Source: Desulfuromonadales bacterium
GTDB lineage: Bacteria; Desulfobacterota; Desulfuromonadia; Desulfuromonadales; BM103
NCBI GenBank assembly: GCA_030145195.1
Contig: JAQYVY010000022.1
Coordinates: 1-57,035, forward strand
Direction of reading: 5' to 3'
Length of the DNA stretch: 57,035 bases
Positions 1-57,035 of the stretch are shown piece by piece. The notes under the pieces are model-generated. The model was given only the letters and a program-made list of their open reading frames with translations, ran no database searches and was not told the DNA's origin. Made by a program: the position numbers and the translations under genes. Positions within the stretch are counted from its first letter, which is position 1, and every line of letters begins with the position of its first letter.

Positions 1-2
1 GC

Positions 3-392
3 AACCGCAACGTCGATGCTAAAGAACCGCGCCTGATGGGTACGCCGGGCAGCGGTCCGGACTGCCCGGACACTCCGCAGATGTGCCAGAACAGGGACAT
101 CTTCTTCGCGGCCTGGGGTACGGAGAGAAAAAATCCCGTCACAGACTCTGCGCAAGACCTGGATCTTTTCATTACTTATACCCTCGACAGCGGCGACCAC
201 TTTGCTCCATCGATCCGCTTGGCACGGGGAGACAATGTTGACAGGCAGGCCGAGGCCCAACTTCGCGCAACCCCCGACGGCAGTCAGGTCTTTTCAGTCT
301 GGATCGACAAGGATCGGAAGGGGGCAAGCAATGCAAACCTTAGTACCGGAACATTTGAGCCGATCCTCTACGGACCGAGGACAAGCCGTTAG
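3..392 (+). CDS. C-terminal end of a probable secreted protein (partial)
   Basis: The reading frame is open from the left edge of the window, so the gene starts upstream; an internal ATG at 36 is not a credible start. About 129 residues remain, including a short Cys-containing stretch (GPDCPDTPQMCQNRD) and beta-rich text such as FAAWGTERK, LFITYTLDSGDHF and VFSVWIDKD, which reads like the last strands of an exo-sialidase/BNR-like beta-propeller. I suspect a large exported protein of the choice-of-anchor type, but the catalytic or repeat part is outside the window, so the function is unassigned. A strong terminator follows about 80 nt after the stop codon. Confidence 0.55.
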   Translation, partial: NRNVDAKEPRLMGTPGSGPDCPDTPQMCQNRDIFFAAWGTERKNPVTDSAQDLDLFITYTLDSGDHFAPSIRLARGDNVDRQAEAQLRATPDGSQVFSVWIDKDRKGASNANLSTGTFEPILYGPRTSR

Positions 393-474
393 GCGGGGGC
401 CAAGATATGGTTCAGGGCATGGACAGGAATCAGGACAAATCTTAATTTTAAATTGCATTGGTAAAAAAACGATC

Positions 475-510
475 AACGCCATCGGCCCTTCAAGGAGATG
501 GCGTTTTTTT
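475..510 (+). terminator. Rho-independent terminator
   Basis: Perfect 8-bp stem (AACGCCAT at 475-482 with ATGGCGTT at 498-505) followed by a run of T to 510. It closes the transcription unit of the partial secreted-protein gene. The rest of the 393-654 gap shows no credible gene. Confidence 0.85.
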
Positions 511-654
511 GACGCGATTTGGTTTGCCGCTGTCAAAGGGGGGGGCCTCAAAGAACATACACCCAAATAGTCTCTTGAGTTGTCGTCTCAGTTATTGTTG
601 GTAGAATTAAAGCGCAAATCAATCTGTGTTAATACCTCGTTTTGAGAGAAGTTA

Positions 655-1320
655 ATGAAAAATTTGCGCCTGCTGATAGTTGACGATCACCCGGTGATAG
701 GAGAGGGCCTTCTTTTGTTCCTCGAAAAATACCCGGAAATCAAGATTGTCTGCATGGCTTTAAATTGTCAGGAAGGACTCGAAAAACTGCATAAATGCGA
801 CCCCAATATTATTGTTATGGATTTGAGGATGCCGGGTATTGATGGTTTTGATGCAATCAGGCTCTTTCTGCAGCAAAAGCCAGAAATCGGGATTGTCGTT
901 TACTCTGGTTTTCAAGACGACCTTTCCGTCAATCATGCCCTGGAAGTTGGGGCGAGGGGCTATGTCCTCAAGGGTGACCCTGTTTCGCATTTAGTCGACG
1001 CTATACGAGTTGTCCAAAGTGGGGGCTACTGGTTAAGTCCTAACCTCAAGCAGACCTCAATCTCGTCGTTCCTGAAAGGAGATTGGCAAGAGCAAGGTCG
1101 GTTTGCCGACTTCGATACCTTGTCAGTACGCGAACAAGAGGTTTTCTGGTTGCTTGCCAAGGGTAAGTCAACCACCGAAGTGGGGGAGGCCATGTTTATA
1201 AGCCCGAAAACGGTGGCCAAACATCGTGTGGCTATTAAAACCAAGCTCAGGCTCAAAAACGTTGCCGAGATGGCTAATTACGCCATGCTCATCAATCCGC
1301 AAAAAATCAACGAACTGTAA
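655..1320 (+). CDS. NarL/FixJ-type (LuxR-family) response regulator
   Basis: A 221-residue two-domain regulator of normal length for the family. The receiver domain (about 3-120) has the acidic pair D10/D11, the phosphoacceptor D56 in IIVMDLRMPG, S84 at the switch position and K106. After a linker, a LuxR-type helix-turn-helix covers about 153-215 (DTLSVREQEVFWLLAKGKS, then FISPKTVAKH). It should bind DNA as a dimer when phosphorylated. A purine-rich GAGAGAAG lies just before the ATG. No histidine kinase is adjacent, so it is an orphan here and its signal and targets are unknown. Confidence 0.93.
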   Translation: MKNLRLLIVDDHPVIGEGLLLFLEKYPEIKIVCMALNCQEGLEKLHKCDPNIIVMDLRMPGIDGFDAIRLFLQQKPEIGIVVYSGFQDDLSVNHALEVGARGYVLKGDPVSHLVDAIRVVQSGGYWLSPNLKQTSISSFLKGDWQEQGRFADFDTLSVREQEVFWLLAKGKSTTEVGEAMFISPKTVAKHRVAIKTKLRLKNVAEMANYAMLINPQKINEL

Positions 1321-1426
1321 GAGGGGACATTCTCTCTTCCCCCCGTCAAGAACAAACAAATAACCGTGTATAATAAGTCAGTTACAGATACAGTCTGATT
1401 CTTTAAAAGGTTAAAAGTTAAAAGGG

Positions 1427-1484
1427 GTCAGCCCTCGACATTGGACATAAGCAAAACAACTAATGTCCCAAGTCAAGGGCTGAC
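1427..1484. repeat. REP-like inverted repeat (GGGGTCAGCCCT type)
   Basis: Two 22-nt arms (1427-1448 and 1463-1484) are complementary at 19 of 22 positions around a 14-nt loop. The left arm begins GTCAGCCCTCGACATTGG and the right arm ends GTCAAGGGCTGAC. It lies between convergent genes, and its GGGGTCAG head recurs in the hairpin at 2955-2984. Confidence 0.75.
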
Positions 1485-1535
1485 ACCTTCCTTTCCGGTG
1501 CTTTCTTGTCGCAAGAAGATAAACAACACCGAATT

Positions 1536-1940
1536 CTAGACTTCAGGTTTGTGGACTGGGAGGGAGAGTAGGTAGAGAGTCACGCCACAGCCAATCAGCA
1601 AGAGCAGCAAGCGAATCCAGAGGATGTCCACCAGGAAAAAGGCTGAGAGAGTAATGCTCGTCCAGACCAGGGCAATTGCTTTGGCTTTACTGGCGCGCGA
1701 CATACCTCGCCCGTCGATGTAGGGGCGAATAATTGGCCCTAAATGAGCATGGTCGAGCAGCCAGTTGTAGAAATTTTCGGAGCTGCGGGCGAAGCAGGCC
1801 AGGGCAAGCAACAGGAATGGAACGGTCGGCAAGACCGGCAAAAAAACCCCGAGGACGCCCAGGCCGGTAGCGATCAGGCCTGAGATCATCAGTGCCCAGC
1901 GCAGGGCCGGATTGATCGGTTTATGTTGTGGTGTGGTCAT
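1536..1940 (-). CDS. DUF454 (YbaN-family) inner-membrane protein
   Basis: About 134 residues from the ATG at 1940. It contains the family signature GVFLPVLPTVPFLLLALACFA followed by ARSSENFYNWLLDH, plus membrane segments near residues 13-45 and a C-terminal pair around 80-125. Length and motif order match E. coli YbaN (about 125 aa), whose biochemical role is unknown. The frame continues upstream to 2018 with weaker initiation codons, and no clear Shine-Dalgarno decides the start, so the N-terminus is uncertain by up to 26 residues. It is transcribed convergently with the response regulator. Confidence 0.85.
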   Translation of the reverse strand: MTTPQHKPINPALRWALMISGLIATGLGVLGVFLPVLPTVPFLLLALACFARSSENFYNWLLDHAHLGPIIRPYIDGRGMSRASKAKAIALVWTSITLSAFFLVDILWIRLLLLLIGCGVTLYLLSLPVHKPEV

Positions 1941-2133
1941 TGCTTTATTTTGTAGCATACCTTGGAACTTGCGCGACACCTTTCTGACCGGGTATCCGCC
2001 TCTATTAAGGGGGGGCATTGGTTATTTATTTAACTTATTGTGATTATGGGGTGTCACTTTTAAGCCCTGCATTATCTGATAGCCCGACAGCCTGCCAATC
2101 AGTTTAATCTCGATTTTTTGATATACTCCAAGC

Positions 2134-2622
2134 ATGAGAACAGAAACCACGCTGCGATACTTAATGCCTATCCTGCTTGTACTGGCAATCATTACTACAT
2201 GGTCAACCCTTGTGATTGCTAAAGAAGCACCATACCAATGTGAACCAACTGTGGAAGATGAAATGGGGCCTTTCTATCGTCCCGATGCACCTTATCGTAA
2301 CAGTGTTGGCACCGGCTATCTGCTCGTAGGCACTATCAAAGCCGCACACGATTGCAGCCCCATTGCCGCTGCCAAGATTGAATTCTGGATGACCGGACCG
2401 GATGGCCGTTATGGCGATGCCTGGAGGGCAACTCTCTTGAGCGCCGAGAACGGTACTTATTATTTCGTCAGTCATGCAGCGACCGAATTCGGCAGTCGTC
2501 GACCGCATATTCACCTCAGGGTTACAGCAAAAGACTTTGCACCTCTCGTCACCCAGCACTATCCCGGGGCAGACACTGGCGAAGGCCTGTTTGACCTGAT
2601 ATTGATTCCAGTACCGAAGTAG
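2134..2622 (+). CDS. Secreted intradiol ring-cleavage dioxygenase-like protein
   Basis: 162 residues: an N-terminal hydrophobic segment (about 8-28) that looks like a signal peptide or anchor, then a small intradiol-dioxygenase-like beta domain. Family hallmarks visible are GPFYRPDAPYRN near the start of the domain, DGRYGDAWRA, and RRPHIHLRV carrying the two histidine iron ligands. Classical catechol and protocatechuate intradiol enzymes also use two tyrosinates. One candidate is Tyr in GRYGD, but the position before the HIH motif reads ATEFGS, so the second tyrosine is not evident. The protein may be non-catalytic or use altered iron ligation. No aromatic-degradation genes lie nearby. Confidence 0.75.
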   Translation: MRTETTLRYLMPILLVLAIITTWSTLVIAKEAPYQCEPTVEDEMGPFYRPDAPYRNSVGTGYLLVGTIKAAHDCSPIAAAKIEFWMTGPDGRYGDAWRATLLSAENGTYYFVSHAATEFGSRRPHIHLRVTAKDFAPLVTQHYPGADTGEGLFDLILIPVPK

Positions 2623-2676
2623 TTAAGATGCAGCGTTTGGGGCACTTAAAATCGAGTGTCCCTTCTGGGAGTGACT

Positions 2677-2719
2677 ATGGAGATCGGGGACACATAACTT
2701 ATGTGTCCCCGATCTCCAT
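2677..2719. repeat. Perfect 21-bp palindrome with GGGGACACA core
   Basis: The arms 2677-2697 and 2699-2719 are exact reverse complements around a single central C. The core GATCGGGGACACATAA and its mirror resemble REP units. It abuts the broken gene remnant at 2718-2843 at the exact point where that gene's similarity ends. Confidence 0.85.
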
Positions 2720-2843
2720 GCAGAAGCTCACAGAACTGGCGCAAGGACGCAGCCTCTTCGGCGTTAAAATGTTTATCAGCCAGGCAAAGTTCGATCAGGT
2801 CGGTGCGGCGGAAGGGGAGAAATGCTTCAGCTGGCATGGTCAT
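2718..2843 (-). pseudogene. Remnant of the 5' end of a DUF3754-like gene
   Basis: On the minus strand an ATG at 2843 opens a frame reading MTMPAEAFLPFRRTDLIELC and then LADKHFNAEEAASLRQFCELLH, which resembles the N-terminus of DUF3754 (TMEM143-type) proteins, where a phenylalanine- and arginine-rich segment precedes a DLI(E/D)xL motif. After residue H42 the frame runs straight into the palindromic repeat and stops shortly after. About 42 codons of a protein that is normally hundreds of residues long survive, so I call it a truncated remnant. The family assignment is from memory of the motif and is moderately sure. Confidence 0.55.
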
Positions 2844-2954
2844 CTTCGGTGCAAGTGGTTGATTTAAAGATAATCGGTTTGACCAATGATGCAAGAAACG
2901 GAGTCAGGGAACCTGGGGACACAATCCCTATTCTAATGTCAGTTAAGTTGCTAT

Positions 2955-2984
2955 CAGGGGTCAGTTTTTATAAACTGATCCCTG
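2955..2984. repeat. REP-like hairpin (GGGGTCAG type)
   Basis: CAGGGGTCAGTTT is mirrored by AAACTGATCCCTG with one G-U-type mismatch and a short A/T loop. A lone GGGGACACA half-site sits just upstream at 2915-2923. The intergenic region 2623-3119 is therefore made largely of repeat units plus the DUF3754 remnant. Confidence 0.65.
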
Positions 2985-3119
2985 CTTAAATTTTATTAAT
3001 TGTTATAACTGGCAGAAATTGGCGTTTCCCTGAAATAGTGGGCTAGCTGCTAAACTGTGGTTTAATATAAAACTAGTGGTTTTTTGTTGCGGGTTACAGA
3101 AAAGTTAAAAGGGAGGATG

Positions 3120-5279
3120 ATGAGCGATACGACAGGCCCATTGTATATTGCCTTGCTTAGTCTTCACGGCTTGATTCGAGCCGAAGACCTGGAACTGGGT
3201 CGCGATGCCGATACGGGCGGACAGACTCTCTATGTGGTCGAGCTTGCCCAGGCCCTGGCTCGCCATCCTGAAGTTGCCAGGGTTGACCTCATCACCCGAC
3301 GGGTGGTGGACGCGAAGGTTGACGATATCTACGCTGAGCCGATTGAAAGACTGGCAGATAACGCGCGGATTGTGCGGATTGATGCTGGGCCGGAGGGCTA
3401 TATTTCCAAAGAAGAGTTGTGGGATCACCTCGACAGCTTTTCTGACAATCTCGCCAGCTTTTTCCATGACAGCAACCAGCGGCCTGACATTCTGCACAGC
3501 CATTACGCCGACGCCGGTTATGTCGGTTCGCATCTGGCAAATTTATTGGGCATCCCCCTGATTCATACCGGGCACTCTCTTGGTCGGGTTAAACGGAGTC
3601 GTTTGCTGGCGGTCGGATTGACGTCACTGGAGATTGAAGAGCGATTTAATATGAGTCGGCGCATCGAGGCCGAAGAGAAGACCTTGGCAACGGCCGAGCG
3701 TGTCATCACCAGCACCCGCCAGGAAATCAGAGAACAGTACGAGCTTTACGATCACTACCAGCCCGATCAGATGCGGGTGGTGCCACCGGGAACTGATCTT
3801 AAACAGTTCCTGCCGCCCAGCGGGGGAGAACTGAAATCCGAGCTTTTCGCGGAGCTTGTGCACCATCTAAAAGACCCGAAAAAACCGATTATCCTGGCCC
3901 TGTCCCGGCCGGATAAACGCAAGAATATCTGTGCCCTGGTTGAGGCCTATGGTCAGTCCAGCAGACTACAGGAGCTGGCCAACCTGGTGATTATTGCTGG
4001 CAATCGCGATGATATCGATGAGCTCGAAGACGGGGCGCAAGAAGTTTTCCATGAACTGCTGGTGGCCATTGATCGTCATGATCTCTACGGCAAGGTGACG
4101 ATGCCGAAACATCATCAACGCCATCAGGTCGCACTGATTTATCAAATCGCTGCAGCGACCGGGGGTGTTTTTGTCAATCCGGCCTTAACTGAGCCGTTCG
4201 GCCTGACCCTGATCGAGGCAGCGGCTTCCGGCTTGCCCATTGTTGCCACCGAAGATGGCGGCCCGAGCGATATCCTCGGCAATTGCAACAACGGCTTTCT
4301 TATCGACCCGCTGGAGCCGGAAAACATTGCTGAAGCCTTACTGAAACTTCTTGAGGATCAGTCCCTGTGGGCCCGTTGTGTTGAGAATGGTCTTCTAGGG
4401 GTTCGTGAGCACTATTCGTGGACAGCGCATGCAAACCGCTACCTGAAGTTGCTGCGGCCGATTGTTCAGCGTTCCGAGAGCCTGGTGCGTCAGCCGGCTC
4501 GGCGCCGGCCCGGTCTGTATCGGGATCGCGTCATTGTCAGTGACCTTGACCAGAACCTGATTGGAGACGCTCAGTCTTTAAAGCAGTTGGTCGAGGTGTT
4601 GCGCCAACATCGCAAGAGTACGCAGTTTATTATTGCCACCGGCCGACGCCTTGATTCGGCCCTGAAGCTGATGAAAAAGCACGGTATCACGAAGCCTGAC
4701 ATCTTGATCACCAGCAGCGGCACAGAAATCTACCACGCACCGAAACTGACAGCCGATATCGGCTGGGCCAGGCACATTGATCACCAGTGGGCCCCCCATA
4801 TTGTCAGGGATCTGTTACGGGGCTATCCGGGGTTAAAAAAGCAGCCCAAGTTGGAACAGAGCCGATTCAAGCTCAGTTATTACATTGATCCCGAGCTTGC
4901 GGATATCGAAGAGATCAAATGCCTGCTTCATCAGGAGGAGCAGGCGGTCCATGTCCAGACGGCTTTCGGCCAGTATCTCGATATCATGCCGTTACGGGCT
5001 TCCAAGGGGATGGCGCTACGCTACATCGCCACACGCAAAAACATCCCCCTGGAGTCGATCTTCGTCGCCGGAGGGTCTGGTGCCGATGAAGACATGATGC
5101 GCGGCAACACCCTGGCTGCGGTTGTGGCCAACCGTCATCATGAAGAGTTGTCGCAGCTGGTGGATGTCGAGCGCATCTATTTTTCCAGCAAACCGAACGC
5201 CGCAGGAATTTTGGAGGCTCTGGAACACTACGATTTTTTTGCCAGCTGCAGTGACCCAGGCGAAGGTCAACGGCCATGA
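3120..5279 (+). CDS. sps: Sucrose-phosphate synthase with C-terminal HAD domain
   Basis: Makes sucrose 6-phosphate from UDP-glucose (or ADP-glucose) and fructose 6-phosphate. From the ATG at 3120 the protein is 719 aa; ATG codons occur at 3117 and 3120 after GGGAGG, and 3120 gives the better spacing, while a TTG at 3084 is possible. Residues 1-440 form a GT4 glycosyltransferase (GRDADTGGQTLYVVELA, LHSHYADAGYVGSHL, and the acceptor-site motif LTEPFGLTLIEAA). Residues about 460-715 form a sucrose-phosphatase-like HAD domain. Its motif I is DLDQN rather than DxDxT and its last motif is GGSGADED rather than GDSGND, so this domain is probably inactive. The stop codon overlaps the ATG of the phosphatase gene by 4 nt. 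Confidence 0.93.
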   Translation: MSDTTGPLYIALLSLHGLIRAEDLELGRDADTGGQTLYVVELAQALARHPEVARVDLITRRVVDAKVDDIYAEPIERLADNARIVRIDAGPEGYISKEELWDHLDSFSDNLASFFHDSNQRPDILHSHYADAGYVGSHLANLLGIPLIHTGHSLGRVKRSRLLAVGLTSLEIEERFNMSRRIEAEEKTLATAERVITSTRQEIREQYELYDHYQPDQMRVVPPGTDLKQFLPPSGGELKSELFAELVHHLKDPKKPIILALSRPDKRKNICALVEAYGQSSRLQELANLVIIAGNRDDIDELEDGAQEVFHELLVAIDRHDLYGKVTMPKHHQRHQVALIYQIAAATGGVFVNPALTEPFGLTLIEAAASGLPIVATEDGGPSDILGNCNNGFLIDPLEPENIAEALLKLLEDQSLWARCVENGLLGVREHYSWTAHANRYLKLLRPIVQRSESLVRQPARRRPGLYRDRVIVSDLDQNLIGDAQSLKQLVEVLRQHRKSTQFIIATGRRLDSALKLMKKHGITKPDILITSSGTEIYHAPKLTADIGWARHIDHQWAPHIVRDLLRGYPGLKKQPKLEQSRFKLSYYIDPELADIEEIKCLLHQEEQAVHVQTAFGQYLDIMPLRASKGMALRYIATRKNIPLESIFVAGGSGADEDMMRGNTLAAVVANRHHEELSQLVDVERIYFSSKPNAAGILEALEHYDFFASCSDPGEGQRP

Positions 5280-6136
5280 ATGAGAAGCGCCTGCTGCTGT
5301 GCTGCGATATGGATCGAACCGTAATCCCGAACGGTCGCCAGATTGAGCATCCCGCTGCCCATCAGCGATTCAAAAACTTTTGTAGTCTGCCCGGAGTGGC
5401 GCTGGTTTACGTCACCGGGCGGCATCAGAATCTGGTGAGGCAGGCCATCCAAAGCTATGACCTGCCCGAACCTGACTATGCGGTGACGGACGTCGGTACG
5501 AAGATTTATCATATTGTTGCCGGTCAATGGCGGGCCCTGAACCTCTGGGATCAAATCATAGCAGTTGACTGGCGGGGCAGCAGCCATGAGCAGTTGCATC
5601 GGCACCTCTGTTCGTTGACTGAACTGAAGCTTCAGGAAGAGAGCAAGCAGAACACCTTCAAGCTCAGCTATTATCTGTCGCTACAGGCAGATCAAGAGCA
5701 GGTGCTTTCCCAGGTTGCCGAGCGTCTTGACCGGCTGGGGGTGGCGGCCAGCCTGATCTGGAGTATTGACGAGCCGGAACAGCTCGGCCTGCTCGACATT
5801 TTGCCACGCAACGCGACCAAATTACATGGTATGCAATTTCTGCAACAGCAGCTGGGTTATCGGCACGAGGAGGTCCTGTTTGCCGGTGACAGCGGCAACG
5901 ACCTGCCGGTCCTCGCGAGCGCCATCCGTTCGGTGCTGGTTGCCAATGCCAGTGACGAGGTCAAACGAGAGGCGTGTCGACTTGCCAAACAGAATGGCCA
6001 TGAATCAGCTCTCTATCTTGCCGATGAGCAGAGTTCCCCGCTGGGAGGTCATTATACCGCCGGGGTTTTGCAAGGGATCGGGTATTTTATTCCGGAATAT
6101 CGTGACCAGTTGAAACAGTTGGAATGTGCCTCATGA
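5276..6136 (+). CDS. spp: Sucrose-phosphate phosphatase (HAD family)
   Basis: Hydrolyses sucrose 6-phosphate to sucrose. 286 residues with intact HAD motifs: CDMDRTVIPNG (nucleophile D11, acid/base D13), VTGRH around residue 45, a conserved lysine in LPRNATKLHG, and FAGDSGNDLPVL near residue 200. The intact motifs contrast with the degenerate HAD tail of the upstream synthase and fit a division of labour. It overlaps the synthase by the sequence ATGA and the next gene by ATGA as well, so the three are translationally coupled. Confidence 0.93.
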   Translation: MNEKRLLLCCDMDRTVIPNGRQIEHPAAHQRFKNFCSLPGVALVYVTGRHQNLVRQAIQSYDLPEPDYAVTDVGTKIYHIVAGQWRALNLWDQIIAVDWRGSSHEQLHRHLCSLTELKLQEESKQNTFKLSYYLSLQADQEQVLSQVAERLDRLGVAASLIWSIDEPEQLGLLDILPRNATKLHGMQFLQQQLGYRHEEVLFAGDSGNDLPVLASAIRSVLVANASDEVKREACRLAKQNGHESALYLADEQSSPLGGHYTAGVLQGIGYFIPEYRDQLKQLECAS

Positions 6137-7023
6137 GATCATCACAGCAGTTGACCATTTTTGGCGAAGTACTCTTTGACTCTTTTCCGACTGGAGAGCA
6201 GGTTCTGGGTGGGGCGCCGTTCAATGTCGCTTGGCATTTACAGGCTCTGGGTGACAGCCCACGATTTATTTCGCGGGTCGGCGACGACGCGCTCGGCAAG
6301 AGCATCCTCACCGCCATGCTCGACTGGGGGATGGATACCGCCGGTGTTCAAATTGATTCGGAGCACCCGACCGGACGGGTCGAGGTCCGGATCGAAAAGC
6401 ATGAACCGAGCTACCAGATCCTGGCCGATTGTGCCTATGACTTCATCGCCGCCGAGACTCTCAGCAGCGTACCCGCCGACGGCATGGTTTATCATGGCAC
6501 CCTGGGCCTTAGAAACCCGGTCGCCCGTAACGCCTTTGCCAAGCTGGCAGAGAATCGGCCGGCGCTATTTTTGGATGTAAATCTGCGACCCCCATGGTGG
6601 CAAAAAGCCGAAGTTTTTCACTGGCTGGAACAGGCCCGCTGGGTCAAGCTCAATCAGGCTGAACTCGACCTGCTCGGCTTCGATGCAGGCGATCTCCGGC
6701 AAGAGATGGCGCGGCTACAGTCACAATTTCAACTGGAGCAGCTCATCCTGACCCGCGGCGCAGCAGGAGCCCTGGTGCGTACAGCCAAAGGGGAGTACCA
6801 TCAGGTGGCCCCGCAAAAAGCGTCGCCCCTGGTTGATACCGTGGGTGCCGGAGATGCTTTTACGGCCGTCTATATCCATGGTTTACGCGCCGGCTGGTCG
6901 GTCAGCGAGACCGTCGCGGCTGCCCAGCGGTTCGCCGGCAAGATCATCTCTCTGCGCGGCGCCACCACGACCGACGTCGATTTTTATCGAAACTTTATCA
7001 ACTCATGCGCTTCACTTTGCTGA
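6133..7023 (+). CDS. fruK: Fructokinase (PfkB/ribokinase family)
   Basis: ATP-dependent phosphorylation of fructose to fructose 6-phosphate. The start at 6133 (MRSSQQLTIFGEVLFDSFPT) overlaps the previous stop by ATGA; an in-frame ATG at 6124 is also possible. PfkB signatures: GGAPFNVAWHLQALG near the N-terminus and LVDTVGAGDAFTAVYIHGL, with the catalytic Asp in the GAGD motif, near residue 245. It can recycle fructose released by amylosucrase into the synthase substrate. The gene is unrelated to bacterial 1-phosphofructokinase despite the shared symbol; the symbol follows methylotroph usage. Confidence 0.88.
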   Translation: MRSSQQLTIFGEVLFDSFPTGEQVLGGAPFNVAWHLQALGDSPRFISRVGDDALGKSILTAMLDWGMDTAGVQIDSEHPTGRVEVRIEKHEPSYQILADCAYDFIAAETLSSVPADGMVYHGTLGLRNPVARNAFAKLAENRPALFLDVNLRPPWWQKAEVFHWLEQARWVKLNQAELDLLGFDAGDLRQEMARLQSQFQLEQLILTRGAAGALVRTAKGEYHQVAPQKASPLVDTVGAGDAFTAVYIHGLRAGWSVSETVAAAQRFAGKIISLRGATTTDVDFYRNFINSCASLC

Positions 7024-7073
7024 CGCTGAAATAGCTGTAGTCAAGAGCAACGACACGCTTTCAAGGATGATTT

Positions 7074-9026
7074 ATGTACGAACAGGTCTCCCACTCCCTA
7101 CTGAATGACATCCTCAACCAGATTCGGCCTGAAATCTCCGAGCAGGACCTGCGCCATTTCTATACCCGGCTGGGGGCTAATTTCTATGCCATCCATTCGC
7201 TGTTTGTGAAGCTCTATGGAGATCGCGACGATTTTGACCTGCAGGCACTGCGACTGGTCGAGACCATGGCGCAACAGTATATCAAGCGCCCCGAGACTCT
7301 CAGACAACTCGATCTGGAGAGGGAGAAAGACTACAACTGGTTTCTCAACCAGAAATGGGTCGGTATGGCCCTCTACTGCAACGGCTTCGCCGGGGATTTG
7401 CCTGGGTTGCAATCCCGGCTGAGTTATTTCCAGGAGCTGGGCATTAATCTCGTCCACGTCATGCCGATCATGCTGTGCCCCGAGGGGAGCAGCGACGGAG
7501 GCTACGCGGTCAGCGATTTTCGTGAGCTCGATCCCCAGGTTGGCACTCTGGACGATCTGCAAGCCCTCTCCGAGGAGATGCAGCAGCGTGACCTGCTGCT
7601 GGTGCTGGATGTTGTCGTCAACCACACCTCCAACAGCCATTACTGGGCGCAACAGGCCCGCGCCGGTGACACGACCTACCAGGATTATTACTACACCTTT
7701 GAGAATCGCAATGTCCCTGACATGTTCGAGCAGAGCATGCCGGAGGTCTTTCCGGAAACCTCGCCCGGAAATTTCACCTGGGACGAAGAGATGGGTCGCT
7801 GGGTTATGACGGTGTTCAACGACTACCAGTGGGATCTCAACTACAGCAACCCGGCGGTCTTCATCGAAATGCTCAATATCATCCTCTTCTGGGCCAACCG
7901 GGGTGCCGACATCCTACGGCTTGATGCGGTGGCGTTCTTGTGGAAAAAGATTGGCAGCACCTGTCAGAATGAACGCGAGGCACACCTGCTGTTGCAGCTG
8001 CTTAAAGACTGCTGCCAGGTGACAGCGCCGGGCGTGTTGTTTATTGCCGAGGCGATCGTTGCACCGGTCGAGGTCATCAAGTATTTCGGTGAAGATGCGG
8101 TGATCGCCAAGGAATGTGAAATCGCCTATAACGCGACCTTCATGGCGCTGATGTGGGACGCGGTCGCGACCAAGAATGCCCGTTTGTTGAACCAGGGGAT
8201 CAAGAACCTGCCGGTCAAGTTGGAGCGGGCAACCTGGCTGAATTACATCCGTTGCCACGACGATATTGGTCTCGGTTTTGACGATCGGGATATCCTGTTG
8301 TCAGATTACGAGCCGACCAGTCACCGCAAGTTTCTCATCGACTACTTCACCGGTCAGTTTGGTGATTCCCATGCCCGTGGCCTGCCGTTCGGTCAGAATG
8401 ACAAAACCGGTGACGCTCGCATCTCTGGCTCTCTGGCGTCTTTGGTCGGTCTGGAGTATGCCCTTGAAACCGAAGATGATCGGGGGGTTGATGATGCCAT
8501 CAAGCTCATCCTGCTACTGCATGGCATGATCATGTCCTTCGGCGGGATTCCGCTGCTTTACTACGGTGACGCCCTCGGGACCTTGAATGACGACTCTTTC
8601 CGCGATGACCCCCAAAAGCAGGGCGATACCCGCTGGGTGCATCGACCGGCAATCGACTGGGAAAAGGCAGCGCGCAGAAATACGTCCGGCACGGTCGAAT
8701 ACAAAATTTTCAGCGCCCTCAAAAAGATGATTTCAGTACGTAAAGAAGTTCACGTGTTCGCCGACTTCAACAACCGTGAACTCATTTCTGTTGAAAACCC
8801 GCACCTGTTCGTGTTCGGGCGTTATCACCTGAACAACCATCATGAGCAGGTGCTGGTGGTTGCCAACTTCGATAGCAAACCCCAATACCTCAATCTTCAG
8901 GATCTCGGCCCATGGGCTCCCCAATACGGAAAGTTGATCGATCTGTACAGTGGCGAGTGCCCCGACACCTTTAAAAAGAGCTTGGTCATTCCCGGCTTTG
9001 GTTTTTACTGGTTGTCAGGGTCTTAA
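7074..9026 (+). CDS. ams: Amylosucrase-like GH13 enzyme
   Basis: 650 residues, close to Neisseria amylosucrase (about 636). It transfers glucose from sucrose onto alpha-glucan and releases fructose, or hydrolyses sucrose. Visible are the N-terminal helical part, DVVVNHTS (region I), ILRLDAVAF with nucleophile D284, FIAEAIVAP with acid/base E326, and IRCHDDIG with H395-D396. These align closely with the D286, E328 and H392-D393 of the Neisseria enzyme. AAGGA precedes the ATG. As last gene of the operon it gives a route from sucrose back to glucan and fructose. A sucrose hydrolase activity cannot be excluded from sequence. Confidence 0.92.
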   Translation: MYEQVSHSLLNDILNQIRPEISEQDLRHFYTRLGANFYAIHSLFVKLYGDRDDFDLQALRLVETMAQQYIKRPETLRQLDLEREKDYNWFLNQKWVGMALYCNGFAGDLPGLQSRLSYFQELGINLVHVMPIMLCPEGSSDGGYAVSDFRELDPQVGTLDDLQALSEEMQQRDLLLVLDVVVNHTSNSHYWAQQARAGDTTYQDYYYTFENRNVPDMFEQSMPEVFPETSPGNFTWDEEMGRWVMTVFNDYQWDLNYSNPAVFIEMLNIILFWANRGADILRLDAVAFLWKKIGSTCQNEREAHLLLQLLKDCCQVTAPGVLFIAEAIVAPVEVIKYFGEDAVIAKECEIAYNATFMALMWDAVATKNARLLNQGIKNLPVKLERATWLNYIRCHDDIGLGFDDRDILLSDYEPTSHRKFLIDYFTGQFGDSHARGLPFGQNDKTGDARISGSLASLVGLEYALETEDDRGVDDAIKLILLLHGMIMSFGGIPLLYYGDALGTLNDDSFRDDPQKQGDTRWVHRPAIDWEKAARRNTSGTVEYKIFSALKKMISVRKEVHVFADFNNRELISVENPHLFVFGRYHLNNHHEQVLVVANFDSKPQYLNLQDLGPWAPQYGKLIDLYSGECPDTFKKSLVIPGFGFYWLSGS

Positions 9027-9744
9027 TGGGAATAGCAAGCAACCCTCTGGTCGCCGCGGTCTTTGGTCGTTAGAGAGGGTGGGGCGGTGTTTGTCTCACC
9101 CGCGAAAGCAGAACACTTCCTGATTTGTAAAAAACTTAAAGCCGTCACAACCTATGCTCACGCAGCAATGTGATTGGCACAACTGAAGATCGTGAGCCGA
9201 TCAAGCAACACTTTTTGGAGTATGTGAAGGGTTTTGTTGATAGTGTGTTGTGACCCAAGCCTTGAAAGCGCTTCAGCTAAATTTGCCCTGTAAGCGCTTT
9301 TTATTTTTTGGGTCAGGGGTAAGCCTTGCTTTTAAGCGCCCTTGATTCAGCCCATTCTGTTCCTCTCATCCCTTTGATTTTTCATAATTCTTCAGCAGGG
9401 GATAAATCCCTCAGTTCCTCGCATAATATATCCCACTATACGTAACGTCGCATAATATATATTATGTAAACTTTGATAAGGTGAAAATACTTGGGGCTGA
9501 AAGGCGTGAATGAAGCAACCAGCGGGGTCCGTGATGCCTCTCTTGCCACATGGACCCATAACGACAAAAAAGACCCACCGTTGGTCCATACTTTCGGCCA
9601 TTTCTGAAAAAGAAAACGTCTTACAGAGCAAATATGGAAGCCATGCTTTTCCGAGGGGATCGTCTCCTGCGAAAAAGCATGGCCTGCGGTGGAAGAAAAG
9701 TTCGGTTGACCTTAACGACACCAAACACAATCTTGGTGATACAT
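9027..9744. other. Gene-poor 0.7-kb stretch with hairpins and a possible C-terminal remnant
   Basis: No convincing gene. A short plus-strand frame at 9170-9253 ends in REPIKQHFLEYVKGFVDSVL then stop, which has a coding look and could be the tail of a lost gene. A 14-bp hairpin with one mismatch (9640-9653 with 9670-9683; GCCATGCTTTT / AAAAAGCATGGC) has a second nested arm pair. A weaker stem at 9042-9048/9074-9080 follows the amylosucrase gene. ORFs of about 90-110 codons on both strands overlap each other and carry no recognisable features. Confidence 0.5.
9265..9309 (+). terminator. Terminator-like hairpin downstream of the sucrose operon
   Basis: AAAGCGCTT (9265-9273) pairs with AAGCGCTTT (9292-9300), followed by a T-rich tail. 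An outer pair TGACCCA / TGGGTCA encloses the whole structure, extending it to about 9250-9314. Confidence 0.7.
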
Positions 9745-11025
9745 CTACTTGTTGTTACGACCTAGGCGCTGACCAAAGTTAACTTTACCCTGTTGTTGAT
9801 CAAGAACTTCCTGGACCTCGGTATCTTTGCCGTTACTCCAATCTCTTTTCTGAGCAGAGACTTGCTTGCCATGATTGCTTGCTTCCTCGCCAGACGAATC
9901 TTCTGATCCATCCTCTGTCACAACATCAACTTCACTGCGGGCCTTTTGTTTGGCCACAGCCTTCTGATCTTTGCGTGACCGAGGGTCTGTTTTGACCTTC
10001 TGCTGCCTTGCAGGATCTTTTGAAATCACTTCTGGGTCCTGCATTCTTTGGTTTTTAATAACTTCTTGGCGCTCAGTCGTGACCTGTGGTTGTTGCCTCT
10101 TGCGATTGGGTTTGACTGGCTGTGGCCCAACCTTGATGCGTGTCCGGTCTTTTATGTCTAACGAATGCTTATTCTGTCGTTGCGGTGCGGCATCCCGGTA
10201 AACCGCGACCTTCTGCCTGGCCTGTCGCGGCTGCGAAGCGACAACTTGCTGCTGGCTCTGTCGCACGGAAACCTGCTGAGTCACACGGTTCGGCTGAGAC
10301 TGGGCTTTGACAACTTTTTTGCTCTTAGGCTGTTCAACTCTGACCTGCTGGACATGAGACTTGCCGCTCTGCTTGACCGTAACGATTGTGTCCTGGCTTT
10401 TATATTGCTGTTTCTGCGGCTGTTTATGAACTATAACCTTGGTGTCTTGAAGTGGTCTGGCAACGTGCTTATGTTTGCTGTAACCAGGGACCGGGACTGC
10501 ATGAATTCTCAAGTGAGAATCTTTGAAATCATAGTTACCACCAGCCGCAATTTTGCTATATCGCCGCCCTACTTCCCAGCTTTGATCAAGATTGTAACTG
10601 ATTGAACTGTGCAATCTGTTACAGCTCAAATCAATATCAAAGTGTAAATTATTGTTCGTATAATGAGCGTAAAGGTTTGTTTTCAAACCTCTTTTGTCAT
10701 GAACTGGGAATCTGACGAGGTCACCGTCGGCGATCCTGATCGTGACCGACTGATTACTATAACGATAGGTGCTTGCATAGACCTGCCCTGGATATAGGGT
10801 GACCTCAATCAGATCACCGTACCGGCGCTCTTCACCTCTATAAATAGCCTTGACGCGCTCCCGATGATTATAGGGCGCAGGAGCGCGGTAACTGTTCTGG
10901 TGCTGAACATAGACTGTTGATGCTTGTGGATACGACTGGCTGTACGAACCGTGGTAGGCGACTGGTGCGCAAGCAGCGAGAAGAGTAAGCAGGATGATTG
11001 AGCTGTAACTGAGCAGTCTTTTCAT
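9745..11025 (-). CDS. Q/K/R-rich lipoprotein of unknown function
   Basis: 426 residues starting after an AGGAGG ribosome-binding site. The N-terminus MKRLLSYSSIILLTLLAACA has a lipobox (LAAC, lipidated C19), so export and lipid anchoring are expected. Residues about 55-185 form a compact, Tyr/His-rich region (RYGDLIEVTLYPGQVYAST, HYTNNNLHFDIDL). Residues about 190-360 are low-complexity, dominated by Gln, Lys, Arg and Val, strongly basic and probably disordered. The tail is more acidic around SEVDVVTEDGSEDSSGEEA. I recognise no family. A near-perfect palindrome lies about 105-140 nt upstream of its start. Confidence 0.75.
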   Translation of the reverse strand: MKRLLSYSSIILLTLLAACAPVAYHGSYSQSYPQASTVYVQHQNSYRAPAPYNHRERVKAIYRGEERRYGDLIEVTLYPGQVYASTYRYSNQSVTIRIADGDLVRFPVHDKRGLKTNLYAHYTNNNLHFDIDLSCNRLHSSISYNLDQSWEVGRRYSKIAAGGNYDFKDSHLRIHAVPVPGYSKHKHVARPLQDTKVIVHKQPQKQQYKSQDTIVTVKQSGKSHVQQVRVEQPKSKKVVKAQSQPNRVTQQVSVRQSQQQVVASQPRQARQKVAVYRDAAPQRQNKHSLDIKDRTRIKVGPQPVKPNRKRQQPQVTTERQEVIKNQRMQDPEVISKDPARQQKVKTDPRSRKDQKAVAKQKARSEVDVVTEDGSEDSSGEEASNHGKQVSAQKRDWSNGKDTEVQEVLDQQQGKVNFGQRLGRNNK

Positions 11026-11128
11026 GACGTCCTCCTGACGGGCTGTTCGCAGATTGAAACGACCGTTTGAATTTAACTTACGTCTTCAAAGTGGAACTGT
11101 CATCGGACATCGGGGCTTAAGTCGATAG

Positions 11129-11162
11129 ATGTCTACGAATGTCTACCTACATTTGTAGACAT
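11129..11162. promoter_or_regulatory. 14-bp inverted repeat upstream of the lipoprotein gene
   Basis: ATGTCTACGAATGT (11129-11142) and ACATTTGTAGACAT (11149-11162) are complementary at 13 of 14 positions with a 6-nt spacer. It has no T tract and sits 104-137 nt upstream of a divergent start codon, which suits an operator better than a terminator. The binding protein is unknown. Confidence 0.5.
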
Positions 11163-11248
11163 AAGTGTATGTAATTATAGGTATAATAAATAATATTGCC
11201 TTGAGATGCTTTTCTCTGGAAATTTGTATTTAGGTTAAGATCAGAACC

Positions 11249-11302
11249 GGCGGGTCGCGTCCCGCCAAGACGCCTTACTTTTTTCAACGCCAAAAAAGTA
11301 AG
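11249..11302. repeat. Double hairpin (GGCGGG/CCCGCC and CTTACTTTTTT/AAAAAAGTAAG)
   Basis: A 6-bp GC stem (11249-11254/11261-11266) is followed by a perfect 11-bp stem (11274-11284/11292-11302) with a 7-nt loop. Similar CTTACTTTTTT...AAAAAAGTAAG units are scattered in many proteobacterial genomes, from general knowledge. The remaining 11026-11587 interval holds no gene that I can support. Confidence 0.6.
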
Positions 11303-11508
11303 CAAAAAGGCTGTCTCCTAGCGGAGGGCATATCACCTTTCGTGTCTACAACACCGGCGGATCAAATGATTTGTATAGTGCTGCGTGGCTTCAGGGTTGG
11401 GGCCTATGTATTGCGGCCCCTATTTGCATATCACGTTGACGGTTAGATGGAGGTGAGGTTCAAGATAAATGTTTTGCAATTCAAGAAGAACAAACCAAGC
11501 AACCTCTC

Positions 11509-11553
11509 GTTTCTTTGGTTTCTCTTTGCGACCTCTGCGCCTTTGCGTTAAAC
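11509..11553. repeat. Degenerate CTTTGCG periodic repeat
   Basis: Successive near-copies of an 8-10-nt word (TTTCTTTGG, TTTCTCTTTGCG, CCTCTGCG, CCTTTGCG, then TTAAAC). It is the same motif family as at 39946-39975 and 55704-55736. Confidence 0.6.
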
Positions 11554-11587
11554 AATTGCTCCTTAGGATGTAAATAGGGCGACTGTA

Positions 11588-13729
11588 TCAACCAATCCCA
11601 GCGAGTTCCAGGCGATTTCCCCAACGCTCCTTGAGCACCAGCAACAGCTCTTGATTGCGGGCAAAATCTTCACTGTCTGCATAAGCAAAAGCATCCTGCC
11701 GAGCGGACTCGAGGATTCGGCCATCACGCAGGATGTTGGCAATCCGGAAATCAGGCAGGCCGCTCTGGCGGGTACCAAGAAACTCTCCCGGCCCACGAAT
11801 TTCCAGATCGGCCTCGGCGATTCTGAAGCCGTCGGTGGTGCTGGCCATAACTTCCAGTCTTTTTTGTCCGTCAGCACTGCATTTGAATGATTTTAAGAGG
11901 ACACAAGTGCCGCCTGCGTCGCCGCGCCCTACCCGACCACGCAGTTGGTGCAGCTGCGCCAAGCCGAAGCGTTCGGCGTGCTCGACCACCATCACCGATG
12001 CGTTGGGAATATCAATCCCGACCTCAATCACGGTCGTTGAGACCAGGATGTCCAGCTCTTGTTGTTTGAACCGGTTCATGATGGCTTCTTTCTCAGCGGC
12101 GCTCATACGGCCATGCAGCAGACCGATATTAGCTTCGGGAAAGACGTCATTCTTTAACTGCTCTGCGCCTTCGGTCGCCGCAAGCAAGTCACTCTTCTCT
12201 GACTCTTCTATCAACGGATAAACAACAAAGATCTGATGACCCTGTTTAATTTCTAGCCGCATCAGATCGTAGGCTCGACTGCGCTGTGATTCGGAAATCA
12301 CGCGGGTTGTGACCGGAGTTCTGCCGGGCGGCATTTCGTCGATGACAGAAAGCGCCAGATCGCCATAAACGGTTAAAGAGAGCGTGCGCGGGATCGGCGT
12401 TGCGGTCATCACCAGAATATGTGGGTGGCTGCCTTTTTCGCGTAACACCGCACGTTGTCTGACACCGAAACGGTGCTGTTCATCGATGATGCCAAGACCG
12501 AGTCGCTTGAACTCAACCCCTTCCTGCAAAACTGCGTGGGTGCCGACCACCAGATGCACCTGCCCGGACTTGAGTTCTTCCAGGATATGACGTTTTTCCG
12601 CTACCGGCATTTTACCGCGCAACAACACGGTCTTAAGGCCGAGACTTTCGAACCAAGGGTGAAATTGCTGATAATGTTGTTCGGCGAGAATTTCGGTCGG
12701 CGCAACGATCGCCACCTGGGTGTCATTCTCAATCGCCACCAGCGCGGTCATTAAGGCAACAATGGTTTTGCCACAGCCGACATCGCCCTGAATCAGTCGA
12801 TGCATCGGATGCGGGGCCATCAGGTCCTGCTTGATCTCGCCAAGAACCCGGCGTTGAGCTTCGGTCAGTCGGTAAGGCAGCATCGCGGCTAACGGTTTGG
12901 TGTATTTATGGGTCACAGCAAAAGGAATACCCGCTTCTAACACCACCCCTCGGCGCTTGAGGGCTAAGCCAAGTTCGAGGAAAAAGAACTCATCATAGAC
13001 CAGGGAACGGTGCGCAGCGTCTTGACCGCGCTCAAACTGCTCGATGCTGGCCTCGTTGTCGGGCCAATGCACCTGTTGCAGCGCCTCAGCTAACGGCAGC
13101 AGTTTGTGCCTGGTCAGGAGTTCTGCGGGCAGCATGGTTGTGACATGCAAAGCGAACAAGTCGACCGCCTGTTTCCAGATTTTGCGGGCGGCGTATTGGG
13201 TGAGGCCTTCAGTGAGGGGGTAAACAGGCAGGATCCGGCCAAACGCCAGCGGATCGGCGCTCTTGAAATCATCCAGGGACTGACCATCGGCGAGGAACTC
13301 GGCTTCGGGATGATGAACCTCCCGGATCGGACCGTAGCGCTTCACTTCACCGATAAAGACCGCCCGTCGTCCAATCTTAAAGCGCTTCTCCATCCAGTCT
13401 TTACGATAATGGAACCACTTGAGGGCGACGTGACCGGAGCCATCACTGACAACAACTTCAAACATTTTGCGCCGGGCACGCGCAGTGACGGTTTCGCCGC
13501 AGGTAATGATTTCACCTGTGAAAACCTCGTGCAGATTCTCACGCAAAAAGGCTATCTTTCTGAATTCACGACGATCTTCGTAGCGGTGAGGGAGAGTGTA
13601 GAGGAGATCTTCAACGGTCAAGATGTTGAGTCTGGTGAGTTTTTCGGCGACGCGCGGCCCCACCCCTTTCAGTTGCAAAACAGGGGTGGCCAGTAATTGA
13701 CGGGACTGGTCGATGCGCTCTGGTGTCAT
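11588..13729 (-). CDS. recG: ATP-dependent DNA helicase RecG
   Basis: 713 residues, slightly longer than E. coli RecG (693). It remodels stalled replication forks and branch-migrates Holliday junctions. An N-terminal wedge/OB region (LKGVGPRVAEKL, then LPHRYEDRR) precedes the helicase motor: Walker A GDVGCGKTIVALMTAL, DEQH box in GIIDEQHRFGVRQR, VMTATPIPRTL, and motif VI QLRGRVGRGD. The Walker A carries Cys where Ser is usual. It is the last gene of a minus-strand run after greA and a DUF1858 gene, with 57 nt between the DUF1858 stop and this start. Confidence 0.96.
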   Translation of the reverse strand: MTPERIDQSRQLLATPVLQLKGVGPRVAEKLTRLNILTVEDLLYTLPHRYEDRREFRKIAFLRENLHEVFTGEIITCGETVTARARRKMFEVVVSDGSGHVALKWFHYRKDWMEKRFKIGRRAVFIGEVKRYGPIREVHHPEAEFLADGQSLDDFKSADPLAFGRILPVYPLTEGLTQYAARKIWKQAVDLFALHVTTMLPAELLTRHKLLPLAEALQQVHWPDNEASIEQFERGQDAAHRSLVYDEFFFLELGLALKRRGVVLEAGIPFAVTHKYTKPLAAMLPYRLTEAQRRVLGEIKQDLMAPHPMHRLIQGDVGCGKTIVALMTALVAIENDTQVAIVAPTEILAEQHYQQFHPWFESLGLKTVLLRGKMPVAEKRHILEELKSGQVHLVVGTHAVLQEGVEFKRLGLGIIDEQHRFGVRQRAVLREKGSHPHILVMTATPIPRTLSLTVYGDLALSVIDEMPPGRTPVTTRVISESQRSRAYDLMRLEIKQGHQIFVVYPLIEESEKSDLLAATEGAEQLKNDVFPEANIGLLHGRMSAAEKEAIMNRFKQQELDILVSTTVIEVGIDIPNASVMVVEHAERFGLAQLHQLRGRVGRGDAGGTCVLLKSFKCSADGQKRLEVMASTTDGFRIAEADLEIRGPGEFLGTRQSGLPDFRIANILRDGRILESARQDAFAYADSEDFARNQELLLVLKERWGNRLELAGIG

Positions 13730-13786
13730 CTTCCCTACCCTGCGGAATCAGGCCGCATCATGCCAGAGGTTAAGCTGTTGTCTGGG

Positions 13787-13981
13787 TTACGAAATTTTAT
13801 TCAAGGCTTCCAGCAAAACCTCGACATCAAGGCCGTGTGCCATCGCACCTTGCTCCAGAGTCTCGTTCTGCGCGCCCATACAACCGACGCAACCGAGGTT
13901 AAAGGAGCCCAGGACAGCGGCAACTTGGGAACTCGTCCGTAAAGCTTCATGAAAAGTCATATCTTTATTAAATTTAGCCAT
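13787..13981 (-). CDS. DUF1858 mini-protein with CxxC motif
   Basis: 64 residues. It matches the DUF1858 pattern: a short helical N-terminus (MTFHEALRTSSQVAAVLGSF), a CVGC motif around residues 31-34, then an AHGLDVEVLLEALN helix. Such proteins are thought to bind a redox cofactor or metal through the CxxC, but their role is not established. It lies 11 nt downstream of greA and upstream of recG, so it is probably co-transcribed. A second member of the family is at 39625-39813. Confidence 0.85.
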   Translation of the reverse strand: MAKFNKDMTFHEALRTSSQVAAVLGSFNLGCVGCMGAQNETLEQGAMAHGLDVEVLLEALNKIS

Positions 13982-13992
13982 CAGAACAACTC

Positions 13993-14469
13993 CTATATAT
14001 AGTCAATCTCGATAATTTCGTAAACACGGATTCCTGATGGTACCTTGATATGAACCTCATCGTCAACTCGATGACCGATCAGAGCCTTGGCAACCGGGCT
14101 ATTAATAGAGATAAGCCCTTGCTTGATATTCGCCTCGTCTTGACCAACGATACGGTAAACCACTTCAGTTTCCGTCTCGACATCAAAGATTTTGACCGTC
14201 GCGCCAAAAATAATTCTATCGGTACTAACCTCTGTTACATCAATAACTTGCGCGCGCGCCAGTTTGCCGTTGATCTCAGAGATACGCCCTTCAACAAAGC
14301 CTTGACGCTCTTTAGCCGCATCATACTCAGCATTTTCCGAAAGGTCGCCATGCGCGCGAGCCTCGGCAATATCCTGAATAACCTTTGGACGCTCAATCCG
14401 AATCAGGTGCTTCAACTCTTCCTGAATGGTTCGGTGTCCCTCGGGAGTCATGGGTACAGTTTCTGACAT
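13993..14469 (-). CDS. greA: Transcription elongation factor GreA
   Basis: 158 residues, the standard length. GreA stimulates transcript cleavage by backtracked RNA polymerase. The N-terminal coiled coil (about 10-75) contains [22 protein letters not shown], whose tip acidic residues (D and E of [10 protein letters not shown]) insert into the polymerase secondary channel. The C-terminal FKBP-like domain ends [26 protein letters not shown] precedes the ATG. A terminator separates it from carB upstream, so it probably also has its own promoter. Confidence 0.96.
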
Positions 14470-14489
14470 AACAGTTTCTTCCTTGCTTA

Positions 14490-14527
14490 TTAATAAAATT
14501 GTTCGGGCAGGAGAACCTGCCCGAACA
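14490..14527 (-). terminator. Terminator after the distal carB
   Basis: Perfect 12-bp stem (TGTTCGGGCAGG at 14500-14511 with CCTGCCCGAACA at 14516-14527) and tetraloop. Read on the minus strand it is followed by ATTTTATTA. It should end most pyr/car transcripts before greA. Confidence 0.8.
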
Positions 14528-14562
14528 TATGTACTTCAAGATAAATTTATAAATTTTATCAT

Positions 14563-17500
14563 CTACGAGTTGTTTGGATAATACTCCTGAAGCGGCGTAA
14601 CGTCAAGACTTTCCCTTTTCATGGCAAGGATGCCGTCAGTCACAGCCACAATTCCGGCCACCGTTGTAAAGTAAGCGACGTTATACATCAGGGCGGTGCG
14701 GCGGATGGAAAATGAGTCCATGACCGACTGAGTTCCAAAAGTGGTATTGAACACCAAGGTCACCTGATTGCTCTTGATGGCGTCGACACAGTGCGGTCGT
14801 CCTTCCTTGACCTTGTTGATCGGTTTTGCCGAAATGCCGTGTTCCCCCAGGAATGAAGCCGTCCCGGCGGTGGCAACGATACTAAAACCTGCCTCGATCA
14901 ATTTGCGCACGGGAGCGACAATCTCCGCTTTATCTTCCTCTTTGACGCTGACAAAGACCTCTCCTGAGGTTGGCAAGATAACATTTGCCCCAAGTTGTGC
15001 TTTGGCAAAAGCTTTACCGAACTCGACATCGATGCCCATGACCTCGCCAGTCGACTTCATCTCCGGTCCCAGCAAGGTATCAACTCCGGGGAACTTGGTG
15101 AAGGGGAAAACCGACTCCTTGACCGAGATGTGTTTTGGCACAATCTCCTCTTCAACGCCCAATTCTTTAAGGCTCTTGCCAGCCATCACCCGGGCCGCGA
15201 TCTTGGCCAGCGGCCTGCCGGTGGCCTTGGAGACAAACGGCGCCGTTCGACTGGCCCGCGGATTGACTTCAATCAGGTACACCTCGTCATTTTTGACCGC
15301 GAACTGGATATTCATCAAGCCCGAAACTTCGAGCTCCAGGGCCAGGGCGATGGTCTGTCGACGGATTTCATCAACAATCTGCGGCGTTAGCGAATATGGC
15401 GGCAAGGAACAGGCTGAGTCTCCAGAGTGAATTCCCGCCTCTTCGATATGCTGCATGATCCCACCGATAACCACCTGCTTTCGGTCCGACAGGGCATCCA
15501 CATCAACCTCAATCGCATGATCAAGGAACTTGTCGATAAGAATCGGGTGGTCGGGTGAGGCCTCGACCGCGTATTGCATGTAGTTGCGCAAATGCTCGAC
15601 ATCGTAAACGATCTCCATCGCACGGCCGCCCAGAACATAGCTTGGACGCACCACCACCGGGTAGCCGATTCGTGCAGCGATCTTTTCCGACTCCTTAATG
15701 GAGCGGGCGATGCCGTTCTCCGGTTGCTTCAAATCAAGTTTATTGAGCAGTGCCTTGAAGCGCTCGCGGTCTTCGGCGCGGTCGATCGCGTCGGGAGAGG
15801 TGCCGATGATTGGTACTCCCGCTTTTTCCAGGGCCACTGCCAGCTTGAGCGGGGTCTGGCCGCCGAACTGGACGATGACGCCGTAAGGTTGCTCGACGTG
15901 AACGATTTCTAGCACATCTTCCAGAGTAAGCGGCTCGAAATAAAGTCGGTCGGAGGTGTCATAGTCGGTTGAAACCGTCTCCGGGTTGCAGTTGACCATG
16001 ATCGTCTCATAACCATCTTCGGCGAGAGCAAATACACCATGTACGCAGCAATAATCGAATTCGATCCCCTGCCCGATCCGGTTAGGGCCACCGCCAAGAA
16101 TGATGATTTTTTTGCGATCTGTCGGCGTGGCCTCGCACTCTTCTTCGTAGGTGGAATAAAGGTACGGCGTGTACGCCTCAAATTCGGCGCCGCAGGTATC
16201 CACCCGCTTGTAAACCGGACGGATGTTGAGCTGATGGCGTAGCTCACGGACGCGTTCATCGCGCGTGCCCCACAACATGGCCAGTCGCTGATCGGAGAAA
16301 CCCAGCTCTTTGGCTTCACGTAACAAGTCCTGAAAGACTTCGCCGGTGGGTTGGTCAAGCAGGCTGGTCGCTCTGACTAAGCGATCTTCCATGGCGATGA
16401 TCTGGGAGATCTTGTGCAAAAACCAGGGGTCAATCCAGGTCAACTCGTAAATTCGGTCGATAGAAAAGCCTGCGCGCATGGCATCAGCCAGATACCAGAG
16501 TCGTTCCCAGTTTGGAATCCGCAGCTTGCTCTCCAGGATCGCGAGCTCGGAGTCAGTCAATGCGCGACGTTGTTCACACGGCTCTTCAAAGAAGCGACTT
16601 TCGAAACCGCAACTGCCGATCTCAAGCGAGCGCATCGCCTTCTGTAGGCTCTCCTTGAACGTCCGACCGATCGACATCGCTTCGCCGACTGATTTCATCT
16701 GGGTCGTTAAGGTCGCATCGGCCTGAGGGAATTTTTCAAAGGTGAAACGCGGCATCTTAGTCACCACGTAGTCGATGGTCGGTTCGAATGACGCATAGGT
16801 CTCACGGGTGATGTCGTTGCGGATCTCATCCAGGGTGTAGCCGACCGAGAGTTTGGCAGCGATCTTGGCAATCGGGAAACCCGTAGCTTTAGAGGCCAGC
16901 GCCGAAGAACGCGACACTCGCGGGTTCATCTCAATTACGACCATGCGACCGTCTTTGGGATTGATCCCGAACTGGATGTTTGAGCCACCGGTTTCAACGC
17001 CGATCTCACGGATAATGCGGATCGAGGCGTCACGCAGCAGCTGATACTCTTTGTCGGTGAGCGTCTGTGCCGGAGCGACGGTGATTGAATCTCCGGTATG
17101 AACCCCCATCGCATCCATATTTTCAATTGAGCAGATGATGACCACGTTGTCAGCCGTGTCACGCATGACCTCGAGTTCGAATTCTTTCCAGCCGATCACC
17201 GATTCCTCGACCAGAACCTCGTCGGTTGGCGAAGCGTCGATGCCAGCAATCGCCATCGTTTCGTACTCTTCGAGATTGTAGGCGATGCCACCACCGGTGC
17301 CGCCAAGGGTAAACGATGGCCGGATGATCACCGGGAAACCAATATACTCGAGAATATCCATCGCTTCCTGGCGATTATGTGCCAGGCCGGAGCGCGGCAC
17401 CGCGATGCCGATATTTTCCATCGCCTTCTTAAACAGGGTCCGATCTTCGGCCTTCTCAATCGCAGGCAGTTTAGCGCCGATGAGTTCGACGCCGAACTTT

Positions 17501-17826
17501 TCGAGGGTGCCGTCCTTGGCGACCGCGACTGCGCAGTTCAAGGCGGTCTGACCGCCGAGAGTTGGCAATAACGCCTGTGGCCGCTCTTTTTCAATGATTC
17601 TGGCCAGGGTCTCGGGGTTGACCGGTTCGATATAGGTGCGATCGGCGAAATCAGGGTCGGTCATGATGGTCGCCGGGTTTGAATTGAGCAGCACCACCTC
17701 ATAACCCTCTTCTTTCAGGGCCTTACAGGCCTGGGTTCCGGAGTAGTCGAATTCGCAGGCCTGGCCGATAACAATCGGCCCAGCACCAACGATCAGGATT
17801 TTCTTGATATCAGTTCTTTTTGGCAT
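14563..17826 (-). CDS. carB: Carbamoyl-phosphate synthase large subunit, proteobacterial type
   Basis: 1087 residues. It uses ammonia from CarA, bicarbonate and two ATP to make carbamoyl phosphate. Two homologous ATP-grasp halves are visible: [17 protein letters not shown] with [12 protein letters not shown] in the first, and [17 protein letters not shown] with [13 protein letters not shown] in the second. A methylglyoxal-synthase-like allosteric domain forms the last ~140 residues. The wording [11 protein letters not shown] and [10 protein letters not shown] is typical of proteobacterial CarB. It is the second carB of the cluster and lies downstream of carA across a 169-nt gap filled by a repeat. 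Confidence 0.96.
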
Positions 17827-17870
17827 GGTTATCCATTCTTCTTAAGATCATGTGTTGCAGATCATGTGTT

Positions 17871-17993
17871 GCCACCAAGGCACCAAGGCTCCAAGAGAGC
17901 CAGAATCTTTAAGCTTAAACTCTAAGGTCAGGACATAAGGGCTTAATTTAACGGCAGATTCTTACTTTCTTTGTGTCTCCGTGCGTCCGTGGC
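17871..17993. repeat. Repeat element with degenerate 29-nt terminal inverted arms
   Basis: GCCACCAAGGCACCAAGG... (17871-17899) and the reverse complement of ...GTGCGTCCGTGGC (17965-17993) match at 20 of 29 positions. Both arms are built of 8-9-nt near-repeats. It fills the carA-carB gap. It resembles the GACACGAAGGCACCAAG element at 38066-38185. Confidence 0.55.
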
Positions 17994-17995
17994 TA

Positions 17996-19120
17996 TTATT
18001 GTTTCTTCCAGTCACTCATCAACGTGATGAACTCGTCAAAGAGGTAATTGGCATCATGAGGACCGGGCGAAGCTTCGGGATGATATTGAACCGAGAAGGC
18101 CGGCAAAGTTTTATGGCGCAAACCTTCGACCGTATTGTCGTTGAGGTTGATGTGGGTGACCACCGCATCATCCTGCAAGGATGCGGCATCGACCGCAAAA
18201 CCATGATTCTGCGAGGTGATCTCGACATTATGTCCGGTTGTACGCCGAACCGGCTGGTTGCCGCCGCGGTGACCGAACTTCAGCTTGTAAGTCCGTCCGC
18301 CGAGCGCAATCGAAAGCAGCTGGTGGCCAAGACAGATACCGAACAGCGGCACTTTACCGAGCAGTTGACGAATATTTTCCTGAGCGTAAGTGATCGGCTC
18401 AGGGTCACCGGGGCCGTTGCTGAGAAACACCCCGTCGGGCTGTAGCGCCAGAACCTCTTCGGCTGGGGTATCGGCGGAGACGACCGTGACTTCACAGCCC
18501 TTCGCCACCAGATTGCGCAGGATATTGCGCTTAATGCCAAAGTCATAAGCAACCACTTTGAATTGTGCGGGGCCCTGCCTTGGCTGGTAACCGTCTGCCA
18601 GGTCCCAGACACTCTCGGTCCAATCGTAACTTTCTGTGCAAGTGACTTCCCGCACCAGATCCTGGCCAACGATTGACGGAGCTGCTTTAGCTTTTGCCAC
18701 CAAGCTGTCAGCATCCAGATCAACCGTCGAAAGAATCCCGGTCTGGGCGCCTTTGTCGCGAATATGTCGCACCAGCGCGCGGGTATCGATCCCCGAGACG
18801 CCAATCACATTGTGCATTTTCAGATAAGCATCGAGGGTCATCTCGGAGCGCCAGTTGCTCGGGATGTCGCAGGCTTCCTTAACCACAAAACCGGAAAGGT
18901 GCGGTCGCGAGGACTCGACGTCCTCTGAGTTGATGCCGTAGTTGCCGATCAGCGGATAGGTCATCGTGACGATTTCGCCGCAATAGGACGGATCGGTCAG
19001 AATCTCCTGATAACCGGTCATGCTGGTGTTGAAAACGACCTCACCATGAATTTCACCTGACGCGCCAAAGGCTCGCCCATAGAACACCCTGCCGTCTGCC
19101 AGGGCCAATGCTGCTTTCAT
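17996..19120 (-). CDS. carA: Carbamoyl-phosphate synthase small (glutaminase) subunit
   Basis: 374 residues from the ATG at 19120, preceded by GAGGGAG. It releases ammonia from glutamine and channels it to CarB. The N-terminal CPSase domain ([19 protein letters not shown]) is followed by a class I glutamine amidotransferase domain with nucleophile Cys in [17 protein letters not shown] and the His/Glu of [13 protein letters not shown]. An upstream in-frame extension to 19183 lacks homology to the family start. It is the only carA in view and is sandwiched between two carB genes, 74 nt from the upstream one. Confidence 0.96.
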
Positions 19121-19194
19121 TAATGTAGACTCCCTCTGCTTTGCTGTTTCTTGGCTATGTCTTCCTGATGTCGAATTTAACATCGGCTGTGTCT

Positions 19195-22100
19195 TTATAG
19201 TTGCTGGTGATACTCTTGCAGGCTGTGAACCTCGCCCTTCCCTGCCTGATGACAGGCGGCGACGCCTTCGGCCGCTGCAATCGCTGCCGAGGTGGTCGTA
19301 ATGTAGGACACCTTGTGCTTGATCGCGGCCTTGCGGATGTAAGAGTCGTCATGAAGGCTGAGACGACCAATTGGGGTGTTGACCACCAGCTGGATTTCAC
19401 CATTCTTGATGGCATCAGCGATGTTAGGTCGTCCTTCGTGCATCTTCAGGATTTTCATCGCGTCGACGCCATGTTGCTCAAGATATTTCTGGGTCCCTTC
19501 CGTGGCAAAGAGCTTAAAACCGAGCTCGGCAAATTTCTTTGCCGCCTTCAACCCGCCAGGGCGGTCTTGAGCGGCCACGGTGATCAGCACGGCACCCGAG
19601 AGCGGCAGCATGGTCCCGGTCCCTTCCTGAGCCTTGAAAAAGGCGCGGCCAAAATTGTTAGCCAGACCAAGGACTTCACCGGTGGAACGCATTTCCGGGC
19701 CAAGCACCGGATCGACCTCGGGGAACATATAAAACGGAAAGACCGCTTCCTTGACACCGAAATGCGGGATGGGCTTACGTTCGAGATTCATCTCTTGCAG
19801 TTTGTCGCCGAGCATTGCTTTGACGGCCAGGCGCGCCATTGGAATATTGCAGACTTTGGACACCAGTGGCACGGTCCGACTAGCCCGTGGATTGGCTTCC
19901 AGAATATAAACTTGATCCTGATGGATAGCGTACTGGATATTCATCAAGCCGACGACACCCATCTCAACCGCGATGCGACGGGTGTATTCCTCAATCGTGT
20001 CAAGATGCTGCTGCGGGATATTCACCGGAGGAATAACACAAGCAGAATCGCCTGAGTGCACTCCAGCCATTTCAATATGCTCCATGATGGCTGGAACGAA
20101 TGCGCTGGTGCCGTCACAAATGGCGTCCGCTTCCGCTTCGATGGCGTTGTCGAGGAACTTATCAATCAGAATCGGTCGTTGCGGACTGACATCAACGGCT
20201 TTCTGCATATATTCGTTCAGCATACAGTCATCATAAACAACTTCCATGGCCCGGCCACCAAGTACGTACGAAGGGCGAACCATTAACGGGTAACCGATCC
20301 GTGCCGCAATCTCGCGGGCTTGCTCAAGGCTGCTGGCCATCCCCGACTCGGGTTGCGGGATCGCGAGTTTCTGCATGATGAGGTTAAACTGCTCGCGATC
20401 TTCAGCCATGTCGATGGTTTGGGGACTGGTTCCCAAAATCTTGACTCCGGCGGCCTGCAGTTCTGCGGCGATATTTAATGGAGTCTGACCGCCAAACTGA
20501 ACGACCACACCCTCCGGTTGTTCCTTGTGGTAAATGGAGAGCACATCCTCAACCGTCAGTGGCTCGAAGTAGAGTTTGTCAGAGGTATCGTAATCCGTGG
20601 ATACAGTCTCCGGATTACAGTTTACCATAATGGTCTCATATCCTGCTTCGCGCAGAGCCGTGGCAGTATGCACACAACAGTAGTCGAATTCAATCCCCTG
20701 TCCGATTCGATTCGGGCCGCCACCCAGAACCATAATCTTCTTCCGTGAGCTGACCGCTACTTTGTCGGGCGCATTATAGGTAGAGAAGTAATAAGCCGCA
20801 TCCTCCACCCCGCTCACCGGGACCGGCTCCCAGGCTTCCGCCAGATTCAGGGACAGGCGCTGTTCGCGCACCTGAGTCTCTGAGAGCTCGAGGATTTGGG
20901 CCAGGTACTTATCGGCAAAACCATCTTTTTTCGCTTGAATCAGCAGTTCGTTTGGAGGCAATTGCCCCTTGTAGGCGAGAACTTGTTCTTCCAGCTCAAC
21001 CAACTCCTGCATTTGCGTCAGAAACCAGGGTTTTATGTGAGTTCGCTGGTAGAGTGCGTCGATATCAGCGCCCTTGCGTAAGGCTTCGTAAAGAATAAAC
21101 TGGCGCTCACTGGTCGGAATCAGCAGCAACTCCATCAATTCAGCGAGCGATTTATCGTTGAAATCAAGCGCGAAGCCGAGGCCATAACGACCGTTCTCCA
21201 AAGAGCGAATCGCTTTCTGCATGGCTTCCTTGTAATTCTTGCCGATACTCATGACTTCGCCAACAGCGCGCATCTGAGTGCCGAGCTGGTCTTTGGCACC
21301 CTTGAATTTCTCAAAAGCCCAGCGCGCGAACTTCACCACCACGTAGTCTCCTGACGGGGTGTATTTGTCCAGCGTACCATCACGCCAGTAGGGAATCTCG
21401 TCGAGGGTGAGACCCGCGGCCAGCATGGAAGAGACCAGCGCGATGGGAAAGCCAGTTGCTTTGGAGGCCAAAGCCGAAGAGCGCGAGGTGCGTGGGTTGA
21501 TCTCAATGACAACCACCCGATCGGTTTTGGGGTCGTGAGCAAACTGGACATTGGTTCCGCCAATCACTTCAATGGCATCAACGATAGCGTAGGAGTAGTC
21601 TTGCAGGCGTTTCTGTAACTCCTGACTGATCGTCAGCATCGGCGCGGTACAGAATGAATCTCCGGTATGTACGCCCATGGCATCGACGTTTTCAATGAAG
21701 CAAACCGTGATCTTCTGGTTTTTAGCATCACGCACAACTTCAAGTTCGAGCTCTTCCCAACCGAGCACTGATTCCTCAACCAAGATCTGGTTGACGGGGC
21801 TGCTCGACAGGCCGCGGCCGCAAATTTCTTCGAATTCTTCCATGTTGTAAGCGAAGCCGCCACCGGTTCCGCCCATAGTATAGGCAGGGCGAATAACTAC
21901 CGGCAGGCCAATGCGCTCGACGATATCTTTGGCTTGTTCGAAGCTGGTAGCGATCTCGCTAGCCGGCATCTCTATGCCAAGGGACGTCATGGTCTGTTTG
22001 AAGGTTTCCCGGTCCTCGCCACGCTTTATGGCGTCGAGGTTGACCCCGATCACGCGCACATCATATTGATCAAGCACTCCGGCTTCGGCCAGGGCACTCG

Positions 22101-22395
22101 AGAGGTTGAGTCCGGTCTGACCGCCAAGATTAGGCAACAATGCGTCAGGCCGTTCCTTGGCGATGATTTCAGTCAAGGTGGCGACATTAAGCGGTTCGAT
22201 GTAAGTAGCATCGGCCATGCCGGGATCAGTCATGATGGTGGCCGGGTTTGAGTTAACCAGAACGATCTGGTAGCCGAGGGCCCTTAGCGCTTTGCAGGCC
22301 TGGGTCCCGGAATAGTCAAACTCGCAGGCCTGGCCAATAATAATGGGGCCAGAGCCGATTATCAGAACTTTTTTAATATCATCACGACGCGGCAT
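19195..22395 (-). CDS. carB: Carbamoyl-phosphate synthase large subunit, second paralog (clostridial-like)
   Basis: 1066 residues with complete CarB architecture: [63 protein letters not shown] and a C-terminal regulatory domain. It differs from the downstream paralog in length and in family-specific text ([39 protein letters not shown]), reading more like Firmicutes-type CarB. ACTGGAGACTGCA precedes the ATG. It sits directly between pyrC and carA, so it is probably the partner dedicated to the PyrR-controlled operon. No catalytic loss is obvious in either copy. Confidence 0.92.
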
Positions 22396-22460
22396 TGCAG
22401 TCTCCAGTGGTTACATTAAGGAGTAAGATTTAACTCAATGAGTTACAAGTCTTTTCATTA

Positions 22461-23738
22461 CTAGCTCCGGCTGAAGACGACCTTTCCTGCGACGATTGTA
22501 TGCAGGGCGGCACCCTTCATCTGCCAGCCATCAAACGGGGTGTTCTTGCTTTTGCTGGCCAGCTTCTGGGCGTCCACCGTCCAGGCAAACTCCGGGTCGA
22601 TCACCGTGATGTCAGCCTCTCCGCCTTCGACTAAACCTCCGACGGGCAGATTGAGGGCTGCAGCAGGACCGTTCGTTAACAGCGCAATGGCTCGAGGTAG
22701 ATCAATCACACCGTCTTCCACCAGCTTGAGAGAAAGCGGCAGGGCGGTTTCCAGGCCGACGATGCCGTTCATCGCAATGGCAAACTCGACATTTTTCTCA
22801 TCGATGTGATGTGGCGCATGATCGGTGGCGATCGCATCAACAGTGCCATCGGCAATCCCCTGACGGACGGCCGCCATATCTTCAGCGCTACGTAGCGGCG
22901 GATTCATTTTGGCGTTGGTGTTGTAGCCGCGGACCGCTTCGTCAGTCAAAGTAAAGTGATGTGGGGCGGCCTCACAAGTGACTGCAACGCCGCGAGCTTT
23001 CGCCTGACGGACGATCTCGATCGAGCCTTTGGTTGAGACATGCGCGACGTGCAAGCGCGCGCCGGTAAACTCGGAGAGCATAACCTCTCTGGCTGTGGCG
23101 GCATCTTCTGCAACCCAGGGAATCCCCTTGAGGCCGAGCTCGGTGGCAACCGGACCATCATTCATGACTCCGGAGCCAACCAGGTCAAGATCCTCTGCAT
23201 GCGAGATAATAACCATACCAAAAGGCTTGGCATATTCCATGGCCCGACGCATCAGCTGTGGATTGCTGACAGGCTTGCCATCATCGGAAACGGCGTAAAC
23301 CCCGTGTTGCTTCAGCTCACCCATTTCGGTCATTGATTCGCCCTCAAGCCCTTTGCTGATACTAGCGATGGGAAAAACGCGACAATGCCCCTCTTTTGCG
23401 GCTTTATTGAGGATATAGCTAGTAATCGTATGGTTATCATTGACCGGCTGGGTATTCGGCATACAGGCCACCGAGGTAAAACCGCCCGTGACCGCGGAGA
23501 GGGTTCCAGAGGCTATATCCTCCTTGTACTCCAGACCTGGATCGCGCAGATGGACGTGAATGTCGACCAGACCGGGGGTGACCACTTTTCCCGACGCGTC
23601 GATCACTTGAGCCGCCTTAGCATCCAGGCTTTTGCCAATCGCAGCAATCTTGCCATCTTCAACCAGAATGTCACAGATATCATCAAGCTTTTGTGCCGGG
23701 CTGATGACCCGTCCGCCTTTGATCAGTAGTTTTGCCAT
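22461..23738 (-). CDS. pyrC: Dihydroorotase (class I)
   Basis: 425 residues. It cyclises carbamoyl aspartate to dihydroorotate. Amidohydrolase metal-site features: [16 protein letters not shown] (HxH) near residue 60, [18 protein letters not shown] and [12 protein letters not shown], whose Asp is the catalytic base. AAGGAGAAGG precedes the ATG. It lies 56 nt downstream of pyrB and 65 nt upstream of carB in the same operon. Length and motif spacing are those of Bacillus-type PyrC. Confidence 0.95.
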
Positions 23739-23794
23739 GGTCCTAACCTTCTCCTTATATCTTTCATCTCACACGCAAAATTGAAGATAGTTCC

Positions 23795-24733
23795 TTAAGT
23801 GGTTTGCATCGATTCGACACCACTGACCAGATAGAGTAGCGCCATCCTTACGGCGACACCGTTCTCAACCTGATCAAGAATAACATTTTGTACTCCATCG
23901 GCGACCACCGAGGAAATTTCTACGCCGCGGTTCATCGGTCCGGGGTGCATGACGATGGCATCAGGCTTGGCCAATTGGATATTGGTCGGATTGAGTCCGT
24001 AGAAACGCGCATACTCGCGTAAGCTGGGCAGCATGATATTGCTCTGCCGCTCCAGTTGAATACGGAGCATCATAACCACATCGGCATCCTTGATGGCGGC
24101 ACGCATGTCGGTGAAGACCTCGACGTTGCCGAGGCGCTCGATGCCAACGGGTAGCATGGTCCCTGGTCCGCACAACCGAACCTTGGCCCCCATCTTCGAC
24201 AGTGCATAGATATCGGACCGAGCCACCCGGCTGTGGGTGATATCGCCAATAATTGCGACTTCAAGACCTTCAATCGAACCTTTATGTTCGCGCATGGTCA
24301 TGAGATCAAGCAACGCCTGGCTGGGATGTTCATGGGCCCCATCACCGGCGTTGACGACTGAGCAGTTGACTCGCTCCGCCAGATAATGTGGTGCGCCGGA
24401 ATGAGCGTGGCGGATCACAATAATATCAGGAGCCATGGCCTCAATGTTTTTGGCGGTATCTTCCAGGGTTTCCCCTTTGACGACCGACGAGGTCGAGCCG
24501 GAAATATTGACCGTGTCAGACGACAACCGCTTACCGGCAATTTCAAAAGAAAGCCGGGTGCGGGTGCTGGCCTCGAAGAAAGCATTAATAATTGTTTTGC
24601 CGCGCAGGGTTGGAACTTTTTTGAGGTCTCGGGAATTCACTTCCTTAAATGCGTCACCGGTGTCGAGAATCAGCTGAATATCCTCTTTAGACAACTGTTC
24701 AATGCCAAGAATGTGCTTGTGTTTAAATGACAT
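23795..24733 (-). CDS. pyrB: Aspartate carbamoyltransferase catalytic subunit
   Basis: 312 residues. It condenses carbamoyl phosphate with aspartate. The carbamoyl-phosphate motif [11 protein letters not shown] is near residue 55, [12 protein letters not shown] near 140, and the aspartate loop [12 protein letters not shown] near 270. No regulatory pyrI is adjacent, as expected when control is by PyrR. AGGAG precedes the ATG and only 9 nt separate it from pyrR. Confidence 0.96.
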
Positions 24734-24742
24734 GCTTTTCTC

Positions 24743-25279
24743 CTAGGGCTTAATCAGTCGGACTTCAACCGGGGCTTGCGTTTCACTGAAAACGACCTCT
24801 ACATCCTCTTCGCGAGCGGTGGGCACGTTGCGGCCCACGTAATCGGCACGAATCGGTAACTCACGGTGACCACGATCGATCAGTACGGCCAGCTGAATTG
24901 TATTTGGACGACCAAAATCCATCAGCGCATCCATTGCCGAGCGGATGGTTCGACCGGTATAGAGGACATCATCAACCAGCACGACTTGCTTGCCATCGAG
25001 AGCAAACGGAATCTCCGTCTTACCGATAGGCAGATTACCGCGGGCAGCAAGATCATCTCGATACATCGTGATGTCGATGGTTCCAAGCGGCACCTCAACA
25101 CCTTCGATTTCGTTGAGGCGGGTTTGCAGCAGCCCTGCCAGGAGGTCGCCGCCGGTGCGGATGCCTATCAGGGCCAGCTTTTCGGAGCCCTTGTTATGCT
25201 CCAGGATTTCATGGGCAATCCTGGTAATGGCCCGGGTTATGCCAGCCTTATCCAGTATCGCAGTTTCTGCTTTGACCAT
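24743..25279 (-). CDS. pyrR: PyrR, pyrimidine operon attenuation regulator
   Basis: 178 residues from the ATG at 25279, preceded by GAGGAGGAAG. PyrR binds a leader-RNA hairpin when UMP or UTP is plentiful and promotes termination; many members also have uracil phosphoribosyltransferase activity. The PRPP-binding motif [20 protein letters not shown] is near residue 100 and RAYT-like ITMYRDDL near 75. It is the first gene of the operon, directly behind a leader that contains a matching binding hairpin and a terminator, so it should regulate its own operon. Confidence 0.96.
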
Positions 25280-25323
25280 TGTCTTCCTCCTCTTAAAAGA
25301 GAATTCAACTTTCTGAGTTTTGG

Positions 25324-25360
25324 ACAAAAAAATACCTCTCCGACTATTTACGGAAAGGCA
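25324..25360 (-). terminator. Attenuator (intrinsic terminator) in the pyr leader
   Basis: On the minus strand TGCCTTTCCG (25360-25351) pairs over 10 bp, with two G-U pairs, with CGGAGAGGTA (25342-25333), followed by a run of T. It lies between the PyrR-binding hairpin and the pyrR start, exactly where a regulated terminator is expected. Confidence 0.82.
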
Positions 25361-25400
25361 CTGATTTATTTTTGCAAATTTGGTAAAGCATTTTAGCCAC

Positions 25401-25432
25401 CCTTGCAGATCTCTCAGGATCTACTTAAAAGG
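25401..25432 (-). promoter_or_regulatory. PyrR-binding RNA hairpin
   Basis: The minus-strand RNA forms AGATC-CTGAGA-GATCT, a perfect 5-bp stem with the hexaloop CUGAGA, which fits the PyrR loop consensus CNGNGA. A lower CCTT/AAGG stem and a purine-rich internal bulge complete the typical anti-antiterminator shape. Confidence 0.8.
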
Positions 25433-25459
25433 AGACGTATCTCGCGTCTGATTTGGAGC

Positions 25460-25488
25460 AATATAGCAAGGCGCAAATGACGAGTCAA
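25460..25488 (-). promoter_or_regulatory. Sigma-70-type promoter of the pyr operon
   Basis: On the minus strand TTGACT (25488-25483), a 17-nt spacer and TATATT (25465-25460). Transcription would start near 25453, about 20 nt before the PyrR-binding hairpin. Confidence 0.75.
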
Positions 25489-25665
25489 CAGAAAGCCATC
25501 AGTTTTTTCGGAGTTCGGCCAAAACAGCTATGAACACAAAAAAATCCTCGGTATCTCATTACGCAATCATTGACATATAATTATTTGTAGCGCATTTCTT
25601 GAAAATATCTTAACCTTAAGAGGTGTTAACGATAAGCTTAAACATCATTTTTGTGGGTTATTATC

Positions 25666-26598
25666 ATGAAGAGATTCTCTAAGTGGTTCGTTCTGTTTGC
25701 CTTAAGTCTTTATTGCCTAACGGCCTGCGATAATCAGGATGTGACCATAAAGGTTGATCCGCAGAACACGTCAACGCAAAGCGACCTCCAGCCAGAGACC
25801 CGTGGAGAACAAAATCTCCGCCTCGGGATCGGATCGATTATCACGCCCAAAGAAGGTTACAGCTTCTACCGCCGCCTGGTCGATTATCTGGAAAAGCAAC
25901 TGGCGATGAAAATCACCGTGGTTGATCGTGGCAACTATCAGGAGTTCAACAATTTACTGGCCGCAGGAAAACTCGATGTTGCCTTTGTCTGCGGAGGGCC
26001 CTATGTAGAGGGCAAGGACGACTTCCATTTGGAATTACTGGTCGTCCCGGAAACCCTTGAGGGGGAAAAGGTCTATTATGCCAACCTGATCGTACCCTAC
26101 GACAGCCCGGCACAAAAGCTGGAAGACCTGAGAGGAAAACGTTTCGCCTTTACTGACCCGCAATCCAACAGTGGTAAACTCGTACCGACCTTCATGCTGG
26201 CAAAGGCCGGAGAGACACCGGAGAGCTTTTTCGGGGATGTTGTTTACACCTACGCACACGATAAATCAATCTATGCTGTTGCAGACAATACGGTTGATGG
26301 CGCCTCAGTAGACAGCCTGATCTATGAATACCTCATAGACAAGAGCCCGGAACTTTTAGCCAAAGTCAGGGTTTTGTCGAAGTCAGAGCCCTACGGCATC
26401 CCGCCTGTGGTGGTACGGCCAGGGATACCAGCAGCGCTACGAGAGCAACTGCGCACAGTCCTGATGGAGATGGATCAAAACCCCGAAGGTCGCGACATCC
26501 TGCAAGGCATGAAAATACAGCGCTTTACCGACAGCGATGATGCCGCGTACGACACAATACGACAAATCCGTGCATTCATCCAAAAACAGTCACAATAA
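25666..26598 (+). CDS. PhnD-type periplasmic binding lipoprotein
   Basis: 310 residues from the ATG at 25666 (a GTG at 25651 is an alternative). MKRFSKWFVLFALSLYCLTA is a lipoprotein signal with lipobox LTAC. The mature part is a phosphate/phosphite/phosphonate-type substrate-binding fold: LRLGIGSIITPKEGYSFYRR, FVCGGPYVEG, LRGKRFAFTDPQSNSGKLVP, and VDGASVDSLIYEYL. No permease or ATPase is linked. The stop is 9 nt before a histidine kinase gene, so it more likely acts as a ligand sensor for that kinase than in transport. The ligand is unknown. Confidence 0.85.
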   Translation: MKRFSKWFVLFALSLYCLTACDNQDVTIKVDPQNTSTQSDLQPETRGEQNLRLGIGSIITPKEGYSFYRRLVDYLEKQLAMKITVVDRGNYQEFNNLLAAGKLDVAFVCGGPYVEGKDDFHLELLVVPETLEGEKVYYANLIVPYDSPAQKLEDLRGKRFAFTDPQSNSGKLVPTFMLAKAGETPESFFGDVVYTYAHDKSIYAVADNTVDGASVDSLIYEYLIDKSPELLAKVRVLSKSEPYGIPPVVVRPGIPAALREQLRTVLMEMDQNPEGRDILQGMKIQRFTDSDDAAYDTIRQIRAFIQKQSQ

Positions 26599-26607
26599 TA
26601 AAACGCA

Positions 26608-28377
26608 ATGACCCTTAAACTCACACTTCGTGCCAAGCTGATTTACCTGACCGTCTTCCTGCTGGTGAGCTTCGGCCTTTCCTTGACCGTCTATCTCAAG
26701 ACGCATTTTGTAAAAGTTCTCACGGCCGAGTTGTTGAACAGGGGCGTCTCAATCTCCAGGCATGTCGCCGAGATTTGCACCGAGGCCTTTATTGAGCATG
26801 ACTTTCTTCAGCTCGACTCTCTGGCAATAAAACATCAGACCACTGAAAATGATATCGTTTACATCCTCATGCTCAATCAGAACGAACAGGTCATCGCTCA
26901 CTCTTTCAGCAACGGATACCCGCTTGACCTAGACAAAATCGTGCATACCATGAGCGACAAAGAACCCTCAATCCAGAAGCTTGATTTCGGCGGGGTTCCA
27001 CTCTACGACATTGCTGCTCCGGTGATGGATGCCCGGATCGGCACAGTCCGGATTGGCATTTCTGCCCAACCGATCCATCAGGCCATTAACACCATGGTTG
27101 AGCAGATCCTCTGCGCCATCATAATTCTTGGTGTTGTCGCACTTCTTATCGCCCTGCCCGCCTTACAAACGATCATTCGCCCGATTTCATTACTAAATCA
27201 TGCTGTTGAGCAATTAACTCTGGGTGAAGAGGTGCAACAACTTCCCGTCTCCAGCAATGATGAGCTCGGACTGCTTACAGAAGCCTTCAATCAGATGATG
27301 AGCACCATTAAGACAGCGGATCAAAATCTGGCGGCGCATATTGAGTTTCTGCAAGTCTTGATCGATGATATCCCCATCCCGGTTTTCTACAAGGACCAGC
27401 AAGGGGTGATGCTCGGCTGCAACCGAGCCTATACGGATTTCTGGGGGAAATCTAAAGAGGAGGTTGTCGGTTGCCATACCGGCAACATTTACCTTCAGCC
27501 TGAAGCAGAGCTTCACCTCCGCAAAGACCGGGAAGTCCTCAACCAAAAAGCGCACGTCTGCTATGACCACTCTGTTGTCGATGCGAAAGGACAGCGTCGA
27601 CATGTCATCATCAACAAAGCCCCCTTCTGCGATGAGTCAGGTCAACCAGAAGGCATTATCGGGGTCATTCACGATATCACGGAGCAGCGTCAGGCCGACC
27701 ACATGAAGAGTGAATTTGTCTCGACGGTTGCGCATGAATTTCAAACCCCGCTAGCCACTATTCTGGGTTTCGTTGAACTGATACAGGAGCAGATGCTCAG
27801 CCCGGGAGAACAGGAGGAATCACTCAAGTTGATTGCCAACAAAACGGAGTCGCTATCAGAGATGGTTGATGAGCTACTTGATCTGGCCCGGATAGAGACG
27901 AGTAAGGGCCTGACGATCAATCTGGAAGCGTGCAACGTCAATGCAGCAATGACCGAACTATTTCAAAGCTTTAAAAAGCGCACAGTTGAGCATCATTTTG
28001 TGCTGGAACTCCCCGAGTCTGAAGCTGTGGTCCCGGCCGACAAGACCCGCATGGGGCAGGTCATGGAAAATCTGCTGAGCAATGCGGTTAAATACTCAGT
28101 AAAACCAAGCAACATCAAGGTCAGCGTCACTAATCATGAGGGGTATTGTCAGGTTCAGGTTGCCGACCAGGGTATTGGTATGACAAAGGAACAGGCGGGA
28201 AAAGTCTTTGAAAAATACTACCGGGCTGACACCTCTAACACGGCACCATCAGGGACAGGCCTCGGTCTTTTTATTACCAAATCGATCATTGACGCTCACA
28301 ACGGCAAGATTGCTGTCGAGAGCACTCCAGGGAAAGGGACAACGGTCACATTTCAGATTCCAACACAAACAGTTTAA
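26608..28377 (+). CDS. Membrane-bound PAS histidine kinase
   Basis: 589 residues. A transmembrane helix at about 13-30, an extracytoplasmic domain to about 168, a second helix at about 170-192, a HAMP domain (RPISLLNHAVEQLTLGE), a PAS domain about 250-365 (IDDIPIPVFYKDQQG to GVIHDITEQRQ), a HisKA domain with phospho-acceptor H376 in AHEFQTPLAT, and an HATPase domain with N box NLLSNAVKYS, DQGIGM and GTGLGL. The H box has Gln where Arg is usual (HExRTP). It is paired with the upstream PhnD-like lipoprotein; the receiver protein at 28521 is the likely partner. Confidence 0.93.
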   Translation: MTLKLTLRAKLIYLTVFLLVSFGLSLTVYLKTHFVKVLTAELLNRGVSISRHVAEICTEAFIEHDFLQLDSLAIKHQTTENDIVYILMLNQNEQVIAHSFSNGYPLDLDKIVHTMSDKEPSIQKLDFGGVPLYDIAAPVMDARIGTVRIGISAQPIHQAINTMVEQILCAIIILGVVALLIALPALQTIIRPISLLNHAVEQLTLGEEVQQLPVSSNDELGLLTEAFNQMMSTIKTADQNLAAHIEFLQVLIDDIPIPVFYKDQQGVMLGCNRAYTDFWGKSKEEVVGCHTGNIYLQPEAELHLRKDREVLNQKAHVCYDHSVVDAKGQRRHVIINKAPFCDESGQPEGIIGVIHDITEQRQADHMKSEFVSTVAHEFQTPLATILGFVELIQEQMLSPGEQEESLKLIANKTESLSEMVDELLDLARIETSKGLTINLEACNVNAAMTELFQSFKKRTVEHHFVLELPESEAVVPADKTRMGQVMENLLSNAVKYSVKPSNIKVSVTNHEGYCQVQVADQGIGMTKEQAGKVFEKYYRADTSNTAPSGTGLGLFITKSIIDAHNGKIAVESTPGKGTTVTFQIPTQTV

Positions 28378-28520
28378 CCGCAGCTGAATTCATTTATTGA
28401 GTCATGATTATGACTCTATGCGCAGCAGGCATAATATGATAATCTCTATGTCACTTAAGGGTGGGTAAAAGACTGGATTAAACTGATGCCTCTGGATTAT
28501 TCAGAGCGGAGGAGCAACTT

Positions 28521-28931
28521 ATGAGCTGTCGTATCCTCGTTTTTGATGATGACAAAAGCATCTGCAAACTTCTTAAAGCGGCACTTGAAGCAAAGGGTCA
28601 TGAGGTAACAACCTTCTCCAACCCGACAGAGTTTCCGTTCTTTAACGAAAAAACCTGCCCATGTCCCCAAGATTCTCCTTGTGCGGACATCCTGATTGCA
28701 GACATCGTCATGCCTAAAATGGATGGAATCGAGTTTTTGAAAAATCTCGGAACTTCTGGTTGCTGGCCAATTTCAAATAATAACGTAGCCATCATAAGCG
28801 GCTATCTAACAATTCATTACATGGAAGATCTCAACAACCTCGGTTTCCAATATTTCCGAAAACCTTTTCAATTACAGGATATTTTTAGTTGGGTCGAAGG
28901 GTGCGAAGAAAGGATTGCCGCAAGAGGTTAG
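28521..28931 (+). CDS. Stand-alone receiver-domain response regulator with Cys-rich insert
   Basis: 136 residues, a single REC domain with acidic residues D9-D11, phosphoacceptor D61 in ILIADIVMPKMDG, and K in FRKPFQ. There is no output domain. Between helix 1 and the phosphorylation strand it carries an unusual CPCPQDSPCAD segment (Cys46, Cys48, Cys54) that could bind metal or form a disulfide. The preceding 143-nt gap holds no gene. It is the probable partner of the upstream kinase, acting by protein contact or in a phosphorelay. Confidence 0.88.
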   Translation: MSCRILVFDDDKSICKLLKAALEAKGHEVTTFSNPTEFPFFNEKTCPCPQDSPCADILIADIVMPKMDGIEFLKNLGTSGCWPISNNNVAIISGYLTIHYMEDLNNLGFQYFRKPFQLQDIFSWVEGCEERIAARG

Positions 28932-29018
28932 GATAAGGCTCTAATTTCTCATGCAAAGCATCCCCCCCCCAAAAAAAAGCATGGCGGCTAACAAAGACCA
29001 TGGCAGCACCGACTTTAC

Positions 29019-29684
29019 CTACTTGATCAACCGCCCGATTCTGTCCCAACGAGGTAAAAATCTCTCGCTATTCCACGACCAGTATTTGATAAAAGCCAGC
29101 CCCTTAATCTCCGAACGATCGACAAACTTCCAGAAACGGCTGTCGTAGGAGCGATCTCTATTATCCCCCATAACAAAGAACTTGTCATCAGGGATGGTTA
29201 TAGCTCGCATATTGTCTCTTGGCCCAGGGGTAAGATTACCCTCTTTGTAGACCGCCTGCTCGGTACGGTAACGTTCCCCGTTGACATAGATATTCTTCTG
29301 ACGGATCTCGATGGTTTCACCCGGCAGGCCAATGACGCGCTTGATAAAATCCCGCTTTTTAAAATAAGACTTGTCGCGATCTTCCGGAAACTCAAAGACA
29401 ATGATGTCGCCGCGTTCGGGATCACGGAGTTTCAAGATCGAACCGTCCGTAAAAGGGAGGTGGGTGCCGTAAATAAATTTATTGACGAGGAGATGGTCGC
29501 CGATCAGCAGGGTGTCTTCCATCGAACCGGAGGGGATTTTGAACGCTTGGACAAAAAAAGTTCGGATAATCAAGGCCAGAACAGCTGCCACAATAATGGC
29601 TTCAGACCAATCGCGCAGTTGTGATTTCTTAGGTCCAGTCTGCTCCGTTGCTGCCGTTTTTTCTTTTTTGCGAAATAAAGCCAT
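29019..29684 (-). CDS. lepB: Signal peptidase I
   Basis: 221 residues. It cleaves signal peptides of exported proteins at the outer face of the inner membrane. One N-terminal transmembrane segment (about 27-44, AIIVAAVLALIIRTFFVQ), catalytic Ser54 in PSGSMEDTL, Lys115 in FIKRVIGLPGE, and the conserved GDNRDRSYDSRFW box near residue 175. Its ATG overlaps the lepA stop as TAATG, so it is translationally coupled. Between this gene and the upstream convergent receiver gene lies a homopolymeric C9A8 tract at 28962-28978. Confidence 0.95.
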   Translation of the reverse strand: MALFRKKEKTAATEQTGPKKSQLRDWSEAIIVAAVLALIIRTFFVQAFKIPSGSMEDTLLIGDHLLVNKFIYGTHLPFTDGSILKLRDPERGDIIVFEFPEDRDKSYFKKRDFIKRVIGLPGETIEIRQKNIYVNGERYRTEQAVYKEGNLTPGPRDNMRAITIPDDKFFVMGDNRDRSYDSRFWKFVDRSEIKGLAFIKYWSWNSERFLPRWDRIGRLIK

Positions 29685-31489
29685 TATTTGTTTTCCTTGA
29701 CTTTCAGGATGGCCAAAAACGCTTCCTGCGGCAGTTCAACATTGCCGACCTGCTTCATTCGTTTCTTGCCTTCCTTCTGTTTTTCTAGAAGTTTTCGTTT
29801 ACGAGTGATGTCGCCTCCATAACATTTTGCCGTGACATCTTTACGCAAAGCCTTAACCGTTTCCCTAGCAATAACCTTGCCGCCGATTGCCGCCTGGATC
29901 GCCACCTCAAACTGCTGACGCGGGATAAACTCCTTCATCTTGGAGACCAGATCACGGCCCCGGTACTGGGCTTTATCGCGATGGACGATCAGGGAGAGTG
30001 CATCGACCAGATCACCATTGATCAGGATGTTGAGGCGCACCAGTTCACTCGGACGATAGTCCAGGTGTTCGTAGTCGAGGGAAGCATAGCCCCGCGACAG
30101 GCTCTTAAGGCGGTCAAAGAAATCAAGCACAATTTCGTTGAGAGGCAGTTCATAGATAACCATGACACGATTGGCCGTGAGATACTTGATTTCACGCTGT
30201 ACACCGCGTTTTTCTTCACAAAGAGCGAGCACCGCACCAACAAACTCATTGGGCACATGAACCGAAGCGAGAATGAACGGCTCTTCGATATGATCTATAT
30301 ACTGGACATCAGGCAACTTGTTGGCGCTGTCAACGTTGATCACTTCGCCCTTGACGGTGGTGACCCGGTAGACAACGGTTGGCGCAGTGGTGATGAGATC
30401 GACCCCAAACTCCCGCTCAAGGCGTTCCTGAATAATTTCCATGTGTAGCAGACCAAGGAAGCCACAGCGGAAACCGAAGCCGAGCGCCATGGAATTCTCA
30501 GGCTCAAAAGAGAAAGAGCTGTCGTTGAGACGCAGCTTTTCCATGGCGTCGCGCAAGTCTTCATAATCACAAGAATCAATTGGATAGAGACCGGAAAAGA
30601 CCATCGGCTTGACTTCTTTGAAGCCGGGCAGCGCCTGTTCGGTGGGTCTGCGAACATGCGTAAGGGTATCTCCGACCTTAGCGTCTTGCACCACCTTGAT
30701 GCTTGCGGTTATAAAGCCAACCTCGCCTGCCGTTAACTCGTTCACAGCGAGCGGATGGGGAGCGAAGACACCGACTTTCAGGATCTCATGCTCCGTACGA
30801 CTGGCCATCAGGCGAATCTTGTCACCCTTCTTCAGCGAACCGTCAATGACGCGAACCAACACAATGACACCCTGGTATGGGTCATACCAAGAATCAAAGA
30901 TCAGGGCTTTCAGAGGCGCATCTGGATCCCCCTGAGGCGCGGGAATTTTCTGAACAATCGCCTCAAGAACTTCGTCTATGCCGATCCCTGATTTAGCGCT
31001 AGCAAGAACCGCGTCACTGGCATCCAGACCGATAATCTCCTCAATTTCCGCGCGCACGCTCTCGGGATCAGCACTGGGCAGATCAATCTTGTTCAAGACC
31101 GGGAAGACTTCGAGGTTCTGATCAATGGCCAGGTAAACGTTGGCCAGGGTTTGGGCTTCGACACCCTGTGAGGCGTCGACAACCAGTAAAGCCCCTTCGC
31201 AGGCCGACAGGGAACGGCTGACCTCGTAGGTGAAATCGACGTGACCAGGGGTGTCAATCAGGTTGAGGATGTATTCCTGGCCGTCATTGGCAGTATAATT
31301 CAGACGAACCGCCTGGGCTTTGATGGTAATGCCGCGTTCACGCTCCAAATCCATCTTGTCGAGGAATTGATCGGTGCGTTCACGATCGGAAAGCGCACCA
31401 GTGAACTCCAGCAAGCGGTCTGCCAGCGTTGATTTACCATGGTCGATATGGGCGATAATCGAAAAGTTGCGTATCTGTGTTTGTTTCAT
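29684..31489 (-). CDS. lepA: Elongation factor 4 (LepA), ribosome back-translocation GTPase
   Basis: 601 residues, standard length. Translational GTPase motifs: [13 protein letters not shown] (P loop), DTPGHVDF, and [10 protein letters not shown], then domains II-V and the LepA-specific C-terminal domain ending in [20 protein letters not shown]. The lepA-lepB order is conserved in many bacteria. No clear Shine-Dalgarno precedes the ATG at 31489. It is divergent from the acyl-CoA synthetase gene across a 213-nt region. Confidence 0.96.
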
Positions 31490-31702
31490 AGAATTGAGGG
31501 GTAAAATCCTTGCCTGAAAAGTTGATTAACAATGAAAAGTATCGGAATAATGCTGATTTGTAAAGCATCATTATCTCTGTTGCAGGAATTGTCACAGGAT
31601 CATTTCAATAAAGACACGGAACTGGACAGAGTATTAATTCTTGCCAAGGGCTCCAGCACTGTTTAATATGCGAAACCCCAGCATTATTAAGGAGCTTAAC
31701 CG

Positions 31703-33571
31703 ATGCCGCTGATTGTTGAGATGTTGCACAAAAGCATTGTTCTGCACAGTGACAAACCCGCACTGCGCGCCAAGGTTGCCGGACGTTGGGTTGACCATAG
31801 CTATCGCGAACTGTGGAGAGATTCGGACCAGATCGCAGCCGGACTGGAGCAATGGGGACTCGCCGCAGGCGACCGGGCCGCCTTGCTGGCCTCTTCCTCG
31901 CCAGCCTGGGTCAAAGCCTATGTCGGCATCCTCAAAGCCAACGGCACAGCGGTACCGATCGACAAGGAACTCAAGCGCGGCGAGCTTCGCCACATCCTGA
32001 CAGACAGTGCAGCCAAGGTTCTCTTTACCGAAGAGCCATACCTCGAAACCGTTCTCGATATTGCCGAAGAGATCCCTGCTCTTGAGAAAATCATCCTACT
32101 CAACCCGCCCCCGCCAGCCAACGGTTGTTTGTCTCCCCAAGCCGAGGGAGCATTAGCTGCGCTGGTCGCCGAGTGGCAGCGCCTGAGCCGCGAATATCAC
32201 GTTAAACCTGATGACTCGGCATCTCTGGAGTCTCTTGCTGAGGCCTTTCAGAAACAGGTCATGCCAAAATCGGTCACACCGGAAGAGAGCGGCAAAAGAG
32301 AAGGCCTCTTTTCACGCATGGTTAGTACACGAAGCAAAAATATGCCTCGCTTCGACATCACCTCCTGCGACGACTTTCAGCTTGATGCTGCCTCGCCTGA
32401 GGCACGGCGAAACGAACATGATCCAGCGGTCATTCTCTACACCTCAGGAACAACCGGACGTGCCAAAGGTGCCATGCTGAGTCATAATAACATCACCAGC
32501 AATGTTCTGGCCGCAATTCAGGCCTTTGAGCTGACCCCGGAGATGCACACCCTCTCCTTCCTGCCGATCAACCATGTTTTCGAGCAGGTCGCGGGGATGT
32601 TGTTGCCGCTCACAGTCGGAGGCACCATCTCTTTTGCTGAGAGCCTGCGCAAAATCGGCGACAATCTCTCAGAGGTCAAACCTAACTTCCTGCTCGGAGT
32701 ACCAGCAGTCTTCAGGATGTTGGCCGACCGCATGACAAATAAAATTGAGAACAAGACCCTCTCCAAAATGCTTTTTGCCTTTCCCCCAACGAAACCGTTG
32801 ATCACTAAAAAAATACGCGAGGCCTTTGGTGGGAACCCGGTCTTTATCAGTGGCGGCGCAGCCCTGGATCCGGTGGTCGCAGCCAAACTCCTTGACCTTG
32901 GACTGCACATTTACCAAGGCTACGGTATCACCGAAACCTCACCGGTCATCTCGGTTGAGACACCGAGTATCAACAAACTTGGCACTACCGGAAAACCACT
33001 GCCAGGAATCGAGGTCAAAATCCACCAACCTAACGCCGATGGCATCGGAGAGATCTGGGCCAAAGGCCCCAATATCATGCTTGGTTACTTTAACAACCCG
33101 GAAGCAACCGCCGAAATCCTCACCGACGGTTGGTATCATACCGGCGATCTGGGATGCATTGATGACGAGGGCCTGATCTCTATCTGTGGCCGACTGAAAA
33201 ATCTAATCGTGACTGCGAACGGCAAAAACGTTTATCCAGAAGAAATTGAGAACGAACTACTCAACAGTCCTTTTATTGCCGAGGTGATGGTCTACGGTCA
33301 CAAGGTTGATGGGGTGTCTGAAGATGTGCATGCCATGATTTATCCAGACCACGATGCCATCGATGCTTATACGACAGAGCAGGCAAAGGGTGCGGTCAGC
33401 CATCAAGAAGTGGAAGGTCTTATCCGTAAAGAAGTATTGGAACGGGGCAAGCAGTTGGCAGACTATAAGCGGGTTAAGCGATTCACGTTACGCAATGATG
33501 AGTTCCCCAAGACAACGACTCGTAAGATCAAACGCTTTGCGGTTGAGGCTGATATCGAGACGGAGAGTTGA
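31703..33571 (+). CDS. Long-chain acyl-CoA synthetase-like AMP-forming ligase
   Basis: 622 residues of the ANL superfamily, activating a carboxylic acid to acyl-AMP and then acyl-CoA. Motifs: ILYTSGTTGRAKGAMLSH (P loop), YQGYGITETSPVIS, WYHTGDLGCIDDEG and GRLKNLIVTANGKNVYPEEI. The catalytic lysine is in KTTTRKIKRF near the C-terminus. An extra linker of about 70 residues (PEESGKREGLFSRMVS) precedes the P loop. AAGGAG lies before the ATG. A long-chain fatty acid is the likely substrate, but specificity cannot be read from sequence. It is a single-gene unit, convergent with the ferredoxin. Confidence 0.9.
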   Translation: MPLIVEMLHKSIVLHSDKPALRAKVAGRWVDHSYRELWRDSDQIAAGLEQWGLAAGDRAALLASSSPAWVKAYVGILKANGTAVPIDKELKRGELRHILTDSAAKVLFTEEPYLETVLDIAEEIPALEKIILLNPPPPANGCLSPQAEGALAALVAEWQRLSREYHVKPDDSASLESLAEAFQKQVMPKSVTPEESGKREGLFSRMVSTRSKNMPRFDITSCDDFQLDAASPEARRNEHDPAVILYTSGTTGRAKGAMLSHNNITSNVLAAIQAFELTPEMHTLSFLPINHVFEQVAGMLLPLTVGGTISFAESLRKIGDNLSEVKPNFLLGVPAVFRMLADRMTNKIENKTLSKMLFAFPPTKPLITKKIREAFGGNPVFISGGAALDPVVAAKLLDLGLHIYQGYGITETSPVISVETPSINKLGTTGKPLPGIEVKIHQPNADGIGEIWAKGPNIMLGYFNNPEATAEILTDGWYHTGDLGCIDDEGLISICGRLKNLIVTANGKNVYPEEIENELLNSPFIAEVMVYGHKVDGVSEDVHAMIYPDHDAIDAYTTEQAKGAVSHQEVEGLIRKEVLERGKQLADYKRVKRFTLRNDEFPKTTTRKIKRFAVEADIETES

Positions 33572-33671
33572 AAAATGGTCGTTAAACGATCAAGTTGAAG
33601 TCTATGCCTTCTGTAATGGGATTGATTCCATGCAGTGAACGCTTAAGCTAGCACCATTAAATTTAAACTGT

Positions 33672-33854
33672 TCATGCCTCATCAATAAAATGAATCGCAT
33701 CGTGAGGGCACGCCGGAATGCACAAACCGTCCAAATCGCAATTTTCGTGATTGACCACAGCTTTGCCGTTGAATATTTGCAAGGCACCGTGAGGACAGAC
33801 CTTGACGCATTCACCGGAACCCTGACACTTTTTTTCATCAATACAAATCTTCAT
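33672..33854 (-). CDS. Small 2[4Fe-4S]-type ferredoxin with replaced ligands
   Basis: 60 residues, a bacterial-type ferredoxin by length and fold repeat. Both cluster motifs deviate from CxxCxxCxxxCP. The first is C10-QG-S13-GE-C16-VKV-C20-P and the second is C39-DL-D42-GL-C45-IPA-C49-P, so the second ligand of each is Ser or Asp. Aspartate at this place is known from Pyrococcus ferredoxin, where it allows [3Fe-4S]/[4Fe-4S] conversion. Cys4 is an additional cysteine. TAAGGAGATAGA precedes the ATG. The electron partners are not apparent from the neighbours. Confidence 0.9.
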   Translation of the reverse strand: MKICIDEKKCQGSGECVKVCPHGALQIFNGKAVVNHENCDLDGLCIPACPHDAIHFIDEA

Positions 33855-33904
33855 TCTATCTCCTTAGCTCAGCTCTTGTTTTATGACAAAGAATACAATC
33901 ATTG

Positions 33905-34609
33905 TCAGGCGGAAGGTTTCTTGTTAGACAAATAGGCAATGGCCTTGTGTATGGATGCTGGCAGATTGACAAATGTTGCGCCGAAACCATGGGGATAATG
34001 TGGTTTTCTCACATTCGGTTTACGGTTGAGCCAACTGACCTTTACCGTGCACTCCACTTTGGTTGCCATGATGTCAGGCAATTTGAAGGTCAGGGGAATT
34101 TCTGTGCCGGGTGGTATATCAAGCTGAGTTTCGATAAAGATCCCACCTCCGGAAATATCAAGACATTTTCCCGTAAAGGTTTCGTCGCCAAAAGAAAAAG
34201 ACAGCGAAAAAAAACTCGGTTGCCGGTGTTCGCGAATACCGGCGAGGAACTTGCGGCCTACTTGCAGGAAGGTATGTCGATCCAGCGGTTTACAAAGATG
34301 ATCATCTGCACCGGAGCGTCGAGCCAGCCCTGGTTGGTCAGGCTCACCCTGATCACAAATCATAACAACGGGAATGTCAGCCAACTGAGGATCTTGCTTG
34401 ATGGCAGAGCAACAAGTCACACCACCGTCTGGAACCAGAGAAAACGCCATATAGACCAAATCCGGCTTCTGCTGACGCATGACTGAGAGCACGGAGGCAC
34501 AATCCTCCGCTTCAAGAATTTGCGCCGGAGTCTTCTGTAAGAATTTCGCCTCGATGGTTCGAAAGAACCTTGAATCGTCGGCCAGTAGAATACGCAACGA
34601 ACTATTCAT
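33905..34609 (-). CDS. REC-PilZ protein with a receiver lacking the phospho-Asp
   Basis: 234 residues: a receiver-like domain (about 5-120) and a PilZ domain (about 125-230). The receiver keeps the acidic pair D11/D12 and K107, but where the phosphoacceptor should be the text is LVYMAFSLVP, with A55 replacing Asp. The PilZ half keeps CLDISGGGIFIE but has only a weak Arg motif (IREHRQPS) for cyclic di-GMP. It follows a paralog of nearly equal length whose receiver is intact, so it looks like a diverged duplicate, possibly a phosphorylation-independent partner. Confidence 0.9.
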   Translation of the reverse strand: MNSSLRILLADDSRFFRTIEAKFLQKTPAQILEAEDCASVLSVMRQQKPDLVYMAFSLVPDGGVTCCSAIKQDPQLADIPVVMICDQGEPDQPGLARRSGADDHLCKPLDRHTFLQVGRKFLAGIREHRQPSFFSLSFSFGDETFTGKCLDISGGGIFIETQLDIPPGTEIPLTFKLPDIMATKVECTVKVSWLNRKPNVRKPHYPHGFGATFVNLPASIHKAIAYLSNKKPSA

Positions 34610-34635
34610 TATTCACCCTTACCTACAAAAAACAA

Positions 34636-35334
34636 TCAGGTTCCGAAGCAACGACGCAGAGCAACACCGACATCATCCGAGATGTTGACGAATTCAACAC
34701 CATAGCCGAAGGGATAGGCCGTCTTGATACTCTGCTCATGGTTGTTCACCCAAGCGATTCGGCCAGTGACCTCTACCGCGGTATTGTCCGCATCGGGCAA
34801 GTTAAATTTCAACAACAGGTTCTCGCCTTTCAGCGCGGACGGCTGGCACTTGAGGAACATGCCACCGCTACTGAGATCCATGCAATAGCCCTGATTACGC
34901 CTGCCGCGGCAGGTAAAATAAACTGTTATCTCACAGTCCCGACGTGACTCGCGGCGATCGATGCTGATCAAAAACTGGTGCCCGAGCTCAAGGAAATAGC
35001 GCCGATCAAGGGGTTTCATCAGATAGGCATCGCAGTTGACAGCCTTGGCGGCGGACTCATGCTCCGGGTTTTCCCGATCCCCAATCAGGATCAGCGGAAT
35101 ATCACGCAACTCGGCGTCCCTTTTGAACTGCCGGCAGGATTCGAAACCATCCACTTCGGGCATGTCGATATCCATATAGACCAAGCTGGGGCGTTTTTCC
35201 TTTGCCAGGCGGTACGCAACCTCGGCATTGTCTGCAGTCAGAACTGTTGCTGGCGTGTTGCGCAAGAACTGTTCTTCCAGCTTGAGAAAAAAAGCGGAAT
35301 CATCGACGATAAGAATGCAGAGTGGTGAACCCAT
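34636..35334 (-). CDS. REC-PilZ response regulator
   Basis: 232 residues: receiver with D11/D12, phosphoacceptor D55 in LVYMDIDMPEVDG, and K107, then a PilZ domain with the cyclic di-GMP motif RRESRR (127-132) and CMDLSSGGMF (151-160). It probably links two-component phosphorylation to cyclic di-GMP sensing, as in motility or surface behaviour. Its stop lies 26 nt upstream of its degenerate paralog and both align end to end. No flagellar or chemotaxis genes are in view. Confidence 0.92.
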   Translation of the reverse strand: MGSPLCILIVDDSAFFLKLEEQFLRNTPATVLTADNAEVAYRLAKEKRPSLVYMDIDMPEVDGFESCRQFKRDAELRDIPLILIGDRENPEHESAAKAVNCDAYLMKPLDRRYFLELGHQFLISIDRRESRRDCEITVYFTCRGRRNQGYCMDLSSGGMFLKCQPSALKGENLLLKFNLPDADNTAVEVTGRIAWVNNHEQSIKTAYPFGYGVEFVNISDDVGVALRRCFGT

Positions 35335-35504
35335 GAAGTTACCCTAAGCCTGAATCCGTGAAGCGCTGGCAGGAAACAGTGCAAATTTTTGATTGTTCAA
35401 AATATTACCAAACATTTGAAGGGCCAGCGAGTATCGCTCGCAGCATGCCCCCCTTTTTTTTCAACACAAACACCAGCGCTTGAGTCCACCTGCTACTCGA
35501 AAAT

Positions 35505-36344
35505 TCAGGACACCGTCAAGCTTGAGCCGACACTGGCAAAAAAAACTTTATTCGGAAACTGTGCATATAATTGTGCTGAGCGTATCTGCCCGGTACAATG
35601 GGAGACACCGAGCCGGTCGAAGTCAAGCCGTTTCAAGTAATCTACCGTTGCCGCAAACTGCATATCACCCGCCGGGCCAAGATGCGTGCCGCCGATAATA
35701 GCATGAATTCGCGGGTTGTCGAGGGTGTGGCGAAAATGTTCTATGGTGTTGATTAAGCCAGCGTGAGCACAACCGAGTAGAACGATCAGACCGTTCGATG
35801 ACTCGATCGCGAGAGCGGCGTCATCGGGAAAATCATCGACGGACCAATCGTCATCTGGAGCGTTACGGCTCAACAAATGTGGATCACCAGCCTCAAGACT
35901 GTTCAATCGTGGAATGGTGCCACTGTAGATTATGCCATCGGCGAGCGTTGTAAGATCGCGGTGAAAGGAGAATTTTGCGCCTCCGGCTTCAAGTTCCTGA
36001 CAGCTATAGGGCAAGCTGATATTTCTGCGCTCGTGCTGACCTTGCCAGCAGCGCTCGGTAAAGACTTGATCGTGGGCAACAACCGGGCGCGGTCCGATCT
36101 GGGCAAGGAGTGGCAAGAGGCCGCCTGAATGGTCAGCGTGGCCATGGCTTAACACCACACCGTCTATCGCATTTGGGTCAAGCCCCAGAACGTCAAGATT
36201 CGACAGCAGCGTCTGACCACCACCGGTATCAAACAACCAGGTTGCAGAGGGCGTTGCCACCAGACAGGAAAAGCCGTGTTCCCCACATGCCGGGATTGGC
36301 CTACCGACACTATTTTCACAAATGATGGTCACTTTGACGGACAT
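35505..36344 (-). CDS. MBL-fold metallo-hydrolase
   Basis: 279 residues. The metal motif SHGHADHSGG is near residue 67, with further likely ligands in VLLGCAHAG and GGTHLGPAG. The N-terminal CENSVGRPIPACGEHGFSCLV is typical of the branch annotated as dihydropteridine/RFA-P synthase-like MBL proteins. The substrate is unknown. No clear ribosome-binding site precedes the ATG. It is divergent from yhbY across 154 nt. Confidence 0.88.
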   Translation of the reverse strand: MSVKVTIICENSVGRPIPACGEHGFSCLVATPSATWLFDTGGGQTLLSNLDVLGLDPNAIDGVVLSHGHADHSGGLLPLLAQIGPRPVVAHDQVFTERCWQGQHERRNISLPYSCQELEAGGAKFSFHRDLTTLADGIIYSGTIPRLNSLEAGDPHLLSRNAPDDDWSVDDFPDDAALAIESSNGLIVLLGCAHAGLINTIEHFRHTLDNPRIHAIIGGTHLGPAGDMQFAATVDYLKRLDFDRLGVSHCTGQIRSAQLYAQFPNKVFFASVGSSLTVS

Positions 36345-36498
36345 CAGTAATTAAAATCAATGCCGAAGCGGCATTGGCCCTTGATCTGTATTGATAATTG
36401 GTTCATATTCTGTCCGGCTCTACTGTACCATGACTTTCGAACTAAATATCGTAGCCCAAAAAAGATCACAGTCACCTTCATTATAAGAGAGAGTTATT

Positions 36499-36810
36499 AT
36501 GAGCGAAGACAAACAATTAATCCAGTTGAACGGCAAACAAAATCGCTTTTTGCGCGGCCTGGGCCACAGCCTGAAACCGGTCGTCATGATTGGTCGGCAC
36601 CACCTCAGCGCCGAGGTCATCGCTGCGACCGATGAGGCGCTTAATTTGCATGAACTGATCAAGGTGAGACTTCAGGAAGGCTGTCTTGAAGACCGCAAAG
36701 TTGTTGCGACCGAGCTTGCGGAACAAACCGGCGCAGCAGTAGCGCAGCTTCTTGGCAACACGTTTCTGCTTTACCGTCCAGCCAAAAAACCTGTCATCGC
36801 CCTCCCCTGA
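36499..36810 (+). CDS. yhbY: YhbY-family RNA-binding protein (CRM domain)
   Basis: 103 residues. The CRM-domain signature LNGKQNRFLRGLGHSLKPVV is followed by MIGRHHLSAEVIAATDEAL and HELIKVRL. E. coli YhbY associates with pre-50S ribosomal particles. TAAGAGAGAG precedes the ATG. It is convergent with dgt, with only 5 nt between the two stop codons. Confidence 0.92.
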   Translation: MSEDKQLIQLNGKQNRFLRGLGHSLKPVVMIGRHHLSAEVIAATDEALNLHELIKVRLQEGCLEDRKVVATELAEQTGAAVAQLLGNTFLLYRPAKKPVIALP

Positions 36811-36815
36811 TTGCC

Positions 36816-37949
36816 TTAGACACGTTCGTAAGGCTCAAAGAGCCTTTTGTATTCATCCAGGGCATAACGATCCGTCATCCCCGCGATATAATCACAGACC
36901 ACGCGTTCACGGCCTGACTCGGCATATTTGTCCTGATAGCTTGAGGGTAAAAGGGTCGGGTTTTCTATGTAGCTCTCAAACAGCATGGTCAAAAAGCGTT
37001 CGGCCTTGATCCGCATCCGCTCAACCTTATAATGACTATAGAGGTTCTGGTAGAGAAAGGTCTTGAGTTCACGATTCATGGCTTTGGTCTCGGGACTGAA
37101 CATAATCAGATTCGCCGGTTGCTGACGTACCTGGTCAACGGAAGAGATTCCCGCCTGAATCAAGTTCGCGCGCGTCTGTTTAACCAGATCGAGAATTAAA
37201 AAACCGATAAGATGACTGATGGTCTGTAGGATCTGGCGATCAGCGGGTAATCCTGGGTACTTATCGGCCACCATCGAGTAAAGCTTCGCCCAGAGATCAA
37301 CCTTCATGAGTGCGTCCGGCGCAAGATAACCAGCCTTAATGCCATCATCGATATCATGATTATTATAAGCGATTTCATCAGCTAGATCGATGATCTGGGC
37401 TTCCAGGGTCGGCCTTAGCTCCGGTTGATATTCAACCAGGCCGGTGTTGTTGGGGATATCGTAGTCGGAAGAGTGTTTGATGATGCCTTCCCGCGTTTCC
37501 CACGTCAAATTCAGGCCATTAAAAGCGGGATAACGCTCCTCCAGTAATTCAACAATGCGCAGGGATTGGCGATTGTGTTCAAAACCACCGTAAGGGGTCA
37601 TCAGTCGGTTCAGCACCTCTTCACCCGTATGGCCAAAAGGGGTGTGCCCGAGATCGTGCGCCAGAGCGAGCGCCTCGACCAGATCTTCATTGAGTTTCAG
37701 GCGTCGAGAAATACCGCGACCGATCTGAGCCACCTCCAGGGAATGGGTCAGCCGGGTTCGATAGTAATCTCCCTCGTGATTAACAAAAACCTGGGTTTTA
37801 TACTCTAGCCGACGAAAGGCCGCGCAATGAATGATCCGGTCGCGGTCGCGTTCATAGGCGGGGCGGTCATCCTTGAAGGCTTCGTTATGTCTCCGGCCTT
37901 GTGAAACTTGACTCTGGGCCGCATATACAGCCAGATCCTGTCGTTCCAT
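36816..37949 (-). CDS. dgt: dGTP triphosphohydrolase-like HD-domain protein
   Basis: 377 residues, the shorter dGTPase-like class compared with E. coli Dgt (505). HD metal ligands: RLTHSLEVAQIGR near residue 67 and ALAHDLGHTPFGHTGE near 113, with a later Asp in LADEIAYNNHDIDDG. It hydrolyses dNTPs to the nucleoside and triphosphate, in this class often with allosteric activation. AGGAGGG precedes the ATG. Confidence 0.93.
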   Translation of the reverse strand: MERQDLAVYAAQSQVSQGRRHNEAFKDDRPAYERDRDRIIHCAAFRRLEYKTQVFVNHEGDYYRTRLTHSLEVAQIGRGISRRLKLNEDLVEALALAHDLGHTPFGHTGEEVLNRLMTPYGGFEHNRQSLRIVELLEERYPAFNGLNLTWETREGIIKHSSDYDIPNNTGLVEYQPELRPTLEAQIIDLADEIAYNNHDIDDGIKAGYLAPDALMKVDLWAKLYSMVADKYPGLPADRQILQTISHLIGFLILDLVKQTRANLIQAGISSVDQVRQQPANLIMFSPETKAMNRELKTFLYQNLYSHYKVERMRIKAERFLTMLFESYIENPTLLPSSYQDKYAESGRERVVCDYIAGMTDRYALDEYKRLFEPYERV

Positions 37950-38065
37950 AAACCCTCCTGAGCAAATTCTAGGAACAATTCACTTGTTTCCAAAGTTTTA
38001 TATGTCAGCCCTATAACCCCAAAAAAGGTTGTGTCTGACACTACCAAAAGTAGGCGCCTTCAGGC

Positions 38066-38185
38066 GAGACACGAAGGCACCAAGAAGTACTTTTTATCGA
38101 GTAAGGATCTATCTTTTCGCTCTTGCCATTTTGATCTGTGCAGAAAAAGACAAGTTATAACTTCGTGTCTTGGTGACTTAGTGGC
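38066..38185. repeat. GACACGAAGGCACCAAG / CTTGGTG inverted element in a gene-free gap
   Basis: GAGACACGAAGGCACCAAG (38066-38084) faces CTTCGTGTCTTGGTGACTTA (38161-38180), which continues to GTGGC at 38185, so the arms are mutually complementary in a shifted, degenerate way. The gap 37950-38489 holds nothing else I can support; a 148-codon frame there looks non-coding. Confidence 0.55.
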
Positions 38186-38489
38186 CAAGCTTTGTTTCAG
38201 TTGCAAACCCATTACATATAAGCCACGCAGAGTGCTTTTTTGTCAAGTTGTCTTAACCCGGCACGGCTTGACCGTCAGAGACAATTGTGCTAGTTTTTTT
38301 CGTGAGTTACAGTGTGTTTGCTGTCATCAAAAGGTTGAGTTCCCAACAAAACAAAGACTTGCGCTCACATTCTTGCAGAAGTGTGCTAACACGGAGTTCG
38401 ATATATGTATGAGCCGAGTTCAACCGTCTTTCTCTACTCCCTCTGCCGCCCGGCTTCAAAACTTTCTTTCGAGTTAAGCGAGAGGCCTT

Positions 38490-39047
38490 ATGCGCGTCAT
38501 TGCGGGTAGTGCCCGTGGCAGACGGCTGGTCGAGTTCACGGGACGAACCGTCAGACCGACGCCAGATCGTGTGCGCGAAGCCCTTTTCAGTATATTACAG
38601 AGCCGCATCAGCCAGTTTTGTGGGTTAAGGGTTCTGGATCTTTTTGCCGGTTCTGGAGCTCTTGCAATCGAAGCCTTGAGCCGTGGTGCCGCCAGCGCAT
38701 ACCTGGTTGAAAAAGCACCTGCCTCCGCCACGATTATACGCGAGAACCTTGAGCTTTGTCGTTTAAGTGACCGGGCCGTATTGCTGAAACAGGATGTATT
38801 GCGTGCTTGGCCGCAGATCTCAGTAGCAGCCCCCTTCGACCTGATCTTTCTTGACCCACCTTATGGGCAGGGGTTGGCGACACAGGCGATGCAAGAGATT
38901 GCCGAGCGCGAGATTCTTGTGCCCGCAGGATTTCTCTCTGTAGAGACTGCCGCCAACGAGGAACTGCCTGCGGAAATGGGGGACCTCTCCCGGATGTTTC
39001 AACGCCGTTATGGCACAGTTATGATAAGCTTATACACGCACCAATAA
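38490..39047 (+). CDS. rsmD: 16S rRNA (guanine966-N2)-methyltransferase
   Basis: 185 residues. SAM-binding motif VLDLFAGSGALAIEALSRGA near residue 50 and the N6/N2-MTase motif LIFLDPPYGQGL near residue 120. It starts with RVIAGSARGRRLVEF, the usual RsmD N-terminus. GAGAGG precedes the ATG. The rsmD-coaD order is widely conserved, and coaD follows after 27 nt. Confidence 0.95.
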   Translation: MRVIAGSARGRRLVEFTGRTVRPTPDRVREALFSILQSRISQFCGLRVLDLFAGSGALAIEALSRGAASAYLVEKAPASATIIRENLELCRLSDRAVLLKQDVLRAWPQISVAAPFDLIFLDPPYGQGLATQAMQEIAEREILVPAGFLSVETAANEELPAEMGDLSRMFQRRYGTVMISLYTHQ

Positions 39048-39074
39048 GCATAATGCAGGCAGACAAGGATGATT

Positions 39075-39572
39075 ATGAGTAAACGAATTGCCGTCTACCC
39101 CGGTTCTTTTGACCCCATTACCAACGGGCACATGGATATTGTCGAACGGGGTCTGGAAATTTTTGATGAAATTGTCATTGCCGTGGCCCGAAATTCTGAG
39201 AAGAAAAGCCTTTTCACTATTGAGGAACGACTTCACCTCATCGCGGAAGCCCACTGCAATGACCCGCGCGTAAAGGTTGACACCTTTGATGGTCTGTTGG
39301 TCGATTACGTTGTAAATCAGGGGGCTCGGGTGATCCTGCGCGGTTTACGGGCTGTTTCGGATTTCGAGTATGAGTTCCAGATCGCACAGATGAACCACAA
39401 GCTTAGGCGTGAAGTGGAAACTCTCTTTTTGATGACTTCGGTGCCCTACGGTTATCTGAGTTCGTCAATCGTCAAAGAAGTCGCCTGCCTGAACGGACCG
39501 GTCGAAACCCTGGTGCCGCCGATTGTCAGAGCAGCACTTGCCGAGAAATGTCGTAAAATGAAAGAAGAGTAA
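39075..39572 (+). CDS. coaD: Pantetheine-phosphate adenylyltransferase
   Basis: 165 residues from the ATG at 39075, chosen because AAGGA at 39063-39067 is better spaced for it than for the ATG at 39069. It makes dephospho-CoA from phosphopantetheine and ATP. The nucleotidyltransferase signature YPGSFDPITNGHMDIV is at the N-terminus and LMTSVPYGYLSSSIVKEVA near residue 120. It is co-transcribed with rsmD and probably with the DUF1858 gene 52 nt downstream. Confidence 0.96.
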   Translation: MSKRIAVYPGSFDPITNGHMDIVERGLEIFDEIVIAVARNSEKKSLFTIEERLHLIAEAHCNDPRVKVDTFDGLLVDYVVNQGARVILRGLRAVSDFEYEFQIAQMNHKLRREVETLFLMTSVPYGYLSSSIVKEVACLNGPVETLVPPIVRAALAEKCRKMKEE

Positions 39573-39624
39573 ATGAGGGTGTCACAGTTCAGCGGGATAT
39601 ACTGAAGAATTATCAGGAGGTGTT

Positions 39625-39813
39625 ATGATTACGCGCGAAATGTTCATCTCTGAAATCATTGCCCAATACCCGCAGACAATTTCGGTCTTTCGCTCTTTCG
39701 GTCTCGACTGCCAAGGTTGCCAGATTGCCGATTATGAGGACGTTGCGCATGGCGCAGGGGTCCACGAGGTTGACATCGAAAAGCTTCTTAAGGCTTTAAA
39801 TAATGTCATATAA
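39625..39813 (+). CDS. DUF1858 mini-protein with CxxC motif (second copy)
   Basis: 62 residues: IIAQYPQTISVFRSFGLDCQ then GCQIADYEDVAHGAG and VDIEKLLKALN. It has the same layout as the protein at 13787-13981, with a CQGC motif near residue 30, but is clearly diverged. A strong CAGGAGGTGTT precedes the ATG. A terminator follows the stop. The role of the family is not established; a redox or metal-binding function is inferred from the CxxC. Confidence 0.86.
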   Translation: MITREMFISEIIAQYPQTISVFRSFGLDCQGCQIADYEDVAHGAGVHEVDIEKLLKALNNVI

Positions 39814-39839
39814 GCAACCGACCCTTCAAATCCACATTA

Positions 39840-39867
39840 AAAAGGATGGCAAGCATGCCATCCTTTT
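39840..39867. terminator. Terminator hairpin
   Basis: Perfect 12-bp stem AAAAGGATGGCA / TGCCATCCTTTT around a 4-nt loop. The A/T ends allow function in both directions. It closes the rsmD-coaD-DUF1858 unit. Confidence 0.8.
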
Positions 39868-39945
39868 GTGGTTCTATAACCGATACAAAACTTGAAACAT
39901 TTCAATCGCAGAGACGATGAGTGTGCAAGGTCTGATGTTAGTTTT

Positions 39946-39975
39946 TCTCTGCGCCTTTGCGCCTTTGCGTTAAAA
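39946..39975. repeat. CTTTGCG periodic repeat
   Basis: TCTCTGCG, CCTTTGCG, CCTTTGCG, then TTAAAA. It belongs to the same family as 11509-11553 and the right arm of 55574-55736. A weak opposing arm TCGCAGAGAC lies about 40 nt to the left. Confidence 0.6.
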
Positions 39976-40008
39976 CCTTTCCTGGCGTATCCCTGTCAGG
40001 GTCAACAT

Positions 40009-40836
40009 CTAAAAGCGGTACTGAATCCCGACCGCAACCACATGACTGCGTATTTCCGTATCAACCTTACCGAGTGCCGACTTCATCGATGGATCATCGG
40101 TCATCAGAAAACGGTAGCCGACATCAAGTGAGATCGTTGAATTCAATCTAAACTGAAAACCCGCAGCGACCTGCCCGGCCAGAACCGAGTCGTCATCATC
40201 TACCAGTAGAGTCCCATCCCCATTGATCCCATCGAGCGAGACTTCTGCCCAGCCGACCCCGGCACCAAGATAAGGCGTGAGATAAGAGCCTGTGTCGATA
40301 TCGTAATAAGCGTTCAACAGGAGCGTTTGAATGTCCAGATCGCCTTTGGCAGCGACAAAAGGCTTCAAGCCCTCTACGCTGCTGCTGCGGTATGCGCCTT
40401 CAAGCTCAAGCCTCAAAGCACCGTAGTCGTAACCAATGAGAACAGCGCCACCGTAGCCATTATCATATTCTGCATCAACACTGGCAGAAGTATATTTAAG
40501 ATCGTTTGACGAGAGTGCATTGATACCAAACCAGCCGCCAACATAATATTGACCGTTGGAAACAGCGCACGATGTTACGCACGGAGTCGGTTTTGGGGTC
40601 ACGCAGGGAGTTGCGCACGGTGCTAATGAAGGCTTTGGTTCATCAACTTGGTTGGGCAAAAGAGGCTTTGGCTCTGCTTTTTTGTGAATGCGTGGATTAT
40701 CGCAAAGGGGCGGTTCGATATAAGCCGGATAATCGCGATAGACCTTAACTGTCTTCACTTCTTCGGCTGCCAGAGAGGGCACTGAAAAGAGAACCAGAAC
40801 CAGCGAGAAGAGCATCCAAGTCATGATTTTTTGCAT
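40009..40836 (-). CDS. Outer-membrane beta-barrel protein with Cys/Pro/Thr linker
   Basis: 275 residues. A signal peptide (about 1-23, MLFSLVLVLFSVPSLAAEE) leads to a Pro-rich periplasmic stretch with a CATPCVTPKPTPCVTSC tract. From about residue 98 (YYVGGWFGINALSSND) an eight-stranded OmpA/OmpX-like barrel is suggested by alternating strands and the C-terminal AVGIQYRF ending in Phe. TTCGGAGGAAGAT precedes the ATG. The role is unknown; the Cys residues could be heme, metal or disulfide sites, but no CxxCH is present. Confidence 0.85.
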   Translation of the reverse strand: MQKIMTWMLFSLVLVLFSVPSLAAEEVKTVKVYRDYPAYIEPPLCDNPRIHKKAEPKPLLPNQVDEPKPSLAPCATPCVTPKPTPCVTSCAVSNGQYYVGGWFGINALSSNDLKYTSASVDAEYDNGYGGAVLIGYDYGALRLELEGAYRSSSVEGLKPFVAAKGDLDIQTLLLNAYYDIDTGSYLTPYLGAGVGWAEVSLDGINGDGTLLVDDDDSVLAGQVAAGFQFRLNSTISLDVGYRFLMTDDPSMKSALGKVDTEIRSHVVAVGIQYRF

Positions 40837-40914
40837 ATCTTCCTCCGAATCAAATTAAAGATACGCTAATAGTAACAAAGAACCGCCTATAAACCACCTA
40901 AAAAGTCATACAGT

Positions 40915-41676
40915 TCAAGCGACTCCAAACCAAGGGTGAACTTGGGGAATGATTCGGATGTCTTGATGAATCGGCGTGATCGCGGCCTGAAGCTTAAGAA
41001 GTACCGATCCTGACATGGTTAGCCCCTTGGAAAAAGTGCGGGGTTGAATCACCAACGGCACCGTCGGCGCGTACTGAGCGACCAGTTGTGCCGCTCGGCC
41101 TAACTCCTCTTCAGTCGTGTGCTCGTCAACAACCATCTTGACCTGACAGAGGTGGCCCTTCGCCACGGCGAGAAAAGCTTCGTGCTCGTTCCACAGCGTT
41201 GCTTGGCCAGAAGTCGTACCGCTTTTGATATCCATGGAAATCCAATCCAACAGCGGCAGGATTTTTTCAAGTTCGGCGGGTAGCGTGCCGTTGGTTTCAA
41301 GAAAAATCGGCAGATGTGGGCGAACGGTGGGGAGCCACTGGCACAAGAGGTCGGCCTGAAGCAAGGGTTCACCGCCGGTCAAAACGACGGAATGGTGCAA
41401 CCCGGCATTGGCCTGCTGCCAGGAAGCAATCAAGGCCGTGACATCATCCAACAGGGCGGGGTTCTTGCGCGTCGCAAACTGTCCCGAGCCCGGAGTCGTT
41501 TCGACCCGGTAGTCGTCAGTTGCGGTAAAGGGGGTGTCGCAATAGGCGCAACTCAGGTTGCATTCGGCAAAGCGAACAAAGACCTGCCGGCAGCCGATCA
41601 TGACCCCCTCTCCCTGCATCGAAGAGAAGACCTCAATCAAAGGGGCTTCAATCCGGGGTGTAGCTGGCACAGGCAT
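40915..41676 (-). CDS. queE: 7-carboxy-7-deazaguanine synthase (radical SAM)
   Basis: 253 residues from the ATG at 41676; a GTG at 41670 is better spaced from the upstream GGAG. It converts carboxytetrahydropterin to carboxydeazaguanine in queuosine synthesis. The radical SAM cluster is C39-NLS-C43-AY-C46. EVFSSMQGEGVMIGCRQVFVR is the family N-terminus, and LTGGEPLLQ follows near residue 100. The start overlaps the queD end by 29 nt, so the two are translationally coupled. Confidence 0.94.
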   Translation of the reverse strand: MPVPATPRIEAPLIEVFSSMQGEGVMIGCRQVFVRFAECNLSCAYCDTPFTATDDYRVETTPGSGQFATRKNPALLDDVTALIASWQQANAGLHHSVVLTGGEPLLQADLLCQWLPTVRPHLPIFLETNGTLPAELEKILPLLDWISMDIKSGTTSGQATLWNEHEAFLAVAKGHLCQVKMVVDEHTTEEELGRAAQLVAQYAPTVPLVIQPRTFSKGLTMSGSVLLKLQAAITPIHQDIRIIPQVHPWFGVA

Positions 41677-42019
41677 TCTCCGATTCCCAGACGTTGACCT
41701 GCGTCACCGTGACATTGTCGTTATTTAGCTTCTGACTTAAGCTTTCATAGAGATAACGGCTGATGTTTTCTGAAGAGGGGCTGGACTCCAGAAACGGAAC
41801 CAAATCGTTCAGGTATTTATGGTCCAGTTCGTCAAGCAACTCATTTGTTTTCTTTTTAAGAATCTTGAAGTCGATTCCGAGACCCGCTTTGTCCAGATCT
41901 TTCGCCGAGACCGTCACCTCAACCCGCCAATTATGCCCGTGCAGATTTTCGCAATCCCCTTGATAGTTGATCAGGTTGTGGGCGGCGGCAAAAGAGGTTT
42001 TTATCATCAAATGATACAT
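41648..42019 (-). CDS. queD: 6-carboxy-5,6,7,8-tetrahydropterin synthase
   Basis: 123 residues, standard length. Zinc ligands H14, H27 and H29 lie in FAAAHNL and NLHGHNW, and the catalytic Cys23 in DCENLHG. ESSPSSENISRYLYE, with the conserved Pro-Ser/Thr-Glu, is near residue 80. It makes the QueE substrate from dihydroneopterin triphosphate. It is 3 nt from yacG and overlaps queE. Confidence 0.95.
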   Translation of the reverse strand: MYHLMIKTSFAAAHNLINYQGDCENLHGHNWRVEVTVSAKDLDKAGLGIDFKILKKKTNELLDELDHKYLNDLVPFLESSPSSENISRYLYESLSQKLNNDNVTVTQVNVWESENACASYTPD

Positions 42020-42022
42020 AAA

Positions 42023-42244
42023 CTATGACCTTTCAATCTCTTGATTTTCAGGGTTAATTGGTACGACGTTATCGTCTGACCACGGTTCTTGAGACGGGCC
42101 CTTAATACGGTAGGACTCATCAGCCCACTGGCCGAGATCAAGTAATTTACAGCGCTCCGAACAGAACGGACGATCCGGGTTATTTTCCCAGGAGACCGCT
42201 CCGCGACATTGTGGACATTTTAGCTCTTTCACATAAAGTTCCAT
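42023..42244 (-). CDS. yacG: DNA gyrase inhibitor YacG (zinc-binding)
   Basis: 73 residues from the ATG at 42244; an in-frame GTG two codons upstream is possible and neither has a good ribosome-binding site. The zinc site is C10/C13 (KCPQC) and C28/C32 (FCSERC), followed by [12 protein letters not shown], the YacG hallmark. E. coli YacG binds GyrB and inhibits it. Here it is first in a small operon with queD and queE. Confidence 0.92.
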
Positions 42245-42273
42245 CGACACAAGGTGTCGTGATAAAGCCGTCT

Positions 42274-42408
42274 TTAAAACGGCTGTGAAATCAAAATTCT
42301 GCCGCTCGATTGCGTTTGGGTGGCACCACCATCAAGCCGCATGCGTGGCTTTGCCGTGCACGCAGAGAGAAACGCGACAATAAGCAGAAACAGCAATAAC
42401 CGGGACAT
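42274..42408 (-). CDS. 44-residue lipoprotein of unknown function
   Basis: Starting at the ATG at 42408, after TTGGAGGTTGGAA, the frame reads [20 protein letters not shown], a lipoprotein signal with lipobox LSAC (Cys17), and only 28 residues of mature peptide ending GRILISQPF. The good ribosome-binding site and clear lipobox argue that it is real despite its size. It lies 29 nt upstream of yacG on the same strand and may be in the same transcript. No family is recognised. Confidence 0.7.
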
Positions 42409-42585
42409 TTCCAACCTCCAACATAAGGTACGTTTCAACGTCAAGATTATACATGGAACCATTAAACCGGGCAACGTTCACGTCTTATTAATCCTTTGTC
42501 ATGGCTTGGAGGGTGTGTCGCTTTGAATAAAATCAGAAAAACTGAGGAATACCGCGTTACGAGAATTATCATCGCAGCAAAGATC

Positions 42586-42615
42586 AAGACGCCCCGAAAA
42601 TTTTCGGGGCGTCTT
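42586..42615 (-). terminator. Perfect 30-bp palindrome, terminator-like
   Basis: AAGACGCCCCGAAAA (42586-42600) mirrors exactly (42601-42615). On the minus strand it is the last of three successive hairpins downstream of the 16-codon frame at 42700-42750; the others are GGGTCAA...TTGACCC at about 42661-42683 and GATTCCC...GGGAATC at about 42639-42657. The T tail is imperfect (TTGATCTTTG). Confidence 0.6.
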
Positions 42616-42699
42616 GCGATCATTCACTTCTTTGCGATTCCCGTCGTGGGAATCTAGATCGGGTCAACCAACAACTTTGACCCAAGATTTTATCGATTT

Positions 42700-42750
42700 T
42701 TAGATTGATGAGACGACCATTGACGGATCAGGTGGATCAGAGACGGGCAT
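42700..42750 (-). CDS. Possible 16-residue peptide ORF
   Basis: ATG at 42750 to TAA at 42700-42702 encodes MPVSDPPDPSMVVSSI. An AGGGAGGAAG Shine-Dalgarno is optimally placed 5 nt upstream, an extended -10 promoter lies about 55 nt upstream, and a chain of hairpins lies downstream. It could be a leader or signalling peptide, a precursor of a modified peptide, or chance. Without homologs the call is tentative. Confidence 0.35.
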   Translation of the reverse strand: MPVSDPPDPSMVVSSI

Positions 42751-42802
42751 AGCATCTTCCTCCCTTGACTTCAAAAACCTCTTTTTCTTTTGAGGTGTTC
42801 AC

Positions 42803-42811
42803 ATTATACCA
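42803..42811 (-). promoter_or_regulatory. Extended -10 promoter
   Basis: On the minus strand TGGTATAAT is a perfect TGnTATAAT extended -10. There is no good -35. A short hairpin ACCTC...GAGGTTTTT follows right after the expected start site. Confidence 0.5.
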
Positions 42812-42922
42812 CATAAGTTCAATCAATACGGGGTGAGCAGAAGATAAGCATGTTGATTCTCATGCGACCGCCTCCCCGCTCTTTGGGTGAATCACCAAAC
42901 CCATCCCGAGAGGAGTCAAACC

Positions 42923-43003
42923 ATGACCGACCCTAAAGAAAGTGGCGTAATTCAAGGTTTCTTGTCCTTGTTAGCTGAAGATTGCTTCAAAAAAAGAGGC
43001 TAG
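42923..43003 (+). CDS. Possible 26-residue peptide ORF
   Basis: ATG at 42923 after GAGAGGAG with 7-nt spacing, ending in TAG at 43001. The peptide begins MTDPKESGVIQGFLSLLAED and ends CFKKRG, and looks like an amphipathic helix. Its last codons overlap the hairpin that terminates tRNA-Gly on the other strand. A strong ribosome-binding site supports it; nothing else does. Confidence 0.3.
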   Translation: MTDPKESGVIQGFLSLLAEDCFKKRG

Positions 43004-43022
43004 GCAAAATGCCTAACCTCTT
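42988..43022 (-). terminator. Terminator of the tRNA-Gly transcript
   Basis: AAGAGGTTAGGCA / TGCCTAGCCTCTT (one G-U pair) with a short loop and seven T on the minus strand, immediately downstream of the tRNA. Confidence 0.8.
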
Positions 43023-43029
43023 GATTTTA

Positions 43030-43104
<75 letters not shown>

Positions 43105-43142
43105 GAACAGGGCGTGATTATAGGGTGTCGAAATTCACCTTG

Positions 43143-44456
43143 TCAATCCTTATTCTGGTCTTGCCGGAGAAGATACTGATGAGCTTCTACTTCATTACTA
43201 ACCTGCCCGAAAATTTCAGCATTGCGCAATCGTTCCAGAGCTTTCGCCATCTCCGGCCCATCTTTAAGATGCAGCTCGTTGCGTAGCCAGTGTCCATCGA
43301 CCAGATCACTGAGTCGCTGGTCGCTGAGATCGGCCACCAGAGGCACCCAAGCCTGAATTCTGGCAGAAGGAGACGCTGTCTTAGCCGGAGCGAGCACGGC
43401 CAAGGCCAGCAGGAGCAGCTTCGGCTCTATACGATGACGGGCCGACCACCAGCGATAAGCCCGCTCGTTGCGAGCGATTGAGGCGAACTCGTTAAGGGTC
43501 GACTCATCCAGAGCAACAACGGCCGCGATGTTGGCTTTGGCTTTACGACTGAGCCGCCACGTCTCGGCCAGAGACGTTGGCCGCTTTGGCTCAATGGCCG
43601 CCAGCAGAAAGGTCCAGGTCAGTAAGGTTTCGAGGCTAAGCCCTTGCTCGATTTCACCCGCCAGCCAGTCACGTACCACGGGACAGGCACGGGCGAGCTG
43701 TTGCCAGCGATCACGACACGTCTCAAGTTGTGCCGTCAACTTCGGCAGTGATACGGCAAACCCTTCGCCAAACAGTTGTGCCCCTGCCCCACTCTCGCAG
43801 AGCAGATGAAGCCCTTGGGTCGCCTGCTCAGACGAAAGCGTCTTCCAGACCTCCTGACGGACGCGCTCCGGGGCAATGCGAGACAAACCTGAGGCCTGCG
43901 CCTGCATGGCATGCAAGGTTGCACGTTCAATCTTCAAATCAAGCATCGTGGCATGTCTGGTCCCCTTGATAACCCTCAGAGGGTCGTTGGCCAAGGAGTC
44001 CTTGCCGACCATGCGCAAACGGCCCTGCTGCAAATCATCCAGACCATGCAGTGGATCAATCAAGTCTGCGGCTGAGAAGTCTGCTGATAAAGGCAACGCC
44101 AGGGCATTGATGGTAAAATCCCGATCCAGCAAGTCTCGCTCAAGATCTGGAGCGCGAAACAGAGCAAAATCGAAATGAGGGAGGGTCTCATCGTGATTGA
44201 CCACCACTCGACTCTGTCGCCGCTCCTGATCCAGCCAAAACCAGTGGCCCCCGATCTGTCGGGCAAAGTTTTTAGCCAGCGGGGTCGGATCGTCAGGAAA
44301 GATCAAATCCAGGTCGGTGACGGCGCGACCGAGCAAACTATCGCGGAGGGCGCCGCCAACCAGATAAGGATTTTTTCCGGTACAGAGAGCAATGAGTCGA
44401 TCGAAATGAGGGCAATTGCGCAAGACGTCGGACAGATTGTCGAGATCAACTTGCAT
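43143..44456 (-). CDS. cca: CCA tRNA nucleotidyltransferase / poly(A) polymerase family
   Basis: 437 residues of the class II nucleotidyltransferase superfamily. YLVGGALRDSLLGRAVTDLDL carries the catalytic Asp pair (DLD), DRDFTINALALPL the template motif, and LVDPLHGLDDLQQGRLRMVG with ANDPLRVIKG follows. It either repairs or adds the 3' CCA of tRNA or adds poly(A); the two activities cannot be separated reliably by eye. The stop is about 40 nt upstream of the tRNA-Gly gene on the same strand. Confidence 0.88.
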   Translation of the reverse strand: MQVDLDNLSDVLRNCPHFDRLIALCTGKNPYLVGGALRDSLLGRAVTDLDLIFPDDPTPLAKNFARQIGGHWFWLDQERRQSRVVVNHDETLPHFDFALFRAPDLERDLLDRDFTINALALPLSADFSAADLIDPLHGLDDLQQGRLRMVGKDSLANDPLRVIKGTRHATMLDLKIERATLHAMQAQASGLSRIAPERVRQEVWKTLSSEQATQGLHLLCESGAGAQLFGEGFAVSLPKLTAQLETCRDRWQQLARACPVVRDWLAGEIEQGLSLETLLTWTFLLAAIEPKRPTSLAETWRLSRKAKANIAAVVALDESTLNEFASIARNERAYRWWSARHRIEPKLLLLALAVLAPAKTASPSARIQAWVPLVADLSDQRLSDLVDGHWLRNELHLKDGPEMAKALERLRNAEIFGQVSNEVEAHQYLLRQDQNKD

Positions 44457-44473
44457 GTTTACCCTTTATTGAG

Positions 44474-44511
44474 AAAAAACCGGAGCTCCGGCATAGAACC
44501 GAAGCTCCGGG
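44474..44511 (-). terminator. Terminator after the aminotransferase gene
   Basis: On the minus strand CCGGAGCT...AGCTCCGG encloses inner GC pairs, followed by six T at 44479-44474. Confidence 0.8.
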
Positions 44512-44525
44512 GGTGTTCAGAGGTT

Positions 44526-45830
44526 TCAGGACAGGTCTTTGACCGCCTGATAGATGGTGTCGAACAGTTCCTGAATATCTTGTTCGGCGATGCAGGAAAA
44601 GGCGATGCGCAAATCTGTGCTGCCGATGGAGATGGCACCGACACCATACTTGTCGAGCAGATGAACACGGAGCGTCTCGGCATCGACACCCTTGATCTTG
44701 AGACACATGAAATAGCCCGAATTGAAGGGATAGTAATCCCAACAGGAAGCATACTTGCCGCTATCGAGCACCTGCTTGGTCTTGAGGGCTCGGCCTTTCA
44801 TGATCTGGAACTTCTCAGCCTTCTGGCTGAGAAAATCCGGAGATTTGAGCGCTTCAATAACAAAAGTCTGCGATGGATGCGGACAGTTGGAGATGGTCGC
44901 GCGGATAATACCCAGAGTCTTCTTCTCGAGCGCATTCAGAACCGGCTCGTTCTGATATTCGTTGCCATCGGCAAAAGTGATGAAACCGGTACGGAAGCCC
45001 CAGACATACTCTTCCTTGGTCGCGCCGTCGAGTTTCACCGTCAGAATCCGCGGGTGCAGATTGGCGAGCTTGCCAAAGAGGGATTCCTGCATCGAGTCTT
45101 CGTAGAAGAGCCCGAAGTAAGCATCGTCGGTTATGGCAACCACTTCACAGCCACTCTCGGCAACTTCTTTGATGGCATTGACGATCGCATCACCCTCTGC
45201 AACCGTCGGAGTATAGCCACTCGGATTGTTCGGGAAGTTGAGCAACACGACGATTTTGCTCTTCTCTGCTGCGCTGTTTTTCATCTCAGCAAGGAAGGCT
45301 GGAACGTTGAAGCCACGATCCGAAGTAAAGGTGGGGTATTTCTTGACAATGGCCCCACAACGGGTGACAAAGGTCAGGTTGTAGTTACCCCAGAGCATGT
45401 CAGGCAGAATCAGGTGGTCGCCCTCATCGATAAACATATCCGCCACAATTGACAAGCCATGGGTCAGGGCGCTGGTGACAATTGGATTGCTGAAATGCTT
45501 GTCTTGCAGGCTCGGGTTCTCACGTAGCATCTTTTCGCGCCACAAGGAGCGAAGTTCGGGCTTGCCAGCTGGCGGCGCGTAAGGGAAGATATCTTTGGGA
45601 TCAAAGGCGCTGAGCTTATCGTGAAGACACTGCAGGTACATCGGTCCGTCACCTTCTGTGGCAATACCGATGGTTGCGTTGAAACGATGAGCCTTCTCTT
45701 TGGCTTCTGCGGATTGGGTCAGAATGCCTTTGGGGAAGAACAGATTTTTCCCCAGAGTTGAGAGCGATTCCAGGACGTGTGAATTATGCTGACTGAGTTG
45801 TTCGTTCAGCTCTTTGGCCAACGGGTTCAT
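44526..45830 (-). CDS. PLP-dependent aminotransferase class I/II
   Basis: 434 residues, fold type I. Recognisable are YAPPAGKPELRSLWREKML, LNFPNNPSGYTPT, ITDDAYFGLFYED, and KLDGATKEEYVWGFRTGF with the Schiff-base Lys and downstream substrate Arg. A terminal RIAFSCIAEQDI carries the carboxylate-binding Arg. The closest textbook relation is to aspartate or aromatic aminotransferases. The substrate cannot be fixed from sequence. GAAGGAGACCCC precedes the ATG. It is a single-gene unit with its own terminator. Confidence 0.88.
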   Translation of the reverse strand: MNPLAKELNEQLSQHNSHVLESLSTLGKNLFFPKGILTQSAEAKEKAHRFNATIGIATEGDGPMYLQCLHDKLSAFDPKDIFPYAPPAGKPELRSLWREKMLRENPSLQDKHFSNPIVTSALTHGLSIVADMFIDEGDHLILPDMLWGNYNLTFVTRCGAIVKKYPTFTSDRGFNVPAFLAEMKNSAAEKSKIVVLLNFPNNPSGYTPTVAEGDAIVNAIKEVAESGCEVVAITDDAYFGLFYEDSMQESLFGKLANLHPRILTVKLDGATKEEYVWGFRTGFITFADGNEYQNEPVLNALEKKTLGIIRATISNCPHPSQTFVIEALKSPDFLSQKAEKFQIMKGRALKTKQVLDSGKYASCWDYYPFNSGYFMCLKIKGVDAETLRVHLLDKYGVGAISIGSTDLRIAFSCIAEQDIQELFDTIYQAVKDLS

Positions 45831-46015
45831 GGGGTCTCCTTCGCCTTAATTTTATCAATTGACGTCTCGCATCATGCGAGGGCGTATTTAATCAGGATAG
45901 CTCAAGAATTGTCAATGGCAAATTCATCGAAAAGAACTGGGAATTATTTAAAAAACCGGCATATCACTACGACTTCAAAGCCATCTTCAGTTGTCGTTTG
46001 TGCGGAGGCGGCCTG

Positions 46016-46909
46016 ATGCTCTTTGTTCAAGTCATTCTGCCGGTATTCCTCATCACCTTTGCCGGGTTTCTGTTTGACCGAAAATCAGTCGTCGACCTGA
46101 AGACTCTTGCCAACTGCACCCTTTATCTGTTCGCTCCGGCACTGGTCTTTTCGTCTTTAATGCAGCGCTCTGTCGAGCCCGACATACTGGGACGACTCGG
46201 GCTTTTCATGCTGCTCTACACCGCCAGCCTCTGCCTGCTCGCTTATGCCTTTGCCCGCTACCGTAAATTCGACAATAGCACCACCCGCGCCTTCACTCTA
46301 ACAACATCTATGATGAATATCGGCAACTTCGGTTTGCCGCTGGTTTTTTTCGCTTACGGAGAGAGTGCACTCGACATCTCGATCGTTACCTTCGTTTTGT
46401 TCAATATTCCTCTTGGCACCCTGGCCATCGTCATTGCTCAGGGACAAGGGGTCAAATGGCGAGAGGCGCTTCTCCAAACCTTAAAAATCCCCATTTTCCA
46501 CGGGGTGGCACTCGCGCTATTGTGCAAAGGGCTCAATCTGCCTCTGCCTGATTTTTTGCTGCGGTCAACCGAGCTTCTCGGTCAGGGCGCAATCCCGGCG
46601 ATGCTGATATTGCTCGGCATGCAGTTATCACGGTCAAGGATCAGGGACGCGTGGGGTTTCTTCGCTCTTTCCTCAGCAATTCGCTTAATTGCAGCGCCGC
46701 TTCTGGCCATCGCATTGGTCTCTCTCCTCGGGTTCGACGGATTGACCCGTAAAATCCTCATTTTGCAGACCAGCACACCTTCTGCGGTTCTGCCGCTCCT
46801 CTATGCGGTGCGCTTCAACACCCGCCCGGACCTGATCTCTGGCGCTATCTTGATGAGCACTGTTTGCAGCGCATTCACCCTGACATTTCTACTTTACTGG
46901 TTGGGATAG
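46016..46909 (+). CDS. AEC-family (auxin efflux carrier-like) transporter
   Basis: 297 residues from the ATG at 46016, with GGAGG 7 nt upstream. Ten hydrophobic segments in two sets of five with the family text LPVFLITFAGFLFDRK, MNIGNFGLPLVFFAYGE (broken-helix Asn-Gly region), GAIPAMLILLGMQL and STPSAVLPLLYAVRF. Such carriers move small organic anions such as malate or malonate. The substrate is unknown. Confidence 0.9.
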   Translation: MLFVQVILPVFLITFAGFLFDRKSVVDLKTLANCTLYLFAPALVFSSLMQRSVEPDILGRLGLFMLLYTASLCLLAYAFARYRKFDNSTTRAFTLTTSMMNIGNFGLPLVFFAYGESALDISIVTFVLFNIPLGTLAIVIAQGQGVKWREALLQTLKIPIFHGVALALLCKGLNLPLPDFLLRSTELLGQGAIPAMLILLGMQLSRSRIRDAWGFFALSSAIRLIAAPLLAIALVSLLGFDGLTRKILILQTSTPSAVLPLLYAVRFNTRPDLISGAILMSTVCSAFTLTFLLYWLG

Positions 46910-46919
46910 TACCTGATGA

Positions 46920-47873
46920 TTAACGGACGATGCGGGAAGCTGCGGCAAGCGTTTGCAATGGAACTTTGAGGTTTAAATGGTGGGCAACATTCATATTAAC
47001 AACGAAAGAGACCTGGCGCGGGATGACCAAAGGGATTTGTTCAAAGTCTTCGCCAGAGAGAACTTGACTTGCCAGAACCGCAAGTTTTTCGCCTTGTTCG
47101 CGGGGATCTGCCTCCAAAACCATAAAGGCACCTTTCTCAGCCATCTCCGGGACTTGCGACACAACAGGAAGGTCATGCTGTTGGGCATAATTGAGGACTT
47201 GTTGATATAACGACTCAGGTTTTTCTGAGTTAGCCAGGAAAAGACCATCCAGATCATCGGGCAGTGCGGCAAGTATCTGCGGCAAATTATCCAGTTTTTC
47301 AATAACCGCATCAACGAGACTGAAGCCTCTTTTTAAAGCGATTTCGACAAGAGCCTCATATTGAAGAAGTCCTTCCGGGTTCTTGTGGTCGTAAACAACC
47401 GCAAGTTTTTTGATGCCAGCGGTTTCCGTGAAAACCTTCAGTAAAGTCTGAACCGGACCGTCACCTCGCACACCACCAATGTATGGGCCAGTCAACGACT
47501 TGCCCGAAAGCGTCTTTTGGGCAACAGGATTGTAGACCCCGGCATAAAGGACCGGTATTTTATATGATTCTGATTGCGCGGCAATCGTCGCGGCGGCACC
47601 ATAAGTAACAATCAGGTCGGCCCCAATTGCAACAGACTTTCTTGCACTATTGCGCAAGGACATCGTGTCAGCATTCGGTTTCTGCACATAGATACGGTAC
47701 TCGGCACCGTAAACTTTTTTCAGGTTTGAAACAAAGGCTTCGTGGATATGCTGATAACGAGGTAGGTCATTGGCTATAATAACGGCAATCAGGCGTTCCT
47801 CCGCAACGGCAAAGGAGGCCATTGCGAACAAACCAAAGACCAACAAGAAGCAAAAAAGAACGAAACGCCTCAC
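46920..47873 (-). CDS. Orphan ABC-type substrate-binding protein (PF04392-like)
   Basis: 317 residues from the GTG at 47873, chosen because AGGGGAAG precedes it; the frame extends upstream to 47915. A signal peptide (VLFCFLLVFGLFAMASFAVA) leads to a type 1 periplasmic binding fold: LIAVIIANDLPRYQHIHEAF, DLIVTYGAAATIAAQ, IPVLYAGVYNP, and KKLAVVYDHKNPEG. No permease or ATPase gene is adjacent, so it may serve a distant transporter or a sensor. Family members often bind amino acids such as tryptophan. Confidence 0.82.
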   Translation of the reverse strand: MRRFVLFCFLLVFGLFAMASFAVAEERLIAVIIANDLPRYQHIHEAFVSNLKKVYGAEYRIYVQKPNADTMSLRNSARKSVAIGADLIVTYGAAATIAAQSESYKIPVLYAGVYNPVAQKTLSGKSLTGPYIGGVRGDGPVQTLLKVFTETAGIKKLAVVYDHKNPEGLLQYEALVEIALKRGFSLVDAVIEKLDNLPQILAALPDDLDGLFLANSEKPESLYQQVLNYAQQHDLPVVSQVPEMAEKGAFMVLEADPREQGEKLAVLASQVLSGEDFEQIPLVIPRQVSFVVNMNVAHHLNLKVPLQTLAAASRIVR

Positions 47874-48099
47874 AAAACTTCCCCTAGAACAAACCGTTGC
47901 GTAGAGTTCTGGCACAAAGACTCGGTAGCCTTTCTGTAAATGCTGGCAACCTACGTCAAAAACATCATGCTAATACGGTGAAATAGCGTAACCTTTCAAC
48001 GTATAAGCGCAAAGGGGTCAAACATAAACGTAATGAAAAATTAGCATGCAAGAATTGTGAAAATTAATTTAATACCTGCAAAATACTTACCAAATCTTA

Positions 48100-49188
48100 T
48101 CAAAAGAGTGTCCCAAGAACAACGCCCAAGGCCGACAACGGACCAGTATCACTGATACCATCGACAGATTTTTCCACTTTGTGTAGCGTGGTTTTAGCGT
48201 CTCGGTAGAGATCGTCTTCATTCACCAAACGCCCCAAGGTGCCCTCGCCTTCATCGATTTTGGCGGCAATACTGTTGATCCGAGCCATACTACCACTGAC
48301 ATTATCGTAAAGAGCGTCGTCATGGAGCATCTTCCCGAGAGAGCCTTCGCCGGCGTTGACTTTGGTCGTAATTTTGTTCAGATTTGCGAATGTTTCCTTG
48401 GCTTCATTATAGAGCTGTTCGTCTTTTATCAATTTCCCCAAGGTCCCCTGCCCAGACTTGAGCTGTTCGGTGAGATCCTCAAGGTTAATCATCGTCTTGT
48501 TCAGGTTTTCATAAAGCGAGGGATCAGAAGCTAGCTTGCCAAGGGTCCCCTCGCCATTCTCCACCCGGGCGAGCAACCGATTCAGGCGCTTGGACATGGC
48601 AGCCATTTCATCGTAGAGGGAGGGGTTATTGACCAGGCGCCCAAGCGTGCCCTGCCCTTCATCTACCTTGATGACAATCTGTTCAAGCCGCCGGATGGTT
48701 TCCGCGAGAGGTTCCTTACTCTCATCGACCAGTTCACCCAGAGGCCGCAACACCCGCTCCTGATTACGATCAAGATTGGTGATCAGCTCGTCAATATTGG
48801 TGCCGCCTTTGGTGATGACTTTACTTCCTGGGGGCATTACCTTGCCCTCCATAGAACCGAAATCCAGCCCGAGAAAAATCCCGCCGAGCATGTTGGTTTG
48901 TCTGACCTGAGCGATTGAATCTTCTCGCACGCTATCGGCCTGATTCACATAAAAGTCAACTCTTACCTGGCTTTCTTCGAGGCCAATAGCTTTGACCTTG
49001 CCGACACTGACACCGGCAATTTTGACTGGGTCACCGACTTTCAAGCCAATTGAAGAATTGAAATAAGCTCGGTATGAGAATTGATCTTCAAAAGGTTTCC
49101 ACTCTTCAACCCGTTCAATCAAAACGGCTAGCACAATCAGAGAAACCAGAAAAAACAGACCCACTTTCTGTTCGACCGACATTGACAT
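48100..49188 (-). CDS. mlaD: MlaD-family MCE protein with five 34-residue C-terminal repeats
   Basis: 362 residues from the ATG at 49188, 1 nt after the mlaF stop. A transmembrane anchor (about 9-24, VGLFFLVSLIVLAVLI) precedes one MCE domain (GLKVGDPVKIAGVSVGKVKA, then RQTNMLGGIFLGLDFG) that should form a hexameric lipid-binding ring. From residue 178 the pattern GxG(T/S)LG(K/R)(L/M)xxDxxLY recurs at exact 34-residue steps (178, 212, 246, 280, 314), separated by amphipathic helices. It ends in a hydrophobic LSALGVVLGTLF. The repeats likely build a helical needle or channel in the periplasm. Confidence 0.92.
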   Translation of the reverse strand: MSMSVEQKVGLFFLVSLIVLAVLIERVEEWKPFEDQFSYRAYFNSSIGLKVGDPVKIAGVSVGKVKAIGLEESQVRVDFYVNQADSVREDSIAQVRQTNMLGGIFLGLDFGSMEGKVMPPGSKVITKGGTNIDELITNLDRNQERVLRPLGELVDESKEPLAETIRRLEQIVIKVDEGQGTLGRLVNNPSLYDEMAAMSKRLNRLLARVENGEGTLGKLASDPSLYENLNKTMINLEDLTEQLKSGQGTLGKLIKDEQLYNEAKETFANLNKITTKVNAGEGSLGKMLHDDALYDNVSGSMARINSIAAKIDEGEGTLGRLVNEDDLYRDAKTTLHKVEKSVDGISDTGPLSALGVVLGTLF

Positions 49189-49189
49189 T

Positions 49190-50038
49190 CTAATCCCCTT
49201 CTCCCTGAATCCCTTTAGTCGTAGTATAGATAAATTTTCGTACAATCGGGTTTTGACTTTTTTTAATCTCTTCCGGAGTACCGATGGCGACGATCTCACC
49301 ACCATGCATCATGGCCACACGATCAGAGAGATACAGCGCAAAATTAAGGTCATGACTGACGATAACAGTCGTGAGGCTAACCTTCTCCTTTAAAGACATG
49401 ATCACCCGCGCCAGCTCATCCGAAGTGACCGGATCAAGCTCTGCCGTCGGTTCATCGTAAAGGATAAGATCGGGATTCATTGCCAGAGACCGGGCAATTG
49501 CCACTCTCTTCCTCATGCCGCCGGACAATTCCGAAGTCCGAAACTCTTCCTTGCCCTCAAGCCCCACCAGGGAGAGCTTTTCCCGAATAATCCGGCGGAT
49601 CCGCACTTCACCGCAGATCCGTTTTTCACGCAACCAAAGGCCGACATTTTCCCCGACAGTTAGAGAGTTAAAAAGCGCCGAGGACTGAAAGACCATACTG
49701 TAACGGAAGGCGCGCAAGGCATCGACTGCAGGGTCAAGAACATCGTGACCGTTGAGCAGAATCTGACCCGAATCAGCTTTCATCAGTTTGACAATGTGCT
49801 TAAGCAGCAAACTTTTTCCGGTACCCGATGGCCCAATGATCGAAAAAGTCTCGCCTGGCTCAATGGTCAGGTTGATATCTTTAAGGATATGGTTATCGCC
49901 AAAAGATTTATTCAACCCCTCAATCTGGATACTGACCCCATGAGAGCCTTCGTATCCAACCTGACAGCTGTCGCCGTCCATAATTGACGGCGTGAAACCG
50001 TGAGCCAGCTTAGCCCAGAGATTACCGAGCAGATTCAT
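49190..50038 (-). CDS. mlaF: MlaF-type ABC transporter ATP-binding protein
   Basis: About 282 residues from the ATG at 50038; start codons at 50062 (TTG) and 49981 (ATG) are alternatives, and none has a clear ribosome-binding site. Nucleotide-binding motifs: Walker A GPSGTGKSLLLKH, signature LSGGMRKRVAIARSL, Walker B DLILYDEPTAELDP and the H loop VIVSHDLN. It energises phospholipid or related lipid transport with MlaE and MlaD. The N-terminal 50 residues before SIQIEGLNKSFGDNH are longer than usual and may not all be translated. Confidence 0.92.
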   Translation of the reverse strand: MNLLGNLWAKLAHGFTPSIMDGDSCQVGYEGSHGVSIQIEGLNKSFGDNHILKDINLTIEPGETFSIIGPSGTGKSLLLKHIVKLMKADSGQILLNGHDVLDPAVDALRAFRYSMVFQSSALFNSLTVGENVGLWLREKRICGEVRIRRIIREKLSLVGLEGKEEFRTSELSGGMRKRVAIARSLAMNPDLILYDEPTAELDPVTSDELARVIMSLKEKVSLTTVIVSHDLNFALYLSDRVAMMHGGEIVAIGTPEEIKKSQNPIVRKFIYTTTKGIQGEGD

Positions 50039-50104
50039 AGCGGCCACAGTTCCGAACAGCAAGTCATTTCGAGTGAAGTCGTCATCATGCCAGCATCTTC
50101 ATCC

Positions 50105-50878
50105 TTAAATCATAAAACGGGTCAACAAATAGTTGGCAATCATGATCAGCAGAAAGGCCAACACCACTGATCGGGTGGTCGATTCGCCGATGCCGCGGGC
50201 GCCACCAGACGTTTTGAAGCCGATATAACAACCGACATGAGCAATAATGCCGCCGAACACCATGGCTTTCAAAAGCCCCTTAAAAACCTCTTTGTAATTG
50301 AGGGCTCTGACCATGTTTTCATAATAAACATTGAACGGGACATTGATCATTGGATTGATCTCGGCAACAACCCCACCGCCGATAATACCAATAATGATAG
50401 CAAAAACAACCAAGGCTGGAACGGCCAAGAGACAGGCGATCAATCTTGGCATCGCCAGATAACGTACCGGACTGATTTCCAGCGTTTTTAAAGCATCAAT
50501 CTCTTCGTAGACCTGCATGGCACCAATCTCGGCGGCCATCGCAGAACCAACCCGCCCTGCCACCAGCAGACTGATCATGACCGGGCCCAACTCCTTAACC
50601 ATCGACAGCCCAACGATCGCCCCGATCGCCTCCTGGGTGCCATACAGGGCTAGTTCCGAGCCAGTCTGAAGCGACAACACCATACCGACGAATAGGGCCA
50701 TGAGCATTGAGATTGGCAAGGTGCCAACTCCAATCTCATTGATTTGTCGGAAAATACTGGTCAGGTTGCGCGGTGCCTCCTTAAAGTAAAAAAGAGTCTC
50801 GAACAAAAGAGCGAGCATTTCACCGGTGCCTTGCGCCACCGCCAGTATTTTAGTCCCTATAAAGGCAAAGAGCCGCAT
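50105..50878 (-). CDS. mlaE: MlaE-family ABC permease
   Basis: 257 residues, multiple membrane segments. Family text: FRQINEIGVGTLPISMLMALFVGMVLSLQ (in part), GPVMISLLVAGRVGSAMAAEIG, and MPRLIACLLAVPALVVFAII. It forms the membrane channel of the MlaFEDB-type lipid transporter. It starts 9 nt after the aromatic-repeat protein gene and precedes mlaF and mlaD, so all four form an operon. Confidence 0.94.
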   Translation of the reverse strand: MRLFAFIGTKILAVAQGTGEMLALLFETLFYFKEAPRNLTSIFRQINEIGVGTLPISMLMALFVGMVLSLQTGSELALYGTQEAIGAIVGLSMVKELGPVMISLLVAGRVGSAMAAEIGAMQVYEEIDALKTLEISPVRYLAMPRLIACLLAVPALVVFAIIIGIIGGGVVAEINPMINVPFNVYYENMVRALNYKEVFKGLLKAMVFGGIIAHVGCYIGFKTSGGARGIGESTTRSVVLAFLLIMIANYLLTRFMI

Positions 50879-50887
50879 AAATGATTC

Positions 50888-52345
50888 TCACAAAGAGTCA
50901 GGTGTCGATGTTCCAAATTTGAGTCCCCATGGAAGAAAAAAAAGATTCAGGGTTTTGCCGTTCGAATCAGAACGGTAGCGCAGCAGACCTTTAAGAAGCC
51001 GGAAATCTTTTTCCCCGGCCGCTTCGGTTCGATACTCCATGAGCGGGAACAGTTCCCAGGCCACCCGCTCGCCCTGTTTTTCACGCCAGAACAGGTTCCA
51101 GAGCAGGCTGACGACCTGATTGCCCTGCCGGTCCCATTTCTGTTGATAAACGCGCCAAAGCGGCGACCAGGAACGCTCTATGCCTTGATTATCAGGAAAC
51201 AGCGGCTCCAGCAGTGATAAGAAATGCAGGTGGCTGACGCCATTTTTTCGCTCAAAGCCAAACAGTGGCCACAGGGTAATCCGCCGCAACGATTCACCCG
51301 TGTCTGGCTTCACTTCTTTAAGGTCAGAATAGAGGAAGAACAGAACCCGGTCACGCCGCCGTTCGATCAAATCGGAGTGCATCTCCTCAATTTTGTAAAT
51401 CGGCCAAAGATACCATCTCTGACGCTTAACATCCAATGTTTCGTCAGCATAAAAGGGCAAAAGTCGCAAGCCATGATATTTCTCGCCGTGGGTGACGCGG
51501 ACCAACGGCCAGGGCGCATTCCAGACGGTATAATCCTTTTGATAATTCATGGCCTTGGAGAAGAACGGCCAGAGCCACGACTGATATGATTTTTCTGGTG
51601 ATTTATGACTGTAATAAAGCGGCCACACCGCACGATTCTCCATGGGATTATCGGTGTGTAGCTTTACAGACTCAGAGAAAAAGATTGGCCAGAGGAAGAA
51701 CTTCTTGCGGTACTCGCCCTGTTTGGAACTTTGCCCGTAGAACGGCCAGAACCTGAAGCCCGACTCTTCTTCTCCGGAGATCCGGGCAAAGATCGGCCAA
51801 AGCACATTATCGGTTCGAGTTGTGCCGCGTTGAGTTCGGCTATAGAGCGGAAAGAGTACGAATGAGATCTCTTCGTAGCGGAACCAATTGTACAGGGTTC
51901 CGCCGAGAGGGAAGAAAGCCCAGTAATTGCCTCGTTTTTCATCCTCACCGTAAAACAGAAACGGGAAGAGGTAGCTGCGGTTGCCGCTGCCGGTTTCGCG
52001 GTCACCAAAATCGTAATTCAAGAGATGGAACAGGTGGAAACTGGACCCGCCCTTTTCGCGACGGTGACCGAAGGCTGGATAGAGGACTTCGGTCTGCGAA
52101 ACGCCCTCGTCATCGACTGCACGGTAAAAGAGTGGCCGGAGCGCATATTCAGTCTCAAAGCCCTTGTTTTCGTGCTTCAAAAACGGCCCCAGTAGGTGCA
52201 AGCTCTGGTAATCAACGGCATGAGAAGCCCGGTAATCGGCAATGGGCCAGAGCGTAAAGATAGAGGAATCATCGGCTGTGGCGGGAGCAGTCGACAACAC
52301 CAGGATAAGCATAAACGCAGCAAAGAAGATGAAGCTTCGAACCAT
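50888..52345 (-). CDS. Aromatic LWP-repeat exported protein, possible outer-membrane partner of MlaEFD
   Basis: 485 residues from the ATG at 52345 (a GTG at 52396 is possible). A signal peptide (VRSFIFFAAFMLILVLSTAPATA) leads to a long series of short aromatic strands: LWPIFARI, FRFWPFYG, FFLWPIFFSE, AVWPLYYSH, SWLWPFFSK, LRLLPFYAD, WYLWPIYKI, ITLWPLFGF and LLWNLFWRE. They are spaced by 15-40 polar residues. The pattern suggests about 16-20 beta strands, that is a barrel or sheet protein at the outer membrane. No characterised family is recognised. Its place as first gene of the mlaE-mlaF-mlaD operon suggests a role in the same lipid transport. Confidence 0.8.
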   Translation of the reverse strand: MVRSFIFFAAFMLILVLSTAPATADDSSIFTLWPIADYRASHAVDYQSLHLLGPFLKHENKGFETEYALRPLFYRAVDDEGVSQTEVLYPAFGHRREKGGSSFHLFHLLNYDFGDRETGSGNRSYLFPFLFYGEDEKRGNYWAFFPLGGTLYNWFRYEEISFVLFPLYSRTQRGTTRTDNVLWPIFARISGEEESGFRFWPFYGQSSKQGEYRKKFFLWPIFFSESVKLHTDNPMENRAVWPLYYSHKSPEKSYQSWLWPFFSKAMNYQKDYTVWNAPWPLVRVTHGEKYHGLRLLPFYADETLDVKRQRWYLWPIYKIEEMHSDLIERRRDRVLFFLYSDLKEVKPDTGESLRRITLWPLFGFERKNGVSHLHFLSLLEPLFPDNQGIERSWSPLWRVYQQKWDRQGNQVVSLLWNLFWREKQGERVAWELFPLMEYRTEAAGEKDFRLLKGLLRYRSDSNGKTLNLFFLPWGLKFGTSTPDSL

Positions 52346-52583
52346 AACTTCTACCACAAGGAAAACGGACGTTAATAAAGTTCGCAAAGATATCACGAGA
52401 GGGCGACAAGGAACAACCTATTGTGTCGAATTAAACGACAGAACAAGCTGTAATTATTGATTATCTTTAATGGGTAGAGCGTTTTTCAGGAAGAATTATA
52501 CCACGATGCGCGGGATCCTTTAAACGTGCGGCTTGACGCTGCGATTGCGCAGAGGGGTGTTTGTGGATAAAAATGAAAGAGGG

Positions 52584-52712
52584 CTATACCTCAGGCGGGT
52601 TCTCCGACTTGGAAGAACGTTTACGCAAACACGTTATCCAATGCATGATGCCGTGGATAACGCCAAGAATCAGGATAATAAAGACAACGTCGCCGATACC
52701 AACGTTTTGCAT
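52584..52712 (-). CDS. 42-residue single-span membrane protein
   Basis: ATG at 52712 after CAGGAGGGTCATC, so a strong ribosome-binding site with ideal spacing. The peptide begins MQNVGIGDVVFIILILGVIH, spans the membrane once (about 8-26), and ends in a basic tail (CLRKRSSKSENPPEV). It lies 14 nt downstream of the TPR-like gene on the same strand and is probably co-transcribed. No family is recognised. The remaining gap to 52345 is gene-free. Confidence 0.72.
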   Translation of the reverse strand: MQNVGIGDVVFIILILGVIHGIMHWITCLRKRSSKSENPPEV

Positions 52713-52726
52713 GATGACCCTCCTGC

Positions 52727-53680
52727 TCAGATAGAATCGAGTCGTTCTTGAGCCAGTTCATGATCCGGTGCAATCTCAAGCGCCTGGGTTAATGCGGCAA
52801 AGGCTCCAGCGTTATCGTCAGTCTTTAGGCGACACATACCAAGCAGGCAGAAAAAATCAGCCGAGACAAACTCAGAAAGAAAATATTCATCCTCTTCGAG
52901 TCTCTCCAAAATAGCTGTCGCCACCGAAAAATCTTGCGCGGCGTAGAGCATCATCGCCTCACCAACCTGTTCCAGATCATCGACCAACGGATGGTCGGGG
53001 AATCCCGTCGCAACACAACTCTCAACTCGCATCTGGACCTGCTGCTGCAGACGCTCATCCTCAACCTGTGGCAGCATCCGCTGAAATTTAGAAATTGCTG
53101 AAGGATAATCCCCGTAGAGTATATCAACTTCTGCAAGCAGGTTGAGCGCCGATGGGCTATTTTTTTCAATCTTGAGCAAATCCTGGCCAAAGCGCATGGC
53201 TTCCAGCAGGTGACGCTGCACCTGGGGCAGTTCGGTAAACGTCATCGCCATGCCATGGTAGCCTTGGAAAAGCTGCCAGAGCAGTCCGGCGTTCTCCGGT
53301 TCGAGCAGACGCAGAATTTTCAAGTACGTCAACTTGCGCAGAACATAGGCAGGTTCCACATCTTTGGCGTCAAGCATCACCACATGTGCCGCCAGATCAG
53401 CGAGGAAATGTGAATACCCGTCGCGGAGCAACCGCGCATAAAGGATATTATGCTGGCAGTCGGGGAAACGTCTCAGATAGTCATAGACCCCTTCGCCGAT
53501 GACATGATCGCTTGGCGTCTCGGATGAGTTATTGAGTTTGATTGGCAGTGGCACCTGAGGCAGAAAAACTTCTAACTGCTCCGGTCCGACATGAACGCAA
53601 CAGTCTTCTGGCGGGGACCAGAAAGTAAAGTGCTGCGGATCAAGGTTCTCGGGTTGTGCATCAGTGAAAAATTGGTTCAT
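52727..53680 (-). CDS. TPR-like helical protein
   Basis: 317 residues, all-helical in appearance. Two or more tetratricopeptide-like units are visible in the C-terminal half (ALNLLAEVDILYGDYPSAIS, and CRLKTDDNAGAFAALTQALE then IAPDHELAQERL). The N-terminal part has WSPPEDCCVHVGPEQLEVFL and a YDYLRRFPDCQHNILYARLL segment that I do not recognise. It is probably a cytoplasmic scaffold. It is the first gene before the 42-residue membrane protein. Confidence 0.7.
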   Translation of the reverse strand: MNQFFTDAQPENLDPQHFTFWSPPEDCCVHVGPEQLEVFLPQVPLPIKLNNSSETPSDHVIGEGVYDYLRRFPDCQHNILYARLLRDGYSHFLADLAAHVVMLDAKDVEPAYVLRKLTYLKILRLLEPENAGLLWQLFQGYHGMAMTFTELPQVQRHLLEAMRFGQDLLKIEKNSPSALNLLAEVDILYGDYPSAISKFQRMLPQVEDERLQQQVQMRVESCVATGFPDHPLVDDLEQVGEAMMLYAAQDFSVATAILERLEEDEYFLSEFVSADFFCLLGMCRLKTDDNAGAFAALTQALEIAPDHELAQERLDSI

Positions 53681-53826
53681 AGGGCATCTCTCAGAAAAAA
53701 GTCAGGGGATTATTACAAGAGCGGCGGTTCAGGTCAACAGGGATTTAGAGGCTGGGGTCGCTTCTGATATCGAATGCACCAAGACTTAACACCTTTTGGT
53801 CCAATATGGTCTAATCAGATTCACCC

Positions 53827-53867
53827 TAAAAAACAGAAACCCCGCAACTCATTAGAGTCACGGGGTT
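53827..53867 (-). terminator. Terminator after tRNA-Glu
   Basis: AACCCCG (53838-53844) pairs with CGGGGTT (53861-53867), with a further partial stem inside. On the minus strand it is followed by TCTGTTTTTT. It lies directly after the tRNA 3' end. Confidence 0.8.
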
Positions 53868-53873
53868 CCTGAA

Positions 53874-53951
53874 TGGTACGCCCTAGGGGATTCGAACCCC
53901 TGTCGCCGCCGTGAAAGGGCGGTGTCCTAGACCAGGCTAGACGAAGAGCGC
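53874..53951 (-). tRNA. tRNA-Glu (anticodon TTC)
   Basis: Minus-strand cloverleaf of 78 nt: acceptor GCGCTCT with AGGGCGT (two G-U pairs), D arm TCGTCTAGCCTGGTCTAGGA, anticodon stem CCGCC/GGCGG with loop CTTTCAC, T arm AGGGG-TTCGAAT-CCCCT, and encoded CCA. The anticodon TTC is clear. Confidence 0.95.
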
Positions 53952-53994
53952 ATGAAAACTTTATCGCTCACGGGGACTGTGCCCCTGTTGTTAC

Positions 53995-54069
53995 TGGCTG
54001 GGGTGGGAGGATTTGAACCCCCGAATGACGGGATCAGAACCCGTTGCCTTACCGCTTGGCGACACCCCA
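53995..54069 (-). tRNA. tRNA-Gln (anticodon CTG)
   Basis: Minus-strand cloverleaf of 75 nt: acceptor TGGGGTG/CACCCCA, D arm TCGCCAAGCGGTAAGGCA, anticodon stem ACGGG/CCCGT with loop TTCTGAT, T loop TTCAAAT, discriminator G and encoded CCA. It closely resembles E. coli tRNA-Gln(CUG). Confidence 0.95.
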
Positions 54070-54148
54070 ATAACAGGATGCGTTTTTTAACAAAGATGCC
54101 AAGCTGAGTCAAGCTTTTTTCGCAAACAGAAAACGCATCATATAGAGA

Positions 54149-55543
54149 TCAGACGAGCGAGGCAAGTGCTTTTTGCAAGCGAGCCAAAACAGTTGCTTTA
54201 CCAAGCACTGAAACAACCTCATAGATACTTGGGCTGACCGTACCACCCGTCAAAGCAACGCGGACTGTCGGGCCGATTTTACCAAGTTTGAGCCCGCTCT
54301 CTTCCATCATGGCCTTAAAGGCACCTTCAACATCTTCCAGAGTGAAGCTGACCGTTGCCCCCAAGTATTTAATCAACAATTCCAGCACCACGCGTTTTTC
54401 TTCAGTGAGAAACTTTGCGGCCGCAGCCTCATCATACGAAACCGGTGCCTCGAAATAAAAACGTGCGCCCTCTGCCATCTCAACAAGGGTCTTGACGCGA
54501 TCCTGCAAGGTTTGAACAACTGCGGCCATTTCGGGGCCGTCGCTAACATCGACCCCCTGCCCTTCAAGCTGTTCGGCAACCAAACCACCGAGACGTTCTG
54601 GATCACCGGTCTTGATGTAATGCTCATTCAACCACAACAGTTTGTCCGGGTTAAACACGCCAGCAGAACGGCCGACGTTGTCGAGACTGAACTTGGCAAT
54701 CAAATCATCCATCGAGAAGATCTCTTCATCACCACAGGACCATCCGAGCCGCACCAGATAATTGACCATGGCTTCCGGCAAAAAGCCCATCTCCCGGTAG
54801 ACCATCACCGAAGTCGCACCGTGGCGTTTTGAGAGGCGTTTTTTGTCAGCACCGAGAATCATCGGCACATGAGCGAACTCCGGAACTTCGTAGCCGAGAG
54901 CTTTATACATGGGAATCTGGCGAACTGTGTTGTTGACATGGTCGTCGCCGCGGATCACCAGGTTGATGCCCATTTCGGCGTCATCAATTACCACCACAAA
55001 GTTGTAGGTCGGGTTGCCATCGGTGCGCTGAATAATCAGATCATCGAGTTCGTCATTTTCTACTGTGATAGTGCCCTTGATCCGATCGACAAAAGCGGTA
55101 TTGCCGTCACGAGGCGTTTTAAACCGAACGACATAGGGTAAATCGGGTTGATCAGTGCGCTCACGGCAGGTGCCGTCGTAGCGCGGTTTACCGCCAATCT
55201 TCATGGCAGCTTCACGCTTGGCATTCAACTCTTCCGTCGTACAGTAACAACGATAGGCCAATCCCTGGTCCAGCAACGCACTGACTTTACTCTTATACAG
55301 TTCATAGCGATCTGATTGATAGATAGGCCCTTCATCGTAGCTCAATCCCAGCCAGTCCATCGCCTGCAGGATCGCATCAACTGATTCCTGGGTGGAACGT
55401 TCGACATCGGTATCTTCAATCCGCAGCACAAAGGTGCCCTGCTCTTTTTTCGCCAGCAGGTAATTAAACAAAGCGGTCCGGGCACCGCCAATATGCAGAA
55501 AACCTGTTGGACTCGGGGCAAAACGAACTCTTAAATCGGACAT
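54149..55543 (-). CDS. gltX: Glutamyl-tRNA synthetase
   Basis: 464 residues from the ATG at 55543 ([20 protein letters not shown]); the upstream extension to 55588 is outside family homology. Class I motifs: [13 protein letters not shown] (HIGH-like) and [12 protein letters not shown] (KMSKS-like), then the helical anticodon-binding domain. It charges tRNA-Glu and, in bacteria lacking GlnRS, also tRNA-Gln before amidation by GatCAB. Both tRNA genes lie immediately downstream on the same strand, the first 80 nt after the stop. Confidence 0.96.
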
Positions 55544-55573
55544 CTTGAAGCTCCATGGGTAAGGATGTTTTTT

Positions 55574-55736
55574 AACGCAAAGACGCAAAGGAATGGCAAT
55601 AAAGACCTAAAATTCAAGCCTTCGAAACTTTGATTCCCAAAAAGCCTGGAACCACACTTGTTGAGTCCACCGCAGAATTGGCAAAAGTTGATGCAAAAAA
55701 CTTCTTTGCGACTTTGCGACTTTGCGTCTTTGCGTT
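55574..55736. repeat. 163-nt element with perfect 17-bp terminal inverted repeats
   Basis: AACGCAAAGACGCAAAG (55574-55590) is the exact reverse complement of CTTTGCGTCTTTGCGTT (55720-55736). The right end extends inward with two more CTTTGCGA units to about 55704. The centre has no ORF. It lies upstream of gltX and resembles a miniature inverted-repeat element. Confidence 0.7.
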
Positions 55737-55771
55737 GAAGGCTTATCTACTTTGCTTGAGTTAGCGACACT

Positions 55772-55802
55772 AAAACGGGTCACCATGATAGTGACCCGTT
55801 TT
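55772..55802 (-). terminator. Terminator after the Memo-family gene
   Basis: AAAACGGGTCAC / GTGACCCGTTTT, a perfect 12-bp stem with a 7-nt loop and A/T-rich ends. Confidence 0.82.
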
Positions 55803-55831
55803 ATACCGGAATTGATGCATCAAGGCAAGGT

Positions 55832-56635
55832 TCAGAAAATCCGCACACCGGCGTAGCCAACAACCTCGGATTGATCGCCAGTCACCTCTCCCGAGTTGCG
55901 ATAAGCCACCAGTTCCGCTTTGGAGGCACCGAGCGAGAGTGCGGCCTGCAACATCACGACGACCGGCAGCACCCCGCACATTGAAATGCGATGGACGCTG
56001 ACCGCCTCGTAGAGCCCTCGAGGGTCCAACTCCAAAACCTTGTCTAACGCTATAAAATCCTTGGTGCGAGCTGTTTCCCCTGATTCGTAATGAGTCATGT
56101 CGCTGCTGGCCACCAGCAGAGGACAAACAGGGCTCCTTCGCATGACCCGTGCCAGCCCTTCACCCATCTGCAACAACATTTCAAGAGGCATCTGACTGAT
56201 ACAGATCGGAACAATCGAAGCCTGCGGTGCCAGCATCTGTAAAAAAGGCACCTGCACCTCCAGAGAATGCTCGAAACGATGTGCCGTGGTATCTTCTGCG
56301 GCCATGGGGCATTCAACCAGAATTTCTTCGGCCAGAGCGTCGGCAATTTCCACAGCACCCAGCGGGGTCTCCCATGAGCCCTTGGCGTAAACTGCAGCTG
56401 CATGACCACGACCATGGTGATTTGGCCCCAGAATGATGACATTCTCAGGAATTTCAACACCGGCAAAGGTTTGTCCGGCGACACTCCCAGAGTAGATGTA
56501 GCCAGCATGAGGGGACATGATCCCCAGATACGGCTGCTCAGTATCAACCGGAGGGATCAGGTCCAGAAGCATTTCCTTGAGTAGAATCTTTTTGCCCGGA
56601 TAAAATTGGCCGGCAACCGCTGGAGTACGTATCAT
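55832..56635 (-). CDS. amrB: AmmeMemoRadiSam system protein B (Memo family)
   Basis: 267 residues from the ATG at 56635, after GGGAGGGTGG; the frame opens slightly earlier at 56653. Memo-family metal-site text: SPHAGYIYSGSVAGQTF, ILGPNHHGRG, HRFEHSLEVQVPFLQ, ASSDMTHYE and CGVLPVVVML. This protein is usually encoded with an AMMECR1 protein and a radical SAM enzyme (AmrA/AmrS), which are not adjacent here. The biochemical role is not settled. Confidence 0.92.
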   Translation of the reverse strand: MIRTPAVAGQFYPGKKILLKEMLLDLIPPVDTEQPYLGIMSPHAGYIYSGSVAGQTFAGVEIPENVIILGPNHHGRGHAAAVYAKGSWETPLGAVEIADALAEEILVECPMAAEDTTAHRFEHSLEVQVPFLQMLAPQASIVPICISQMPLEMLLQMGEGLARVMRRSPVCPLLVASSDMTHYESGETARTKDFIALDKVLELDPRGLYEAVSVHRISMCGVLPVVVMLQAALSLGASKAELVAYRNSGEVTGDQSEVVGYAGVRIF

Positions 56636-56654
56636 AAACACCACCCTCCCCACG

Positions 56655-56755
56655 TTAGAACCAGACTCGGTAAATCATTCTCTGATAGACGAGAATCAAC
56701 AAGCCTGCAAAAGATGCTTAACAGTTTATCTCGGGCGATACGACTGGCAACACAG
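56655..56755 (-). pseudogene. Decayed duplicate of a TSUP transporter 3' end
   Basis: Read on the minus strand, VASRIARDKLLSIF is followed, after a frameshift, by AGLLILVYQRMIYRVWF and stop. This parallels VASRTAHEKLLRIF, AGLLILVGLRMIYGAWF and stop of the gene ending at 56840. About 100 bp are duplicated and the copy is frameshifted and diverged, so it cannot be functional. Confidence 0.75.
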
Positions 56756-56770
56756 TTGTAGTCTGCCCGA

Positions 56771-56811
56771 ATAAAGGGGACACAATGGGAAAACTATTAT
56801 GTCCCCTTTAT
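56771..56811. repeat. REP-like hairpin (GGGGACACA type) between duplicated 3' ends
   Basis: TAAAGGGGACACAA is mirrored by TTATGTCCCCTTTA at 12 of 14 positions. Near-identical direct repeats GTCTGCCCGAAT (56761-56772) and GTCTGCTCGAAT (56824-56835) flank it. Confidence 0.7.
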
Positions 56812-56839
56812 GCTCCAGCAACCGTCTGCTCGAATCAGC

Positions 56840-57035
56840 TTAAAACCAGGCCCCGTAAATCATCCTTAAACCGACAAGAATCAGCAAGCCAGCAAAGATT
56901 CTCAACAACTTTTCATGGGCGGTACGACTGGCAACACGCACACCTATTCGTGCCATGCCGATCGTGAAAGGGGCTACCAGCAGAATAACCAGGAAATCAA
57001 CATAACCGAAGGCAAAGGGAGGCAGGTCAACCCGG
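56840..57035 (-). CDS. TSUP (TauE/SafE) family transporter, C-terminal part
   Basis: The gene enters from the right edge; 64 codons are visible, ending in TAA at 56840-56842. The text VDFLVILLVAPFTIGMARIG followed by VRVASRTAHEKLLRIFAGLL and VGLRMIYGAWF is the typical last two helices of a TSUP membrane permease, a family that exports or imports sulfur-containing or organic anions. The start and most of the protein are outside the window. Confidence 0.8.
   Translation of the reverse strand, partial: RVDLPPFAFGYVDFLVILLVAPFTIGMARIGVRVASRTAHEKLLRIFAGLLILVGLRMIYGAWF

Follow-up and report, generated by a model that had tools for sequence, protein, structure and literature searches.

LWP-repeat proteins, an exported family linked to MlaEFD lipid transporters, as a probable outer-membrane-side component

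For the tunnels of the multi-MCE proteins PqiB and LetB, a hydrophobic channel that runs without interruption through the periplasm has been envisaged. In Veillonella parvula, the MlaEFD transporter includes an elongated MlaD, in which a ten-strand barrel constitutes the C-terminal domain (Grasekamp 2023, PMC10665443). The accessible parts of that paper state that a long, barrel-less MlaD may need 'as yet unidentified proteins' and ask whether non-homologous proteins replace missing outer-membrane components; no separate partner is described in them. In plants, according to the portion of the source available, TGD5 has been proposed as a mediator of the contact of TGD4 with TGD1-3 (PMC5948301). 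In searches of the open-licence literature on MCE/Mla transporters, no title or opening of an abstract described a separate partner resembling the protein reported here.

The window, i.e. the whole stretch of 57,035 nucleotides that was analysed, contains on its minus strand an operon with the gene order LWP, mlaE, mlaF and mlaD. The first gene encodes the LWP-repeat protein of 485 aa, hereafter LWP (50888-52345, minus strand); its start codon is the ATG at 52345, and a GTG at 52396 is also open. Residues 1-24 (MVRSFIFFAAFMLILVLSTAPATA, 52274-52345, minus strand) were recognised by eye as a signal peptide with a hydrophobic core followed by APATA; this member has no lipobox. The span given in the preliminary description, 50105-52345, comprises LWP and mlaE; the exported LWP-repeat reading frame that it proposed is real, and the tight linkage of the two genes, claimed at 9 nt, is exactly the gap found.

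The mlaE gene (50105-50878, minus strand) encodes an MCE-type lipid ABC permease of 257 aa (PF02405, 1e-73; TIGR00056 above cut-off). It is followed by the open frame of mlaF (49190-50062, minus strand), with a probable internal start, which encodes the ABC ATPase (PF00005, 3e-33; conserved position), and by that of mlaD (48100-49305, minus strand; probable start about 49188), which encodes a long-arm MCE protein (PF02470, 4e-19). Profile A4, that of the LWP-type MlaD, matches this protein as two pieces that overlap (model positions 8-312 and 209-349). The protein ends in the tail GPLSALGVVLGTLF (48103-48144, minus strand), which, judging by its conservation in the family, is a putative docking peptide for LWP. 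The permease, ATPase and MCE-domain protein together define an MCE (MlaEFD) lipid ABC transporter, whose MlaE is the only one found in the source genome. A further frame of this genome, 566 aa long and located elsewhere, contains several MCE domains. An ABC substrate-binding gene downstream of the operon (46920-47915) recurs in one of the 160 distinct LWP loci, most loci in which LWP is the first gene being too short to cover this position, and the upstream TPR gene is present in 44 of the 160; both were excluded as parts of the LWP system. Two tRNAs and nothing further were found by Rfam near the locus. Promoter-like sites at the locus occur in a chance number (6 against 5.4 expected), the best of which matches 10 of 12 bases at 52524-52495 (minus strand), about 150 nt ahead of the start of LWP.

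Comparison of the LWP protein with Pfam, NCBIfam, PHROG and PDB revealed no credible relative, and neither did comparison of the family alignments with Pfam and PDB; a weak match to Pfam PRDM2_PR (E 0.015), below the cut-off, appeared in 2 of 22 members. Relatives were also absent in a scan of viral contigs. On sequence grounds, LWP is a previously unnamed exported family. Profile searches detected it in 94 of the 297 genomes sampled from the phylum, in 115 of 395 genomes of a second, overlapping draw, and, at the order level, in 50 of 136 genomes; these counts are sampled within one phylum, kinship makes the genomes non-independent, and two genomes (G171 and G219) were scored as LWP genomes from short pieces. 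A search with the single sequence matched 41 of 58 genomes (the source and 57 relatives), 40 of them strongly; the remaining match, in G037, is weak and is to an LWP paralogue. A scan of a genome collection yielded three LWP loci in one named group (Geobacter/Oryzomonas), and the Oryzomonas loci neighbour a genome of the same class in the MlaE tree, on which ground the phylum was taken to be Thermodesulfobacteriota.

The association of LWP with mla genes is conserved. From the LWP loci, duplicates of one place and the paralogue loci L159 and L160 were removed; of the 160 distinct loci that remain, 143 have an mlaE, mlaF or mlaD frame no more than 700 nt from LWP and in the same orientation. 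The expectation of the preliminary description that homologs accompany mlaEFD is thereby borne out, and the linkage has survived rearrangement into two gene orders, LWP-E-F-D, which is that of the window, and E-F-D-LWP; homologs mostly away from mla genes, the outcome that would have spoken against the proposal, were not what was observed. Four of the 17 non-adjacent loci (L014, L041, L049 and L206) are cut off by the end of their contig. Among the other 13, L035 has a tailed mlaD about 4.8 kb off. Locus L071 was scored as adjacent although the join crosses a gap. Its 808-aa frame resembles a fused MlaD-LWP protein; the fusion was rejected, as the join spans an N stretch marking a scaffold gap, and the MlaD before the gap retains a tail of the unfused type.

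In each of the 40 genomes that match LWP strongly, including the source, an LWP match lies within 3 kb of an mlaE (three of the 47 rows in the 58 genomes, which represent extra pieces of the paralogues in G030 and G037, were omitted from the count). Where the operon is broken, LWP keeps mlaE as its neighbour in Geobacteraceae (L031-L033, L036) and mlaD in group f54 (e.g. L114-L117). Most LWP members of group f50 are non-adjacent to mla genes, while their relatives L171 and L178 are linked. An MlaE is encoded somewhere in each of the 25 genomes checked from groups f22, f23, f50, f54 and f60. Among the 88 loci that extend 3 kb or more to each side, the stretch contains mla genes but no recognised mlaE in 13 cases and no recognised mlaF in 18.

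The absence of mlaA had been noted in the preliminary description, and it holds for the window, but not for the genome, in which MlaA is encoded on a different contig (G000:C18:11962-12543), grouped there with MlaC and an MMPL-family exporter. The suggestion that LWP genomes lack mlaA altogether has to be abandoned, as 30 of the 40, the source included, encode MlaA elsewhere. At the LWP loci themselves, MlaA and MlaC, sought by similarity to the proteins of the source genome, were each found in none of the 160 distinct loci, 88 of which include 3 kb or more of flank on either side; by the same test each was found in 16 of 17 mlaA-type loci. The 58 genomes contain 98 mlaE places, of which 40 are located by LWP, none of these having mlaA within 6 kb; mlaA lies within 6 kb at 26 of the 58 places without LWP. 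In a tree of 110 MlaE rows, the mlaA-linked sequences form one clade (SH-aLRT 100) and the LWP-linked rows fall outside it. The latter do not form one clade, and the tree is therefore silent on whether the association with LWP is ancestral or was gained repeatedly. The canonical Mla system is recognised by MlaC and MlaA encoded with the transporter and by a short MlaD, none of which is a feature of the LWP operon.

The MlaD proteins encoded with LWP have a median of 202 residues beyond the MCE model (116 loci), and those linked to mlaA have 0-9 residues (17 loci); the survey behind these lengths, of 171 loci with 116 MlaDs, retains some duplicates. The long arm ends in a tail with the consensus P-[IL]-[TS]-x-x-G, the proline of which is invariant in 29 of 29 aligned rows. 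By a motif test, the tail is present in 102 of 109 LWP-linked MlaDs vs none of 31 MlaDs at non-LWP loci; the seven exceptions comprise three variants (L098, L105 and L204) and four proteins that are apparently cut short (L040, L058, L194 and L201). The co-occurrence extends to genomes in which LWP is not located beside mlaD, since a tailed MlaD is still encoded in all 12 that were looked at, namely in group f50 (6/6) and group f60 (2/2), both scored by eye, and in the Geobacteraceae-type genomes (4/4; G082, G209, G523 and G524). Among the 30 MlaD loci fetched in the tail search the 26 others are tailless, as are the second MlaD copies of some LWP genomes. None of 17 LWP-negative relatives has a tailed MlaD. 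G023 was excluded from these relatives because its locus stops at the contig end; about 40 nt separate its mlaE frame from this end, and an apparent loss of LWP in this genome was rejected.

The distribution of LWP is complementary to that of another type of MlaD. The LWP-type MlaD profile, run against the same 297 genomes, matched 147 at 1e-45. Among the matches listed, all 66 genomes with an MlaD row reaching the tail have LWP, and none of the 49 genomes whose MlaD frame is tailless and 450 aa or longer has it; by chance LWP would be expected in 15.8 of these listed 49 (hypergeometric 5e-10, before kinship is considered). The two classes comprise 19 and 27 families, respectively, with zero overlap among the matches listed. 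G185 and G254, LWP genomes with frames longer than 450 aa, were not scored as long-MlaD genomes, since the tail is present at the end of their MlaD. Also among the matches listed, six LWP-negative genomes belong to neither class (G060, G098, G173, G232, G253 and G278), and four LWP genomes (G076, G267, G291 and G297) do not figure in that list.

The long tailless MlaDs carry a C-terminal domain of about 200 aa, present in all 20 proteins fetched of at least 49, in which 205-213 residues follow the last arm repeat; LWP was found in none of the stretches fetched around these 20 genes. The strand alternation of this cis domain is 2.03 vs 1.55 +/- 0.15 after shuffling, as expected for membrane strands. 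The domain fits the MlaD C-terminal barrel type described in the available parts of PMC10665443, by architecture rather than by sequence. It has no Pfam match (5 of the 20 scanned) and nothing convincing in PDB, and shows no similarity to LWP (hhalign probability 0.1). As, among the matches listed, the tailed MlaD occurs with LWP in every case and the long tailless MlaD in none, the outer end is apparently provided either in cis or via LWP. One phylum thus seems to have two solutions, in which the outer end either belongs to the MlaD chain or is LWP.

These distributions bear on the proposal that LWP acts outside lipid transfer, either as a factor for the assembly or quality control of MlaEFD or as a merely co-regulated protein. 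Longer LWP-repeat paralogues of 722 and 839 aa occur away from mla genes, one of them in a genome without MlaE, MlaD and MlaA matches; therefore the LWP repeat is not exclusive to mla, and other uses of it exist. The 13 loci with a visible neighbourhood not adjoining mla genes could be read in the same way. However, such a role would hardly explain the co-occurrence of LWP with one type of MlaD even when the genes are unlinked, nor its lack, among the matches listed, in 49 genomes with a longer tailless MlaD, and we regard it as very improbable. LWP is very probably a functional partner of MlaEFD.

The repeats of LWP noted in the preliminary description are present, and their number, given there as 16-20 strands, was slightly low: the family alignment contains about 24 strand centres located about 18 residues apart, the first 16 on conserved prolines and most of the last eight placed by eye. 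Hydrophobicity has a period of 18.5-19 residues (power 28-44). Strand pairing was analysed with mean-field couplings averaged over repeats (155 sequences, effective number 122); this test alone was used because the top single DCA pairs looked like noise. In the first 16 repeats, neighbours pair in an antiparallel manner (t 4.1), with 14 of 15 hairpins positive and none of 2000 random registers as strong, and the proline of one repeat is located opposite the residue preceding the proline of the next. For neighbouring repeats the largest parallel t is 2.7, at offset 6, and for repeats two to six apart t does not exceed 2.0 (antiparallel) or 2.2 (parallel). The same answer had come from an earlier set of 121 sequences, with a largest parallel t of 1.2. 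A parallel beta-solenoid was rejected, as the covariation favours antiparallel neighbours (t 4.1 vs 2.7), and so was a beta-propeller, since the pairing has no break every four strands and 14 of 15 consecutive pairs are antiparallel. The couplings gave no clear signal for the last eight strands, and none between the first and last strands that would indicate closure of a barrel. AlphaFold models of LWP had a mean pLDDT of 28.9 (four sequences) or 33.2 (a single sequence), and therefore no conclusion was drawn from them.

The linkers of the hairpins alternate in length (mean 19.4, sd 1.48 vs 17.5, sd 0.74), and the loops are short. A hydrophobic belt of about 8 residues is equal on both faces of the sheet, and the strand alternation of 1.12 lies below that of shuffled columns (1.33 +/- 0.09). 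This pattern is unlike that of a porin and would fit a sheet that either has lipid against each of its faces or is stacked. An antiparallel meander, export and the position in the operon are what would be expected of an ordinary outer-membrane barrel with a polar lumen, which could serve as a scaffold, the role of OmpC towards MlaA. Nevertheless, neither face of the sheet is polar within the belt, LWP alternates less than shuffled columns whereas the cis domain of MlaD in this phylum does alternate, and the MlaA that such a scaffold would hold was not found at LWP loci; the chance that LWP is a barrel of this kind is accordingly very slight.

A more serious alternative is that LWP does not span the membrane and is a periplasmic beta-protein, lipid-anchored in some lineages, that serves as a lipid carrier or adaptor at the periplasmic face of the outer membrane and combines the roles of MlaC and MlaA. 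A convincing lipobox, with its cysteine, takes the place of an ordinary signal in about 30 of the 126 family frames (a script flagged 32, with a few false flags and a few misses as judged by eye), and most of the other members, including that of the window, have ordinary-looking signal peptides, as judged by eye and with a simple motif. Export by one or the other route does not agree with a soluble cytoplasmic fold, the second finding that had been named in advance as contrary to the proposal. Lipidation in some lineages would fit an outer-membrane protein, whether an embedded barrel or an anchored periplasmic one. The lipobox and the short loops are compatible with a carrier, and two hydrophobic faces lacking porin-like alternation could be explained by a stacked or groove-like fold; yet it is not obvious how a meander of many strands with two greasy faces would pack as a soluble protein, the hairpin signal is without the propeller-like break every four strands, and the alternation of linker lengths (19.4 vs 17.5) resembles that of outer-membrane barrels. 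The carrier is consequently considered unlikely.

The reading preferred here, to which we assign a probability of about 0.7, is that LWP is the outer-membrane-side component of an MlaEFD lipid transporter that is independent of MlaA and MlaC, and that it is contacted via the MlaD tail. Action of LWP at the outer-membrane end is itself probable. MlaE and MlaF would form the ABC pump of the inner membrane, and the MlaD ring with its long helical arm would cross the periplasm. The short conserved tail at the end of MlaD would then meet an outer end provided by a separate gene, that of LWP. LWP, as an antiparallel beta meander of about 24 strands, would be located with its hydrophobic belt in or on the outer membrane, where it may receive the MlaD tails and relay lipids between the channel of MlaD and this membrane. 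That the meander is closed into a membrane-embedded barrel is proposed tentatively, at somewhat less than even odds. MlaD is a hexamer in characterised relatives. A wide barrel with a greasy, lipid-filled lumen holding the tails of such a hexamer, by which the two proteins would make up a continuous hydrophobic conduit from the inner to the outer membrane, is a further and rather doubtful extension of the preferred reading.

If LWP has the proposed role, it would help to explain how transporters work without known outer-membrane parts: LWP is a concrete and widespread candidate for the missing outer part, with a definable contact, the MlaD tail. Should its two-faced hydrophobic sheet prove to be a membrane conduit, it would represent a new design of lipid-conducting outer-membrane protein.

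The LWP system shares the MlaE, MlaF and MlaD families with the canonical MlaFEDB-MlaC-MlaA system and differs from it in that no adjacent MlaC or MlaA was found, MlaD is long and tailed, and MlaE is placed outside the mlaA-linked clade. Unlike the multi-MCE proteins PqiB and LetB, its MlaD contains one MCE domain. The chloroplast TGD1/2/3 complex with TGD4, as presented in the consulted parts of PMC5948301, is an analogue, likened by description and not by sequence. The closest resemblance is to V. parvula as described in the available text on that system: both have MlaEFD without MlaA and MlaC, a long helical MlaD arm and a proposed bridge between the inner and outer membranes. In V. parvula, however, the barrel is inside MlaD, while the LWP system combines a short-tailed MlaD with a separate, apparently unrelated protein of about 24 strands. 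The phylum examined here offers a natural comparison of these two arrangements, one in which MlaD itself includes the outer end and one in which a separate protein provides it.

The upstream neighbour of LWP in the window is a TPR protein gene (52727-53680, minus strand), which recurs at 44 of the 160 distinct LWP loci, all of these 44 having either the LWP-first gene order or LWP alone visible. Two tRNA genes (53877-53951 and 53998-54069, both minus strand) separate the TPR gene from a frame that, judged by eye, resembles glutamyl-tRNA synthetase. The LWP operons at loci L078, L082 and L179 contain no recognised mlaE in the stretch, with one or two MlaF-like ATPase matches each, while mlaF was not recognised in the stretches of L065, L084, L088, L102 and L172.

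Longer LWP-repeat paralogues with signal-like N-termini are encoded by an 839-aa frame in genome G030 (contig C184, L160:1910-4426) and a 722-aa frame in G037 (contig C390, L159:487-2652). Neither matched Pfam, and no mla genes surround them within the fetched stretches of L159 and L160; searches of G037 for MlaE, MlaD and MlaA were all without match.

A further long-arm MlaD type (L142, L143, L225, L227 and L228) carries its own conserved end tail, Y[VI]xFS[LI]F. Because this tail differs from that of the LWP-linked MlaD, it suggests an outer partner of another kind. The MlaD C-terminal domain of about 200 aa (L290-L309) is well conserved, with a mean column identity of 56% among 20 aligned sequences of this phylum; the five scanned had no Pfam match for it.

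Elsewhere in the source genome (G000), MlaA, MlaC and an 841-aa MMPL-family exporter form one row on contig C18 (L156, G000:C18:7000-18000), a stretch that contains no MCE gene. A 566-aa frame with several MCE domains is located on contig C92 (L157:3174-4871) and, judging from its length and number of domains, is probably PqiB/LetB-like.
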